Shown here in pieces: positions 1-37,689 of a DNA stretch of 37,689 bases. The stretch is from a virus, in the IMG/VR virus record IMGVR_UViG_3300042554_000344, positions 1 to 37,689 of that record. One strand, given 5' to 3'. Below the pieces are notes generated by a model. The model ran no database searches, had not been told where the DNA came from, and was given only the letters and a program-made list of their open reading frames with translations. The translations under genes were made by a program, and so were the position numbers. Within the stretch, counting starts at the first letter, position 1; every line of letters begins with the position of its first letter.

Positions 1-160
1 TGAAATCTTCCCTGCGTACAAAGTCATTGTGCATGGTCTGACTGATGTCACGCACGTCTGACTTGAGGTCACGGATAGCATCCCAGATGACTTTGAGCAT
101 CCAGCCGCCTAGTGCGCCAGATGCTGCAATGACCATGTTGAACAATTGCTGGTTGTCCAT
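1..160 (-). CDS. Small membrane protein, 5' part only (cut by window edge)
   Basis: This is the amino-terminal part of the 77-residue protein that is complete at 37266-37499. It starts at the ATG at 160 and runs off the left end. An N-terminal hydrophobic stretch (about residues 8-25) is followed by a charged helical region. The truncation is an edge effect of the circular map, not a broken gene. Confidence 0.75.
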   Translation of the reverse strand, partial: MDNQQLFNMVIAASGALGGWMLKVIWDAIRDLKSDVRDISQTMHNDFVRREDF

Positions 161-350
161 GTTAAGCACCGTAGTAGGGGATTTTCTTTGTCACACCGGC
201 AATGGTGATGGTTAGGTAGCCTTCTGGCACAAGAGGAAGGCTAGGAGTTGCAAACGCGGCGCTGGCGGTAGTTGTGAGGTTTAGAGCGGCAGAGGAGTTG
301 ACGGTCAGAGTATTTGTAGTGACAGCCGTGAAGTCACCTGTGCTTCCACC
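1..350. repeat. Left copy of the terminal overlap
   Basis: Bases 1-350 match 37340-37689 base for base apart from four substitutions, at 104 (G here, T in the right copy), 128 (A/G), 180 (G/T) and 257 (C/T). The repeat begins and ends inside genes, so it looks like an assembly overlap of a circular or circularly permuted genome, not a dedicated terminal repeat. The mismatches point to strain variation in the sampled population. Confidence 0.95.
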
Positions 351-572
351 GTCTACCTTTTGCCAGATAGCTCCATTAAAGACTGCCCAGTCACCTACAC
401 CCCACAACGTAGTTCCGTCTAGGTTGGTGTTTCCTGCAACAGAGACAACGTAGTAGTCGCCTTTAACACCAACTCCAGAAGCAAGAGGAGGGTTGTTCGT
501 GGCTGCATCCCACGTACCTTTGTAGTTGAGAGCGCCTATGGCGTTAACGATAGAGCTGACAGTCTTTAGCAT
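162..572 (-). CDS. Small tail-fibre-like protein
   Basis: A 136-residue protein rich in Thr, Ala, Val and Asn, with a short N-terminal helix. A central segment reads GDYYVVSVAGNTNLDG and later WGVGDWAVFNGAIWQKVDGG. This pattern is common in tail-fibre and baseplate-associated proteins of tailed phages, where it forms small beta-rich modules. It lies in the late unit directly after another beta-rich protein (580-909) and before the small membrane protein at the circle junction. I infer a virion surface or fibre-accessory role. The exact function is unknown, and its 3' part is repeated at the right end of the window. Confidence 0.7.
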   Translation of the reverse strand: MLKTVSSIVNAIGALNYKGTWDAATNNPPLASGVGVKGDYYVVSVAGNTNLDGTTLWGVGDWAVFNGAIWQKVDGGSTGDFTAVTTNTLTVNSSAALNLTTTASAAFATPSLPLVPEGYLTITIAGVTKKIPYYGA

Positions 573-579
573 GACAACC

Positions 580-909
580 TCACGAACCGTCGCCTGGAGT
601 CACGTAGACAACAGATGTGCTGGCGCTTGTGATACCAGTAAAGTAGGCGTTAGGGACAAATGTGAGAATCTCATCTGTTCCCGGCAAAAGAGGGATAGAG
701 CTAGCACTGCTGGTCACAACCACTGCATTTGCAGTAGCTGCCGTATTGCTAGCACCTAACCCCATAAACACGGTCACAAGACCTGCGTTGATAACCCTGT
801 ACTGGTTGCCACCAAGAGTGCTGGAAACTGCCTGTACGGGCGTAGGAGCAGTAGTAGCAGCGGTAAAGACCACCGTGTTACCACTAGGGGTGAAAGGAGC
901 GTTGACCAT
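580..909 (-). CDS. Beta-rich virion-associated protein, paralogue of 28036-28377
   Basis: A 109-residue Thr/Ala/Val-rich protein with no Cys. I take the ATG at 909 because the longer reading extends into the neighbouring HNH gene and because the second methionine begins a clean domain. The C-terminus ends in VVYVTPGDGS. The protein at 28036-28377 ends in TIYVTPGEGL and shares the spacing of TTA, NQ-R-I-N and VF-G-AS-T elements along its length, so the two look like divergent paralogues. The position beside the fibre genes suggests a decoration or fibre-associated role, which is inferred. Confidence 0.7.
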   Translation of the reverse strand: MVNAPFTPSGNTVVFTAATTAPTPVQAVSSTLGGNQYRVINAGLVTVFMGLGASNTAATANAVVVTSSASSIPLLPGTDEILTFVPNAYFTGITSASTSVVYVTPGDGS

Positions 910-911
910 GT

Positions 912-1535
912 TTATGCAACCCAGGGCAAGGGAGGCGTAACCACCGGAGGGAAATTTATTGCGTTTTCTGACATTTTCCAACCTTTCCAATTGTTTGGTT
1001 TTTTTCCACGTTTAGCCGCAGACATTTTTTCTCTGGTTTCCAGAGATAATTTTTTGCCAATTCTTTGTGCAGCCACCTTAGCTTTATGCTCCGCTGTCTG
1101 TTTTTTTCCAGTCTTTGCCTTAGAGATACGCTGACAGGTTTCTTTAGAAAAGACTTTTCCGGACATTAAAGCGCTAACAACGGCTTTTTGCTTTGCTGAT
1201 GTTGTTTTCCCGCGCTTGGACTCCGCTATGGATTTTGCGGCAACTGAACGAACAATGTCATATGTTTTTGAATTTAACCGCCGCCCATTGCAGCAAGCCA
1301 TCGTCCAAAAAGCGTTTGCCATTTTTGAGTTTCGGTAAGATTTCCACAAAAGCCAATGCGCCACAAAATGCAATCTTAGACTAAGCTCAACAAGATTGTT
1401 CTTGTCGTTTGAGCCGCCCATAGAGCGCGGAATAATATGATGCTTCTCCACCCGACCCTCTGGCCGGTGTTGCTTGGCGTATTCAATCAGCCGCGTGTAA
1501 CGACTAAATTGAAGTTCACTTACTGGCTGATCCAT
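912..1535 (-). CDS. HNH endonuclease with NUMOD3-like repeats
   Basis: A 207-residue free-standing homing-type endonuclease. An HNH motif lies near the N-terminus (KHHIIPRSMGGSNDKNN, then VELSLRLHFVAHW, residues about 31-60). It is followed by basic repeats of NUMOD3 type (KETCQRISKAKTGKK, AEHKAKVAAQRIGKK, LETREKMSAAKRGKK, about 130-190), which bind DNA in this family. The DNA is more AT-rich than its neighbours. The last residues, PPVVTPPLPWVA, copy the C-terminus of the upstream gene product (PPVITPPLPWISQ). This implies that the element inserted at that gene's 3' end. The start overlaps the upstream gene by 16 bases. Confidence 0.85.
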   Translation of the reverse strand: MDQPVSELQFSRYTRLIEYAKQHRPEGRVEKHHIIPRSMGGSNDKNNLVELSLRLHFVAHWLLWKSYRNSKMANAFWTMACCNGRRLNSKTYDIVRSVAAKSIAESKRGKTTSAKQKAVVSALMSGKVFSKETCQRISKAKTGKKQTAEHKAKVAAQRIGKKLSLETREKMSAAKRGKKPNNWKGWKMSENAINFPPVVTPPLPWVA

Positions 1536-1843
1536 GGAAGCGGCGGCGTAATAACTGGAGGATTCCGCTGGTTGTTGATCTGCTGCTGCACAGCGGCTTC
1601 AGTGGCTGCTTGATCCACGCCGTTGGCCCAAATCCAGCCAAGCACAGTTTGCTCTGTTAGCTGGTTGTACGGGACAAAAGATGTGCCTTGCACTACAGGA
1701 AATGAGCAGGTTGAATAGACGCTGCTGTTGTATGTGCCATCTGTGCCATTGCATGACCAATGCGCGGTCACAACGTAGTCTGCGCCCTCTGGGGTTTGAG
1801 GGATGCAGTCAAGGGCAGAAATTACCCAGGTGATAGTAGTCAT
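1520..1843 (-). CDS. Small conserved protein beside the tail fibre (DUF7936-like)
   Basis: A 107-residue protein beginning MTTITWVISALDC, with an HWSCNGTDG segment, a helical LTEQTVLGWIWANGVDQ region and a Pro-rich end (PPVITPPLPW). This order (ITWVI, HW, lTee-vlgWv, terminal PW) fits a family of small uncharacterised proteins that sit next to fibre genes in environmental phages; I recall it as DUF7936. It follows the S74 fibre gene by three bases. A fibre-assembly or structural role is plausible but not shown. Its 3' end is the apparent target of the HNH insertion. Confidence 0.65.
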   Translation of the reverse strand: MTTITWVISALDCIPQTPEGADYVVTAHWSCNGTDGTYNSSVYSTCSFPVVQGTSFVPYNQLTEQTVLGWIWANGVDQAATEAAVQQQINNQRNPPVITPPLPWISQ

Positions 1844-1846
1844 GGT

Positions 1847-3772
1847 TTAGGCTCCTTTGAGTTGTGCAACTTGTGCTTCAAGTGCTTCGATACGGGACAT
1901 TGCTTCTTGCAAGGCGACAGCGGCTTTCATCAGCAGCACAGATGTCTTGACAGATTTGGTGGTCGTGCCAAGGTCATTGCCTTCTGCGTCGCGGTCTTGA
2001 TGCTCATCTACCAGACCCGGAGAAGTCAGTTCAACCTCTTGCGCCACCACACCCAACTGGACAAGACCAGACGGGTCGTCCTTCATCTTGAACTTGCGGA
2101 AGCGCAGAGCCTTGATGTCTGCCCACTGTGAACCTGCGTCCACAATATCGGCCTTCATCTTGGCATCAGAGATAGTGCCGTATGTGCCGTTGGTGTTGGT
2201 TACATCACCGGAATCTGCCACTCGGAATTTAAAAGCTCCTGCGGCATCGTTGTAATAAGAAAGCGCATAGAAAGTGTTGTTTGTTGTGTTCCTGTTTGCC
2301 CTTATAAGAACAACACCTCCTGCTGTAAAAGAAGCACTTGTGCTACCAATGTCAACACAAAAATTGGTTGCTTCATTTGACCGAAATTCGTGATAGCTGC
2401 CAGCTGCATTTACATACGTCCCATCATTGCTGAACTTGCTGTACCCCCCGCTTGTGATGCGGGCGCGTTCGGTGTTGTTGGTGGCAAAACGCAGGTTTTT
2501 ATTTGTTTCAACCCAAAAATCTATATCTGAAGCGCCAACTGAACCAAAATATAATTGCCGTGTTCCAGAATCGTAGACAGAAATATAAGGGTCACCTGTC
2601 CCTTCAAATCTTGCAACCTCATCAATAGCTGCGCTATTAACATGCAACTTCGTTGCCGGCGAAGTCGTCCCAATCCCGAGGTCGCCATCTGCATCCAGCG
2701 TCATCGCCTGCGTCCACGAGATGGTGTTGCCTGCGGTGCCGGAGGCTGCGGTGTGCCAAGCGTGCTGTCCAGAGGTTGATGAGTATCTGGTTGCCTCTGC
2801 GGTTGTTGTGTACTTGTAGGTTCCAGCACTATCTATATACCAATTACACCCAAATTGAGCTACAGCAGCGCCAACACGCCCTTCTATTACACCGGCGGTG
2901 CCAAACTGAAACGCTTTGCTTGATGCAAACCACGCACTCGGCGTCACCCCCAGGCCCAGGTTGCCGGAGTAATCCACTACCAGTCGATAGGCAGAAGCAA
3001 CGTCATCGAACAAAATCCAGCCAACCGGATCATTCAAACCTTGCGAAAATTTAGCGGTTCCACTTAGTGAGTAACGCATAAGGGCGTTGTTACTTGTGGC
3101 ATTTAAACGAATCAAGCGGTCGTTTCCAGTAATGTCTAGCTTTACGGTAGGCGAACTCGTCCCAATACCCAGCCCTGTGCTGTCCAGGCGCATTTGTTCG
3201 GAACCACTAACGCCAAAAGTAATCGGGCGATTGTTGTCGTTAAAAATCCTAGCGACTAAATCAGTGCTGTCGTAGCCGACATAGAACTCACGTGCCCCTG
3301 ACTGATACGCCTCAAATTGCTTGTAACGACCAGAACCATCAATCTTCACGACAGCAGCAACAGAACTGCTTGACAGTCCTAAATTCGTCCCATCAAACGT
3401 CAGCGCAGACCCAGTGGTCAGGACTTTGCTGCCGTTGAGGTAGGCCACGCCGTTGACCGTACCGTAAGACAGTGTTTCGCTACCAGTGACGATGCTTGTT
3501 GCTACGTTTGCAGTAGTGACATTGGCAGTCGTAGCAATCACAGTGGTTGCGTTGACTGTCGTTACGTTTGCTGTAGTCACCGTCACGTTCGTGATAGTCA
3601 CATTACCGCTAGAAATGGTCACGTTAGCCAACGTCATGTTGTTGAGCGTAGTGACGGTGTTGCCTAGCTGGATAGCCGTGTTGCCAAGCGTGATGGTCGT
3701 GTCGAAGTTTGTGTCCAGTTGGGACAGCGGGATTGCGCTTGTTGCTGCGCTAAAAGCAAATGGGACTGGCAT
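1847..3772 (-). CDS. Tail fibre with C-terminal S74 intramolecular chaperone
   Basis: A 641-residue fibre. The N-terminal part (about 25-95) is a run of short NVT/TTANVT repeats, suggesting a beta-helical or triple-stranded shaft. The middle carries repeated LGIGTSSP-type segments typical of fibre knobs. The C-terminal about 108 residues look like a Peptidase_S74 domain: GTISDAKMKADI (about 532-543), FRKFKMKDD, LGVVAQEVE and a terminal coiled coil. In this family the domain trimerises the fibre and then cleaves itself off; the Ser-Asp pair near 535-536 marks the expected cleavage region. It follows the tail gene at 3774 and probably forms the receptor-binding fibre. Confidence 0.88.
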   Translation of the reverse strand: MPVPFAFSAATSAIPLSQLDTNFDTTITLGNTAIQLGNTVTTLNNMTLANVTISSGNVTITNVTVTTANVTTVNATTVIATTANVTTANVATSIVTGSETLSYGTVNGVAYLNGSKVLTTGSALTFDGTNLGLSSSSVAAVVKIDGSGRYKQFEAYQSGAREFYVGYDSTDLVARIFNDNNRPITFGVSGSEQMRLDSTGLGIGTSSPTVKLDITGNDRLIRLNATSNNALMRYSLSGTAKFSQGLNDPVGWILFDDVASAYRLVVDYSGNLGLGVTPSAWFASSKAFQFGTAGVIEGRVGAAVAQFGCNWYIDSAGTYKYTTTAEATRYSSTSGQHAWHTAASGTAGNTISWTQAMTLDADGDLGIGTTSPATKLHVNSAAIDEVARFEGTGDPYISVYDSGTRQLYFGSVGASDIDFWVETNKNLRFATNNTERARITSGGYSKFSNDGTYVNAAGSYHEFRSNEATNFCVDIGSTSASFTAGGVVLIRANRNTTNNTFYALSYYNDAAGAFKFRVADSGDVTNTNGTYGTISDAKMKADIVDAGSQWADIKALRFRKFKMKDDPSGLVQLGVVAQEVELTSPGLVDEHQDRDAEGNDLGTTTKSVKTSVLLMKAAVALQEAMSRIEALEAQVAQLKGA

Positions 3773-3773
3773 G

Positions 3774-5990
3774 TTAGAACCTCACTCTTAATTCATGTTC
3801 CATCTCAAACGTGCTGACCACAAAGTTAGGGTCAGAGCTTTCCAAAGTCAGCCCTAAATACTTACCGTATTGTTGTGCATCTGACTTGTAAAGGAAATAG
3901 GTATTTGTCGTCGTCCACCCTATCACAACACTGCTGTTGTTGATCCACGGTATGACCTGACTAGAGTTGTTGATCCACTGGGCAAAGTTGTTGAGCGTGT
4001 ACGGAGGGCTAGAGCCTTCCTCGCTGTCCACAGTGATAGTGAATGTAGCGCCCTGCCCAAGAATAGCCTCTACACCAAACTTCAAAGCCTGCTTGGTACG
4101 GATAGTGTCCTGCATAGGGCTAAGCGCAGTCTGGATTTGACTGTTGATAGGCGCTGTGCTGCTGTTGTAGAGCTTGTAGAAGTCCTTGTCATCTACCCCG
4201 TAGATGTTGATAAGGCCAGCAACAGGCAAAGACGTAATCAGATCAAGCGCACCTTGGCTAGTCAGGAACCACTTCTTGTCAAAAAACACTGCCTGCAACT
4301 GCCGTGGACTCTCTCCAGCGGGGGCGTAGGTGAAGTTGAAGGCTGCACACAGAATGTTGTTGAGCAGAACCTGACCACCTGTGACCGGCAAAGAGAAATC
4401 AATGCTTGTGAAGATGCCGTCTAGCGGGTCTGACAGCTTGCTTGTGGTTGATCCAACTAGGGCATACACCCCGTAGTCGTTCATAAACAAGACAGAGCGG
4501 AAGTACGGGAAGATAGCTTTGATACGTCTAGTACCTACGCTAGCACTGACGTTGGTGTTTGTGAACAACGTACTGCCAGTACTAGTGACACGAAGGTCAG
4601 AGAAGACGTTGATGCTGTCGTCACCAAAAATGTAGAGGAAGTTGTTGGCAGACACAATCGCACGGATGTTGCCATGCAAAGTTGAGTCTGTAAGCGTAAA
4701 GCTTCCGGCGCTAACGCTTGTGAAATCGCTGTAAGAGCCAGCAGCGGTATAGAAGACAGTACGCCCTGCCGCCACCCATACGCGGCCTGAGAACGTAGCT
4801 ACGTCTACTATGTCGTTGAGGTTTACAGATGCTACGGCAGTAGCTGCGTTTGTAGCTCCACCACCTGTGATGGCGACAGCCGTGTTTGCCAAGTATCCGC
4901 TGCCAGGATTGGTCATGATGACCTGGGTGACCTGACCGCCAGAAATGATGGCAGTACCTGCTGCGTTTGAGCCAGCGCCGGAAATAGTGACAACAGTGTT
5001 GGCTGCGTTGATGTAACCAGACCCACCGTTGGTGATGGTTACGGCAACCGTGCCTGTTCTAAACGTGTTAAAGCTAGCAATAGCAGTGGCATTTGTGCCG
5101 CTAGGAGGTGCTGCTATCGTGACAGTTGGACTTGCTGTGTAGCCAGTACCAGCGTTTGTCAGCGTAATGCTGTTGACCTGACCTGTAGCTATGACTGCAT
5201 TTGCCGTGGCAGCGCCGCTAGAGAAAGTAACGCTTGGTATGGTGGTGTAGCCGCTACCTGCGTTTGACACGGTAACAGCCACAACAGCACCACTGGAGAT
5301 GGTTGCGAAAGCCTGGGCTTGTGTTCCCCCTGTTTGGTCAGGAGCGCCAATAATGACGTTGGGAACAAAGGTGTAGCCAGAGCCACCGGAGGTAATGTCA
5401 ATGCTAGCAATGCCGCCAGAGCCTGTGCTGATGGTGGATACTGCTGTAGCCTGCACACCGTTTGCATCGTTAGGCGCAGAGATTGTGACGGCAGGTGCGC
5501 TGACGTAGCCTGAGCCTGGGTTGGTAATGCCGATAGTGCCGACAGAACCGATGCTTACAAGATTGGCTCCATCCCAGTTGAACAGTCCTTTGCTCGGGTC
5601 GCCAATGATGATGCGCTCGTCGTTGTACTGAGCAGTGGTAACGCTTGAGTTGGAGAAGGTTCCAGCAACAGCGACATTGCCATAAGTGCTGCCGCTGATG
5701 TTGACGTACTCTGCTTTGCCATTGTCTTCAAAAGCAAGCAAGTAGTCACCGCCATTAAGGTTGGCAGAATCTAGTGCTGTGACAGTGTTAGCGGCAACAA
5801 TGTTTGCGCCACCGCCAGTTGTAATTTTGGTCTGGGCTTTGACAATCTTGATGTTGCCAAAACCAATAGGCATGGCATTCTCAATCCACGAGAACTCTGC
5901 CTCGTCGATTGCTGTCCTGTTGGCCTTTGTGTTTAGACCCTTGAAATTCTTGATGACAGCATAGGACTTCTTTTGCTCTGCTGCTGCCAT
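3774..5990 (-). CDS. Tail tube/nozzle-type protein carrying six GSGY repeats
   Basis: A 738-residue structural protein. Its N-terminus (NFKGLNTKANRTAIDEAEFSWIENA) and C-terminal half (beta-rich, VWVAAGRTVFYT, IFPYFRSVLFMNDYG) match the pattern of tail-hub, nozzle or stabilisation proteins of podoviruses. Between about residues 150 and 390 there are six copies of a unit of the form iTNxGSGYxxxPxVTI, separated by Ala/Thr-rich linkers. Such repeats are known from phage tail proteins and adhesins as surface modules. The gene sits between the connector (5993) and the fibre (1847), consistent with a tail protein to which the fibre attaches. Confidence 0.75.
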   Translation of the reverse strand: MAAAEQKKSYAVIKNFKGLNTKANRTAIDEAEFSWIENAMPIGFGNIKIVKAQTKITTGGGANIVAANTVTALDSANLNGGDYLLAFEDNGKAEYVNISGSTYGNVAVAGTFSNSSVTTAQYNDERIIIGDPSKGLFNWDGANLVSIGSVGTIGITNPGSGYVSAPAVTISAPNDANGVQATAVSTISTGSGGIASIDITSGGSGYTFVPNVIIGAPDQTGGTQAQAFATISSGAVVAVTVSNAGSGYTTIPSVTFSSGAATANAVIATGQVNSITLTNAGTGYTASPTVTIAAPPSGTNATAIASFNTFRTGTVAVTITNGGSGYINAANTVVTISGAGSNAAGTAIISGGQVTQVIMTNPGSGYLANTAVAITGGGATNAATAVASVNLNDIVDVATFSGRVWVAAGRTVFYTAAGSYSDFTSVSAGSFTLTDSTLHGNIRAIVSANNFLYIFGDDSINVFSDLRVTSTGSTLFTNTNVSASVGTRRIKAIFPYFRSVLFMNDYGVYALVGSTTSKLSDPLDGIFTSIDFSLPVTGGQVLLNNILCAAFNFTYAPAGESPRQLQAVFFDKKWFLTSQGALDLITSLPVAGLINIYGVDDKDFYKLYNSSTAPINSQIQTALSPMQDTIRTKQALKFGVEAILGQGATFTITVDSEEGSSPPYTLNNFAQWINNSSQVIPWINNSSVVIGWTTTNTYFLYKSDAQQYGKYLGLTLESSDPNFVVSTFEMEHELRVRF
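4820..5540 (-). repeat. Six GSGY repeat modules inside the tail protein
   Basis: Six protein-level repeats with cores NPGSGYVSAPAVTI, SGGSGYTFVPNVII, NAGSGYTTIPSVTF, NAGTGYTASPTVTI, NGGSGYINAANTVVTI and NPGSGYLANTAVAI. The copies have diverged at DNA level, so they are old or under selection. Boundaries are approximate. Confidence 0.85.
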
Positions 5991-5992
5991 GA

Positions 5993-6838
5993 TTAGTACG
6001 GATTAGAGTAGGGGTCTGGGATGCGGCGGGTGTACGTGCTGTTCAAAGCAGCCTGTACGTTCTTGGCGTATTCCTGCTTGTAAATCTCAGCCTCACCATA
6101 GCTCTGCTCTTTGTACTTGGCTTTGTACGCAGCATAGAAAGCTACAGGAGTTGTGTAGGGGTCCACAATCTCATCTACCTGAGTAGTAGCAGACAGAGAC
6201 AGCGGCTGAGGAAGAATCACCGTGTCAATTTCGCATGGGTAGGCTTGGTCAGGCACTGGTCCGATGTAGATTTGTCCCTGCCCGTACATGCTGAAACACA
6301 CGGGTCTGCCAACGTAGTTTTGCCAATAGCGCAACTGAGCGTTGAAGTTTGACCAAGGCAAGTAGCGCAGAGGGATGCGGCTATTGCCCCAAAAAATGTT
6401 GACGTTAAGAACGTCTAGCGTCTGCGTACCGCCTGGAAGAGCAGACAGGCTAATTATTTCGCAGGGGCTGTCGTACTGAAGAGTGGCGGTTCCGTCTGCA
6501 AACGCAGTGGAAGGCGGGTAGACGTTGTTCCCACTCGGGTAAGGAGGGGAAGTAGTACCAAGAACACCGCCATTAGTGACTTGGTAAATGAAAATGTTGC
6601 TGAAGACAAATTGACCTGTGCTTACAGCTAGACCTTCTGCCCAGTTTACTGCCGCCACTCCCGTAGAAGACAGCGGGGTAGAAGTGATTTGTAGATTACG
6701 TAGACAGCCAGTGTCTCTTACCGTGCGTTCTCTTGCAGCGTTAATGTCGTCTGTCAGTTCATTGTCTGACCAGAAGACACCGTTGGCATCATGCAAGAGC
6801 CTACGGACTTCCGTAAGGTAGGAAGCAAGAGTAGCCAT
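5993..6838 (-). CDS. Head-tail connector (adaptor) protein
   Basis: A 281-residue protein with an N-terminal helical segment (LASYLTEVRRLLHDANG, FWSDNELTDDINAARERTVRD, residues 4-42). This is characteristic of the adaptor that docks beneath the portal in podoviruses (T7 gp11 / P22 gp4 role). A beta-rich middle and a helical end (YKAKYKEQSYGEAEIYKQEYAKN) follow. Its position between head and tail genes, two bases from the tail gene, supports the call. The assignment rests on pattern and order; sequence identity to characterised adaptors cannot be measured here. Confidence 0.7.
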   Translation of the reverse strand: MATLASYLTEVRRLLHDANGVFWSDNELTDDINAARERTVRDTGCLRNLQITSTPLSSTGVAAVNWAEGLAVSTGQFVFSNIFIYQVTNGGVLGTTSPPYPSGNNVYPPSTAFADGTATLQYDSPCEIISLSALPGGTQTLDVLNVNIFWGNSRIPLRYLPWSNFNAQLRYWQNYVGRPVCFSMYGQGQIYIGPVPDQAYPCEIDTVILPQPLSLSATTQVDEIVDPYTTPVAFYAAYKAKYKEQSYGEAEIYKQEYAKNVQAALNSTYTRRIPDPYSNPY

Positions 6839-6853
6839 CTACGTTCCATTTTT

Positions 6854-7198
6854 TTACGCAACCCGCTGGCGAGTGCTTCCCCCGGCACGTTTTTCAACAT
6901 GCAGGGGTACTACACCGACCGCCGAGGGTAACGAGCGGTTCTCTTCGATAAGAGGCTCATCAGAGATGATGAACTGAGAAAGCCTCTCTAGTCCTTGTTC
7001 TAAATCAGAGTGGAGCCGTATCCAGCCCAAGTGAGCCAGATACGGTTCCTTGTTGCCATCGCCGTGACCAAAAACTTCCTTTGCCGCTTTGAGCGGGATT
7101 TGGACTGACCTGCCCACAGGAAGCTCGTAGTTCTTGTAGGCATAGACAAAAGTCAACGCCTTATCACTACGATTGGTCACATAAACGAGGTCTGTCAT
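6854..7198 (-). CDS. Conserved hypothetical protein in the head-tail block
   Basis: A 114-residue protein beginning MTDLVYVTNRSDKALTF, with a central PVGRSVQIPLKAAKEVFGHG segment and an acidic-to-basic tail ending GGSTRQRVA. No known domain is recognised. Its start overlaps the stop of the upstream gene by four bases (ATGA), so it is translated as part of the late unit. Location between decoration-like proteins and the connector suggests a minor structural or head-completion role, which is inferred from position only. Confidence 0.7.
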   Translation of the reverse strand: MTDLVYVTNRSDKALTFVYAYKNYELPVGRSVQIPLKAAKEVFGHGDGNKEPYLAHLGWIRLHSDLEQGLERLSQFIISDEPLIEENRSLPSAVGVVPLHVEKRAGGSTRQRVA

Positions 7199-7608
7199 AG
7201 CGTCACAACGTCACCGTAAACCGTGATGTCAACCGCATTGTTTGCTGCGGCTGCTGTGCCAACATACACGTACAGAGAGCCAGAGTAGACCGTAGACGCT
7301 GCGCCAGTTGAAAGAGGCAGGTCTTGGAATTTCGTGGCTCCGGTAACGGTAGTCAAGGTGGCTGCGTTGCTTACTGCATTGCTCGTATTCCCATCACTAG
7401 TGGTGAGAATCGTCACGTTTGCAGCAGCAACACTACCAGTTGCGTTGGCTACGGTAATGCGGCGAACGATGAAGCTGCTATTGTTGTTCTGAGCCAGAGT
7501 AGCAACAGCATTGCCAGTAGCGCCGAGGTAAATCGGGCCGGTTGCCTGTGCAACGACAAAGTTGCCAAACTGGTCAGGGTACAGAGCGCCTACATGATTC
7601 GCGTTCAT
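7195..7608 (-). CDS. Beta-rich head-associated protein
   Basis: A 137-residue protein, almost all small and beta-branched residues, without Cys or Trp. It begins MNANHVGALYPDQFGNFVV and has ITVANATGSVAAANVTILTT in the middle. Composition and position, two genes after the major capsid gene, are typical of capsid decoration or head-fibre proteins. No specific family is recognised. A ribosome-binding site (AGGAG) precedes the ATG at 7608. Confidence 0.65.
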   Translation of the reverse strand: MNANHVGALYPDQFGNFVVAQATGPIYLGATGNAVATLAQNNNSSFIVRRITVANATGSVAAANVTILTTSDGNTSNAVSNAATLTTVTGATKFQDLPLSTGAASTVYSGSLYVYVGTAAAANNAVDITVYGDVVTL

Positions 7609-7620
7609 TACCGACTCCTA

Positions 7621-7947
7621 TCAGGTGTTGTACGTGCCGGACGCGCTCAAGCCACCGTTGGTAGCCAGCAGAGTCACGGTATCGCTAGCCGCAGTGGACT
7701 TGGCATACACGTTCACGCCATCGCTCATGATGACGCCACCAGTGTTGGCAGCAATCAACGTGGCATTAGAGCTTCCGTTGAAAGCGATAACGCTGGTGTT
7801 CGCTTGCGGGAACATCAGGTACACGCCAGCCGGAATCACAGTGCCGTTGCCGGTGCTTACTGCGGTAACAGTGGTCGTCAGGAAATACGCACCAGCCGTG
7901 TTGGTGGTTGCGTTCGACAGGATGATTTTGTTTGTAGACAGAGACAT
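7621..7947 (-). CDS. Putative capsid decoration protein
   Basis: A 108-residue Thr/Ser/Ala-rich beta protein (MSLSTNKIILSNATTNTAG at the start; GVYLMFPQANTSVIAF in the middle), encoded 10 bases after the major capsid gene. Small beta proteins in this position are usually head decoration or stabilising proteins. That is the likely role here, by position and composition. A good AGGAG ribosome-binding site precedes the start. Confidence 0.65.
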   Translation of the reverse strand: MSLSTNKIILSNATTNTAGAYFLTTTVTAVSTGNGTVIPAGVYLMFPQANTSVIAFNGSSNATLIAANTGGVIMSDGVNVYAKSTAASDTVTLLATNGGLSASGTYNT

Positions 7948-7957
7948 TTTCTACTCC

Positions 7958-8959
7958 TTACAGCGAGAGGTAGTTGTAGCCGCTGACCACAGACATGGAT
8001 TTCGGTTTGACGTTAACGAGTTCTGCAATCATCAGAACAGCGCCAACATAACCGATTTGCCAGTTGGGGAGGGTGGACTCAAAGCCCGTGAACACGAACG
8101 AACCCTGCTCATGGATGTAGAGCGACAGGTAGTTGGTGTTCAGGAAGTACACCGTACCTTCTGGGCAGTACGGGTCAGGATAGATAGGCACACCAGCAAC
8201 CATCAGGGCGCGGAATGCAGCCTGTGGGCCGTTGGGGTCACCATCAAAGCCGGAGCCAGGGGTGATGACGTACTGCTCTTGACCAACAAAGTCTTGAGCC
8301 AGCAGAGTCCAAGTACCAAAACCGCAGACACCAAACGAAGGCATCTCAGCACCGTTTTTCACAGTGCCGGAGATGTATTGCAGGATGTTCTGACGGGTCG
8401 GGTTGACGTTACCTGCCGAGTACGCTTTCGACCGCCACCAGCTATAGGTCGAGCGGTCAATGTTTCCGTAAGTGCCCGAGGCGCTCACAGAAGCAGGCAG
8501 ACCGATGAACTGCTGGGTGTTGGTAGAGTTGTTGTACAGAGCCGTAGCCATTGCGTCCATCATGACGTTGGTCGCGTCATTCATACGCGCCTCAATCAGA
8601 GGAATAATGGCAGCGTCTTGCTGAACTGCGCCTTCCATGCCGAGGAACGGCACAGGAGAAATCATCAGCTTGAGGTCATACTCAGCGTTGTAAGCGCCCT
8701 GCTGGACAGACGGTTGAGCGAACGAGCCGCTGTAGTCTGACCATTGTGCGTTCACGAACTGAGCGCCCTGGACGGGCACGGTCACGGACGACACACCACC
8801 GCTGGCTTGCTGACTGTTTGCAATCAGAGCCGCCATCAGCGGAGTCGAGTTGTAAAGTTGAACAACCAGCTTAGGGATAAACGCACGCCGAGTGACGTAA
8901 GTCAACTCGTTGAATTGACTCGACCCTGTTGCTGGAAGAATACCGCCACCAATAGGCAT
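7958..8959 (-). CDS. Major capsid protein
   Basis: A 333-residue protein in the canonical position after the scaffold-like genes. The N-terminus (LTYVTRRAFIPKLVVQLYNSTPLMAAL) and the following GGVSSVTVPVQGAQFVNAQW segment match the N-arm and early beta pattern of HK97-fold capsid proteins of the P22-like and related podoviral lines. A helical ARMNDATNVMMDAMATALYN segment resembles the spine helix. The C-terminal half is beta-rich. A strong AGGAGAG ribosome-binding site lies just before the start. The length is in the normal range for an HK97-fold capsid subunit. Confidence 0.85.
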   Translation of the reverse strand: MPIGGGILPATGSSQFNELTYVTRRAFIPKLVVQLYNSTPLMAALIANSQQASGGVSSVTVPVQGAQFVNAQWSDYSGSFAQPSVQQGAYNAEYDLKLMISPVPFLGMEGAVQQDAAIIPLIEARMNDATNVMMDAMATALYNNSTNTQQFIGLPASVSASGTYGNIDRSTYSWWRSKAYSAGNVNPTRQNILQYISGTVKNGAEMPSFGVCGFGTWTLLAQDFVGQEQYVITPGSGFDGDPNGPQAAFRALMVAGVPIYPDPYCPEGTVYFLNTNYLSLYIHEQGSFVFTGFESTLPNWQIGYVGAVLMIAELVNVKPKSMSVVSGYNYLSL

Positions 8960-8987
8960 GGTTCTCTCCTATGAAAAATACCCTCTT

Positions 8988-9518
8988 TTACAAACCAATA
9001 GGCCGCATAGGTTTACGCAGCTCATTGAGTGCTTTCACCGCTTCTTCACGAGCGGCAACACCGGGGTTCTTCCAGAACTTGTTCAGGTCAAAAGATTTGA
9101 CGGCTGAAGGTTGATAGCCGGAAGGAGTCGGAACTGCTGCTTGCTTCATCCACTGGTGATACTGTGCCGCAGTCTCATGGTCGGCGATTTTCTTTTCCAA
9201 CATGAGTTTCTCCACGGCATCAATTTCGTCTTCATTATCAACTAGACCCTTCTTCACCAAAGACTGCCGACGCTTGTCGAGCATCTCTTGAGCTTCTTTA
9301 GCTTGGAGCTTTGCTCGGATAGATTCGTTTTCCTTCCGCATCTGATTCAAAGCAGAGTTCGTCTTGTCTTCGATATCAAGCTCGGGAATAGGAAGGTCAG
9401 GATTGACTCGCTTCGTCATGCGAAGGAAGTCTTTACGAGTTTCGGGGTTGTCTGCAAGGCGCTGAGCCAGTGCAGCCAACTCGTCTCGTGCTTCTGGAGA
9501 AAGATTTTCTAGTGACAT
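8988..9518 (-). CDS. Scaffolding-like protein
   Basis: A 176-residue, highly charged, mostly helical protein. Coiled-coil-type sequence (NQMRKENESIRAKLQAKEAQ, residues about 58-77) is followed by more helix and a Pro/Tyr/Lys-rich end. It lies immediately upstream of the major capsid gene in transcription order, the usual position of the scaffold. Charged helices with no cysteines are typical of scaffolding proteins that nucleate procapsid assembly. The function is inferred from position and composition. Confidence 0.65.
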   Translation of the reverse strand: MSLENLSPEARDELAALAQRLADNPETRKDFLRMTKRVNPDLPIPELDIEDKTNSALNQMRKENESIRAKLQAKEAQEMLDKRRQSLVKKGLVDNEDEIDAVEKLMLEKKIADHETAAQYHQWMKQAAVPTPSGYQPSAVKSFDLNKFWKNPGVAAREEAVKALNELRKPMRPIGL

Positions 9519-9538
9519 GATGTACCCTCTTGCTTAAA

Positions 9539-9721
9539 TTAGATGACCCGCTTGCCATCCCCAGGCTTCTTGACTGCCATGCTGGACTTGCCAACCTTGT
9601 TCGGGCCAGTCAGACCGCCGAGTTCAGAGTAACGGGGGGTGTTGGTGACAACACCGTTTTGCTGGTTGTTGTCAGTGGGACGGCGCGGAGCGGCGTTGCC
9701 ACGGGGTTTAAAAAGTTCCAA
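9539..9721 (-). CDS. Small basic hypothetical protein
   Basis: A 60-residue protein rich in Asn, Gly, Pro, Lys and Arg (MELFKPRGNAAPRRPTDNN at the start), probably unstructured. It lies between two scaffold-region genes and has an AAGGAGAATATCTT context upstream. No family is recognised. It may be a minor head component or an assembly accessory. Confidence 0.55.
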   Translation of the reverse strand: MELFKPRGNAAPRRPTDNNQQNGVVTNTPRYSELGGLTGPNKVGKSSMAVKKPGDGKRVI

Positions 9722-9749
9722 GATATTCTCCTTTGCCTTAGTTAAGGCG

Positions 9750-10226
9750 TTACATAGAGGTGGGTTGCGGCATACCGCCAGCAGGCGGGGGCATACCGGG
9801 GACGGGTGCTTGTGCTAGAGCTTTCCCTTCAGGCGTTGCACCACCGGCTTGAGGGAGAGATTGCAGCATCTGAAGAATTTCAGACTGCTGTAGTTCGTTG
9901 ACCTGACCTTTACGTGGGCCAAGTACTTCTGTGAGGGAGCGGATGGCAGTCATTGCCTTCTGCGCCTCTGCCGACTCAGGGCCGAGAGCGGGAAGAGATT
10001 GCTCCAGCAAGTCCATAGCCATGCTGATGTTAATCATCGCGGCTTCCCGACTGCCCATCTTGGGTTCGGGGGTAGACATGGGCGCGGCAATGGGAGGGAT
10101 TTCGTTATCAGCAGGAGACAGCGGCGCTCCAGGCTCACCGACAGCAGGGGTCTGTGCAGGCATTGCAGTACCTGCGGAACGGGTTCCCCGCATCAACTCC
10201 ATCAACTTGTCTGCTGGCACACTCAT
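9750..10226 (-). CDS. Head-morphogenesis accessory protein (scaffold region)
   Basis: A 158-residue protein with Pro/Ala/Met-rich, probably disordered ends (repeated PPAGGMPQP-like text at the C-terminus) and a helical centre (AAMINISMAMDLLEQSLPAL, about 64-83). It begins MSVPADKLMELMRGTR after an AGGAGT ribosome-binding site. Position between portal and capsid genes suggests a scaffold or portal-associated function, but no family is recognised. Confidence 0.6.
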   Translation of the reverse strand: MSVPADKLMELMRGTRSAGTAMPAQTPAVGEPGAPLSPADNEIPPIAAPMSTPEPKMGSREAAMINISMAMDLLEQSLPALGPESAEAQKAMTAIRSLTEVLGPRKGQVNELQQSEILQMLQSLPQAGGATPEGKALAQAPVPGMPPPAGGMPQPTSM

Positions 10227-10242
10227 AACTACTCCTGAAAAT

Positions 10243-10275
10243 CTGTAAAGGGCATTTTATGTCAGCCCTTTGCAG
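10243..10275. other. Strong hairpin ahead of a head-gene ribosome-binding site
   Basis: CTGTAAAGGGC (10243-10253) pairs with GCCCTTTGCAG (10265-10275) over 11 positions, one of them a G-T wobble, around an 11-base loop. On the minus (coding) strand it is followed by ATTTTC and then the AGGAGT site of the gene at 9750. There is no proper T tract there, so it may be a processing or stability hairpin. On the plus strand a T6 run follows six bases later, so it could stop antisense transcripts. Confidence 0.5.
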
Positions 10276-10283
10276 ACAGTTTT

Positions 10284-10328
10284 TTAACGACGAGTCTTGC
10301 GACTACGTTTCATCTTACGTCCGTACAT
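10284..10328 (-). CDS. 14-residue very basic mini-protein
   Basis: The tiny reading frame MYGRKMKRSRKTRR is preceded by AAGGAG seven bases upstream of the ATG, as good a ribosome-binding site as any in this operon. It fills the gap between two head genes and starts 10 bases downstream of the previous stop codon. Nine of 14 residues are Lys or Arg, suggesting nucleic-acid binding. Translation is an inference from the ribosome-binding site and spacing; function is unknown. Confidence 0.45.
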   Translation of the reverse strand: MYGRKMKRSRKTRR

Positions 10329-10337
10329 GATGGCTCC

Positions 10338-10508
10338 TTATCGACGGTTGTAGTCACGTTGACTACGCCCAGTGTAGGTTTTAAACCCAGTTTGACGCAT
10401 TGTCAAGTTAGGACTTGCTTCGCCTTTGGTCAACTGTCGCGTTTCCACCCGTGGCTGGTCAGCTTTGGGGGCGGTCATAGTCGAGGTTCCGGGTGCTTGT
10501 GCCATCAT
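10338..10508 (-). CDS. Small hypothetical protein following the portal gene
   Basis: A 55-56 residue, polar, basic protein (MMAQAPGTSTMTAPKADQP at the start, ending RSQRDYNRR). The first of two adjacent ATG codons (10508) overlaps the portal stop codon as ATGA, implying translational coupling; the second ATG (10505) is also possible. No family is recognised. It is probably unstructured and may be a minor head component. Confidence 0.6.
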   Translation of the reverse strand: MMAQAPGTSTMTAPKADQPRVETRQLTKGEASPNLTMRQTGFKTYTGRSQRDYNRR

Positions 10509-12130
10509 CCCACCTGTTTAAGTTGAGGTCTACCTTCTGGTTGAGGAGCCAATGCCTTTTCGATCATTTGCTTCTCTTCCATCTTCTTGAGACGGTCTTT
10601 AAGGGTCTGCTTCATGGGCGGGTCAACCATGTCTAGCAGGGACTCTTTGTCAATAACCTGTGCGTTGAATAGGCTAAAAGCCAGAGTACGCAGGTCTTCC
10701 ATAAAGATCGGACTATTGGAGTGAGCGTCCACTTTCACAACGTAGTCGTTGGTGAACTGTGCTGCGATAAACGGATTACCGTTGTCATCAACGTAGTGCG
10801 TGTCATCGTACTCTTGCATACAGCGCAAGTACAAAGTCGCCATTTTTTCCAGTGAGTCTTCAATGACGAGGGCACGTTTCTTGGCACGGCTGGAGCCAAG
10901 ACGGGCAAGCTGGGAAGCATGACCTGACGACCTCACGCCTGATTCGCCACGACCCTGCAAAACATTGACGATGCCACTGGCTTCTTCAAACATGTTGTCT
11001 ATTTCGCCGATTTCGCGGAATAAATCGGGAGGAATTTGCGGAGCTAGCTTCTCAACCTTAGCATTGGGCATGTCAGATGCCAACAAGCCACCAGCACGGT
11101 TAAGAGCGAAGTTCTTTTCGTCCAGAATTCCGGTAAATCCGATCAAAGCGGTAGGTGGCGAGACCTGTTTGCTTAACAGGTCTAGGATTTCTGCCATTCG
11201 CTTGTTGCGAAGTTGCTGGAGGAACACCAGACGCTGAACTTCTGACATTCCCCAGAAGTAGTCATACAGCGGGTTAGGGCAAATCTGTACGAACGGGATT
11301 TCACCTTTGAGGAACAGGCTTTCGTTGGCTCTGTCGTAGATGATTACGTCTGGATCGGCCTTTGTGACCACCTGATAGTCCTGAATGTCGTCATTCCAGA
11401 CGTACAACTCAGTCATTTCAATGGTTTCTTCTGCAACTTCAGCTTTGTAGCGGCTCATCCCACCCAAATCTAGGTTGACGTTGCCATACAAAGTAGGATT
11501 TGTCTGGTTCATGATGATGCGCTCAATACCGTTTGCAATGTCGGTACGGTCATGAGGCATAGCAGAAACGCGCTTTACCAAGGCTTCTCGCTGTGGATGG
11601 CTCCACAACTGACTGTAAAGCTCAGACTTTGTGATGTAGTAGGTATGGACAAAGGCTTCTTGGTTGTCCAAACCGGGGATGTCTTCCCGCAAAACACCTA
11701 TGCAAGCAGGCTCAACATAGTGTGGATGGGGCGTTTTTCCCTTCATGACCAGCTTGATGAACCCGCTGTTGTAGCAAAGTGACCAAGTTGTAGCCAGAGA
11801 AAACTTCTGGTCTGCGTTTGTGTCTAGCCAGCGGTCATTGAGAGCGCGGTTTAGCACCGAAACCTTGTGGTTTTCTTGTGAAGGAACGCTTGCGCCAAGG
11901 TTGATGCTAAAACGAGTTGTCTCTGCTGAGTAGAGAAAGCTGGTTAGCTGGTCAATGTGAGGGTAAATCTTGTTGTACAGGGCAGGCGCTTCATCAGGGC
12001 CGTTGCCAAACAAGTACCAACTACGCAAAGAACCATAGTCAACCTTGCGTGGCTCACGCGAAACCAAACACTTCTCAATGAGTTCGAGGTAGAAATCCTC
12101 GCGCTCTATCGGATTAGTTGGGATTCTCAT
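10505..12130 (-). CDS. Portal protein
   Basis: A 541-residue protein between the terminase and scaffold genes, with the layout of podoviral portal proteins. There is a mixed alpha/beta N-terminal wing, a central segment ending in NPLYDYFWGMSEVQRLVFLQ (about residues 286-305), and then a long helical stem and crown region (LRNKRMAEILDLLSKQ, FREIGEIDNMFEEASG, SHASQLARLGSSRAKKRALV-like text). FWGMSEV followed by a long helix is the typical portal signature in this group. It forms the dodecameric ring at the packaging vertex. The start overlaps the previous gene by four bases. Confidence 0.85.
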   Translation of the reverse strand: MRIPTNPIEREDFYLELIEKCLVSREPRKVDYGSLRSWYLFGNGPDEAPALYNKIYPHIDQLTSFLYSAETTRFSINLGASVPSQENHKVSVLNRALNDRWLDTNADQKFSLATTWSLCYNSGFIKLVMKGKTPHPHYVEPACIGVLREDIPGLDNQEAFVHTYYITKSELYSQLWSHPQREALVKRVSAMPHDRTDIANGIERIIMNQTNPTLYGNVNLDLGGMSRYKAEVAEETIEMTELYVWNDDIQDYQVVTKADPDVIIYDRANESLFLKGEIPFVQICPNPLYDYFWGMSEVQRLVFLQQLRNKRMAEILDLLSKQVSPPTALIGFTGILDEKNFALNRAGGLLASDMPNAKVEKLAPQIPPDLFREIGEIDNMFEEASGIVNVLQGRGESGVRSSGHASQLARLGSSRAKKRALVIEDSLEKMATLYLRCMQEYDDTHYVDDNGNPFIAAQFTNDYVVKVDAHSNSPIFMEDLRTLAFSLFNAQVIDKESLLDMVDPPMKQTLKDRLKKMEEKQMIEKALAPQPEGRPQLKQVG

Positions 12131-12630
12131 GGTTTGCTAACCTGAAGGTTCTCATGGTCCTGCATGATAACGCTGGCTTTGGGACCAGTCAAATTTCCTG
12201 CTGACTTAGGGTTTATACCTACTACTTCATCTTTTACGGGCTTGAATTGGCCTGCCATGACTGATTTCATGCTGATATTGCCGCCACCGCCCCAGATTGC
12301 TTGGTCACCAGGGCGCGGTCCTTGCTGTTTTTGTTGTTCTTTGAGGACGGCATCTGCTTCTGCAAACTGTTTGTCAGATAGTTGGTTGTGACGTTTGAGG
12401 TAACCAGTTTGGTGTTCACCTTCTCTGGTTGTCTTGATGTCGGTCATGTCGTAGTCGATAGCAAGCTGCTTGACGGTCTTGTCTGTGCGCTTGGTCTTGT
12501 CTGACTTCAGGCCAACAGGTTTTAGGAACACAACACTGAGTTCACCCTTGCAGTTTTTCATGGGGCACTTAGGTTCCCATGCTTCAAAAATACCGTGAAC
12601 ATCGCAGTAGTAGTCTTTCAAGACAGCCAT
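12127..12630 (-). CDS. Zinc-ribbon-containing hypothetical protein
   Basis: A 167-residue protein whose N-terminus (YYCDVHGIFEAWEPKCPMKNC, residues 7-27) has C-x2-H and C-x4-C pairs that resemble a zinc ribbon. The rest is polar and basic, with GGGGNISMKSVMAGQFKPV near the C-terminus. It lies directly before the portal gene and shares a four-base overlap with it, so expression is coupled. It may be a packaging or head-associated accessory protein; the function is unknown. Confidence 0.6.
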   Translation of the reverse strand: MAVLKDYYCDVHGIFEAWEPKCPMKNCKGELSVVFLKPVGLKSDKTKRTDKTVKQLAIDYDMTDIKTTREGEHQTGYLKRHNQLSDKQFAEADAVLKEQQKQQGPRPGDQAIWGGGGNISMKSVMAGQFKPVKDEVVGINPKSAGNLTGPKASVIMQDHENLQVSKP

Positions 12631-12632
12631 TT

Positions 12633-13034
12633 TTACCCTCTTAGTTGCTCGTCAAAACTTGGATTGCTGTAGTCATGGCGGTTGACGAGGCCCACCTTGA
12701 CCTTCACGCCTTCTGGAGTGACCTGTAGTTTCATCTGCCTCATGATGGGCGGCTCAGGAACGCGCCTGTACTCAACGTATCGCCGCTGGTTCTGGTCACG
12801 CATAACACGGACAGAACCTTCCTTCCAGTGCGCGTATGCCTTGTTTATCCGCATCTGGATGTACTCTGACAGAGGCTCTTCCTCGTAAACAAAGACAGAA
12901 TGAAACATGCGAATAGAGATGCCAGCAAGCTCGCAGAAACGCTCTATAGAGATGCCACGGTCTTTGTCATCATAAAACCGGCGCATCTGCTTTTTGAGTT
13001 CCGTCTTGCTCAGCGGGTTGTTTGAAGTACTCAA
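12633..13034 (-). CDS. HTH-like protein, candidate small terminase subunit
   Basis: Up to 133 residues. The conserved-looking text starts SKTELKKQMRRFYDDKDRGI and continues ERFCELAGISIRMFHSVFVYE, a helix-turn-helix-like arrangement (about 29-50). The far end is NRHDYSNPSFDEQLRG. I kept the TTG start at 13034, which overlaps the glycosyltransferase gene by 65 bases, because the early Lys-rich helix looks conserved; the ATG at 12986 is the alternative. A DNA-binding protein next to portal and terminase genes could be the small terminase subunit, but this is inference. Confidence 0.55.
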   Translation of the reverse strand: MSTSNNPLSKTELKKQMRRFYDDKDRGISIERFCELAGISIRMFHSVFVYEEEPLSEYIQMRINKAYAHWKEGSVRVMRDQNQRRYVEYRRVPEPPIMRQMKLQVTPEGVKVKVGLVNRHDYSNPSFDEQLRG

Positions 13035-13812
13035 TTTCGTACCCCTTCTTTAACAGGTGTTCCAGAAACATCATCTCTTTGTGCATGTTCTGAGGCTCGT
13101 GCTTGGTTGTGTCTATCCTAAGCTTGTGACCTCCTACCAGTTTTCGGGTAGGGCCGTGACAGCCGAACAGCTTGTCAAGGTCAAAGTCATCGTGGTAGCC
13201 AGGACCAAAATACTCTACAGAAAAAAACTTGGCTTCTTGGTCTGGAGCGTATTTCAGTCCACACCGCTCTAGCTCTGTTCGCATGAACCCTGTTAGCTGC
13301 ACATCTTCGTTACAGAAAGGCATGACGTTGTAAGCTTTGTGCATCACGCCATGTTTGCCAGGGGCTTGCAGCATCTTCTTGCTTCGCAGAGAAAACCCAC
13401 CGTTTTGGATGATGTGCTTAGGCTGTGTCTCTTGTTGCCATGTCCAGTTGTAGTAGTACTTTTCAGACGTTAAGGCGCAGTGTGTAGGAGCGCCTACGTA
13501 GTCGTACTCGTACCAATCCTTGTTGAAGTTGTTTCCGTCTAACACCCAGCCATCGTCTTGAACGATGAGAACATGGCTTGTGTCTACAAAATGATGCAAG
13601 GCATACATCATGAACCACGAGTACTGGAAATAGTCCAGCGGGAAGATTCCCTTGTGGTCTATAAACCAAGGAAGTGTAGGTGGCCTGCTAGGGCTTAGCA
13701 GTAGAGCCTTGCTGCCAGGAAGTTGTGTTGTGCTTCTAACAAGGCTTGGAATGGCGCTAGTGCCATCGTTATGCCCGTACACCGCCACTACGGTCAGATT
13801 ACTGTGTGCCAT
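12970..13812 (-). CDS. DUF5672-like glycosyltransferase
   Basis: A 280-residue protein with the marks of the DUF5672 glycosyltransferase-like family: VLIVQDDGWVLDG (residues 81-93) containing the acidic pair expected to bind metal and nucleotide sugar, YDYVGAP (103-109), IIQNGGFSLRSKKML (134-148) and FCNEDVQL (166-173). Enzymes of this kind add sugars to proteins or surface polymers. It is unusual in lying between the large terminase and portal genes. The start overlaps the terminase gene by 14 bases, so it is expressed late. The target could be a virion protein, but nothing in the sequence shows it. Confidence 0.75.
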   Translation of the reverse strand: MAHSNLTVVAVYGHNDGTSAIPSLVRSTTQLPGSKALLLSPSRPPTLPWFIDHKGIFPLDYFQYSWFMMYALHHFVDTSHVLIVQDDGWVLDGNNFNKDWYEYDYVGAPTHCALTSEKYYYNWTWQQETQPKHIIQNGGFSLRSKKMLQAPGKHGVMHKAYNVMPFCNEDVQLTGFMRTELERCGLKYAPDQEAKFFSVEYFGPGYHDDFDLDKLFGCHGPTRKLVGGHKLRIDTTKHEPQNMHKEMMFLEHLLKKGYEIEYFKQPAEQDGTQKADAPVL

Positions 13813-15556
13813 ACAAACCTATCCGCTTGAGGTAGTCGCTGACGTTTCTGCCAACAGCAATTTGTTCAGGCGTGTAGTCTTCCTGCGCCTTGCTGATGTC
13901 GCGGGTAATCTTCTGCGCTATCAGGCGAGGCTGTAACTGCTCTGCAAAAGCAACGCTGGCAAGGGCAGTGGCAATGACCCTATCGTCTTTGCCACGCCCA
14001 GGAGCGCCCAAGAAACCACTGTCTCGCACAATACCCTTCATCTCTTCCAGCAACTCCATGCTGTAGACGCGCATCATGTCTCGCTCAAAATAATCTTTCA
14101 TGTAGTTGAGCATTCTTTCCTTGGACGATGCTGTAGTGACGTAGCCAAGGCTGTTAGACAGGCCACCAAGGGTGTCGTTACGCCTCCAGATGTAATTCTG
14201 CATAGAACCGAGCACATCCATCAAGCCATGCCCCATAGGACCGCCCATAGAGCTTGCCATGCGTTTGAGGTTGCGTATCTCGTTGATGACCGCCTGACCT
14301 GGGCCGTTGACCTCTAGGTTGAGCGTAGAGTTCTTGTACGCGCCAGCAAGGTGAGCAATAACCCACGCAAACTGGTAGGTGTTGAGTTCACTGGTTGCAA
14401 ACTCTGCTACTTGGTCAAGGCCGTCAGCGTAGCATCTGAACACCTGTATGCAAAATCTATCTGCCCAGTCTGAGCTTCCGTAGGCTGGATCGGCTCCAAT
14501 AACGTAGTAAGCCGAGTCAATGGGTTGTTCCCACACGCGAAGCGTGGACAGTCGTTCTGTACTTCTGAGCACCTCGGTGTCTTGGAACAACTGACCAAAA
14601 CTGTAGCGGAAGTCTTCATGGTCCCTCTTCTTGCTTTGCTTGGCAGATTCTGTGCATCTCGTGTGTGAGAAAAAACTAGTGCCCGTCATCACAAAGGCAT
14701 AGTCTTCAGTGGGCGGGAACTCTTGGTACATCAAGGTTTCATCTTTGATGCCCTCGTGCATCTTCCAGCGCCACCACGCCATCTGACGAGAGTTGATGTC
14801 TACGCCGTAAAGCTTCTTGATTTCCTTAGTCCACTCTTTTTCTTCTGACTTGAGCTTGCCATCCCAGTACACCTTGTAAATCTGGGAGTCACCAGCAACG
14901 GAGTAGAACTCGTTACGCCACCAGCCACAGAAGATTGCCCTCTGCGTCTTTGCTCGCTTGGCAGTCTTGTACATGTCGTGGAACATGTTAAAGCCCTGAG
15001 CAGTGGACTCAAACATGTAAAGCCTCTCTGCATTCTTCTCAGCAAGAGAAGCTATCAGAGAAGCTAAGCCTTCTTCATTGCCCCACGATGCTGTCTCTGT
15101 GCCGTGTAAGTAGGTAATGGCCTTGCCCTGACCAAGACGAGACTTGTTGCCAGCAATTTGGTAGAAAAGTCTTGACCTGTTTTTGAGGACCATCTGGTTT
15201 CTGTTGTGGGCAACCAGAGGAATCTTGTACTCCTTGGGCAACCCGTCCATGTACATGGCAAGGGTTGACCTGAACATATCTCTGTTCTCTTCTGTATCCG
15301 CAACAAGCGTACCTTGCCAACCAGGGTGGGTGAACTGCCAGTACAGGTCTAGCGCAAGGCTTATCGTGGTGATGCCTAGCTGCCTGCCTTTCAAGATAAC
15401 AAAGAAGTGGACATCCTCCTCCAACCCCTTCGCAATCTCCTCCATCACGTACGTCTGCGTCCCCAGAAGAGTGCCCATCTTCTTCAAGCCCTCCTCCTTA
15501 GTCTCAATCTTGAGTTCAGAGCAGAACTTGTAAAACTTCTTCAGGTCAAAGTTCAT
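13799..15556 (-). CDS. terL: Terminase large subunit
   Basis: A 585-residue packaging motor and nuclease. A Walker-A-like motif VILKGRQLGITT spans residues 53-64. A Walker-B-like segment ITYLHGTETA spans 147-156 with a likely catalytic Glu, and the coupling motif FESTAQGFN is at 182-190. The C-terminal RNase-H-fold nuclease shows VIGADPAYG with Asp356, LEVNGPG with Glu415 and GKDDRVIATALA with Asp524/525. Length and motif order fit the family. It cuts concatemeric DNA and pumps it through the portal. The gene overlaps both neighbours by a few bases. Confidence 0.93.
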   Translation of the reverse strand: MNFDLKKFYKFCSELKIETKEEGLKKMGTLLGTQTYVMEEIAKGLEEDVHFFVILKGRQLGITTISLALDLYWQFTHPGWQGTLVADTEENRDMFRSTLAMYMDGLPKEYKIPLVAHNRNQMVLKNRSRLFYQIAGNKSRLGQGKAITYLHGTETASWGNEEGLASLIASLAEKNAERLYMFESTAQGFNMFHDMYKTAKRAKTQRAIFCGWWRNEFYSVAGDSQIYKVYWDGKLKSEEKEWTKEIKKLYGVDINSRQMAWWRWKMHEGIKDETLMYQEFPPTEDYAFVMTGTSFFSHTRCTESAKQSKKRDHEDFRYSFGQLFQDTEVLRSTERLSTLRVWEQPIDSAYYVIGADPAYGSSDWADRFCIQVFRCYADGLDQVAEFATSELNTYQFAWVIAHLAGAYKNSTLNLEVNGPGQAVINEIRNLKRMASSMGGPMGHGLMDVLGSMQNYIWRRNDTLGGLSNSLGYVTTASSKERMLNYMKDYFERDMMRVYSMELLEEMKGIVRDSGFLGAPGRGKDDRVIATALASVAFAEQLQPRLIAQKITRDISKAQEDYTPEQIAVGRNVSDYLKRIGLYGTQ

Positions 15557-15807
15557 CTTGTTTTCTTGTTGTCAAACTCATCCAGATTCCACGCCAGTAT
15601 GTCGCCAGCAACCTTCTTGTTCTTGGCACAGCGGATAAGTTCCTTGTAAAAGTTCTCGCTATAACGCTCCCTCCACAAGGCCGCTAACTCAATCTTGTCC
15701 TGCTTCTTAGTGCAAGACAAAGCCTTCCTCAACTCCTGCTGTAGCAGCCTGCGGGACTCGTAAAGCTGCCTGCGCCACTGCATCTGAATATCCAATCCTG
15801 TAGCCAT
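15553..15807 (-). CDS. Small helical protein upstream of terminase
   Basis: An 84-residue, strongly helical, charged protein (QWRRQLYESRRLLQQELRKA, residues 10-29; ALWRERYSENFYKELIRCAK further on). It ends with an ATGA overlap on the terminase start. It overlaps the preceding reading frame by about 100 bases, so the true start may be Met9 or later. Position directly before the large terminase makes a small-terminase or packaging-accessory role possible, but no HTH is obvious. The function is unknown. Confidence 0.5.
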   Translation of the reverse strand: MATGLDIQMQWRRQLYESRRLLQQELRKALSCTKKQDKIELAALWRERYSENFYKELIRCAKNKKVAGDILAWNLDEFDNKKTR

Positions 15808-15946
15808 CAGCCGCAGCCTCCTGCACCTTCTTTATCAACATCTCCTGCCTAGCCTGCGAATAAACAAAGTGAGCCAGCAGCAGACGACACGTCTCCCGCA
15901 ACTCATCCTCATCCATCCACAACAAAGCAGTCACAACACCCTCCAC
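15707..15946 (-). CDS. Small helical hypothetical protein
   Basis: A 79-residue protein, helical in the middle (DEDELRETCRLLLAHFVYSQ and RQEMLIKKVQEAAADG). The longest form starts at a GTG that overlaps the previous gene's end; another GTG four codons later has GGAGGG just upstream and may be the real start. The 3' part overlaps the next gene by about 100 bases in another frame, which is unusually long here. No family is recognised. Confidence 0.45.
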   Translation of the reverse strand: MEGVVTALLWMDEDELRETCRLLLAHFVYSQARQEMLIKKVQEAAADGYRIGYSDAVAQAALRVPQAATAGVEEGFVLH

Positions 15947-16155
15947 ACCCTCACAACATCACCCTCAGTCCTAGCCTCAAACCTCCACCCCAACCGCCTG
16001 CCAGCCCTGTAGTTCGCATTCAACACCTTCGCCCTAGCCACCACAGGAACAACAAAACTGTCACCCACCTCCATCTCCTCGTAAGGATAGGCATACACCA
16101 CCCGAGGCTTGGGCATCCCAACTCCAACTTCTTTCTCTATCGCAGCTATCGTCAT
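15931..16155 (-). CDS. First gene of the late unit; paralogue of early protein at 19595
   Basis: A 74-residue protein with the core YPYEEMEVGDSFVVPV (residues 23-38) and an end reading VVRVWRVL. The early protein at 19595-19804 has FPFEQMEVGDSFAVP and ends VRCWRTK, so the two share a fold and ancestry. I recall this small family as DUF7303-like; its function is unknown. It is the first gene after the structured leader, with AGAGG before the ATG at 16155. Having one member at the head of each transcription unit is notable. Confidence 0.7.
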   Translation of the reverse strand: MTIAAIEKEVGVGMPKPRVVYAYPYEEMEVGDSFVVPVVARAKVLNANYRAGRRLGWRFEARTEGDVVRVWRVL

Positions 16156-16195
16156 CTCGCTACCTCTACATATAGCTTCATCTTACAAGCAAGTC

Positions 16196-16340
16196 GGGGT
16201 GGTTGCAACACCCCTTGTCGCCCTGCCAGTTCCGTCAGGGCAAAAAAAGACCAGCACAAGGGGCTGGTCGTAAGAACAGACCAAACCCAGGCTGGTCGAA
16301 TGGAGAAAGACTCCCTGATTGCGAAGGCAACTGCAATCAG
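16196..16340 (-). ncRNA. Six-hairpin leader of the late transcript
   Basis: Six perfect inverted repeats lie nearly end to end: GGGGTG/CACCCC (16196-16214), GCCCTG/CAGGGC (16220-16241), GACCAGC/GCTGGTC (16249-16269), GACCA/TGGTC (16279-16297), GGAG/CTCC (16302-16314) and CTGATTGC/GCAATCAG (16315-16340). The third, with the T7 run, is a minus-strand terminator. Its loop ACAAGGG plus one stem base (16256-16263) is perfectly complementary to CCCCTTGT at 16211-16218, allowing a pseudoknot or an alternative fold. The leader precedes the first late gene. A regulatory RNA role (antitermination or attenuation) is inferred. Confidence 0.45.
16242..16269 (-). terminator. Intrinsic terminator inside the late leader
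   Basis: On the minus strand, a 7-base-pair stem (GACCAGC/GCTGGTC, 7-base loop) is followed at once by seven T residues. This is a standard rho-independent terminator. It lies upstream of the whole late operon, so it must be bypassed for late expression, or it serves to shut that operation off early in infection. Confidence 0.65.
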
Positions 16341-16370
16341 AAGCAAGTCTACAGGAAAAACATAAATTGA

Positions 16371-16400
16371 AAATTTACGTCTTGGAAAAACGTAAAATTT
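16371..16400. promoter_or_regulatory. AT-rich inverted repeat, possible operator
   Basis: AAATTTACGT (16371-16380) and ACGTAAAATTT (16390-16400) form an imperfect palindrome with a 9-base centre. It lies just upstream of the late leader hairpins, next to weak minus-strand promoter-like elements (TTTTCA, 16 bases, TAGACT). It could be an operator or part of the late promoter. Confidence 0.35.
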
Positions 16401-16710
16401 TTATGGGGGGTGGAGAGTGGGGGGCACACAAAACCTAACATCAAAACCCATTCACCTGGGCGCATCTTGCTGATGTCTGATCGTCTGTCTGGCTTGCCTG
16501 TCCTTTTCCCGAAGCCTAGGCCTGCTCTCTGCTCAGGCCAGACCGGGATGGTTGACATAAGCACAGCCCGTGCCTACTGCCCCGATTCCCCAGTCCCTAG
16601 CACCATAGCCTTTTCCTATCGATGGGCGGAAGGTGATAGTCTATGCGTTTCTTGCATAGTTTTGTGACTGGCCCTTTAGGTTACTATGTTAATGACTACT
16701 CACCTAATCA

Positions 16711-16746
16711 TAGTCTATAGTCATTGGACTATTCTAGTCTATAGTC
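16711..16746. repeat. Direct repeats of TAGTCTATAGTC, possible operators
   Basis: The 12-mer TAGTCTATAGTC occurs at 16711-16722 and 16735-16746, start to start 24 bases apart, with an inverted GACTAT at 16727-16732 between. A further ATAGTC is at 16636-16641. Clustered half-sites 50-100 bases upstream of the early promoter look like binding sites for a regulator. Confidence 0.5.
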
Positions 16747-16799
16747 TATCGCAATGACTGTACCTAAACACACTAGGGAATGTACCTAGAAAATAGTTG

Positions 16800-16826
16800 T
16801 TGACATACAGTGAAACCGTGTAGAAT
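16800..16826 (+). promoter_or_regulatory. Sigma70-like early promoter
   Basis: A perfect -35 element TTGACA (16800-16805) is followed after a 15-base spacer by TAGAAT (16821-16826, five of six matches to consensus), preceded by TG. The spacer is short by two bases. The first early gene starts 48 bases downstream, so this is the best candidate for the main early promoter. Confidence 0.55.
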
Positions 16827-16873
16827 AGAGTCACTGCAACAGAGCAGTATTCCTAACTTAAGCGGAGGTTTCC

Positions 16874-17077
16874 ATGCAAAACATCACCACTATCAACGCC
16901 AAGTCTTTTGATCGTCTCATCAAGCCTATGGATTACGTCACCAATGGTTCAGACGTAGGCCGCTACTTTGGCACAACCAAGCGTGGCGTGCATGTAGTGG
17001 CTTGGGGTGACAAGCGTGACGATTACGATACGGCCGTCAAACTGGTGGACTACTTGCAGCGTCACTCTGACATCTGA
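16874..17077 (+). CDS. First early protein, hypothetical
   Basis: A 67-residue, soluble, mixed-charge protein (MQNITTINAKSFDRLIKPMD at the start; GRYFGTTKRGVHVVAWGDKR in the middle). It has a strong GCGGAGG ribosome-binding site seven bases before the ATG, in the GGAGGTTTCC context that recurs before several early genes. It is the first gene after the early promoter, a position often used for host-takeover proteins, but no family is recognised. Confidence 0.75.
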   Translation: MQNITTINAKSFDRLIKPMDYVTNGSDVGRYFGTTKRGVHVVAWGDKRDDYDTAVKLVDYLQRHSDI

Positions 17078-17085
17078 CAGTCTAG

Positions 17086-17126
17086 CTCTAAGCCTGTCAC
17101 AGGGCTTAGGGATGCACTGTTGCATC
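17086..17126 (+). other. Tandem hairpin pair in early gap 1
   Basis: CTAAGCC/GGCTTAG (17088-17109) is followed one base later by GATGCA/TGCATC (17111-17126, 4-base loop). Neither has a T tract, so they are not ordinary terminators. Confidence 0.55.
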
Positions 17127-17147
17127 ATTCAACTATAGGTGGTTACC

Positions 17148-17324
17148 ATGACACTAGTAGCAAAACAAGGCAATCGGGAAATTTGGGCACAGTTCGATCA
17201 GACTGCTCAAGTCTACGAATTGTTTTTTGACAATCAGGGTGAGACATTCACGGGATGGAATGTGGATTCCTTGAAGGATGCTAGAGCAGCTGCTAAGCAT
17301 ATCTTTGCTGAGATGCTAGCCTGA
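17148..17324 (+). CDS. Small early hypothetical protein
   Basis: A 58-residue protein (MTLVAKQGNREIWAQFDQTA at the start) ending in a short helix (DARAAAKHIFAEMLA). The pattern of an antiparallel beta region, a GETFTGW turn and a C-terminal helix occurs in many small early phage proteins of unknown role. I chose the ATG at 17148, with GGTGG seven bases upstream, over an in-frame GTG at 17139. Confidence 0.7.
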   Translation: MTLVAKQGNREIWAQFDQTAQVYELFFDNQGETFTGWNVDSLKDARAAAKHIFAEMLA

Positions 17325-17336
17325 CAATCCAGCCTG

Positions 17337-17377
17337 TGCCAGTGTGACAGACTGGCATGGGGTGAGGTTGTCTCACT
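17337..17377 (+). other. Tandem hairpin pair in early gap 2
   Basis: TGCCAGT/ACTGGCA (17337-17357, 7-base loop) is followed four bases later by GTGAG/CTCAC (17362-17376, 5-base loop), extended by a G-T pair at 17361/17377. It has the same arrangement as the gap between the two previous genes and no T tract. Confidence 0.55.
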
Positions 17378-17396
17378 ATTAGCGGAGGTTTCCAAC

Positions 17397-18077
17397 ATGA
17401 AAGTTATCCCTATCTCTAAGGCTGTTGCTAAGTCAGTGTGCGGTAGTCTGACTCAGACTAGCAAGATGCCATGTAAGAGCATGTCATTACCTACTGAAGC
17501 TTGCCAGACCGGCTATCGCATGGCACAGATTCCCGGTTCTATCTGTAGCAGCTGCTATGCAGACAAGGGCTTTTATGCCATGTACGCAAACACAATCAAG
17601 CCCAGTCAGTTTGCCCGTCTGGATAGCGTCTGGCTTGCGATGGAAAGCTCAGAACATGCTCAATCATGGGTGACTGGCATGGTTTCGCTTATCGGGTCTG
17701 ACTCTTATTTTCGTTGGCACGATAGCGGAGACTTGCAGGGTATCCATCATCTGACCCTCATTGTGTTAGTCGCTAGGGCCACGCCTAATTGCAAGCACTG
17801 GCTTCCGACTAGAGAGTATGCAATGGTTAAAGAATGGATAAGGGTTTTTGGTTCATTGCCTGAAAATCTGACAATCCGTCTGTCTGCCATGTATCCAGAT
17901 CAACCTGTAAAGATACCCGCAAGCCTACAAGGTATTGCTGGAATCACAGCAAGCAATGTGCATAGCAAGGGTCAGCCTGTACATGGTCAGGCTTGCCATG
18001 CACCTAGCCAGAATGGGGAATGCAGGGATTGTCGGGTTTGCTGGTCTGACACTGTTGTTTCTTATGCTTTGCACTGA
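17397..18077 (+). CDS. Gp88-like cysteine-rich phage protein
   Basis: A 226-residue protein. It has a Cys motif around residues 36-57 (C-x13-C-x2-CYADKG), then YFRWHDSGD (about 103-111) and a C-terminal cluster CRDCRVC. This layout (SLPTEAC, C-x2-CYA-KG, R-H-SGD) matches the family named after gene product 88 of mycobacteriophages, whose biochemical role is not established. The closely spaced cysteines suggest bound metal or an Fe-S cluster. It is the largest of the first early genes and has the GCGGAGGTTTCC ribosome-binding context. Confidence 0.7.
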   Translation: MKVIPISKAVAKSVCGSLTQTSKMPCKSMSLPTEACQTGYRMAQIPGSICSSCYADKGFYAMYANTIKPSQFARLDSVWLAMESSEHAQSWVTGMVSLIGSDSYFRWHDSGDLQGIHHLTLIVLVARATPNCKHWLPTREYAMVKEWIRVFGSLPENLTIRLSAMYPDQPVKIPASLQGIAGITASNVHSKGQPVHGQACHAPSQNGECRDCRVCWSDTVVSYALH

Positions 18078-18091
18078 CTGACAATGCCAGT

Positions 18092-18131
18092 ACATGGCCC
18101 TAAATCGGGGCTATGTGCGGGAATTGTCCCG
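18092..18131 (+). other. Tandem hairpin pair in early gap 3
   Basis: CATGGCCC/GGGCTATG (18093-18115, one G-T pair, extended by A-T at 18092/18116) is followed one base later by CGGGA/TCCCG (18118-18131, 4-base loop). It is the third consecutive early gap with two adjacent hairpins and no T tract. Confidence 0.55.
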
Positions 18132-18153
18132 AACACAATGAAGGGTTGTTACC

Positions 18154-18270
18154 ATGTCTGACGCTGAAATTATCGAGCTTTTCGACACTACCAATATCAC
18201 CCTAGCGGAACTGTCTGCTAGGTCTGGCAGGTCTATCAAAGCCCTCAAGGCTTTGCTCATGGGGAGCTGA
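18154..18270 (+). CDS. 38-residue HTH-like small protein
   Basis: A short protein beginning MSDAEIIELFDTTNITLAE and continuing LSARSGRSIKALKALLMGS. Helix, turn (TNITLAELSARSGRS) and helix give a minimal helix-turn-helix pattern seen in many tiny early phage proteins. AGGG lies upstream of the ATG. A DNA-binding role is plausible but inferred from pattern only. Confidence 0.6.
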   Translation: MSDAEIIELFDTTNITLAELSARSGRSIKALKALLMGS

Positions 18271-18273
18271 GCC

Positions 18274-18378
18274 ATGAAAACAATGCAAGCACGTTTTCCG
18301 GGCCGGTGCATCCGTACAGGGGCCGCTATCAAGCCAGGGGATAGCATCCTATGGCATGGCAGGGTAGAGCAGAGCTAG
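18274..18378 (+). CDS. 34-residue protein, possibly the 5' half of a split gene
   Basis: It encodes MKTMQARFPGRCIRTGAAIK and then PGDSILWHGRVEQS. The FPGRC-xTG-xIKPGDSILWHGR pattern is a typical start of larger zinc-ribbon-like phage proteins. The next reading frame (18351) begins inside it in the -1 frame, again with a W-x-GR motif. The two may be one protein split by a frameshift or joined by slippage. On its own it is short but follows the previous stop by three bases. Confidence 0.45.
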   Translation: MKTMQARFPGRCIRTGAAIKPGDSILWHGRVEQS

Positions 18379-18572
18379 CGTCTGACGATAGCGTAGACCC
18401 TGAGCTAGCGCAGTCTGACGCAGCTGCTGCTGCGTATGCCGGTCAATACCTAGCTCGCGCCATGTCTAGAGGGGTTTCCGATATCTGGCACACAGCAGAC
18501 GGCAAAGAGTATTACCGCAACAAAAGAGGACTGTGTGAGGACGCCCCTTGCTGCGGCTGTTGTAACGCCTGA
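18351..18572 (+). CDS. Small protein with C-terminal CEDAPCCGCC motif
   Basis: A 73-residue protein. A helical, Ala-rich middle (QSDAAAAAYAGQYLARAMSR) is followed by WHTADGKEYYRNKRGLCED and APCCGCCNA. A final GRCEDAPCCGCC-type motif occurs in a set of small phage proteins of unknown function, probably metal-binding. The ATG at 18351 lies inside the preceding reading frame with AGGGG ten bases upstream. Its N-terminal part could alternatively be reached by a -1 shift from the preceding frame. Confidence 0.6.
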   Translation: MAWQGRAELASDDSVDPELAQSDAAAAAYAGQYLARAMSRGVSDIWHTADGKEYYRNKRGLCEDAPCCGCCNA

Positions 18573-18649
18573 CCCTACCCAACCCCTTGCCTGGGGGTTA
18601 AAAGCGCCCCTAGGCCCGTTTAAACCCGTTTTAGAAGGATATTTCCACC
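18573..18649 (+). other. Early gap 4 with one hairpin
   Basis: AACCCC/GGGGTT (18581-18599, 7-base loop) is followed by TAAAAGCGCCCC and the palindromes CCTAGG and GTTTAAAC. Only one clear hairpin is present here, unlike the three preceding gaps. AGAAGG then serves the next start codon. Confidence 0.4.
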
Positions 18650-18826
18650 ATGAAAACGTATCAAGTAGAGTTCAAGCGCATTTCCTACGTCACTATGACC
18701 ATAGAGGCAGACAACGAAGAACAAGCCGAAAACATGGCCTGGGATGAGGCATCCAGTCTTGGAGACTTCTGGTCGGGTGCAGAATGGTTTATTGAGTCAG
18801 TACAACAAGAAAAGGTTACAGCATGA
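18650..18826 (+). CDS. Small early hypothetical protein
   Basis: A 58-residue protein beginning MKTYQVEFKRISYVTMTIEA, then DNEEQAENMAWDEASSLGDF and a Trp-containing end. The beta-strand, EA-DNEEQAENMA helix and W-strand pattern is that of the many small phage proteins annotated DUF-type with a ferredoxin-like look. Its stop overlaps the next start as ATGA. The function is unknown. Confidence 0.65.
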   Translation: MKTYQVEFKRISYVTMTIEADNEEQAENMAWDEASSLGDFWSGAEWFIESVQQEKVTA

Positions 18827-19017
18827 AACACGAACCCAGGATGGACACGTACAAACGCTTTCCCAGAACACTGTCAGAGGCTTTCCCTGACTACTACAGG
18901 GAACAGTTCAACCCCCTATATCAGCCCCCGCATGACAGGACAGACCCTGACGTGTGGGTCATGCTGGCCTGTGCTTTTGCTGCTGGCTTTTTAACCGGAC
19001 TGATTGTGTGGGCTTGA
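18823..19017 (+). CDS. Small membrane protein
   Basis: A 64-residue protein with a polar N-terminal part (EPRMDTYKRFPRTLSEAFPD) and a single C-terminal transmembrane helix (VMLACAFAAGFLTGLIVW, about 46-63). It is translationally coupled to the previous gene and is the last gene before the terminator at 19078. A tail-anchored small early protein could act on the host envelope or block superinfection; this is speculative. Confidence 0.65.
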   Translation: MKHEPRMDTYKRFPRTLSEAFPDYYREQFNPLYQPPHDRTDPDVWVMLACAFAAGFLTGLIVWA

Positions 19018-19077
19018 CAAGCCCCAGAGTCCCCTGATACATTGCAACCCGTTGCTGTGGTGAGCGACAAGATGAAG

Positions 19078-19146
19078 GCCGTTATCTCATGCTTCTGGCC
19101 CCTTTCGGGGGGTTCACCACCGGGGGCAGTAGATAGCGGCTTTTTT
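19078..19146 (+). terminator. Long-loop intrinsic terminator ending the first early operon
   Basis: GCCGTTATCT (19078-19087) pairs with AGATAGCGGC (19131-19140) over 10 positions with one G-T pair, followed by TTTTTT. The 43-base loop contains its own hairpin CCCC-TTTC-GGGG (19099-19110) and TCACCAC (19114-19120). The latter is perfectly complementary to GTGGTGA at 19057-19063 just upstream of the stem. The second pairing may tune termination. Confidence 0.7.
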
Positions 19147-19154
19147 GTTTCCCA

Positions 19155-19500
19155 TTCGGCAACCGTACTCCGCACGATAGCAAGCACCCATGTCTGTGGT
19201 GGCGCGGAAGAAAAGCGGATCAGCTCGACCCAAGGGGAACGGCTGCGCGAGGGTTCTGCCCCAAGCGATAAACGACCAGTAGGCTGACATAGGACTGTGA
19301 CCGCTACAGATTAGCGGGGTCGATAAATAAAGCAGCAGAACACATTAAGGGTAGAACCCCAATGTGGACAACCTGTGAGTAAGGTTGACAGTAGAGATGA
19401 GGCCCAATCCTATCATCATCCCTATTGTGGCCCTTGTATTGTCAAATTAGAAAAGTTATCAGGGAAAGATAACTCGCTTAACTTTCACATAAAGGATGTT
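19155..19500 (+). ncRNA. Gene-free stretch with serial stem-loops, candidate structured RNA
   Basis: About 350 bases without a supportable gene but with several stems: CACC/GGTG (19186-19202 area), GGGGAAC/GTTCTGCCCC (19234-19262), GAC-CGCTA/TAGCG-GTC (19299-19321), CACATT-GGGT/ACCC-AATGTG (19351-19376), CAACC/GGTTG (about 19380-19387) and AGTTATC/GATAACT (19455-19475). No tRNA, RNase P, tmRNA or intron signature is recognised. The plus strand is assumed because both neighbouring genes are on it. It could be a structured RNA, a leader of the second early operon, or replication-origin DNA. Confidence 0.35.
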
Positions 19501-19503
19501 TCC

Positions 19504-19614
19504 ATGACTTGGCCTTTTCCCCCGTTTCCCAACCCCCTAGACCGTCCTGGGCAAGCCCCAGGCCCGGACAAGTTCAACCCCAGCAAGGACAAATATGAGC
19601 CAGCCCCCTATTGA
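19504..19614 (+). CDS. 36-residue proline-rich early peptide
   Basis: It encodes MTWPFPPFPNPLDRPGQAPG and then PDKFNPSKDKYEPAPY. AAAGGATGTTTCC upstream matches the recurrent early ribosome-binding context, which is why I prefer this ATG to a far-upstream GTG that would run through the stem-loop region. It has nine prolines in 36 residues, so it is probably extended. No family is recognised. Confidence 0.5.
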   Translation: MTWPFPPFPNPLDRPGQAPGPDKFNPSKDKYEPAPY

Positions 19615-19804
19615 CAAAGGAGTTCCCATCCCTAACCGCTTTCCTTTTGAACAAATGGAAGTAGGGGATAGCTTCGCAGTCCCAGACGGACTGAACAGGA
19701 CTACCGTATCTGTGGCTGCTAAGCGGTACGGTAAGAAGAACGATAGAGAGTTCATCACAAGGACTATGCCCGACAAGACTGTCAGGTGCTGGAGGACAAA
19801 GTGA
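19595..19804 (+). CDS. Early paralogue of the first late protein
   Basis: A 69-residue protein with the core FPFEQMEVGDSFAVPDG (residues about 17-33) and end KTVRCWRTK. It shares MEVGDSF-VP and the terminal VR-WR with the protein at 15931-16155 on the other strand. The family is DUF7303-like as I recall it, and of unknown function. The start overlaps the preceding gene by 20 bases. Its stop overlaps the next GTG start. Confidence 0.7.
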   Translation: MSQPPIDKGVPIPNRFPFEQMEVGDSFAVPDGLNRTTVSVAAKRYGKKNDREFITRTMPDKTVRCWRTK

Positions 19805-20211
19805 GCATCACCGCCATGAAGCAGGCGCTGGAGGCGCTGACGCGCATTTGGGAGGACGGGCTTGAGAACTTCCCAGAATCTGGACATGACGCAGCCATCA
19901 CCGCACTCCGCACCGCCATCGCAGAGGCTGAGAAGCAGGAGCCGGTGGCGTGGATGGATGCGAGCGAAACGGCGCTTTCTTGGGAAAACTATCTTGACTG
20001 CATGAAGCCCCTCTACACCACCCCACCCGCAGCACAGCCAGAGCAGGAGCCTGTATGGGACGCCTCTGCCCCGATTGTGATGACACCGCATCCTGCGTTT
20101 GCAAAGCGCCAGTGGGTTGGGCTGACGGATGAAGAGATTGACGAATGGACGCCAGAGATTCATAGCGTGATTCAAGCTATCGAAGCCAAACTCAAGGAGA
20201 AGAACACATGA
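19801..20211 (+). CDS. Hypothetical protein of GC-rich origin
   Basis: A 136-residue protein. A helical start (MKQALEALTRIWEDGLENFP after a short lead) is followed by AAITALRTAIAEAEKQEP, then a Pro-rich middle with PLYTTPPAAQPEQEPVWD and an end QWVGLTDEEIDEW. This modular text (YTTPP, QEPVAW, RQWVGLTDEEI) is common in phages and prophages of Burkholderiales. I chose the GTG at 19801 because GGAGG lies five bases upstream and the codon overlaps the previous stop (GTGA). The gene is visibly richer in G+C than its neighbours, suggesting recent acquisition. Confidence 0.7.
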   Translation: MSITAMKQALEALTRIWEDGLENFPESGHDAAITALRTAIAEAEKQEPVAWMDASETALSWENYLDCMKPLYTTPPAAQPEQEPVWDASAPIVMTPHPAFAKRQWVGLTDEEIDEWTPEIHSVIQAIEAKLKEKNT

Positions 20212-20357
20212 CTGTCTCGTGGTATGACGTAGCACTGTGCTTAGCTGGCTTGTGCCTAGCTGTGTGGATAGCTATAAAAATAGATGACTTCGTTGCCTGC
20301 GAGGACTGTGACTCTGACTGCAATCAAGGACGTAACTGCAAGAAGGACAGACTATGA
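20208..20357 (+). CDS. Small membrane protein with cysteine-rich tail
   Basis: A 49-residue protein: an N-terminal transmembrane helix (VALCLAGLCLAVWIAIKI, about 8-25) followed by a tail with CEDCDSDC and NC. AAGGAGA precedes the ATG, and both ends overlap neighbouring genes by four bases (ATGA). The cysteines may bind metal or form disulphides. The function is unknown. Confidence 0.6.
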   Translation: MTVSWYDVALCLAGLCLAVWIAIKIDDFVACEDCDSDCNQGRNCKKDRL

Positions 20358-20569
20358 AAGACTACCTAGATGAACGACTGCAAGAACTCAGAAAACGATA
20401 CAAGAACAGTGGAGAGATACGCTGGCTACACCGCTACAACGAAGCTATGCATATCCGTGAGAGGTTTGTCCTACGACAGATCGACAGCGAACAAGATGCT
20501 GGACAACGTGAAAGACGGACAGTCCTTGCCCCCGAACATCCTGACACTAGCTCTGCAAGCCACGGGTGA
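20354..20569 (+). CDS. Small basic early protein
   Basis: A 71-residue protein whose first half (MKDYLDERLQELRKRYKNSG and IRWLHRYNEAMHIRERFVLR) is helical and highly charged, while the second half looks less ordered. AAGGA precedes the ATG. From about 20457 another frame also looks coding (next entry), so the C-terminal part here may be an overlap by-product. No family is recognised. Confidence 0.5.
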   Translation: MKDYLDERLQELRKRYKNSGEIRWLHRYNEAMHIRERFVLRQIDSEQDAGQRERRTVLAPEHPDTSSASHG

Positions 20570-20579
20570 CCTGCCATGA
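20457..20579 (+). CDS. Overlapping small ORF with conserved-looking C-terminus
   Basis: In a frame different from the gene at 20354, the text TANKMLDNVKDGQSLPPNIL and TLALQATGDLP resembles the body of small early phage proteins (ILD-V-DG--VP-----AL--TGDL). Its stop TGA overlaps the next ATG exactly as neighbouring pairs do. No good start or ribosome-binding site is seen; the GTG at 20457 is a guess. It could be a separate gene, or the true end of the preceding gene after a frame change. Confidence 0.35.
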   Translation: MRGLSYDRSTANKMLDNVKDGQSLPPNILTLALQATGDLP

Positions 20580-20791
20580 CGGACATACTCAAAGATGAAA
20601 TCATCGCCCTGACAGTAGAAGCTGTAGAGAAGGCTTACCACATGGGCCTGATAGCTGGAGCTAGGGCCGAGCGCGAGGCGTGTGCAAAGGTGGCTGACCT
20701 TGTGGCCCGTGAGATAGACGACACGAACGGCATCGCAACCTACATAGCCGCTGCCATCCGAGCAAGAACGAAAGGAGAAATAAACACTTGA
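20576..20791 (+). CDS. Small early helical protein
   Basis: A 71-residue protein. LKDEIIALTVEAVEKAYHMG is followed by AGARAEREACAKVADLVARE and IAAAIRAR. This GARAEREACAKVA pattern is very common in small helical phage proteins of unknown function. It lies in a chain of overlapping early genes, and its stop codon lies within the -35 element of the next candidate promoter. Confidence 0.65.
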   Translation: MTDILKDEIIALTVEAVEKAYHMGLIAGARAEREACAKVADLVAREIDDTNGIATYIAAAIRARTKGEINT

Positions 20792-20816
20792 CAAGCCACT
20801 TCTAATCATCTAATCT
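20788..20816 (+). promoter_or_regulatory. Candidate promoter for the recombination operon
   Basis: TTGACA (20788-20793), a 17-base spacer, then TAATCT (20811-20816). The -35 element is perfect and the -10 weak. The downstream 5' leader is pyrimidine-rich and lacks hairpins, unlike other gaps, and is followed by TGGAGGTTTCC and the gene at 20850. Confidence 0.4.
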
Positions 20817-20849
20817 TCTCATCTCATCCTAACTCAACTGGAGGTTTCC

Positions 20850-21095
20850 ATGAAATTCTGTGTTAACTGTGCCAACTTTGTCCTGCAAGACAAGCTAGAA
20901 CATCGCCCTGACCTAGGGCTGTGCAGCCGTGTAGACGGCAAACGTGACCCTGTAACCGGAGCCTGGGAGGACGGGCGACAGTTCCAGTGGGCAAAGGTCG
21001 TACGCTCGTCCTACGCGACTCCTGGCGAATCATTCTGTGGCTCTGAAGGCAAGTACTGGGTAGCTAAGGAGGAGGACGGCCATGTCGGATTTTGA
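20850..21095 (+). CDS. Cysteine-containing early hypothetical protein
   Basis: An 81-residue protein with KFCVNCANFV at the start, LGLCSR in the middle and FCGSEGKYWVAKEE near the end. The four cysteines (CxxC, C, C) suggest a small zinc-binding fold. It is the first gene after the candidate promoter, with GGAGGTTTCC upstream. It overlaps the exonuclease gene by 14 bases, so it is co-translated with the recombination genes. The function is unknown. Confidence 0.65.
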   Translation: MKFCVNCANFVLQDKLEHRPDLGLCSRVDGKRDPVTGAWEDGRQFQWAKVVRSSYATPGESFCGSEGKYWVAKEEDGHVGF

Positions 21096-21981
21096 CCCCT
21101 CCTTCCGTAAACAAGCGTGGTGGTCAGGCGATACACGCAAGGCCGTCAACGGTAAAGCTAACGAAGTCATCCTCCAAAAGCTCGACATGATGGAGGTAGA
21201 AGACCTGTCTGACGTAGAAGCTGTCCAGATGGGTCATGTGATGGAGCCTGTTATCGGCAGGCTTGCTGAACAAAAGCTAGGGGTGCAGCTTACAAAGATA
21301 GAGGAGTTCAGGACACACCCGAAAGAGTCTTGGCTCAGGTCTCACTTTGACTTTGCAGGTACACAAAATGGTGAGACGATTCTTGTCGAATGCAAGAACT
21401 ACAACGCTGCTGTGCGTTCAAAGTTTGACGCAGAAGCTGGCATCATCCCTGTATCTGACATGGCTCAGCTTGTCCACGAAGCTACGGTGTTCGGCGTTAG
21501 GAAGATTTATCTGGCTGTTCTATTCGGTGGTCAAGAGTTCTTCCTCGCACCTTTCAACATTGCTGACGAACAAAAGCAAGACCTGATAAAGCAGATGGCC
21601 GTTTACTGGGCAGCAGTGCAGAGCAGGACTCCCCTTCCCCCGCAGTCCTCAGAAGAAGCTAAGCTCATGTTTCCAACGTCAGCACCAGACACAACTGTCC
21701 TGGCTGACAGCACTCTGGAAGAACTGGCTACTCAACTCTTTCGCGTCAATCATGAGAGGAAGCAGTTAGAGACAGCAGAGGACAAGCTCAAAGCCGCTAT
21801 ACAGGCAAGGATGCAGGACAAGTCTGCTCTTGTTGACATTGCAGGCAACGTGCTGGCGACATGGAAGAACGATAAGGCAAGCATGAAGTTTGACCAAAAG
21901 CTCTTCCAGCAGTCCATGCCTGACATCTACAAACAGTTTATGCGTGAGGTTCCTGGCCCACGCAAGTTTCTTATCAAGTAG
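21082..21981 (+). CDS. YqaJ-type recombination exonuclease
   Basis: A 299-residue PD-(D/E)xK exonuclease of the YqaJ / lambda-exonuclease superfamily. The motifs are MGHVMEPVIGRL with Glu55 (residues 50-61), LRSHFDFAG with Asp90 and ILVECKNYN with Glu103 and Lys105. It resects 5' ends to give 3' single strands for the annealing protein encoded downstream. A strong AAGGAGGAGG ribosome-binding site precedes the start. The C-terminal third is helical and ends in VPGPRKFLIK. The pairing with RecT in one operon is the classic two-component recombination arrangement. Confidence 0.87.
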   Translation: MSDFDPSFRKQAWWSGDTRKAVNGKANEVILQKLDMMEVEDLSDVEAVQMGHVMEPVIGRLAEQKLGVQLTKIEEFRTHPKESWLRSHFDFAGTQNGETILVECKNYNAAVRSKFDAEAGIIPVSDMAQLVHEATVFGVRKIYLAVLFGGQEFFLAPFNIADEQKQDLIKQMAVYWAAVQSRTPLPPQSSEEAKLMFPTSAPDTTVLADSTLEELATQLFRVNHERKQLETAEDKLKAAIQARMQDKSALVDIAGNVLATWKNDKASMKFDQKLFQQSMPDIYKQFMREVPGPRKFLIK

Positions 21982-21992
21982 GAGGTTTCCTA

Positions 21993-22166
21993 ATGTTTAT
22001 CTCGAAAGCAGAGAAGCAAGACATACATAGCAAGCTAGAGCTTCTGGAAAACGCTGTAGCTAACCTGACCATCATCATAGAAAAACTGTTAGAGCCAGCA
22101 CCGTACGGTAGGTGCAAAGATGGAACACCACGTATGAAGCCTGGACGTAAAGGAGCAAAGAAATGA
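21993..22166 (+). CDS. Small helical protein with basic tail
   Basis: A 57-residue protein: one amphipathic helix (KQDIHSKLELLENAVANLTI to about residue 33) followed by a Lys/Arg/Gly/Pro tail (PRMKPGRKGAKK). TAGGAGG precedes the ATG, and the stop overlaps the next start as ATGA. It lies between the exonuclease and annealing genes and may assist them or bind DNA; this is inferred from position and charge. Confidence 0.6.
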   Translation: MFISKAEKQDIHSKLELLENAVANLTIIIEKLLEPAPYGRCKDGTPRMKPGRKGAKK

Positions 22167-22405
22167 GCGTGGACAGAATGAAACCAGCTTTCCCAGTAAA
22201 TCCCGAAGTTGTCATCAATCACGACCATGAATGGTGCGGAATGACTCTGCGCGACTACTTTGCGGCAAAGGCTTTAAGCGGCTTGATCGGTTTATGGACT
22301 GAGAGCAGCCGTCATTTAAAAGCAGGTCAAACTCTTGATGAATTTGTATCTGAACAGGCATATGCCTATGCCGACTCCATGCTGAAAGCGAGGGAAGAAA
22401 AATGA
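22163..22405 (+). CDS. Small early protein with GMTLRDYFAAKAL motif
   Basis: An 80-residue protein containing MKPAFPV near the start, EWCGMTLRDYFAAKAL (about 23-38) and a C-terminal helix (FVSEQAYAYADSMLKA). The PAFP--GMTLRDYFAAKAL arrangement is a familiar small-phage-protein pattern without known function. AAGGAG precedes the start, and four-base overlaps link it to both neighbours in the recombination operon. Confidence 0.7.
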   Translation: MSVDRMKPAFPVNPEVVINHDHEWCGMTLRDYFAAKALSGLIGLWTESSRHLKAGQTLDEFVSEQAYAYADSMLKAREEK

Positions 22406-23283
22406 GCAACATCGTACCTTTCTCAGAGATTGAGAACATGGGCCTAGTGGCAGCAAAGAGCAAGCTGTTCGGGTTTAAGACACCAGAAGAGGCCATGTCA
22501 ATCATGCTTCTGTGCCAAGCAGAGAACCTGCATCCAGCAGTGGCTATGCGTGATTTCCATATCATCCAGGGTCGTCCTGCCCTGAAAGCAGACGCAATGC
22601 TTGCAAGGTTCCAGGCTGCTGGTGGCAAGGTGGACTGGAAGGTCTACACGAACGAGCAAGTCACAGGACTCTTCTCTCATCCACAAGGCGGTAGCCTAGA
22701 AGTGACATGGACTATTAGTCAGGCAAAGTCGATAGGTATTGCCAATAAAGACAACTGGCGTAACTACCCTCGTGCCATGCTACGTGCAAGGGTTCTGTCA
22801 GAAGGTATCCGCGCTGTCTACCCTGGCGTAGTCGTAGGTGTCTACACGCCAGAAGAAGTACAGGACTTTGAGCCTGCCAAGCCTGCTGCTGCTGTAGATA
22901 TGGGTGTGGCAGAGCGAGTAGATGCACAGCCTGTCGTCATTGAAGAGAAGAACGACGGGGCTTTCAAGCTCTACGTTCCTGGCAATGACAAGCCATACAA
23001 CAGCTTCTACTCAGAGGAAGACTGGATTGCCGCATATAGTGGTCTAGTTGCCCGTATATCCTCCTCTAGCAAGCTCACAGAGGCTGAGAAGACGAACAAG
23101 TACCTAGCCCTGCAAGAAGCAAACAAAGACGTTGTAGAGGCTTTTATGAGCATTCACAAGGTCAAGCTGAAAGGGGAGATAGTCAAGGCTGGAGGGCATA
23201 CCAACCCAAAGTCGCAGATGTCCCCGTCAGGTATGGATTCGCTACAAAGCGATCCAGAATTCTGCGACACCTACGAGAAGTAG
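22402..23283 (+). CDS. recT: RecT-type single-strand annealing protein
   Basis: A 293-residue protein. The region ENLHPAVAMRDFHIIQGRPA and LKADAMLARFQAAGGKVDW (residues about 35-75), followed by TWTISQAKSIGIANKDNWRN and PRAMLRARVLSEGIRAVYPG (about 110-147), is the RecT annealing-protein pattern. It coats the 3' single strands made by the YqaJ exonuclease and pairs them with homologous DNA. The C-terminal third is variable. A winged-HTH reading frame overlaps its 3' end in the -1 frame. Confidence 0.85.
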   Translation: MSNIVPFSEIENMGLVAAKSKLFGFKTPEEAMSIMLLCQAENLHPAVAMRDFHIIQGRPALKADAMLARFQAAGGKVDWKVYTNEQVTGLFSHPQGGSLEVTWTISQAKSIGIANKDNWRNYPRAMLRARVLSEGIRAVYPGVVVGVYTPEEVQDFEPAKPAAAVDMGVAERVDAQPVVIEEKNDGAFKLYVPGNDKPYNSFYSEEDWIAAYSGLVARISSSSKLTEAEKTNKYLALQEANKDVVEAFMSIHKVKLKGEIVKAGGHTNPKSQMSPSGMDSLQSDPEFCDTYEK

Positions 23284-23435
23284 GACCGCTTACACAGAAG
23301 CAGTCGTATGAGCTTTACAGGGACACAAGGCTTGCAGCACATATCGAAGTCTTTCGCAAACAAGGACATCGAATCACTACAGAAGATGTTAGTCAGGGTG
23401 GGTCGGTCTTTGCCAGATACCACTATCAACCATGA
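23232..23435 (+). CDS. Winged-HTH reading frame without a normal start codon
   Basis: In the -1 frame relative to recT and partly overlapping it, the translation runs TKRSRILRHLREVGPLTQKQ, SYELYRDTRLAAHIEVFRKQ, then GHRITTEDVSQGGSVFARYH. This closely matches the small winged-helix HTH family found in phages (PF14090, HTH_39: ILxhL, plT, RLaarI-eLRkxGh-I-Te). No ATG, GTG or TTG exists in this frame before the domain. One extra A in the CAAAG at 23245-23249 would join it to the recT frame. The start given is nominal. Possibilities are a frameshift, a rare start codon, or a lost base. Confidence 0.5.
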   Translation, partial: YGFATKRSRILRHLREVGPLTQKQSYELYRDTRLAAHIEVFRKQGHRITTEDVSQGGSVFARYHYQP

Positions 23436-23445
23436 AAGGAAAGTG

Positions 23446-23754
23446 ATGGCTGAACATAAAGAGATGCCTGGGAAAGGCGTCATGTTTTACGAGGAGAAGG
23501 CCAAGCGTAAGAGCGACAAAGGCCCGGACTATAAAGGCTTCCTAGTTCTGGAGATGGACTACAAAGCTGGTGACAAGCTCAAGCTCAGCGCGTGGGAAAA
23601 GCCTACCAGCATGGGCTACAGCCTTCTGTCTCTGGCAGAAGACAACTGGGCACGAAAGCAGAAAGAAACACCCAGAGAGGTGCGGTCAGGCTACCAACGC
23701 AGGGAGAACAACGACTATGCGTATCGGCCTAAGAATGATGACGTACCTTTCTAG
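23446..23754 (+). CDS. SSB-like small protein with acidic NDDVPF tip
   Basis: A 102-residue protein. The ATG at 23446 has AAAGGA five bases upstream; an in-frame ATG at 23308 lacks a ribosome-binding site and lies over the HTH frame. The body (DYKGFLVLEMDYKAGDKLKL and WEKPTSMGYSLLSLAEDNWA) may be a small OB-like or beta fold. The C-terminus NDDVPF mimics the acidic, Phe-ended tail of single-stranded DNA-binding proteins (consensus DDDIPF), which recruits repair partners. Position after exonuclease and RecT supports an SSB role, which is inferred. Confidence 0.6.
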   Translation: MAEHKEMPGKGVMFYEEKAKRKSDKGPDYKGFLVLEMDYKAGDKLKLSAWEKPTSMGYSLLSLAEDNWARKQKETPREVRSGYQRRENNDYAYRPKNDDVPF

Positions 23755-23783
23755 CACTTTAGTACTACATCAAGGAGTAAATT

Positions 23784-23933
23784 ATGAAGAAGTTTCTCGC
23801 AGCAATTAGCATCGCTCTTGTCACTACTGGTGCTTGGGCATCCTGCTCTACCCACACAATCACATCTGGTGGCCGTATGGTGACATGCACGACCTGTTGC
23901 TATTTCGGTAACTGCACCACCAACTGCTACTGA
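23784..23933 (+). CDS. Secreted cysteine-rich mini-protein
   Basis: A 49-residue precursor: signal peptide KKFLAAISIALVTTGAWA (cleavage expected after AWA, about residue 19-20) and a mature part of about 29 residues with seven cysteines, including CTTCCYFGNCTTNC. An AAGGAG site precedes the ATG. Similar short Cys-rich exported peptides occur in phages and prophages of related hosts, with no known role. Periplasmic export implies disulphide bonding. Its stop overlaps the next start (TGATG). Confidence 0.65.
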   Translation: MKKFLAAISIALVTTGAWASCSTHTITSGGRMVTCTTCCYFGNCTTNCY

Positions 23934-24256
23934 TGGCAACAAAGACATCACCCACACAGCGTTCTCTAGCTTACCTGCGTGAGCAGGGCTACCACTGCGA
24001 GGTGGTGGAGAAGTGGAACAGCTTTACCAAACAGCGTAAAGACCTGTGGGGGTGGTGCGATATCCTTGCCATCCGTAAAGGAGAAGTCCTGGCAGTGCAG
24101 GTCACAGCCTCTGCTGTCAGCGACAGGATAAAGAAAATCATGGCTTCTGACACACTAGCACTCGTCAGAGATGCTGGTATCAGAGTTGTAGTACAAGGCT
24201 GGCGCAAGTCTGCAAAGACAGGGCGCTACGTTTTAAGAGAGGAAGATATATCATGA
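23933..24256 (+). CDS. Putative PD-(D/E)xK-like nuclease
   Basis: A 107-residue protein: TQRSLAYLREQGYHCEVVEK, then RKDLWGWCDILAIRKGEVLA and VQVT (to residue 58), and a C-terminal VVVQGWRKSAKTGRYVLREE. The order E, D (DILAI), Q-V-T and a following helix resembles compact restriction-endonuclease-fold proteins (VRR-NUC or resolvase-like) found in phages, with Gln in place of the usual Glu. A repair, recombination or junction-cutting role is plausible. It starts inside the stop of the preceding gene. Confidence 0.55.
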   Translation: MATKTSPTQRSLAYLREQGYHCEVVEKWNSFTKQRKDLWGWCDILAIRKGEVLAVQVTASAVSDRIKKIMASDTLALVRDAGIRVVVQGWRKSAKTGRYVLREEDIS

Positions 24257-24435
24257 CTCAACAAGTTCAAATTCAACCATCACAGAAGTCTCTGGAAAAG
24301 GGACGTAACGCTGTAGAGTACAGCCAGAACCTTATCAACATGAGCCTGCAACAGATGTGGAACATCGCGTATACGTCCGGGTATGAGGATGCTATAGCGC
24401 AGCTTAGTCAGCCAGTAGATGCACCGTCGCAATGA
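24253..24435 (+). CDS. Small helical hypothetical protein
   Basis: A 60-residue, Gln/Ser-rich protein (QQVQIQPSQKSLEKGRNAVE then LQQMWNIAYTSGYEDAIAQL). GAGAGGA precedes the ATG, and the start overlaps the previous stop by four bases. The Y-SGYEDAIAQL end is a common motif in small phage proteins, but the function is unknown. Confidence 0.6.
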   Translation: MTQQVQIQPSQKSLEKGRNAVEYSQNLINMSLQQMWNIAYTSGYEDAIAQLSQPVDAPSQ

Positions 24436-24438
24436 CGG

Positions 24439-24494
24439 GAGTTAGGACGCTGCCGGTGGACAGCGGTACTGGCTTCCACCACCCTACCTAACTC
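24439..24494 (+). promoter_or_regulatory. Two-level stem-loop directly before a ribosome-binding site
   Basis: An outer stem GAGTTAGG/CCTAACTC (24439-24446 with 24487-24494) encloses an inner stem GGTGGA-C-AGC/GCT-TCCACC (24455-24480, one bulged C). The GGAG ribosome-binding site of the next gene begins at 24495, touching the stem. There is no T tract. It is a candidate translational control element for the glycosyltransferase gene. Confidence 0.5.
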
Positions 24495-24503
24495 GGAGTA
24501 AAC

Positions 24504-25259
24504 ATGGAAGAAGAAAAGAAGCCTCACGTATTTCTGGCAACACCTATGTATGGTGGCATGTGTACAGGGTTCTTCACACAGTCCCTCATCACTGCCGCTA
24601 AAGTGCTTACAGAGAACAACGTAGAACTGTCTGTGTCGTTCCTCTTTAACGAGTCACTCATCCAGCGTGGCCGTAACCTGCTAGCTCACCAGTTCATGCA
24701 GAACAATGCAGCTACTCACCTGATGTTTATAGATGCAGACATCAAGTTCAATCCTGCTGACATCGTTCACATGCTCAGAGCAGACAAGGACATCATCTGC
24801 GGCATCTACCCTAAAAAGGAAATCAACTGGCACACAGTTGAGCAAGCAGTCAAAGATGGTGTGCCTGTAGACCAACTCAAGAACAAGACTGGTTCGATGG
24901 TGGTCAACCTCGTAGGCTACGAAGGACAGGTCACAGTGCCTGCTCACGAGCCTCTGGAAATCTGGAATGGTGGCACAGGCTTCATGCTTATCAAGAAAGA
25001 AGTTCTTGTGAAGATGAAGGAGCAACTTCCTGCCTACCGCAACGATGTAAAGGTTCTGTCCGGTGAAATCACAGACTGGATTACCGAGTACTTCGCCTGC
25101 GCTATAGAGCCAGGAGTGCAGAGACTCCTGTCAGAGGACTACTACTTCTGCTGGAAAGCAAGAGAGATGGGTATCAAGATTCACGCTGCACCCTGGGTCA
25201 ACCTGGGGCATTTCGGTAGCTACCTCTTTGAAGGTGGCTTGCTGCCTAACGCTTCTTAG
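24504..25259 (+). CDS. GT-A-fold glycosyltransferase-like protein
   Basis: A 251-residue protein. It starts HVFLATPMYGG. FNESLIQRGRNLLAHQFM is followed by THLMFIDADIKFNPADIVHM with a DxD-type DAD at 77-79, ICGIYPKK, WNGGTGFMLIKKEVL, and finally SEDYYFCWKAREMGIKIHAA and LGHFG. These are the marks of family-2-like GT-A glycosyltransferases widespread in phages. It is the last gene of the early unit. A role in modifying host surface sugars or phage DNA or proteins is possible. It converges on the minus-strand unit, overlapping the next gene's 3' end by 14 bases. Confidence 0.75.
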   Translation: MEEEKKPHVFLATPMYGGMCTGFFTQSLITAAKVLTENNVELSVSFLFNESLIQRGRNLLAHQFMQNNAATHLMFIDADIKFNPADIVHMLRADKDIICGIYPKKEINWHTVEQAVKDGVPVDQLKNKTGSMVVNLVGYEGQVTVPAHEPLEIWNGGTGFMLIKKEVLVKMKEQLPAYRNDVKVLSGEITDWITEYFACAIEPGVQRLLSEDYYFCWKAREMGIKIHAAPWVNLGHFGSYLFEGGLLPNAS

Positions 25260-25395
25260 CAGTACGTGCAGACTTGCGGAAAGCCTGGGCAGTAGGGTAA
25301 CCAGCCTGCCCTGGCTTCTTCGCAGGCAGTCCTGCTTTCCTGCGCTTGTTGATGTTGTAGTACAGGCCGCGCTTAGCTTTAGGTGTCTTCTTCAT
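25246..25395 (-). CDS. Small very basic protein, last gene of the late unit
   Basis: A 49-residue protein beginning MKKTPKAKRGLYYNINKRRK, with GYPTAQAFRKSARTAKKR at the end. Such short Lys/Arg-rich proteins with a GLYYNINKRRKAG-like core are widespread in phages, often near lysis or structural genes. DNA binding or capsid filling is plausible. The start overlaps the methyltransferase stop by four bases. The 3' end crosses the convergent glycosyltransferase gene. Confidence 0.65.
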   Translation of the reverse strand: MKKTPKAKRGLYYNINKRRKAGLPAKKPGQAGYPTAQAFRKSARTAKKR

Positions 25396-25907
25396 CTCTT
25401 GACTCCCCAGAAGTACAGGTCATGTGATTGATCGTTAACTTCAAACTCATACTGGCTAAACACACTTAGGTCACAACTAGACCTTACATCTTCTTCTGTG
25501 ATGTTGGCATAGTAGTCACCGCAGTAAGGAGCATCTTGCGGGTTACTCCTGCGCGTACCATGCTCAGCCCTACCAGTGGTTGCACAAGAGAAGAACACTA
25601 GCTCTTTGCTCATCCTAGCCATGTTGTTGAACGTCTGTACCCAGTCAGGGTTGTGTTCGAAACACTCACAAGACGCTACAACATCAAAGCTGCTGTCAGG
25701 ATAAGACAAGTCCTCACCAGCACACACAACGTCTACATCAGAGCCAGGACCGAGGTCTACACCTGTGTAATCGCAATCAGAGAAGAACTGACGGATAGAG
25801 CCGTTGATGTTCAGGCTACCAACTTCAAGTATCCGCTTGCTAGCAAACAACTCTGGAAATCTACTCTTAACTCTAGATACAAAATCAACCTGTGCTGGGT
25901 GGCTCAC
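25392..25907 (-). CDS. SAM-dependent methyltransferase
   Basis: A 171-residue class I methyltransferase. Motif I RILEVGSLNINGS spans residues 25-37. YTGVDLGPGSDVD (47-59) has the acidic residue expected to bind the ribose of SAM, and SFDVVASCECFEHNPDW spans 73-89 (motifs for the post-II to IV region). It resembles Methyltransf_11 enzymes that act on small molecules, lipids or sugars. It shows no DPPY or other DNA-methylase motif. The late position suggests modification of a virion or surface component; the substrate is unknown. Confidence 0.75.
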   Translation of the reverse strand: MSHPAQVDFVSRVKSRFPELFASKRILEVGSLNINGSIRQFFSDCDYTGVDLGPGSDVDVVCAGEDLSYPDSSFDVVASCECFEHNPDWVQTFNNMARMSKELVFFSCATTGRAEHGTRRSNPQDAPYCGDYYANITEEDVRSSCDLSVFSQYEFEVNDQSHDLYFWGVKR

Positions 25908-26140
25908 CGACAGCCCCAGCGTTTACGAGCAGCCTTGCCACGCTCACCTTTCCATGACTTGCTACGGGCACAGAAAGACTTGTGACGAGGGTTCTTAGGG
26001 TCTTTGGTGGGGGCTTTGAGCTTGCTGCCAGTAGCCTTGTTTGCTTTAGCCCTGCCCTTAGCGGTCAGACCAGCACCCTTGCTTACAGGCAGCTTCTCTC
26101 CTCGTCCTACAGACAGGTTCGGAAACTTCTTACGAGCCAT
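25904..26140 (-). CDS. DUF6321-like small basic protein
   Basis: A 78-residue, Lys/Arg-rich protein: VSKGAGLTAKGRAKANKATG, SKLKAPTKDPKNPRHKSFCA and a C-terminal KRWGC. The pattern GLTakGRak-NkaTGs-LKaP, then RkSFCAR and W-C is that of DUF6321, a family of phage proteins of unknown function. I chose the ATG at 26140, which begins MARKKF, over longer readings overlapping the endolysin. Overlap with the endolysin 3' end is 11 bases. Confidence 0.75.
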   Translation of the reverse strand: MARKKFPNLSVGRGEKLPVSKGAGLTAKGRAKANKATGSKLKAPTKDPKNPRHKSFCARSKSWKGERGKAARKRWGCR

Positions 26141-26648
26141 CACACATCCCTTTACATTCTTCTTCAACAGAGTCAAGCCTACGCATCCAACCTTTGCCAA
26201 ACGTGGGGAAGGAGGACAGAGATTTGTAGAAGGCTTCCCGGTGGTGACAGAACTCAGCAATGATGGTTGCAGGCTCTTTCTTCGCAACTGCTGCCAGGGT
26301 TGCAGGGCCGATACTGCCGTCTTGCTTTACTCCCACAACCCTCTGTAGAAATTTACTAGACTGACCAACACCAGAGTTAACAGCACAGTCAAAGACACAA
26401 AGGTCAACGCCGCTAGGAAGGTCATCACCGCGCACAGCATCCCAGTAGCGTTTCTTGTAAAGCGGAGAAACCTGCTCAACAGTGAGCGAGCGCATGTCTT
26501 GCTCTGTTGCTGGTCTGCCGATCCATTCTTCCCAGACACGCTTGGTCACTCCCAGGTTTGTCATTCCGCCTGGGTCATCTTTGTGATGAACATAGCCGCC
26601 TTCCCATTTCAGAACATGTTTAAAGGCCTCATCCCAATTGTGTTTCAT
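26130..26648 (-). CDS. Endolysin, glycoside hydrolase family 108 type
   Basis: A 172-residue lysozyme-like muramidase. HVLKWEGGYVHHKDDPGGMT (residues 11-30) holds the catalytic Glu of the EGGY motif and the following DDPGG loop. TNLGVTKRVWEEW and a C-terminal peptidoglycan-binding-like part (VVGVKQDGSIGPATLAAV, about 110-127) follow. The ATG at 26648 has AGGG at proper spacing, whereas the one 24 bases upstream lies within the HNH gene with no site. No signal peptide is present, so it depends on the holin. Confidence 0.87.
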   Translation of the reverse strand: MKHNWDEAFKHVLKWEGGYVHHKDDPGGMTNLGVTKRVWEEWIGRPATEQDMRSLTVEQVSPLYKKRYWDAVRGDDLPSGVDLCVFDCAVNSGVGQSSKFLQRVVGVKQDGSIGPATLAAVAKKEPATIIAEFCHHREAFYKSLSSFPTFGKGWMRRLDSVEEECKGMCDGS

Positions 26649-27132
26649 GTTCAACCCTATGGCAATTTGCACACAACAAAACGCATTTGTCTATTTCTTC
26701 TGCAATTTTTTCAACGCTACCATTGGAAATCAAGTAAGAGGGATCAGAATCTTTCTCCCCAACATGATGAAAATCATACACACAAAGACTAAAAACGCCA
26801 CCACATTTTTGACAACAACCGCCCATTGCATCTACTAGGGCTTCTTTGATAATTTTTTGCCGCGCAATTTTGAAATGTTTTGCACAGCGCATCCAGCCGC
26901 CTTTGTTGTCTAATGATTTTCCGCAATCAATACATGCGCTTGCTATAGCCTGAACTGGCTTTTGCATGTCTCGGCCCCGTCGATTTCGTATGTAATGAGC
27001 ATTACAAAATCCGGAAGCATATGTGTCATGCGGGCAATTCTCGACGCTACAGGAACCTTTTTTGCCTTGGTGCAATTTTTCTACGGCTTTTTGCATTCCG
27101 CCTGTAATTGCCGCCTCCAGCGCCTGTTTCAT
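26629..27132 (-). CDS. HNH endonuclease with zinc-finger N-terminus
   Basis: A 167-residue protein. Two Cys/His clusters (CSVENCPHDTYASGFCNAHY, then CIDCGKSLDNKGGWMRCAKH) precede a C-terminal HNH nuclease domain (CCQKCGG, DFHHVGE, CVLLCANCHRVEH). The AT-rich composition differs from the flanking genes. It sits between holin and endolysin, overlapping the holin stop by four bases and the endolysin start by 20, so the endolysin ribosome-binding site lies inside it. A free-standing homing endonuclease is the likely identity. Confidence 0.85.
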   Translation of the reverse strand: MKQALEAAITGGMQKAVEKLHQGKKGSCSVENCPHDTYASGFCNAHYIRNRRGRDMQKPVQAIASACIDCGKSLDNKGGWMRCAKHFKIARQKIIKEALVDAMGGCCQKCGGVFSLCVYDFHHVGEKDSDPSYLISNGSVEKIAEEIDKCVLLCANCHRVEHETQLG

Positions 27133-27629
27133 TTGATTGGTGTAGCTTTAGAAAGAAGGTCTGTCTTTGCTTGTGAGCCAGCAGAGGAGCCAAAGTAGTA
27201 GGCAATGATGCCAGTCCAGGCTGTGCCTAGCGAGCCTAGCATCATGGTCAAAGCAGTGTTGTCAGCCACGGACATCTGACCAAACATCATGCCGCCAAGG
27301 ATGGCAAAGAATCCTAGCGTGACAGAGCCTGCGAGCAACGGAGGAACCCACGAGCGTGTAACCGCCTGCATCTCTCTAGCACTCTTGCGGTCATCTACTG
27401 CCAGCTTCTCAAAGTTCAGACCAAGCTCCTGCGCCTGCTTAGCAAGCTCAATCTCTGCAATCTTGATCTGGGCTACTTGATCTGCCGTGAGCTTGTTGCT
27501 GGAGATGATGTCAGTTACCTTGTCCTCATCTACACCTATGGCCTTGGAGATAGCAGACACAGCCATCCCAGCAAGAGGGCCACCCAGCGCAGTGGCTACG
27601 GTAGGAGCAATCTGTTTGAGCCAATCCAT
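27129..27629 (-). CDS. Holin (3TM type)
   Basis: A 166-residue protein. The N-terminal hydrophobic region (ATALGGPLAGMAVSAISKAI, about 13-32) and two clear C-terminal helices (LLAGSVTLGFFAILGGMMFG, about 98-117; TAWTGIIAYYFGSSAG, about 136-151) surround a charged middle (FEKLAVDDRKSAREM). This is the layout of the three-helix phage / gene-transfer-agent holin family (PF11351). It is followed, after the HNH gene, by the endolysin, as expected for a lysis cassette. Confidence 0.78.
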   Translation of the reverse strand: MDWLKQIAPTVATALGGPLAGMAVSAISKAIGVDEDKVTDIISSNKLTADQVAQIKIAEIELAKQAQELGLNFEKLAVDDRKSAREMQAVTRSWVPPLLAGSVTLGFFAILGGMMFGQMSVADNTALTMMLGSLGTAWTGIIAYYFGSSAGSQAKTDLLSKATPIK

Positions 27630-27631
27630 GC

Positions 27632-28036
27632 TTACCTCGCAGTGGTGACTGTGCTTTCACCTTTAGTGACCTTGACAACCTTGTCCTCAACAATGACCTG
27701 CATAGGCGGTTCAGATCGGTCTAGCTTGTCCAGTTTTTCAATCAGAGACTTGATAACTTCAAACTCAGGCTTTTCTTGTTTTGGAGTAGCGCCAGCAATA
27801 CCGTTAAGCATGGCTATGAGTGCGGTCAGAGCAGCACTTACCAAGCCAATAACAGCGGCAATCTTGGACTCTTCCAGCATCAAACTGGCACCAACACCAA
27901 CGATAACGATGGCAGTGATGTAGGCAAGACCGTGCTTGCCGATAGCCTTACCAGCGACTTCTTTGGCAGTGCTTTGCGCCTCTAAGCGGCTTAGCTCTGC
28001 CCGAGCTTGCTCTCTAAGAAGTCGAATCTCATCCAT
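27632..28036 (-). CDS. Two-helix membrane protein of the lysis region
   Basis: A 134-residue protein: an N-terminal charged helix (LLREQARAELSRLEAQSTAK), two hydrophobic segments (AYITAIVIVGVGASLMLEES and IAAVIGLVSAALTALIAMLN, about 38-82) and a charged C-terminal tail with PPMQVIVEDKVVKVTKGEST. It lies two bases from the holin gene. It could be a second holin, antiholin or inner-membrane spanin; no spanin lipobox partner is seen nearby. Confidence 0.6.
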   Translation of the reverse strand: MDEIRLLREQARAELSRLEAQSTAKEVAGKAIGKHGLAYITAIVIVGVGASLMLEESKIAAVIGLVSAALTALIAMLNGIAGATPKQEKPEFEVIKSLIEKLDKLDRSEPPMQVIVEDKVVKVTKGESTVTTAR

Positions 28037-28377
28037 TACAGACCCTCTCCAGGCGTCACGTAGATCGTTGCTGTCCCAGATGCAACAATAGCAGACACAT
28101 ACAGTGTTGCTGTAGATGTTGCTTGGATTGGAACAGTGAAAATGTTCGTCTGGTTGTTGTGAATGACGAATCCGTACGCAGGAGTTCCAGCGGTAGGTAT
28201 TACAACAGCGTCCGTACTGGCAGTGCCGAAACGAATGAACACGTCAGCCGCAGTGCCATTGTGAATTCGAACTTGGTTGGCTGGACTGTCTGATAAAACA
28301 GCAACCGTGTTGGCAGTGGTTGTTACGTTTATCCGAGTAGATTTACCCATCGGCTGAAAAGCAATGTTATTAGCCAT
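28036..28377 (-). CDS. Beta-rich protein, paralogue of 580-909
   Basis: A 113-residue, Thr/Val/Ala-rich protein beginning MANNIAFQPMGKSTRINVTT. It shares VFIRFGTASTDAVV, an NQVRIHN segment and the end TATIYVTPGEGL with the protein encoded beside the fibre genes (end VVYVTPGDGS). Duplicated beta modules in a late operon suggest virion-surface proteins. One-base overlaps join it to both neighbours. Confidence 0.68.
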   Translation of the reverse strand: MANNIAFQPMGKSTRINVTTTANTVAVLSDSPANQVRIHNGTAADVFIRFGTASTDAVVIPTAGTPAYGFVIHNNQTNIFTVPIQATSTATLYVSAIVASGTATIYVTPGEGL

Positions 28378-28592
28378 CAGTACACCTTCTTGCCACCACC
28401 AGACGTAGGACTCATCTTACGAGTGAAGTAGTCGTTAGGCTGGTTGTTCTTGAAGTTCCAGACGGCCTGGAACCCGCCAGCAGGCATCTTGCCGGGGGTG
28501 TACTCCCCAGGCACGCACAGCTTGTTCTCAATCACGCCAGTGCCAACCTCGGCATAGCTACTAACCGTTTTTACCTTTGGTATCAGCTTCAT
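28377..28592 (-). CDS. Small hypothetical protein
   Basis: A 71-residue protein with SYAEVGTGVIENKLCVPGEY, TPGKMPAGGFQAVWNFKNN and a basic Gly-rich end. No family is recognised. It overlaps the preceding membrane-protein gene by 32 bases and the next gene by one base. It is probably a minor virion or accessory protein of the late unit. Confidence 0.6.
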   Translation of the reverse strand: MKLIPKVKTVSSYAEVGTGVIENKLCVPGEYTPGKMPAGGFQAVWNFKNNQPNDYFTRKMSPTSGGGKKVY

Positions 28593-28788
28593 TTCTACTC
28601 TCCTTTGCTCGGACTACAAGATATGCAAAAAGGACATAAATAGCAAGAGTGGAGACTCGCTCCCACTGCGGCCCCCACATCACCCAACAAGCCAGCCCAC
28701 CACTGCTAAGCAGCGCCAAGATGGTGATGAGCCGGTCCGTGATGACCTCAAGACCGAGCCTGACAAACCTCAATACCTGTGCGTCCAT
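28561..28788 (-). CDS. Small membrane protein
   Basis: A 75-residue protein with two hydrophobic helices (LITILALLSSGGLACWVMWG, about 20-39; VSTLAIYVLFAYLVV, about 45-59) and a charged C-terminal tail. Two helices with a short loop and a charged end are compatible with a class II holin-like protein or another envelope-acting factor. It lies three genes before the 3TM holin in transcription order. Confidence 0.6.
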   Translation of the reverse strand: MDAQVLRFVRLGLEVITDRLITILALLSSGGLACWVMWGPQWERVSTLAIYVLFAYLVVRAKESRNEADTKGKNG

Positions 28789-28829
28789 GATTACACCCTC
28801 TATGTTGATATAGCGGAATAATCATATCA

Positions 28830-29039
28830 TCACTTATCCTCATCTTCATCTTCTGTCATGAAGCCAGAACCCCACTCATCATCAGAAATCTTGGCCTTCA
28901 ACTGCTCTAGCTTTAGAGCGCGGTCAACGACCTTCATCTTCTCTGTGATGCTGGCAGTGCCGTCATTCATGACTGCGCTCAGAAGCTGATTTATGTGCTT
29001 CTCAAGCTCAGGATTGATGCCTGTCTTTTTCCTGCTCAT
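28830..29039 (-). CDS. Small acidic-tailed helical protein
   Basis: A 69-residue protein: a helical middle ([20 protein letters not shown], then [20 protein letters not shown]) and an acidic tail ([10 protein letters not shown]). The layout resembles short phage chaperone-like or small-terminase-like proteins, but no DNA-binding motif is clear. The start overlaps the previous gene's stop by four bases. The function is unknown. Confidence 0.6.
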
Positions 29040-29176
29040 CGCTTGTCTTTACGCTTAGCCTTACGTGCCACGCTCAAAGCGATAGCAATAGCCTGTTTCT
29101 GAGGACGACCACTGCGAACTTCTTTGCTGATGTTCTTGCTGATGGTCTTCTGCGAAAAACCTTGTTTCAACGGCAT
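29036..29176 (-). CDS. DUF6496-like small basic protein
   Basis: A 46-residue protein beginning [20 protein letters not shown] and ending [20 protein letters not shown] plus DKR. The pattern P[30 protein letters not shown] is a widespread small phage protein (DUF6496-like as I recall) of unknown function. It shares a four-base overlap with the downstream gene. Confidence 0.65.
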
Positions 29177-29185
29177 GGCTACACC

Positions 29186-29338
29186 TCAACGCTTGGGTTT
29201 ACGCATCTGCTTGCGAGCAGCTTGCATACGGTCCATCTCACGCTGCTTGGCAAGCGCACGTTGTGCATCGCGGCTACCACGCATTTCGTTCTCGCCACCC
29301 ATACGGGTGTCACGCGGCTCAAGGCTTTCTTCTTTCAT
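29186..29338 (-). CDS. Small charged protein
   Basis: A 50-residue, Arg/Glu/Met-rich protein (MKEESLEPRDTRMGGENEMR, then RALAKQREMDRMQAARKQMR). It is probably a single long helix. Its start overlaps the stop of the large coiled-coil protein gene (ATGA). No family is recognised. Confidence 0.55.
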   Translation of the reverse strand: MKEESLEPRDTRMGGENEMRGSRDAQRALAKQREMDRMQAARKQMRKPKR

Positions 29339-32097
29339 CACTGTTCTCCAAAAAAATTAACAACACCCTCAACCCCTCGCTCAACACCGGGAACTGCATA
29401 CCCGATGACAGCGTTACGAATAAGACGCTGGCTCAACGTAGACTTCTGAATGTTGCTAATAGGCGCAACAAACACATCCTGCAACTTCTGCACAAGCTGG
29501 TCAGCATCTGCGCGAGACATCAAGTTGTTCCGCACAAGGTTCTCAGACATGAGCTGCATGTCTGTTATCGCGCCTTTGAGACTTGAGTTTGCTCGTAGTG
29601 CGATTGTCTGCGCTACTGCGTCTGCAAGCCTTTCCCTGCCTCCTGGGACTGCTGCAATGATGGGAGAGATAGCATCCCACTCATCTGCCTTTGCTCCCAG
29701 CAAGAAGTTCATCACACGCTTCTCGTCAGTCTCCCTGCCAAGAATGATGTTCGCCTTGTCCTGCGCCTCTTTACGAAGTTTCTGCGCTTGAGCGGTAAGC
29801 GGAGCAGCCTGTGTTTCTGCCTGACCAACAATACCTTTTGCCCTTTGCTCAGCTTCTTTTTGCAAGGCTTCACGCTGACGTTCAACAGACTTGGCTGATG
29901 CAGCAATTTGCTGCTCTGCTCCTGCAAGTCTAGCCGCAGCCTGGGACTCGCCAGCGCCTACAGCCTTAGCCGCTTGTGACTCCGCAGTCTTCTCTAACGC
30001 ACGGACTTGACGAGCGCCCTCCTCCTCTGCCCTCCTCGCAGCAGTGGCGGCACTTTCTTCTCCCCTAGCCGCAAGCCTCTGTGCTTTGCCGGGGATAGCA
30101 CCCATCTCTGTTCGCAGAGCCTGAGACAGTGCGCCACGCTTGGAAACAATACGCTCTGTCACGCCAAGGCGTTCAGCAGCTTGATTCAACTGCTGGGCAA
30201 GCTGCGGGAACTGGTCTAGCCAATCCCTGTTAGCTTTGATAGTGTCAGCAACATCCTTGGCAGAGCCGCCTCGCAGACCATCTGCCAAGAACATACGGGC
30301 AAGACGCTCGGCCTGCTGTGGCCCAATTGTTTTAACAAGCTGGTCAACAGTGCTGGCAGTAGAAAACGCCTGCTTGCCTAGAGCGGCAGGGTCAGTCTTG
30401 AACATGCTCATGTCGAACTCTTCTTTTCCGACAATGGCTTTTCCAAGACGATTTTTGAACTCGTTCAGCGGTTTTGAATCTTCTGAGTACTGACGCAAGT
30501 ACTTGTCAAATCCAGGCGAGAACTCCTTCTGGATGCCCTCAACGTAGTCTGCAAGACGACCTGCCTGCTGCTGACCAATAGCGTCATATCCTTCTGCTGG
30601 CAAACCAAACGCCCTGTCTCGCAAAGACCGACGCAGTGTCTCCAGGCCTTGAAAGCTCATCTGCCCAGACTGAAGCTGGTCTATAACCTTTACCAAAGAC
30701 TGACGAATCTCACCCTCTGGCACGTTCAGCAGCTTGGTTTCAGGATTCTGAATCTCTCGGCTAATGTTCCTGACAGCCTCGCTGTAAGCCTTTGTAGACT
30801 GGTAACGCTGACCAGCAAGCTCTTTCTGCTGAGCATCAGAAAAGGCTGCGGTCTTGAGTCGCTCAACATTTTTCTCGCGCACTCCCTTCAACTCGTCCAG
30901 CTTGTTCATGAACTGCTGGCGAATCTGGTTGCCGATGTCCGTGGGCTTAGCAGCAGGCCCAACAGCGCCAAGCTCTTGTGCTGCTCTAGCTTGCTGCCTA
31001 GGCACACTGGCCCTCAACCTGTCAGAGACAGAGCGTAAACGACCTACGCGAGTGGATGCTTCTGACAAGATGCCGTCTGCCTGCTGCCTGCCGTTTGCAA
31101 TGATCTGGTCTGCCTGTTGACGAGCAGCAGTCTGCATCTCCGGACCTTGTGCGGCAGCACGTTGACGAATAGCCTCTGCTGCCGACTCAGACTGAGCGCG
31201 AATTGCGGAAGCGTGTTCTGACGCCGCTTTCCTGATGTTGTCAGCAGATGTTTCAAACTGGCTTTGCAGGTTGCTTATGCGCGTCTCAAACTGACCTGGG
31301 ATGCGACCAGCAGCAGTCTGTGCTTCTGCAATGATTCGACCAGCCTCTGTCTCTAGTGCAGATGCCGCTTGATCTGCTACAGAAGTGGCCTTCTGAGCGC
31401 CCTGACGCAAGACGGCATAGATGTCCTGCATAGGCTGGAAAGACTGCTCTCCACCACGGATAGAGCGCAACTTGTCTTCTACAAACCTGCGCTGTGCATC
31501 TGTGAGGTTTGCCGTTGCTGGCCCTTCTTCCTTCAGCAGTTGGCCTAGTGTCCTCGCAGATGTTCCAAGCCCAGGCAAAACCTTGTTTGCAAGAATAGAC
31601 AAACCATAACCACCAGCTTTGGCGAAAGGTTTTACGGCTTGACGAACAAGCTCAGGGCTAGACATGCCGCCAACAAACCTAGCAGTTTCAGCCGCAGCTT
31701 TGCCGCCTCCAGTTGCTTCTACAGCTTGTCCTGCCGTCTCTCCAACAGCGCCACCAAAAGCACCAGACACACCGCTTGCAACACGACCCGCAATGCGCTG
31801 ACCACGCATTGCCCGACCAGCACCCATAACCGCTGGGCCAAAAGGTGCTGTAGGAGGAAACGCCATCATCCCAGCGCCCAATGTGGTGATGAGTTCTGGA
31901 GCAAAAGCGCCAGCAAGCGCACCTATTCCAGTGGACTTTGCTACGTCTGCCGCACCCTGTACAAAATCATATTTCTTGTCGCCTTTAGAAGCTGTAGGCT
32001 CTGGCGCAGGCACGTTTGTCGCAGTGGTGGCCGTAGCATCATCAACAAACCGAATGCTGGACTCTTTTTTTGGCTCGTCAACAAACTTTATAGCCAT
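29338..32097 (-). CDS. Large coiled-coil internal virion (ejection) protein
   Basis: A 919-residue protein. The N-terminal segment repeats KFVDEPKKESSIRFVDD, as in some phage structural proteins. It is followed by a Gly/Ala-rich hydrophobic stretch (GIGALAGAFAPELITTLGAG, about 56-75; then GRVASGVSGAFGGAVGETAG). The rest is a very long Ala/Gln/Glu-rich helix or coiled coil with little Cys or Trp. Podoviral ejection proteins that leave the virion and cross the envelope have this composition and length. It is one of four consecutive large genes of that kind. No lytic-enzyme motif was found. Confidence 0.68.
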   Translation of the reverse strand: MAIKFVDEPKKESSIRFVDDATATTATNVPAPEPTASKGDKKYDFVQGAADVAKSTGIGALAGAFAPELITTLGAGMMAFPPTAPFGPAVMGAGRAMRGQRIAGRVASGVSGAFGGAVGETAGQAVEATGGGKAAAETARFVGGMSSPELVRQAVKPFAKAGGYGLSILANKVLPGLGTSARTLGQLLKEEGPATANLTDAQRRFVEDKLRSIRGGEQSFQPMQDIYAVLRQGAQKATSVADQAASALETEAGRIIAEAQTAAGRIPGQFETRISNLQSQFETSADNIRKAASEHASAIRAQSESAAEAIRQRAAAQGPEMQTAARQQADQIIANGRQQADGILSEASTRVGRLRSVSDRLRASVPRQQARAAQELGAVGPAAKPTDIGNQIRQQFMNKLDELKGVREKNVERLKTAAFSDAQQKELAGQRYQSTKAYSEAVRNISREIQNPETKLLNVPEGEIRQSLVKVIDQLQSGQMSFQGLETLRRSLRDRAFGLPAEGYDAIGQQQAGRLADYVEGIQKEFSPGFDKYLRQYSEDSKPLNEFKNRLGKAIVGKEEFDMSMFKTDPAALGKQAFSTASTVDQLVKTIGPQQAERLARMFLADGLRGGSAKDVADTIKANRDWLDQFPQLAQQLNQAAERLGVTERIVSKRGALSQALRTEMGAIPGKAQRLAARGEESAATAARRAEEEGARQVRALEKTAESQAAKAVGAGESQAAARLAGAEQQIAASAKSVERQREALQKEAEQRAKGIVGQAETQAAPLTAQAQKLRKEAQDKANIILGRETDEKRVMNFLLGAKADEWDAISPIIAAVPGGRERLADAVAQTIALRANSSLKGAITDMQLMSENLVRNNLMSRADADQLVQKLQDVFVAPISNIQKSTLSQRLIRNAVIGYAVPGVERGVEGVVNFFGEQ

Positions 32098-32099
32098 GA

Positions 32100-33443
32100 T
32101 TACTCCACAACTGCTCTTCTGCCGCCAATAGTAATTTGTGTACCTTTGGGCAATTTAGCTGCTTCTGCCTCTTGCAACGTGTTAAACGAAAGAGCTGGAG
32201 TCTGCCCTGCGCCACCAGAAGAACCAGCAGTCCTGTCATACCGATCAAGCTTCATCTTCAGAACACGCTCTTTGTCGGCAATCCAGCTTGCAATCTCTTT
32301 GTCAGAACTGCCTGGGCCAATACTAGCCTTGCGCCAAGACTCTCGTTCACCGCCAGTCAAGGTTGCGCCAAACATAGAGTGACGTTCTGGAAGAGCCACG
32401 TTTTCGTAACGTCTCCACCACTCTGCCATCTCTGGATTGTCTTCAAGTCTAGCCTTGAACTTCGCGGCTAATTCACCAACAACATCTGCCTTGAAATTTG
32501 CGTACTCAGGTTTGAACGTCTGCTTGAGCAAAGAAATTTCATCTTGCAAGTTTTCAAACCCTCGCACTTCTTTGCGCTCAACAGGGCTTAGTTTTGCGTC
32601 ACGTTCTTCTCGTTTCTGCCGAGTCGATTCAAGACCTTCTCGACGCAAAGCAAGCATTTCTCTGCGAAGCTGCAAGTCTTTGGCCGCTTGGTCTTTGCGG
32701 AACTGTAGCGTTTCACGAGCTTGCTGCTCTCTAGCTCGTTGAGCTGTTGCTCGATCTTCTTCTCTAGCTCGCTCGATTTCTGCCCTGTTGAGAATCTGAT
32801 ACGTGTCTTTAAACGTGTCGTAGTTCTTGGCAAGGCCAAACTTCTGCAAATGCTGTTTCATAAAGTCAGCGCCAGCCTCTGCGTAAGCCAGTTCTGCTGC
32901 CTGAATGCCAGCTTGTTTGTCAGTCTTGTACGTCTCGATAGCGTCTCGCAACTGCTTGTCCAACATGTCATAGCGGCTTTTCAACTGCTTCATGTTGATG
33001 TCAAAAATGTCTTTTTCTTTCTTGTACAGGTCTTGTCTGCCCTGCTGGTAGCCTTTAAGCATACCGTTCATGGCAGACATAGCGCCTATAGAGTTGCGTT
33101 TTCCACCAGCACCCAGCGCAAACCCAGCAACATTCACAAGAGCAAAGATGCTACCTAGGCTCTGTGCGTTATCTTGAGTTGGAATGAACGGAGTGCCCAT
33201 TTGCGTAGAAACGCCTTCTAGCTGCTTACGCTGCGGGGCATCTTTTACTTTTTGAGCAAACTCTTCTCCAACCTTTGTTAAAGTCTGTTGTTTGGCCAGG
33301 GCGCGTTCTGCCTCCATACCGGCTTGCAAACCAGAAATTTCACCTTTAGCCTCTGAAGCTTTAATCAGGTTTTGCTCGTAAGGTTTTAAGTCAACAGGAT
33401 ACGACTGCATCCCAGTCAACTCTTTAAGTGCTTCTGTTGCCAT
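32100..33443 (-). CDS. Coiled-coil internal virion protein
   Basis: A 447-residue protein, mostly helical. KYDLKPYEQNLIKAS-like text at the N-terminus is followed by a short Gly/Ala segment (LGSIFALVNVAGFALGAGGK, about 92-111) and a long Lys/Arg/Glu/Gln coiled coil (REEDRATAQRAREQQARETL; REMLALRREGLESTRQKREE). It overlaps the preceding gene by one base. Composition and order point to an internal virion or ejection protein. No enzyme motif is visible. Confidence 0.62.
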   Translation of the reverse strand: MATEALKELTGMQSYPVDLKPYEQNLIKASEAKGEISGLQAGMEAERALAKQQTLTKVGEEFAQKVKDAPQRKQLEGVSTQMGTPFIPTQDNAQSLGSIFALVNVAGFALGAGGKRNSIGAMSAMNGMLKGYQQGRQDLYKKEKDIFDINMKQLKSRYDMLDKQLRDAIETYKTDKQAGIQAAELAYAEAGADFMKQHLQKFGLAKNYDTFKDTYQILNRAEIERAREEDRATAQRAREQQARETLQFRKDQAAKDLQLRREMLALRREGLESTRQKREERDAKLSPVERKEVRGFENLQDEISLLKQTFKPEYANFKADVVGELAAKFKARLEDNPEMAEWWRRYENVALPERHSMFGATLTGGERESWRKASIGPGSSDKEIASWIADKERVLKMKLDRYDRTAGSSGGAGQTPALSFNTLQEAEAAKLPKGTQITIGGRRAVVE

Positions 33444-34534
33444 TATGGTCGTCCTCCACCAAGAACAATCATGGGTTGCTGTTGACCGTAAGCGCCACCA
33501 ATAGTCCTCATGATGTTGTTCATGTAAGAGCTAGTGAGTTGGTTGACAAATTGGTCAGCCTGCATTCCCTCACGAATAGCTCCTGTAGCAATCTGATCTG
33601 CTATGCCAGACAGCTTGAGTCCATAGTCAGCTTGTGTCTGCAACAGTTGTTGACGCACGGCTTCTACCTGTGCTGCTGCTTGGTTAGCCCCAACACCACC
33701 TCTGGCGGTCACGCCTTGTGCAGCTTGTGCCTGCACTGCTTGTAGTGACTGCTGAGCCTGCGGAGTAAGTTCTCCTCGTGCGGCTTGAGCCTGCAACTGT
33801 TCACCCTTCTGGCGATAAGGAGCGGCCATAGCCTCCATCTCACGGCGAGCCTGCTGGCCTTGCTGCATAGCTTGTCGTGCTTGACGACTTCCAAGCAGGG
33901 CTTGTATGCCTGCAATGCCAAGCAGAGGAACATCTTTTGCTTGAATGCCAAGTGCATCTGCAACAGTCTTGGAGATGCCGCCACCAGTCGGTTTTGCTGT
34001 TGATGTTGGAGGAGCTACATCAGCAGGTCTGCCAGCAATAACACTGGGCGTTGGTCCTGCTCCACCACTAGGTTGAAATCTAGTTCCTTCAAATAAGTAG
34101 CCATACCTCGGGTCTGTCATCAAGTCTCTGACGGCAGCATCTCTTGAAGTAGGCGAATCCAGACCTTCACTTATTGCTGAAATGCGGAATAGATCAGACG
34201 CAGGATTCTGCATTAGGTCTTGAGAAGCAGAAACTGGCTGAAAAGATTGCTGCGCAAAAGAATCGTCAAACTGTCCCTGATAAGGACCGGCAGGCATCTC
34301 CGGTAGAGAATAAGACTGTCCAAAAAGACTTGGCTCATCGTCAAACTCATTTTGAAAAGACGGAATGCCTGTGTCAGCATGGGGCTTGCCAGAGCCACCA
34401 CGGGACTTGAGCAGCGCAGCCTCTTGTGGAGAGATGTAGGCAAGCATCTCACCCTTGGGGGCTTTTGCTTGCAACAGGGCTGCAATTTTGCGGGTGTCGC
34501 CACCAAGACGGGTAAGTTTTTTTACTTGAGACAT
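33443..34534 (-). CDS. Internal virion protein
   Basis: A 363-residue protein. The first half is polar and Pro/Ser/Gln-rich. The second half has GISKTVADALGIQAKDVPLL and a helical, Gln/Ala-rich region (SRQARQAMQQGQQARREMEA, LQAVQAQAAQGVTARGGVGA) ending in GQQQPMIVLGGGRP. The helical Gln/Ala-rich half is typical of small podoviral ejection proteins (T7 gp14 / P22 gp7 role). This is inferred from composition and from membership in the four-gene block. Confidence 0.6.
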   Translation of the reverse strand: MSQVKKLTRLGGDTRKIAALLQAKAPKGEMLAYISPQEAALLKSRGGSGKPHADTGIPSFQNEFDDEPSLFGQSYSLPEMPAGPYQGQFDDSFAQQSFQPVSASQDLMQNPASDLFRISAISEGLDSPTSRDAAVRDLMTDPRYGYLFEGTRFQPSGGAGPTPSVIAGRPADVAPPTSTAKPTGGGISKTVADALGIQAKDVPLLGIAGIQALLGSRQARQAMQQGQQARREMEAMAAPYRQKGEQLQAQAARGELTPQAQQSLQAVQAQAAQGVTARGGVGANQAAAQVEAVRQQLLQTQADYGLKLSGIADQIATGAIREGMQADQFVNQLTSSYMNNIMRTIGGAYGQQQPMIVLGGGRP

Positions 34535-34535
34535 T

Positions 34536-36929
34536 TCACAGTCCTAACGCATCTTTGAGACGCAAAGAAGATTCGTTCCATACGTTTCTACGTGGCTTAC
34601 CCGTTCTCTGGGACTCAATTTCACCAGCACCACGGTAAGAAGTCAAACCCGAGACTGGGCTTTGTGGCGAAAAAGGTGCCTGCAAAGCCTCACTCAAAGT
34701 TGTTATTGTTGGCGCAAAATCAGGACGCCTGCGACCAAGAGATAGATATGTGTCCCTGATGTATGGACTAGTGTCAATTTCTGGGAAGTTGTCCTCTATA
34801 GCCTGTTCCTCGTCCATCCCGACTTCAGCAGACGACAGGTCTTCCAAAGCCTGCCGGTTTATCGCCTCTTGCTCGCCTTCTCCCACCTCGGCAGAAGACA
34901 AATCTGCCAAAGCATCTAGGTTTGCTTGATCTATCGCTTCTTGCTCCCCTTCTCCCACTTCAGCCGATGACAAGTCTGCTAGAGCGTCAAGGTTTGCTTG
35001 GTCTATTGCCTGCTCTTCTCCTAGACCAACATCAGCGGAGGACAAACCTTCTAGAGCTTGATAGTCGATTGCCTCTTGCTCACCCTCTCCAACAGACGGA
35101 GAAGACAGGCCCAGCAGTGGGTCTTGAGGGATAGGCTCTATATCTACCGCCTCTGGCGTTAATGGCTGTCCAAGAACGTCTAAGGCTGGGTTGGCAAGCT
35201 CTGCAATCTCTGCTTCTGTAGGGATTCCCTCTGCAACACCCTGTTGGATACCAAAGTCTTCTGGAATGGTTTCAACAATGCCCGTCTGTACACCCAAGTC
35301 TTCTGGAATGGTTTCAACAATTCCGGTTTGTACACCCAAGTCTTCAGGGATAGTCTCTGCAATCCCTTCTTGAACCCCAGGAATGATGTCTTCTACAAGT
35401 GGAGCAACAACTTCTTGTACCAGAGCCAACTCTGGTTGAGCCTGAGTTATCAAGTTGATAAGCTCTTGGTCTAGAGATGGAATCGTTTCAGCTATACCCT
35501 CCTGTACTCCACCTAATTCTTGAGTAATTTGGTCGGGTATTGTAATTTCTTGGGTGGAGGGCGTGTCAATTTCAGGGATGGTTCCGGCAATGCCGTCCAT
35601 CAGACCAACATCGGAAATTTGACCCGTTTCAGGGGGTTGAGAAGCCGTTATTTCTGCTCCTGAAGGGGTCAAAACAGGCGTTTCCGGTACTACTTGGTCA
35701 GCCGTATCCGGTGTAGCAGCACTTTCTTCCTGTTGATTCTTAATGATTGCGCTAATAAGAGCCTGTGTTGGGTCAACACCAGCGGCTATAGCTCCCGTAG
35801 CCTGCCCTATGTTGGCTCCAAGACTTCCAGCACCACCCAAACCCTGTTCTTGGCCTGCAAGCATCTGGGTTTGCTCTGTAAACGGCGTTGTTTCGTACTC
35901 AGCAGCAGTGCCAAGCTCCCTGCCTACAGAACCACCAGCACCAGCAAGAGCGCCTGTCAGAGCAGCCTGACCAACATCACCACCTGTAAGAGCAGCAGAC
36001 ACGGCAGATGAGGCAGAAGAGGCAATGGTGTTAGAAACAACGCTCTTAAACGCAGAATCTTCCATCAAGTTGGCAACAGTTGTTCCAACCGTGTTTGCAA
36101 CTACGGGGGCAACACCGGCAGTGACAGCACCTCTGATAGCACCATCAACAAAGTCACCGCCCTGAATCTCAGACAACGTGCCTTGTACGATTGCGCTGCC
36201 AATAACAGAAGCAGCCGTACCAGTAGCGCCTAGCGCCGTCCCTATAGCAGTACCGATACCAGGAGCGAAGAAGGTGAGGCCCAGCGAGATGACGGGAGCA
36301 ATTTTTCCCATATCACTCGTACTTGCACCCTCTTGCGTGTAAAAGTACGGAGTGCCGTCAGGACCGAACTGAACTCCAAACCCCGTAGAGTTTTTGCCAG
36401 TAAAAGTTCCACCCCAGATGTTGCCACCAGCACGGGTGTAGTTTGCGTCTATCGCCTGTCCGGTTGCTTTGTTGCCGTATCCACCGTCTGGAAGAACGCC
36501 GAACTGCTTGATGTCTTTGATGCCAGCGCCTGCCAACATCTTTGCCATTTCTCGTGCATTTGCCTCTGCACTGCCAAATCCCTCACCAGTCCACTTGTCG
36601 CTTGTTCCTTGATCAAGAATTTGCTTTGTCAGGTTGTGAGTATTTAGCTCGTTTTGATTGAGATTGTTAAAGTTGTAGTTGTTCTGTTTGAGGTAATCAA
36701 GCTGCTTGGAGGCAAGATTCATGTCTCCCCAAAGAACACTCTTTGCAACCCACGCAACTGGATTTTGCGTAACTTCCGTTGCGACTTGAGTTGCTCTGTC
36801 ACGAGCTTCCGAAAATGCAACAGGGTCTCTTCTAGCAAGAGTTTGTCCCTGTAAAAGAATTCCTGAAACCGCTTCTTTTGCGCCTGGAACTGTCGTTGTT
36901 TTTGCAAAGTCACTTGGGTTTATTGCCAT
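34536..36929 (-). CDS. Large virion protein with membrane-active region and acidic repeats
   Basis: A 797-residue protein. Residues about 1-210 are soluble. Residues about 213-340 are glycine-rich and hydrophobic (IAPVISLGLTFFAPGIGTAI, GTALGATGTAASVIGSAIVQ, TGGDVGQAALTGALAGAGGS), suggesting membrane insertion. The C-terminal half has ETIPED-type and 21-24-residue acidic repeats (LSSAEVGEGEQEAI). It is the first of the four large genes after the circle junction. An ejection-protein role is likely by context; the acidic repeats are unusual for that class. Confidence 0.6.
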   Translation of the reverse strand: MAINPSDFAKTTTVPGAKEAVSGILLQGQTLARRDPVAFSEARDRATQVATEVTQNPVAWVAKSVLWGDMNLASKQLDYLKQNNYNFNNLNQNELNTHNLTKQILDQGTSDKWTGEGFGSAEANAREMAKMLAGAGIKDIKQFGVLPDGGYGNKATGQAIDANYTRAGGNIWGGTFTGKNSTGFGVQFGPDGTPYFYTQEGASTSDMGKIAPVISLGLTFFAPGIGTAIGTALGATGTAASVIGSAIVQGTLSEIQGGDFVDGAIRGAVTAGVAPVVANTVGTTVANLMEDSAFKSVVSNTIASSASSAVSAALTGGDVGQAALTGALAGAGGSVGRELGTAAEYETTPFTEQTQMLAGQEQGLGGAGSLGANIGQATGAIAAGVDPTQALISAIIKNQQEESAATPDTADQVVPETPVLTPSGAEITASQPPETGQISDVGLMDGIAGTIPEIDTPSTQEITIPDQITQELGGVQEGIAETIPSLDQELINLITQAQPELALVQEVVAPLVEDIIPGVQEGIAETIPEDLGVQTGIVETIPEDLGVQTGIVETIPEDFGIQQGVAEGIPTEAEIAELANPALDVLGQPLTPEAVDIEPIPQDPLLGLSSPSVGEGEQEAIDYQALEGLSSADVGLGEEQAIDQANLDALADLSSAEVGEGEQEAIDQANLDALADLSSAEVGEGEQEAINRQALEDLSSAEVGMDEEQAIEDNFPEIDTSPYIRDTYLSLGRRRPDFAPTITTLSEALQAPFSPQSPVSGLTSYRGAGEIESQRTGKPRRNVWNESSLRLKDALGL
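34790..35115 (-). repeat. Acidic 21-24-residue tandem repeats in the virion protein
   Basis: Five units share the core LSSxxVGxxEExAI(D/N), for example LSSADVGLGEEQAIDQANLD and LSSAEVGEGEQEAINRQALE, three of them in a 21-residue and two in a 24-residue form. Near-identical DNA segments show recent duplication. Upstream (about 35236-35390) a second repeat family based on GIVETIPEDLGVQT is present in three copies. Confidence 0.8.
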
Positions 36930-36930
36930 G

Positions 36931-37269
36931 TCACACTCCCAAAGCAGCGGCTATCTGTTGATGGATGGTTTGATGCACACCGATCCAATCGTAAAAATCA
37001 TCTTCAACATTCCAGTCACTATCGAGCAACTGGAACGGGTTGTCCAAGCCTAGCGTTGATGCCAGAGCCTCATGCTCTTGATTGTGAACAAAAAGCCAGT
37101 CATCAAGGTTAGAGATGTCTGCGTCAGTGATTGGGTACTTGGTGATGAGCTGTCCACGGTCAGCCAAGATTTCGTAGAACAGTTGATGCTGCACACCGTT
37201 CTCAAACAAGAACTCTTGCAGTCCATCTCTGTCCCCAAAACGGACGTAGGACAAGGTCTCCATGTTCAC
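36931..37269 (-). CDS. Acidic hypothetical protein
   Basis: A 112-residue protein rich in Asp, Glu, His and aromatic residues. DRDGLQEFLFENGVQHQLFY, DADISNLDDWLFVHNQEHEA and NVEDDFYDWIGVHQTIHQQI give two repeats of a W-x3-H-x3-H element (DDWLFVHNQEH, YDWIGVHQTIH). The doubled motif could bind metal or reflect an internal duplication. It has four-base overlap with the preceding small membrane gene. No family is recognised. Confidence 0.65.
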   Translation of the reverse strand: MNMETLSYVRFGDRDGLQEFLFENGVQHQLFYEILADRGQLITKYPITDADISNLDDWLFVHNQEHEALASTLGLDNPFQLLDSDWNVEDDFYDWIGVHQTIHQQIAAALGV

Positions 37270-37499
37270 TTGTCGGCCTTCCCATCTAGCTTGTCAAAGA
37301 TGCGCTCGCACATGTACTCAATGCGCTTGACCGCATCACTGAAATCTTCCCTGCGTACAAAGTCATTGTGCATGGTCTGACTGATGTCACGCACGTCTGA
37401 CTTGAGGTCACGGATAGCATCCCAGATGACTTTGAGCATCCATCCGCCTAGTGCGCCAGATGCTGCGATGACCATGTTGAACAATTGCTGGTTGTCCAT
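37266..37499 (-). CDS. Small membrane protein at the circle junction
   Basis: A 77-residue protein: N-terminal hydrophobic helix (FNMVIAASGALGGWMLKVIW, about 7-26) followed by a charged amphipathic helix (LKSDVRDISQTMHNDFVRRE and beyond) ending KLDGKADK. One helix plus a coiled tail is the layout of several small phage membrane proteins, including holin-like and spanin-like ones. I chose the ATG at 37499; a GTG at 37508 is possible. Its 5' part is repeated at 1-160. Confidence 0.68.
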   Translation of the reverse strand: MDNQQLFNMVIAASGALGGWMLKVIWDAIRDLKSDVRDISQTMHNDFVRREDFSDAVKRIEYMCERIFDKLDGKADK

Positions 37500-37689
37500 G
37501 TTAAGCACCGTAGTAGGGTATTTTCTTTGTCACACCGGCAATGGTGATGGTTAGGTAGCCTTCTGGCACAAGAGGAAGGCTAGGAGTTGCAAACGTGGCG
37601 CTGGCGGTAGTTGTGAGGTTTAGAGCGGCAGAGGAGTTGACGGTCAGAGTATTTGTAGTGACAGCCGTGAAGTCACCTGTGCTTCCACC
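37340..37689. repeat. Right copy of the terminal overlap
   Basis: Matches 1-350 at 346 of 350 positions (mismatches at 37443, 37467, 37519 and 37596). It supports a circular or circularly permuted map of about 37,339 bases. Confidence 0.95.
37501..37689 (-). CDS. Tail-fibre-like protein, 3' part only (cut by window edge)
   Basis: This is the C-terminal part of the protein complete at 162-572, repeated because of the terminal overlap. It ends KKIPYYGA as in the left copy; the G/T difference at 180/37519 is silent (Ile to Ile). Confidence 0.75.
   Translation of the reverse strand, partial: GGSTGDFTAVTTNTLTVNSSAALNLTTTASATFATPSLPLVPEGYLTITIAGVTKKIPYYGA

Follow-up and report, generated by a model that had tools for sequence, protein, structure and literature searches.

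A covarying terminator and a predicted downstream promoter in the late leader of an uncultured freshwater phage

Introduction

Late control at the PR' promoter of phage lambda has an anatomy which resembles that of the leader described here. AlpA, which is itself unrelated to Q, acts on targets in which an intrinsic terminator is located directly before the first gene (PMC7969949). The put RNA of HK022 binds to the beta' zinc-binding domain of RNA polymerase and suppresses terminators located further downstream, and put RNAs consist of two stem-loops of about 70 nucleotides (PMC9378689).

The leader analysed here belongs to an IMG/VR virus record of 37.7 kb (the window, that is the whole stretch of DNA that was analysed) in which the minus strand encodes the late genes and the plus strand the RecE/RecT-like early genes. 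The source virus is an uncultured freshwater phage and the leader is probably its late control region. It consists of a series of hairpins placed between the divergent early genes and ORF1, a conserved small gene which opens the late operon and is followed by further small ORFs and then by the large terminase. The host could not be named from genome_contigs, where the only two matches were MAG contigs with alpha- and betaproteobacterial labels whose terminase is 75% identical and thus too distant. The features of the locus are as follows, in the order in which they would be transcribed.

16399 to 16427, minus strand: C-rich box GTGCCCCCCACTCTCCACCCCCCATAAAA upstream of P1, a candidate regulator-binding site which recurs across relatives
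16346 to 16351, minus strand: predicted −10 of P1, TAGACT, at a fixed distance from the C-rich box in relatives; transcription predicted to start near 16339, where hairpin 1 begins
16315 to 16340, minus strand: hairpin 1, whose loop shows the conserved motif GCAGTTGCC (16334-16326), as judged from motif counts and stem changes
16302 to 16314, minus strand: hairpin 2, GGAG/CTCC, 4 bp, absent in relatives such as L010 and L043
16279 to 16297, minus strand: hairpin 3, in part a second copy of the 5' arm of the terminator (with GACCAGCC repeated), found only in close relatives, e.g. L006 and L013
16242 to 16269, minus strand: hairpin 4 with T7, an intrinsic terminator, its stem abutting the T-run and covarying
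16220 to 16241, minus strand: hairpin 5, first half of an inserted module; across six lineages its helix is 97% paired, with 3 pairs changed on both sides
16196 to 16214, minus strand: hairpin 6, second half of the module, with the loop TTGCAA(C); its helix is 94% paired, with two-sided changes at 3 pairs and G-U pairs retained
16203 to 16208, minus strand: predicted −35 of P2, TTGCAA, in the loop of hairpin 6, based on the spacing of TTG in relatives
16180 to 16185, minus strand: predicted −10 of P2, TAAGAT, based on TAnnAT in 73 distinct leaders; predicted start at about 16173
15931 to 16155, minus strand: ORF1, the first late gene, 74 aa, of unknown function; 74 of the first 80 loci retrieved give a tblastn match
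13799 to 15556, minus strand, late operon: large terminase (phrog_2, E 4e-14)

Relatives of the leader

Searches with two terminases each returned at least 598 related stretches, and 160 loci, many of them from the same contigs, were collected among the matches listed. The leader set consists of the DNA upstream of ORF1 after removal of duplicates and comprises 73 distinct leaders in which the start region can be recognised; these are mutually related, and the counts given below are not counts of independent events. All sources are metagenomic assemblies, and the elements of the leaders were placed by regular expressions. The leaders are strongly diverged, and most of them keep the same order of C-rich box, P1 −10, motif, terminator and P2. 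These elements, their spacing and their covariation are demonstrated by sequence comparison. A circular phage from Manatee Spring (MW202753.1, L146 about 15000-15641), whose terminase is 76% identical, has its parts in this same order, with a C-rich box, then TATATAT, the leader, a terminator ending in T7 and TGTAATAT, and has no TTG at 17 bp.

The hairpin cluster

The initial annotation described six perfect stems standing almost end to end before the first late gene, and all of them are found on the late (minus) strand between 16196 and 16340. They measure 7 bp (16340-16315), 4 bp (16314-16302), 5 bp (16297-16279), 7 bp (16269-16249, then T7), 6 bp (16241-16220) and 6 bp (16214-16196) and add up to 36 stem bp. 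When non-overlapping perfect hairpins are scored as stem bp per 145 bases, shuffles of 16196-16340 reach a mean of 14.9 and none of 500 reaches 36, a value which is matched nowhere else in the 37.7 kb. The RNA of 16190-16350 folds at −66.8 kcal/mol compared with −49.7 +/- 3.9 for its shuffles (z −4.4), and in a scan of minus-strand folds the most extreme score belongs to the segment at 16241 (z −9.2, 12 shuffles). The second most extreme (z −7.4, 12 shuffles) lies at 7921-8080 on the minus strand, close to the intergenic gap that separates ORF 7621-7947 from ORF 7958-8959.

The stems differ in how far they are conserved in homologous leaders. The terminator and the double hairpin formed by hairpins 5 and 6 recur and covary, whereas stems 2 and 3 show no conservation beyond close relatives, and hairpin 2 is probably without function. 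In the minimum free energy fold the 5' arm of hairpin 3 pairs with the 3' arm of the terminator, and this alternative fold still finishes at the T-run. A second fold, mutually exclusive or pseudoknotted, had been proposed on the basis of an 8-base complementarity between the terminator loop with one stem base (16256-16263) and 16211-16218. The complementarity is exact and lineage-specific, being confined to this phage and its near-identical sisters; it is missing in five further lineages which share the downstream hairpins and in which the longest complement of 4-5 nucleotides is at chance level, and a pseudoknot or anti-terminator formed through the loop was rejected on these grounds.

The terminator and the predicted late promoter P2

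The rho-independent terminator that had been noted on the late strand directly before the first late gene holds up across the relatives. A perfect stem of 7 bp or more directly adjoins the T-run in 63 of the 66 leaders with a T-run, compared with 5% of shuffles, and the basal stem occurs in 22 distinct versions with both sides changed, which amounts to strong covariation. The window copy has the properties expected of an intrinsic terminator, namely a G+C-rich hairpin of 7 pairs with T7 directly after it, and compensatory change among its relatives.

The P2 −10 reads TACTAT or TAGTAT in most leaders. It is preceded by TTG at a distance of exactly 17 bp in 62 of the 73 leaders, of 16 bp in two and of 18 bp in one, against a background TTG frequency of 4.5%; as the −10 served as the anchor of this count, only the −35 counts as independent evidence. 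In relatives without an insert the −35 sits in the terminator loop or the 3' arm, and TTG at 16-18 bp is retained in 20 of 21 terminator stem classes, whether in the loop or in the paired 3' arm, which argues that it is no by-product of one particular loop. DNA inserted between terminator and −10 brings its own −35 at 17 bp, which is TTGCAA in all seven carriers of the double hairpin and TTTACA in L073, where the insert is a different one. Across the relatives P2 thus shows the features of a sigma70-type promoter (TTGnnn, TAnnAT, 16-18 bp); the window copy, TTGCAA-17-TAAGAT, fits the consensus at only 8 of 12 positions. A search of the literature on promoters embedded in terminators found nothing close.

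It had been argued that a terminator before the late operon requires a bypass. Given a conserved predicted promoter, TTG-17-TAnnAT, which overlaps and follows the terminator, and a predicted late start downstream of it, this need falls away. In the window the predicted −35 spans 16208-16203 and the −10 16185-16180, with the predicted start further downstream and hence beyond 16196, a position for a late promoter that the initial annotation itself had named as speaking against its reading.

P2 is present in more leaders than P1. Four leaders (L100, L115, L134 and L139) lack both the terminator and a recognisable P1 −10 but keep a P2-type −10, which implies that the P1 unit is dispensable. In L144 the terminator 5' arm and the P2 −35 are lost together, so that any P1 transcript should read straight into the late genes.

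The C-rich box, the predicted promoter P1 and the short RNA

Matches around 16429-16386 recur in many relatives which otherwise share little in that stretch, and CCCCCCATAAAA occurs as a single copy within the window. The C-rich box is separated from the P1 −10 by 20-23 bp in 46 of the 50 leaders in which both are recognised, and the remaining four, which include the window lineage, carry an insertion that extends the distance to 38, 52 or 53 bp. In the window the added DNA, about 30 bp within 16354-16399, nearly repeats the A/T-rich spacer (distance 53 bp); a similar insertion is seen in L011 and one of about 16 bp in L071 and L080. The P1 −10 of relatives reads TGGTAGACT or TGGTATAGT with TGn in front. 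No good match to a −35 was found for P1, which makes an activator at the C-rich box plausible.

Between P1 and the terminator GCAGTTG is found in 37 of 58 leaders (at most 9 in 30 shuffled sets) and CAGTTGCC in 29 of 58 (at most 6 in shuffled sets). The stems around the GCAGTTGCC motif differ from lineage to lineage and, as read by eye, the two arms of hairpin 1 change in step (TGAAC/GTTCA in L012, GGATTG/CAATCC in L043). The motif is missing from the cluster of L017, L019 and L098.

The same interval holds tRNAs and other structured RNAs in relatives and thereby serves as a cargo slot. Genes for tRNA-Met lie there in L063 (53-127), L065 (4170-4244) and L066 (53-127), similar tRNA-like sequence is recognised by eye in L040 and L028, and the leaders of L049 and L030 appear to contain an inserted ORF which is HNH-like by eye. 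Several relatives carry between P1 and terminator an apparently uncatalogued structured RNA, ACGCATGGGGATTG...CAGTCCCCAGCCGT(GTT), which does not occur in the window. It is found at L017:4270-4321 and many other loci (L194 onward) as well as in 112 viral_contigs stretches, and consists of a constant 15-bp rod, a 2x2 internal loop and a variable head, with compensatory changes at 4 pairs; its carriers gave no Rfam match at gathering score. Near this element, L256:132-190 on the minus strand gives a sub-threshold match to a Betaproteobacteria toxic small RNA (40.6 bits with a cut-off of 50, E 6e-6), which is a hint of betaproteobacterial hosts.

The double hairpin

Hairpins 5 and 6 are joined by a conserved GAC and form a module of about 51 bp, which is carried by 7 of 72 tree rows (in degenerate form by L105); hairpin 5 is missing from the close relatives L116, L109, L094 and L102. 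Across the six aligned lineages 95.8% of the cells are paired and 12 cells are changed on both sides, with a covariation score of 0.57. None of 500 shuffles is as high in pairing, two-sided changes or covariation, and slid registers all score far lower. On a tree of the large terminase (TerL) the seven carriers require seven changes and a single clade is rejected (p 5e-6), which implies that the module has been exchanged, gained or lost repeatedly. The idea that hairpins 5 and 6 are a mobile element of wide distribution was rejected, since a scan of viral_contigs for their pattern gave convincing copies at this locus of this phage group alone, and none of the other matches has the surrounding terminator and P2 context. 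In the window Rfam gave nothing that reached the gathering score, with only weak sub-threshold matches at the leader; the one match at gathering score is a tRNA in L065.

The G-U pairs point to an RNA made from the late strand. As a plain double-stranded DNA operator the module would be harder to account for, since G-U pairs, a constant loop and changing stems fit RNA better. Since the module follows the terminator and precedes the P2 start, it is expected to be transcribed only by read-through; the covariation therefore suggests that some read-through RNA matters. P2 offers no explanation for this, and it is the main loose end of the analysis. One speculative and rather improbable answer is that the stem-GAC-stem with its TTGCAA loop represents a novel RNA element, exchangeable among phages, which would act in the P1 read-through RNA, its DNA being the P2 −35. 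If so, the double hairpin might for instance modify RNA polymerase for the long late operon and would combine an RNA regulator and a promoter in one short sequence.

Proposed mechanism and alternatives

The arrangement is probably explained by a P1 transcript which is terminated early and a late operon which is restarted at P2, the terminator hairpin usually doubling as the P2 −35. P1, probably aided by a protein at the C-rich box, would make a short non-coding RNA with GCAGUUGCC, and this RNA would end at the intrinsic terminator, at about 100 nucleotides in the phage of the window. Transcription of the late operon would then restart at P2 as an ordinary sigma70-like promoter, and the terminator would separate the P1 unit from the late operon. 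In most relatives the P2 −35 would be part of the terminator hairpin with the T-run as spacer, and in the window the inserted double hairpin would have shifted it into the loop of hairpin 6. Promoter activity, its timing and the role of the P1 RNA are here deduced from the arrangement of the elements.

The best rival is protein antitermination, because the anatomy resembles lambda PR' and the targets of AlpA. A phage protein similar in action to lambda Q or AlpA would load at P1 via the conserved C-rich/A-rich DNA and modify the polymerase so that it passes the terminator into the late operon, which would leave P2 with a secondary role. P1, terminator and ORF1 do follow the sequence of a promoter and then an intrinsic terminator just before an operon, and the order of parts, with a conserved DNA element at the promoter, is that of AlpA targets (PMC7969949); the single copy of the C-rich box in the window and the read-through RNA suggested by the covariation behind the terminator would also fit. 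This reading is nevertheless unlikely, as P2 is the more widespread of the two predicted promoters, some lineages lack both the terminator and the P1 −10, the ten early ORFs scanned in PHROGs yielded no Q-like gene, and the C-rich box is located upstream of the −35 position whereas the AlpA element lies between −35 and −10.

It is less probable still that the P1 product is a trans-acting regulatory small RNA with a GCAGUUGCC seed and a terminator 3' end which is unconnected with late-gene control. The shortest leaders would yield an RNA of about 55-60 nucleotides with the motif near its 5' end and the terminator behind it, and the motif remains near the terminator when cargo enters between motif and P1. 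The window, however, holds no other copy of the motif and no exact 9-nucleotide complement, the cluster of L017, L019 and L098 lacks the motif, and a small RNA would be compatible with the proposed succession of P1 and P2 rather than exclusive of it.

Least probable is the reading of the initial annotation, an RNA-based antitermination or attenuation in the form of a put-like element or a terminator/anti-terminator switch. In its favour, the late-strand RNA is structured, and hairpins 5 and 6 covary and resemble put RNAs (PMC9378689) in being two stems with a short linker between them. Against it, the terminators that put suppresses lie further downstream, while this module, which occurs in 7 of 72 tree rows, lies behind the terminator and could not rescue it; the loop pairing is not conserved, the alternative fold still ends at the T-run, and Rfam offers only weak matches below gathering score. 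What survives of the candidate leader RNA is a conserved short RNA ahead of the terminator and a covarying double hairpin behind it; the premise of a bypass and the pseudoknot are not supported.

Comparison with known systems

The locus yields a map of late-gene control, open to testing, for an abundant group of uncultured phages (at least 598 terminase relatives in one collection), and cautions against taking a terminator in front of late genes, on its own, as evidence of antitermination. Like lambda PR'/tR' and the AlpA-type systems it has a conserved DNA element at its promoter, which is followed by a short leader and by an intrinsic terminator that directly precedes a long late or lysis operon. 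Unlike these systems it has a second conserved, predicted promoter which overlaps the terminator, and its element is located upstream of the −35. No homologue of Q or AlpA was found among the ten early ORFs scanned in PHROGs.

Hairpins 5 and 6 share with HK022 put the two adjacent stem-loops, and they would likewise form in nascent RNA. They differ in forming a module of about 51 nucleotides behind a terminator instead of just downstream of an early promoter, in having a loop, TTGCAA, which serves as the −35 of a predicted promoter, and in being sporadic within the clade; the likeness described here is one of structure. A put-like role is possible but cannot concern the leader terminator, because put acts on terminators further downstream and the module does not lie upstream of this one.

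Finally, P1, variable cargo (tRNA or other structured RNA) and a terminator before a conserved operon are reminiscent of a phage moron or cargo unit. Here, in contrast to a moron, the terminator that insulates the unit also contains the −35 of the promoter that follows, and the core motif is retained in most members, so that terminator and predicted promoter are fused in one hairpin which has been conserved through a large turnover of sequence.
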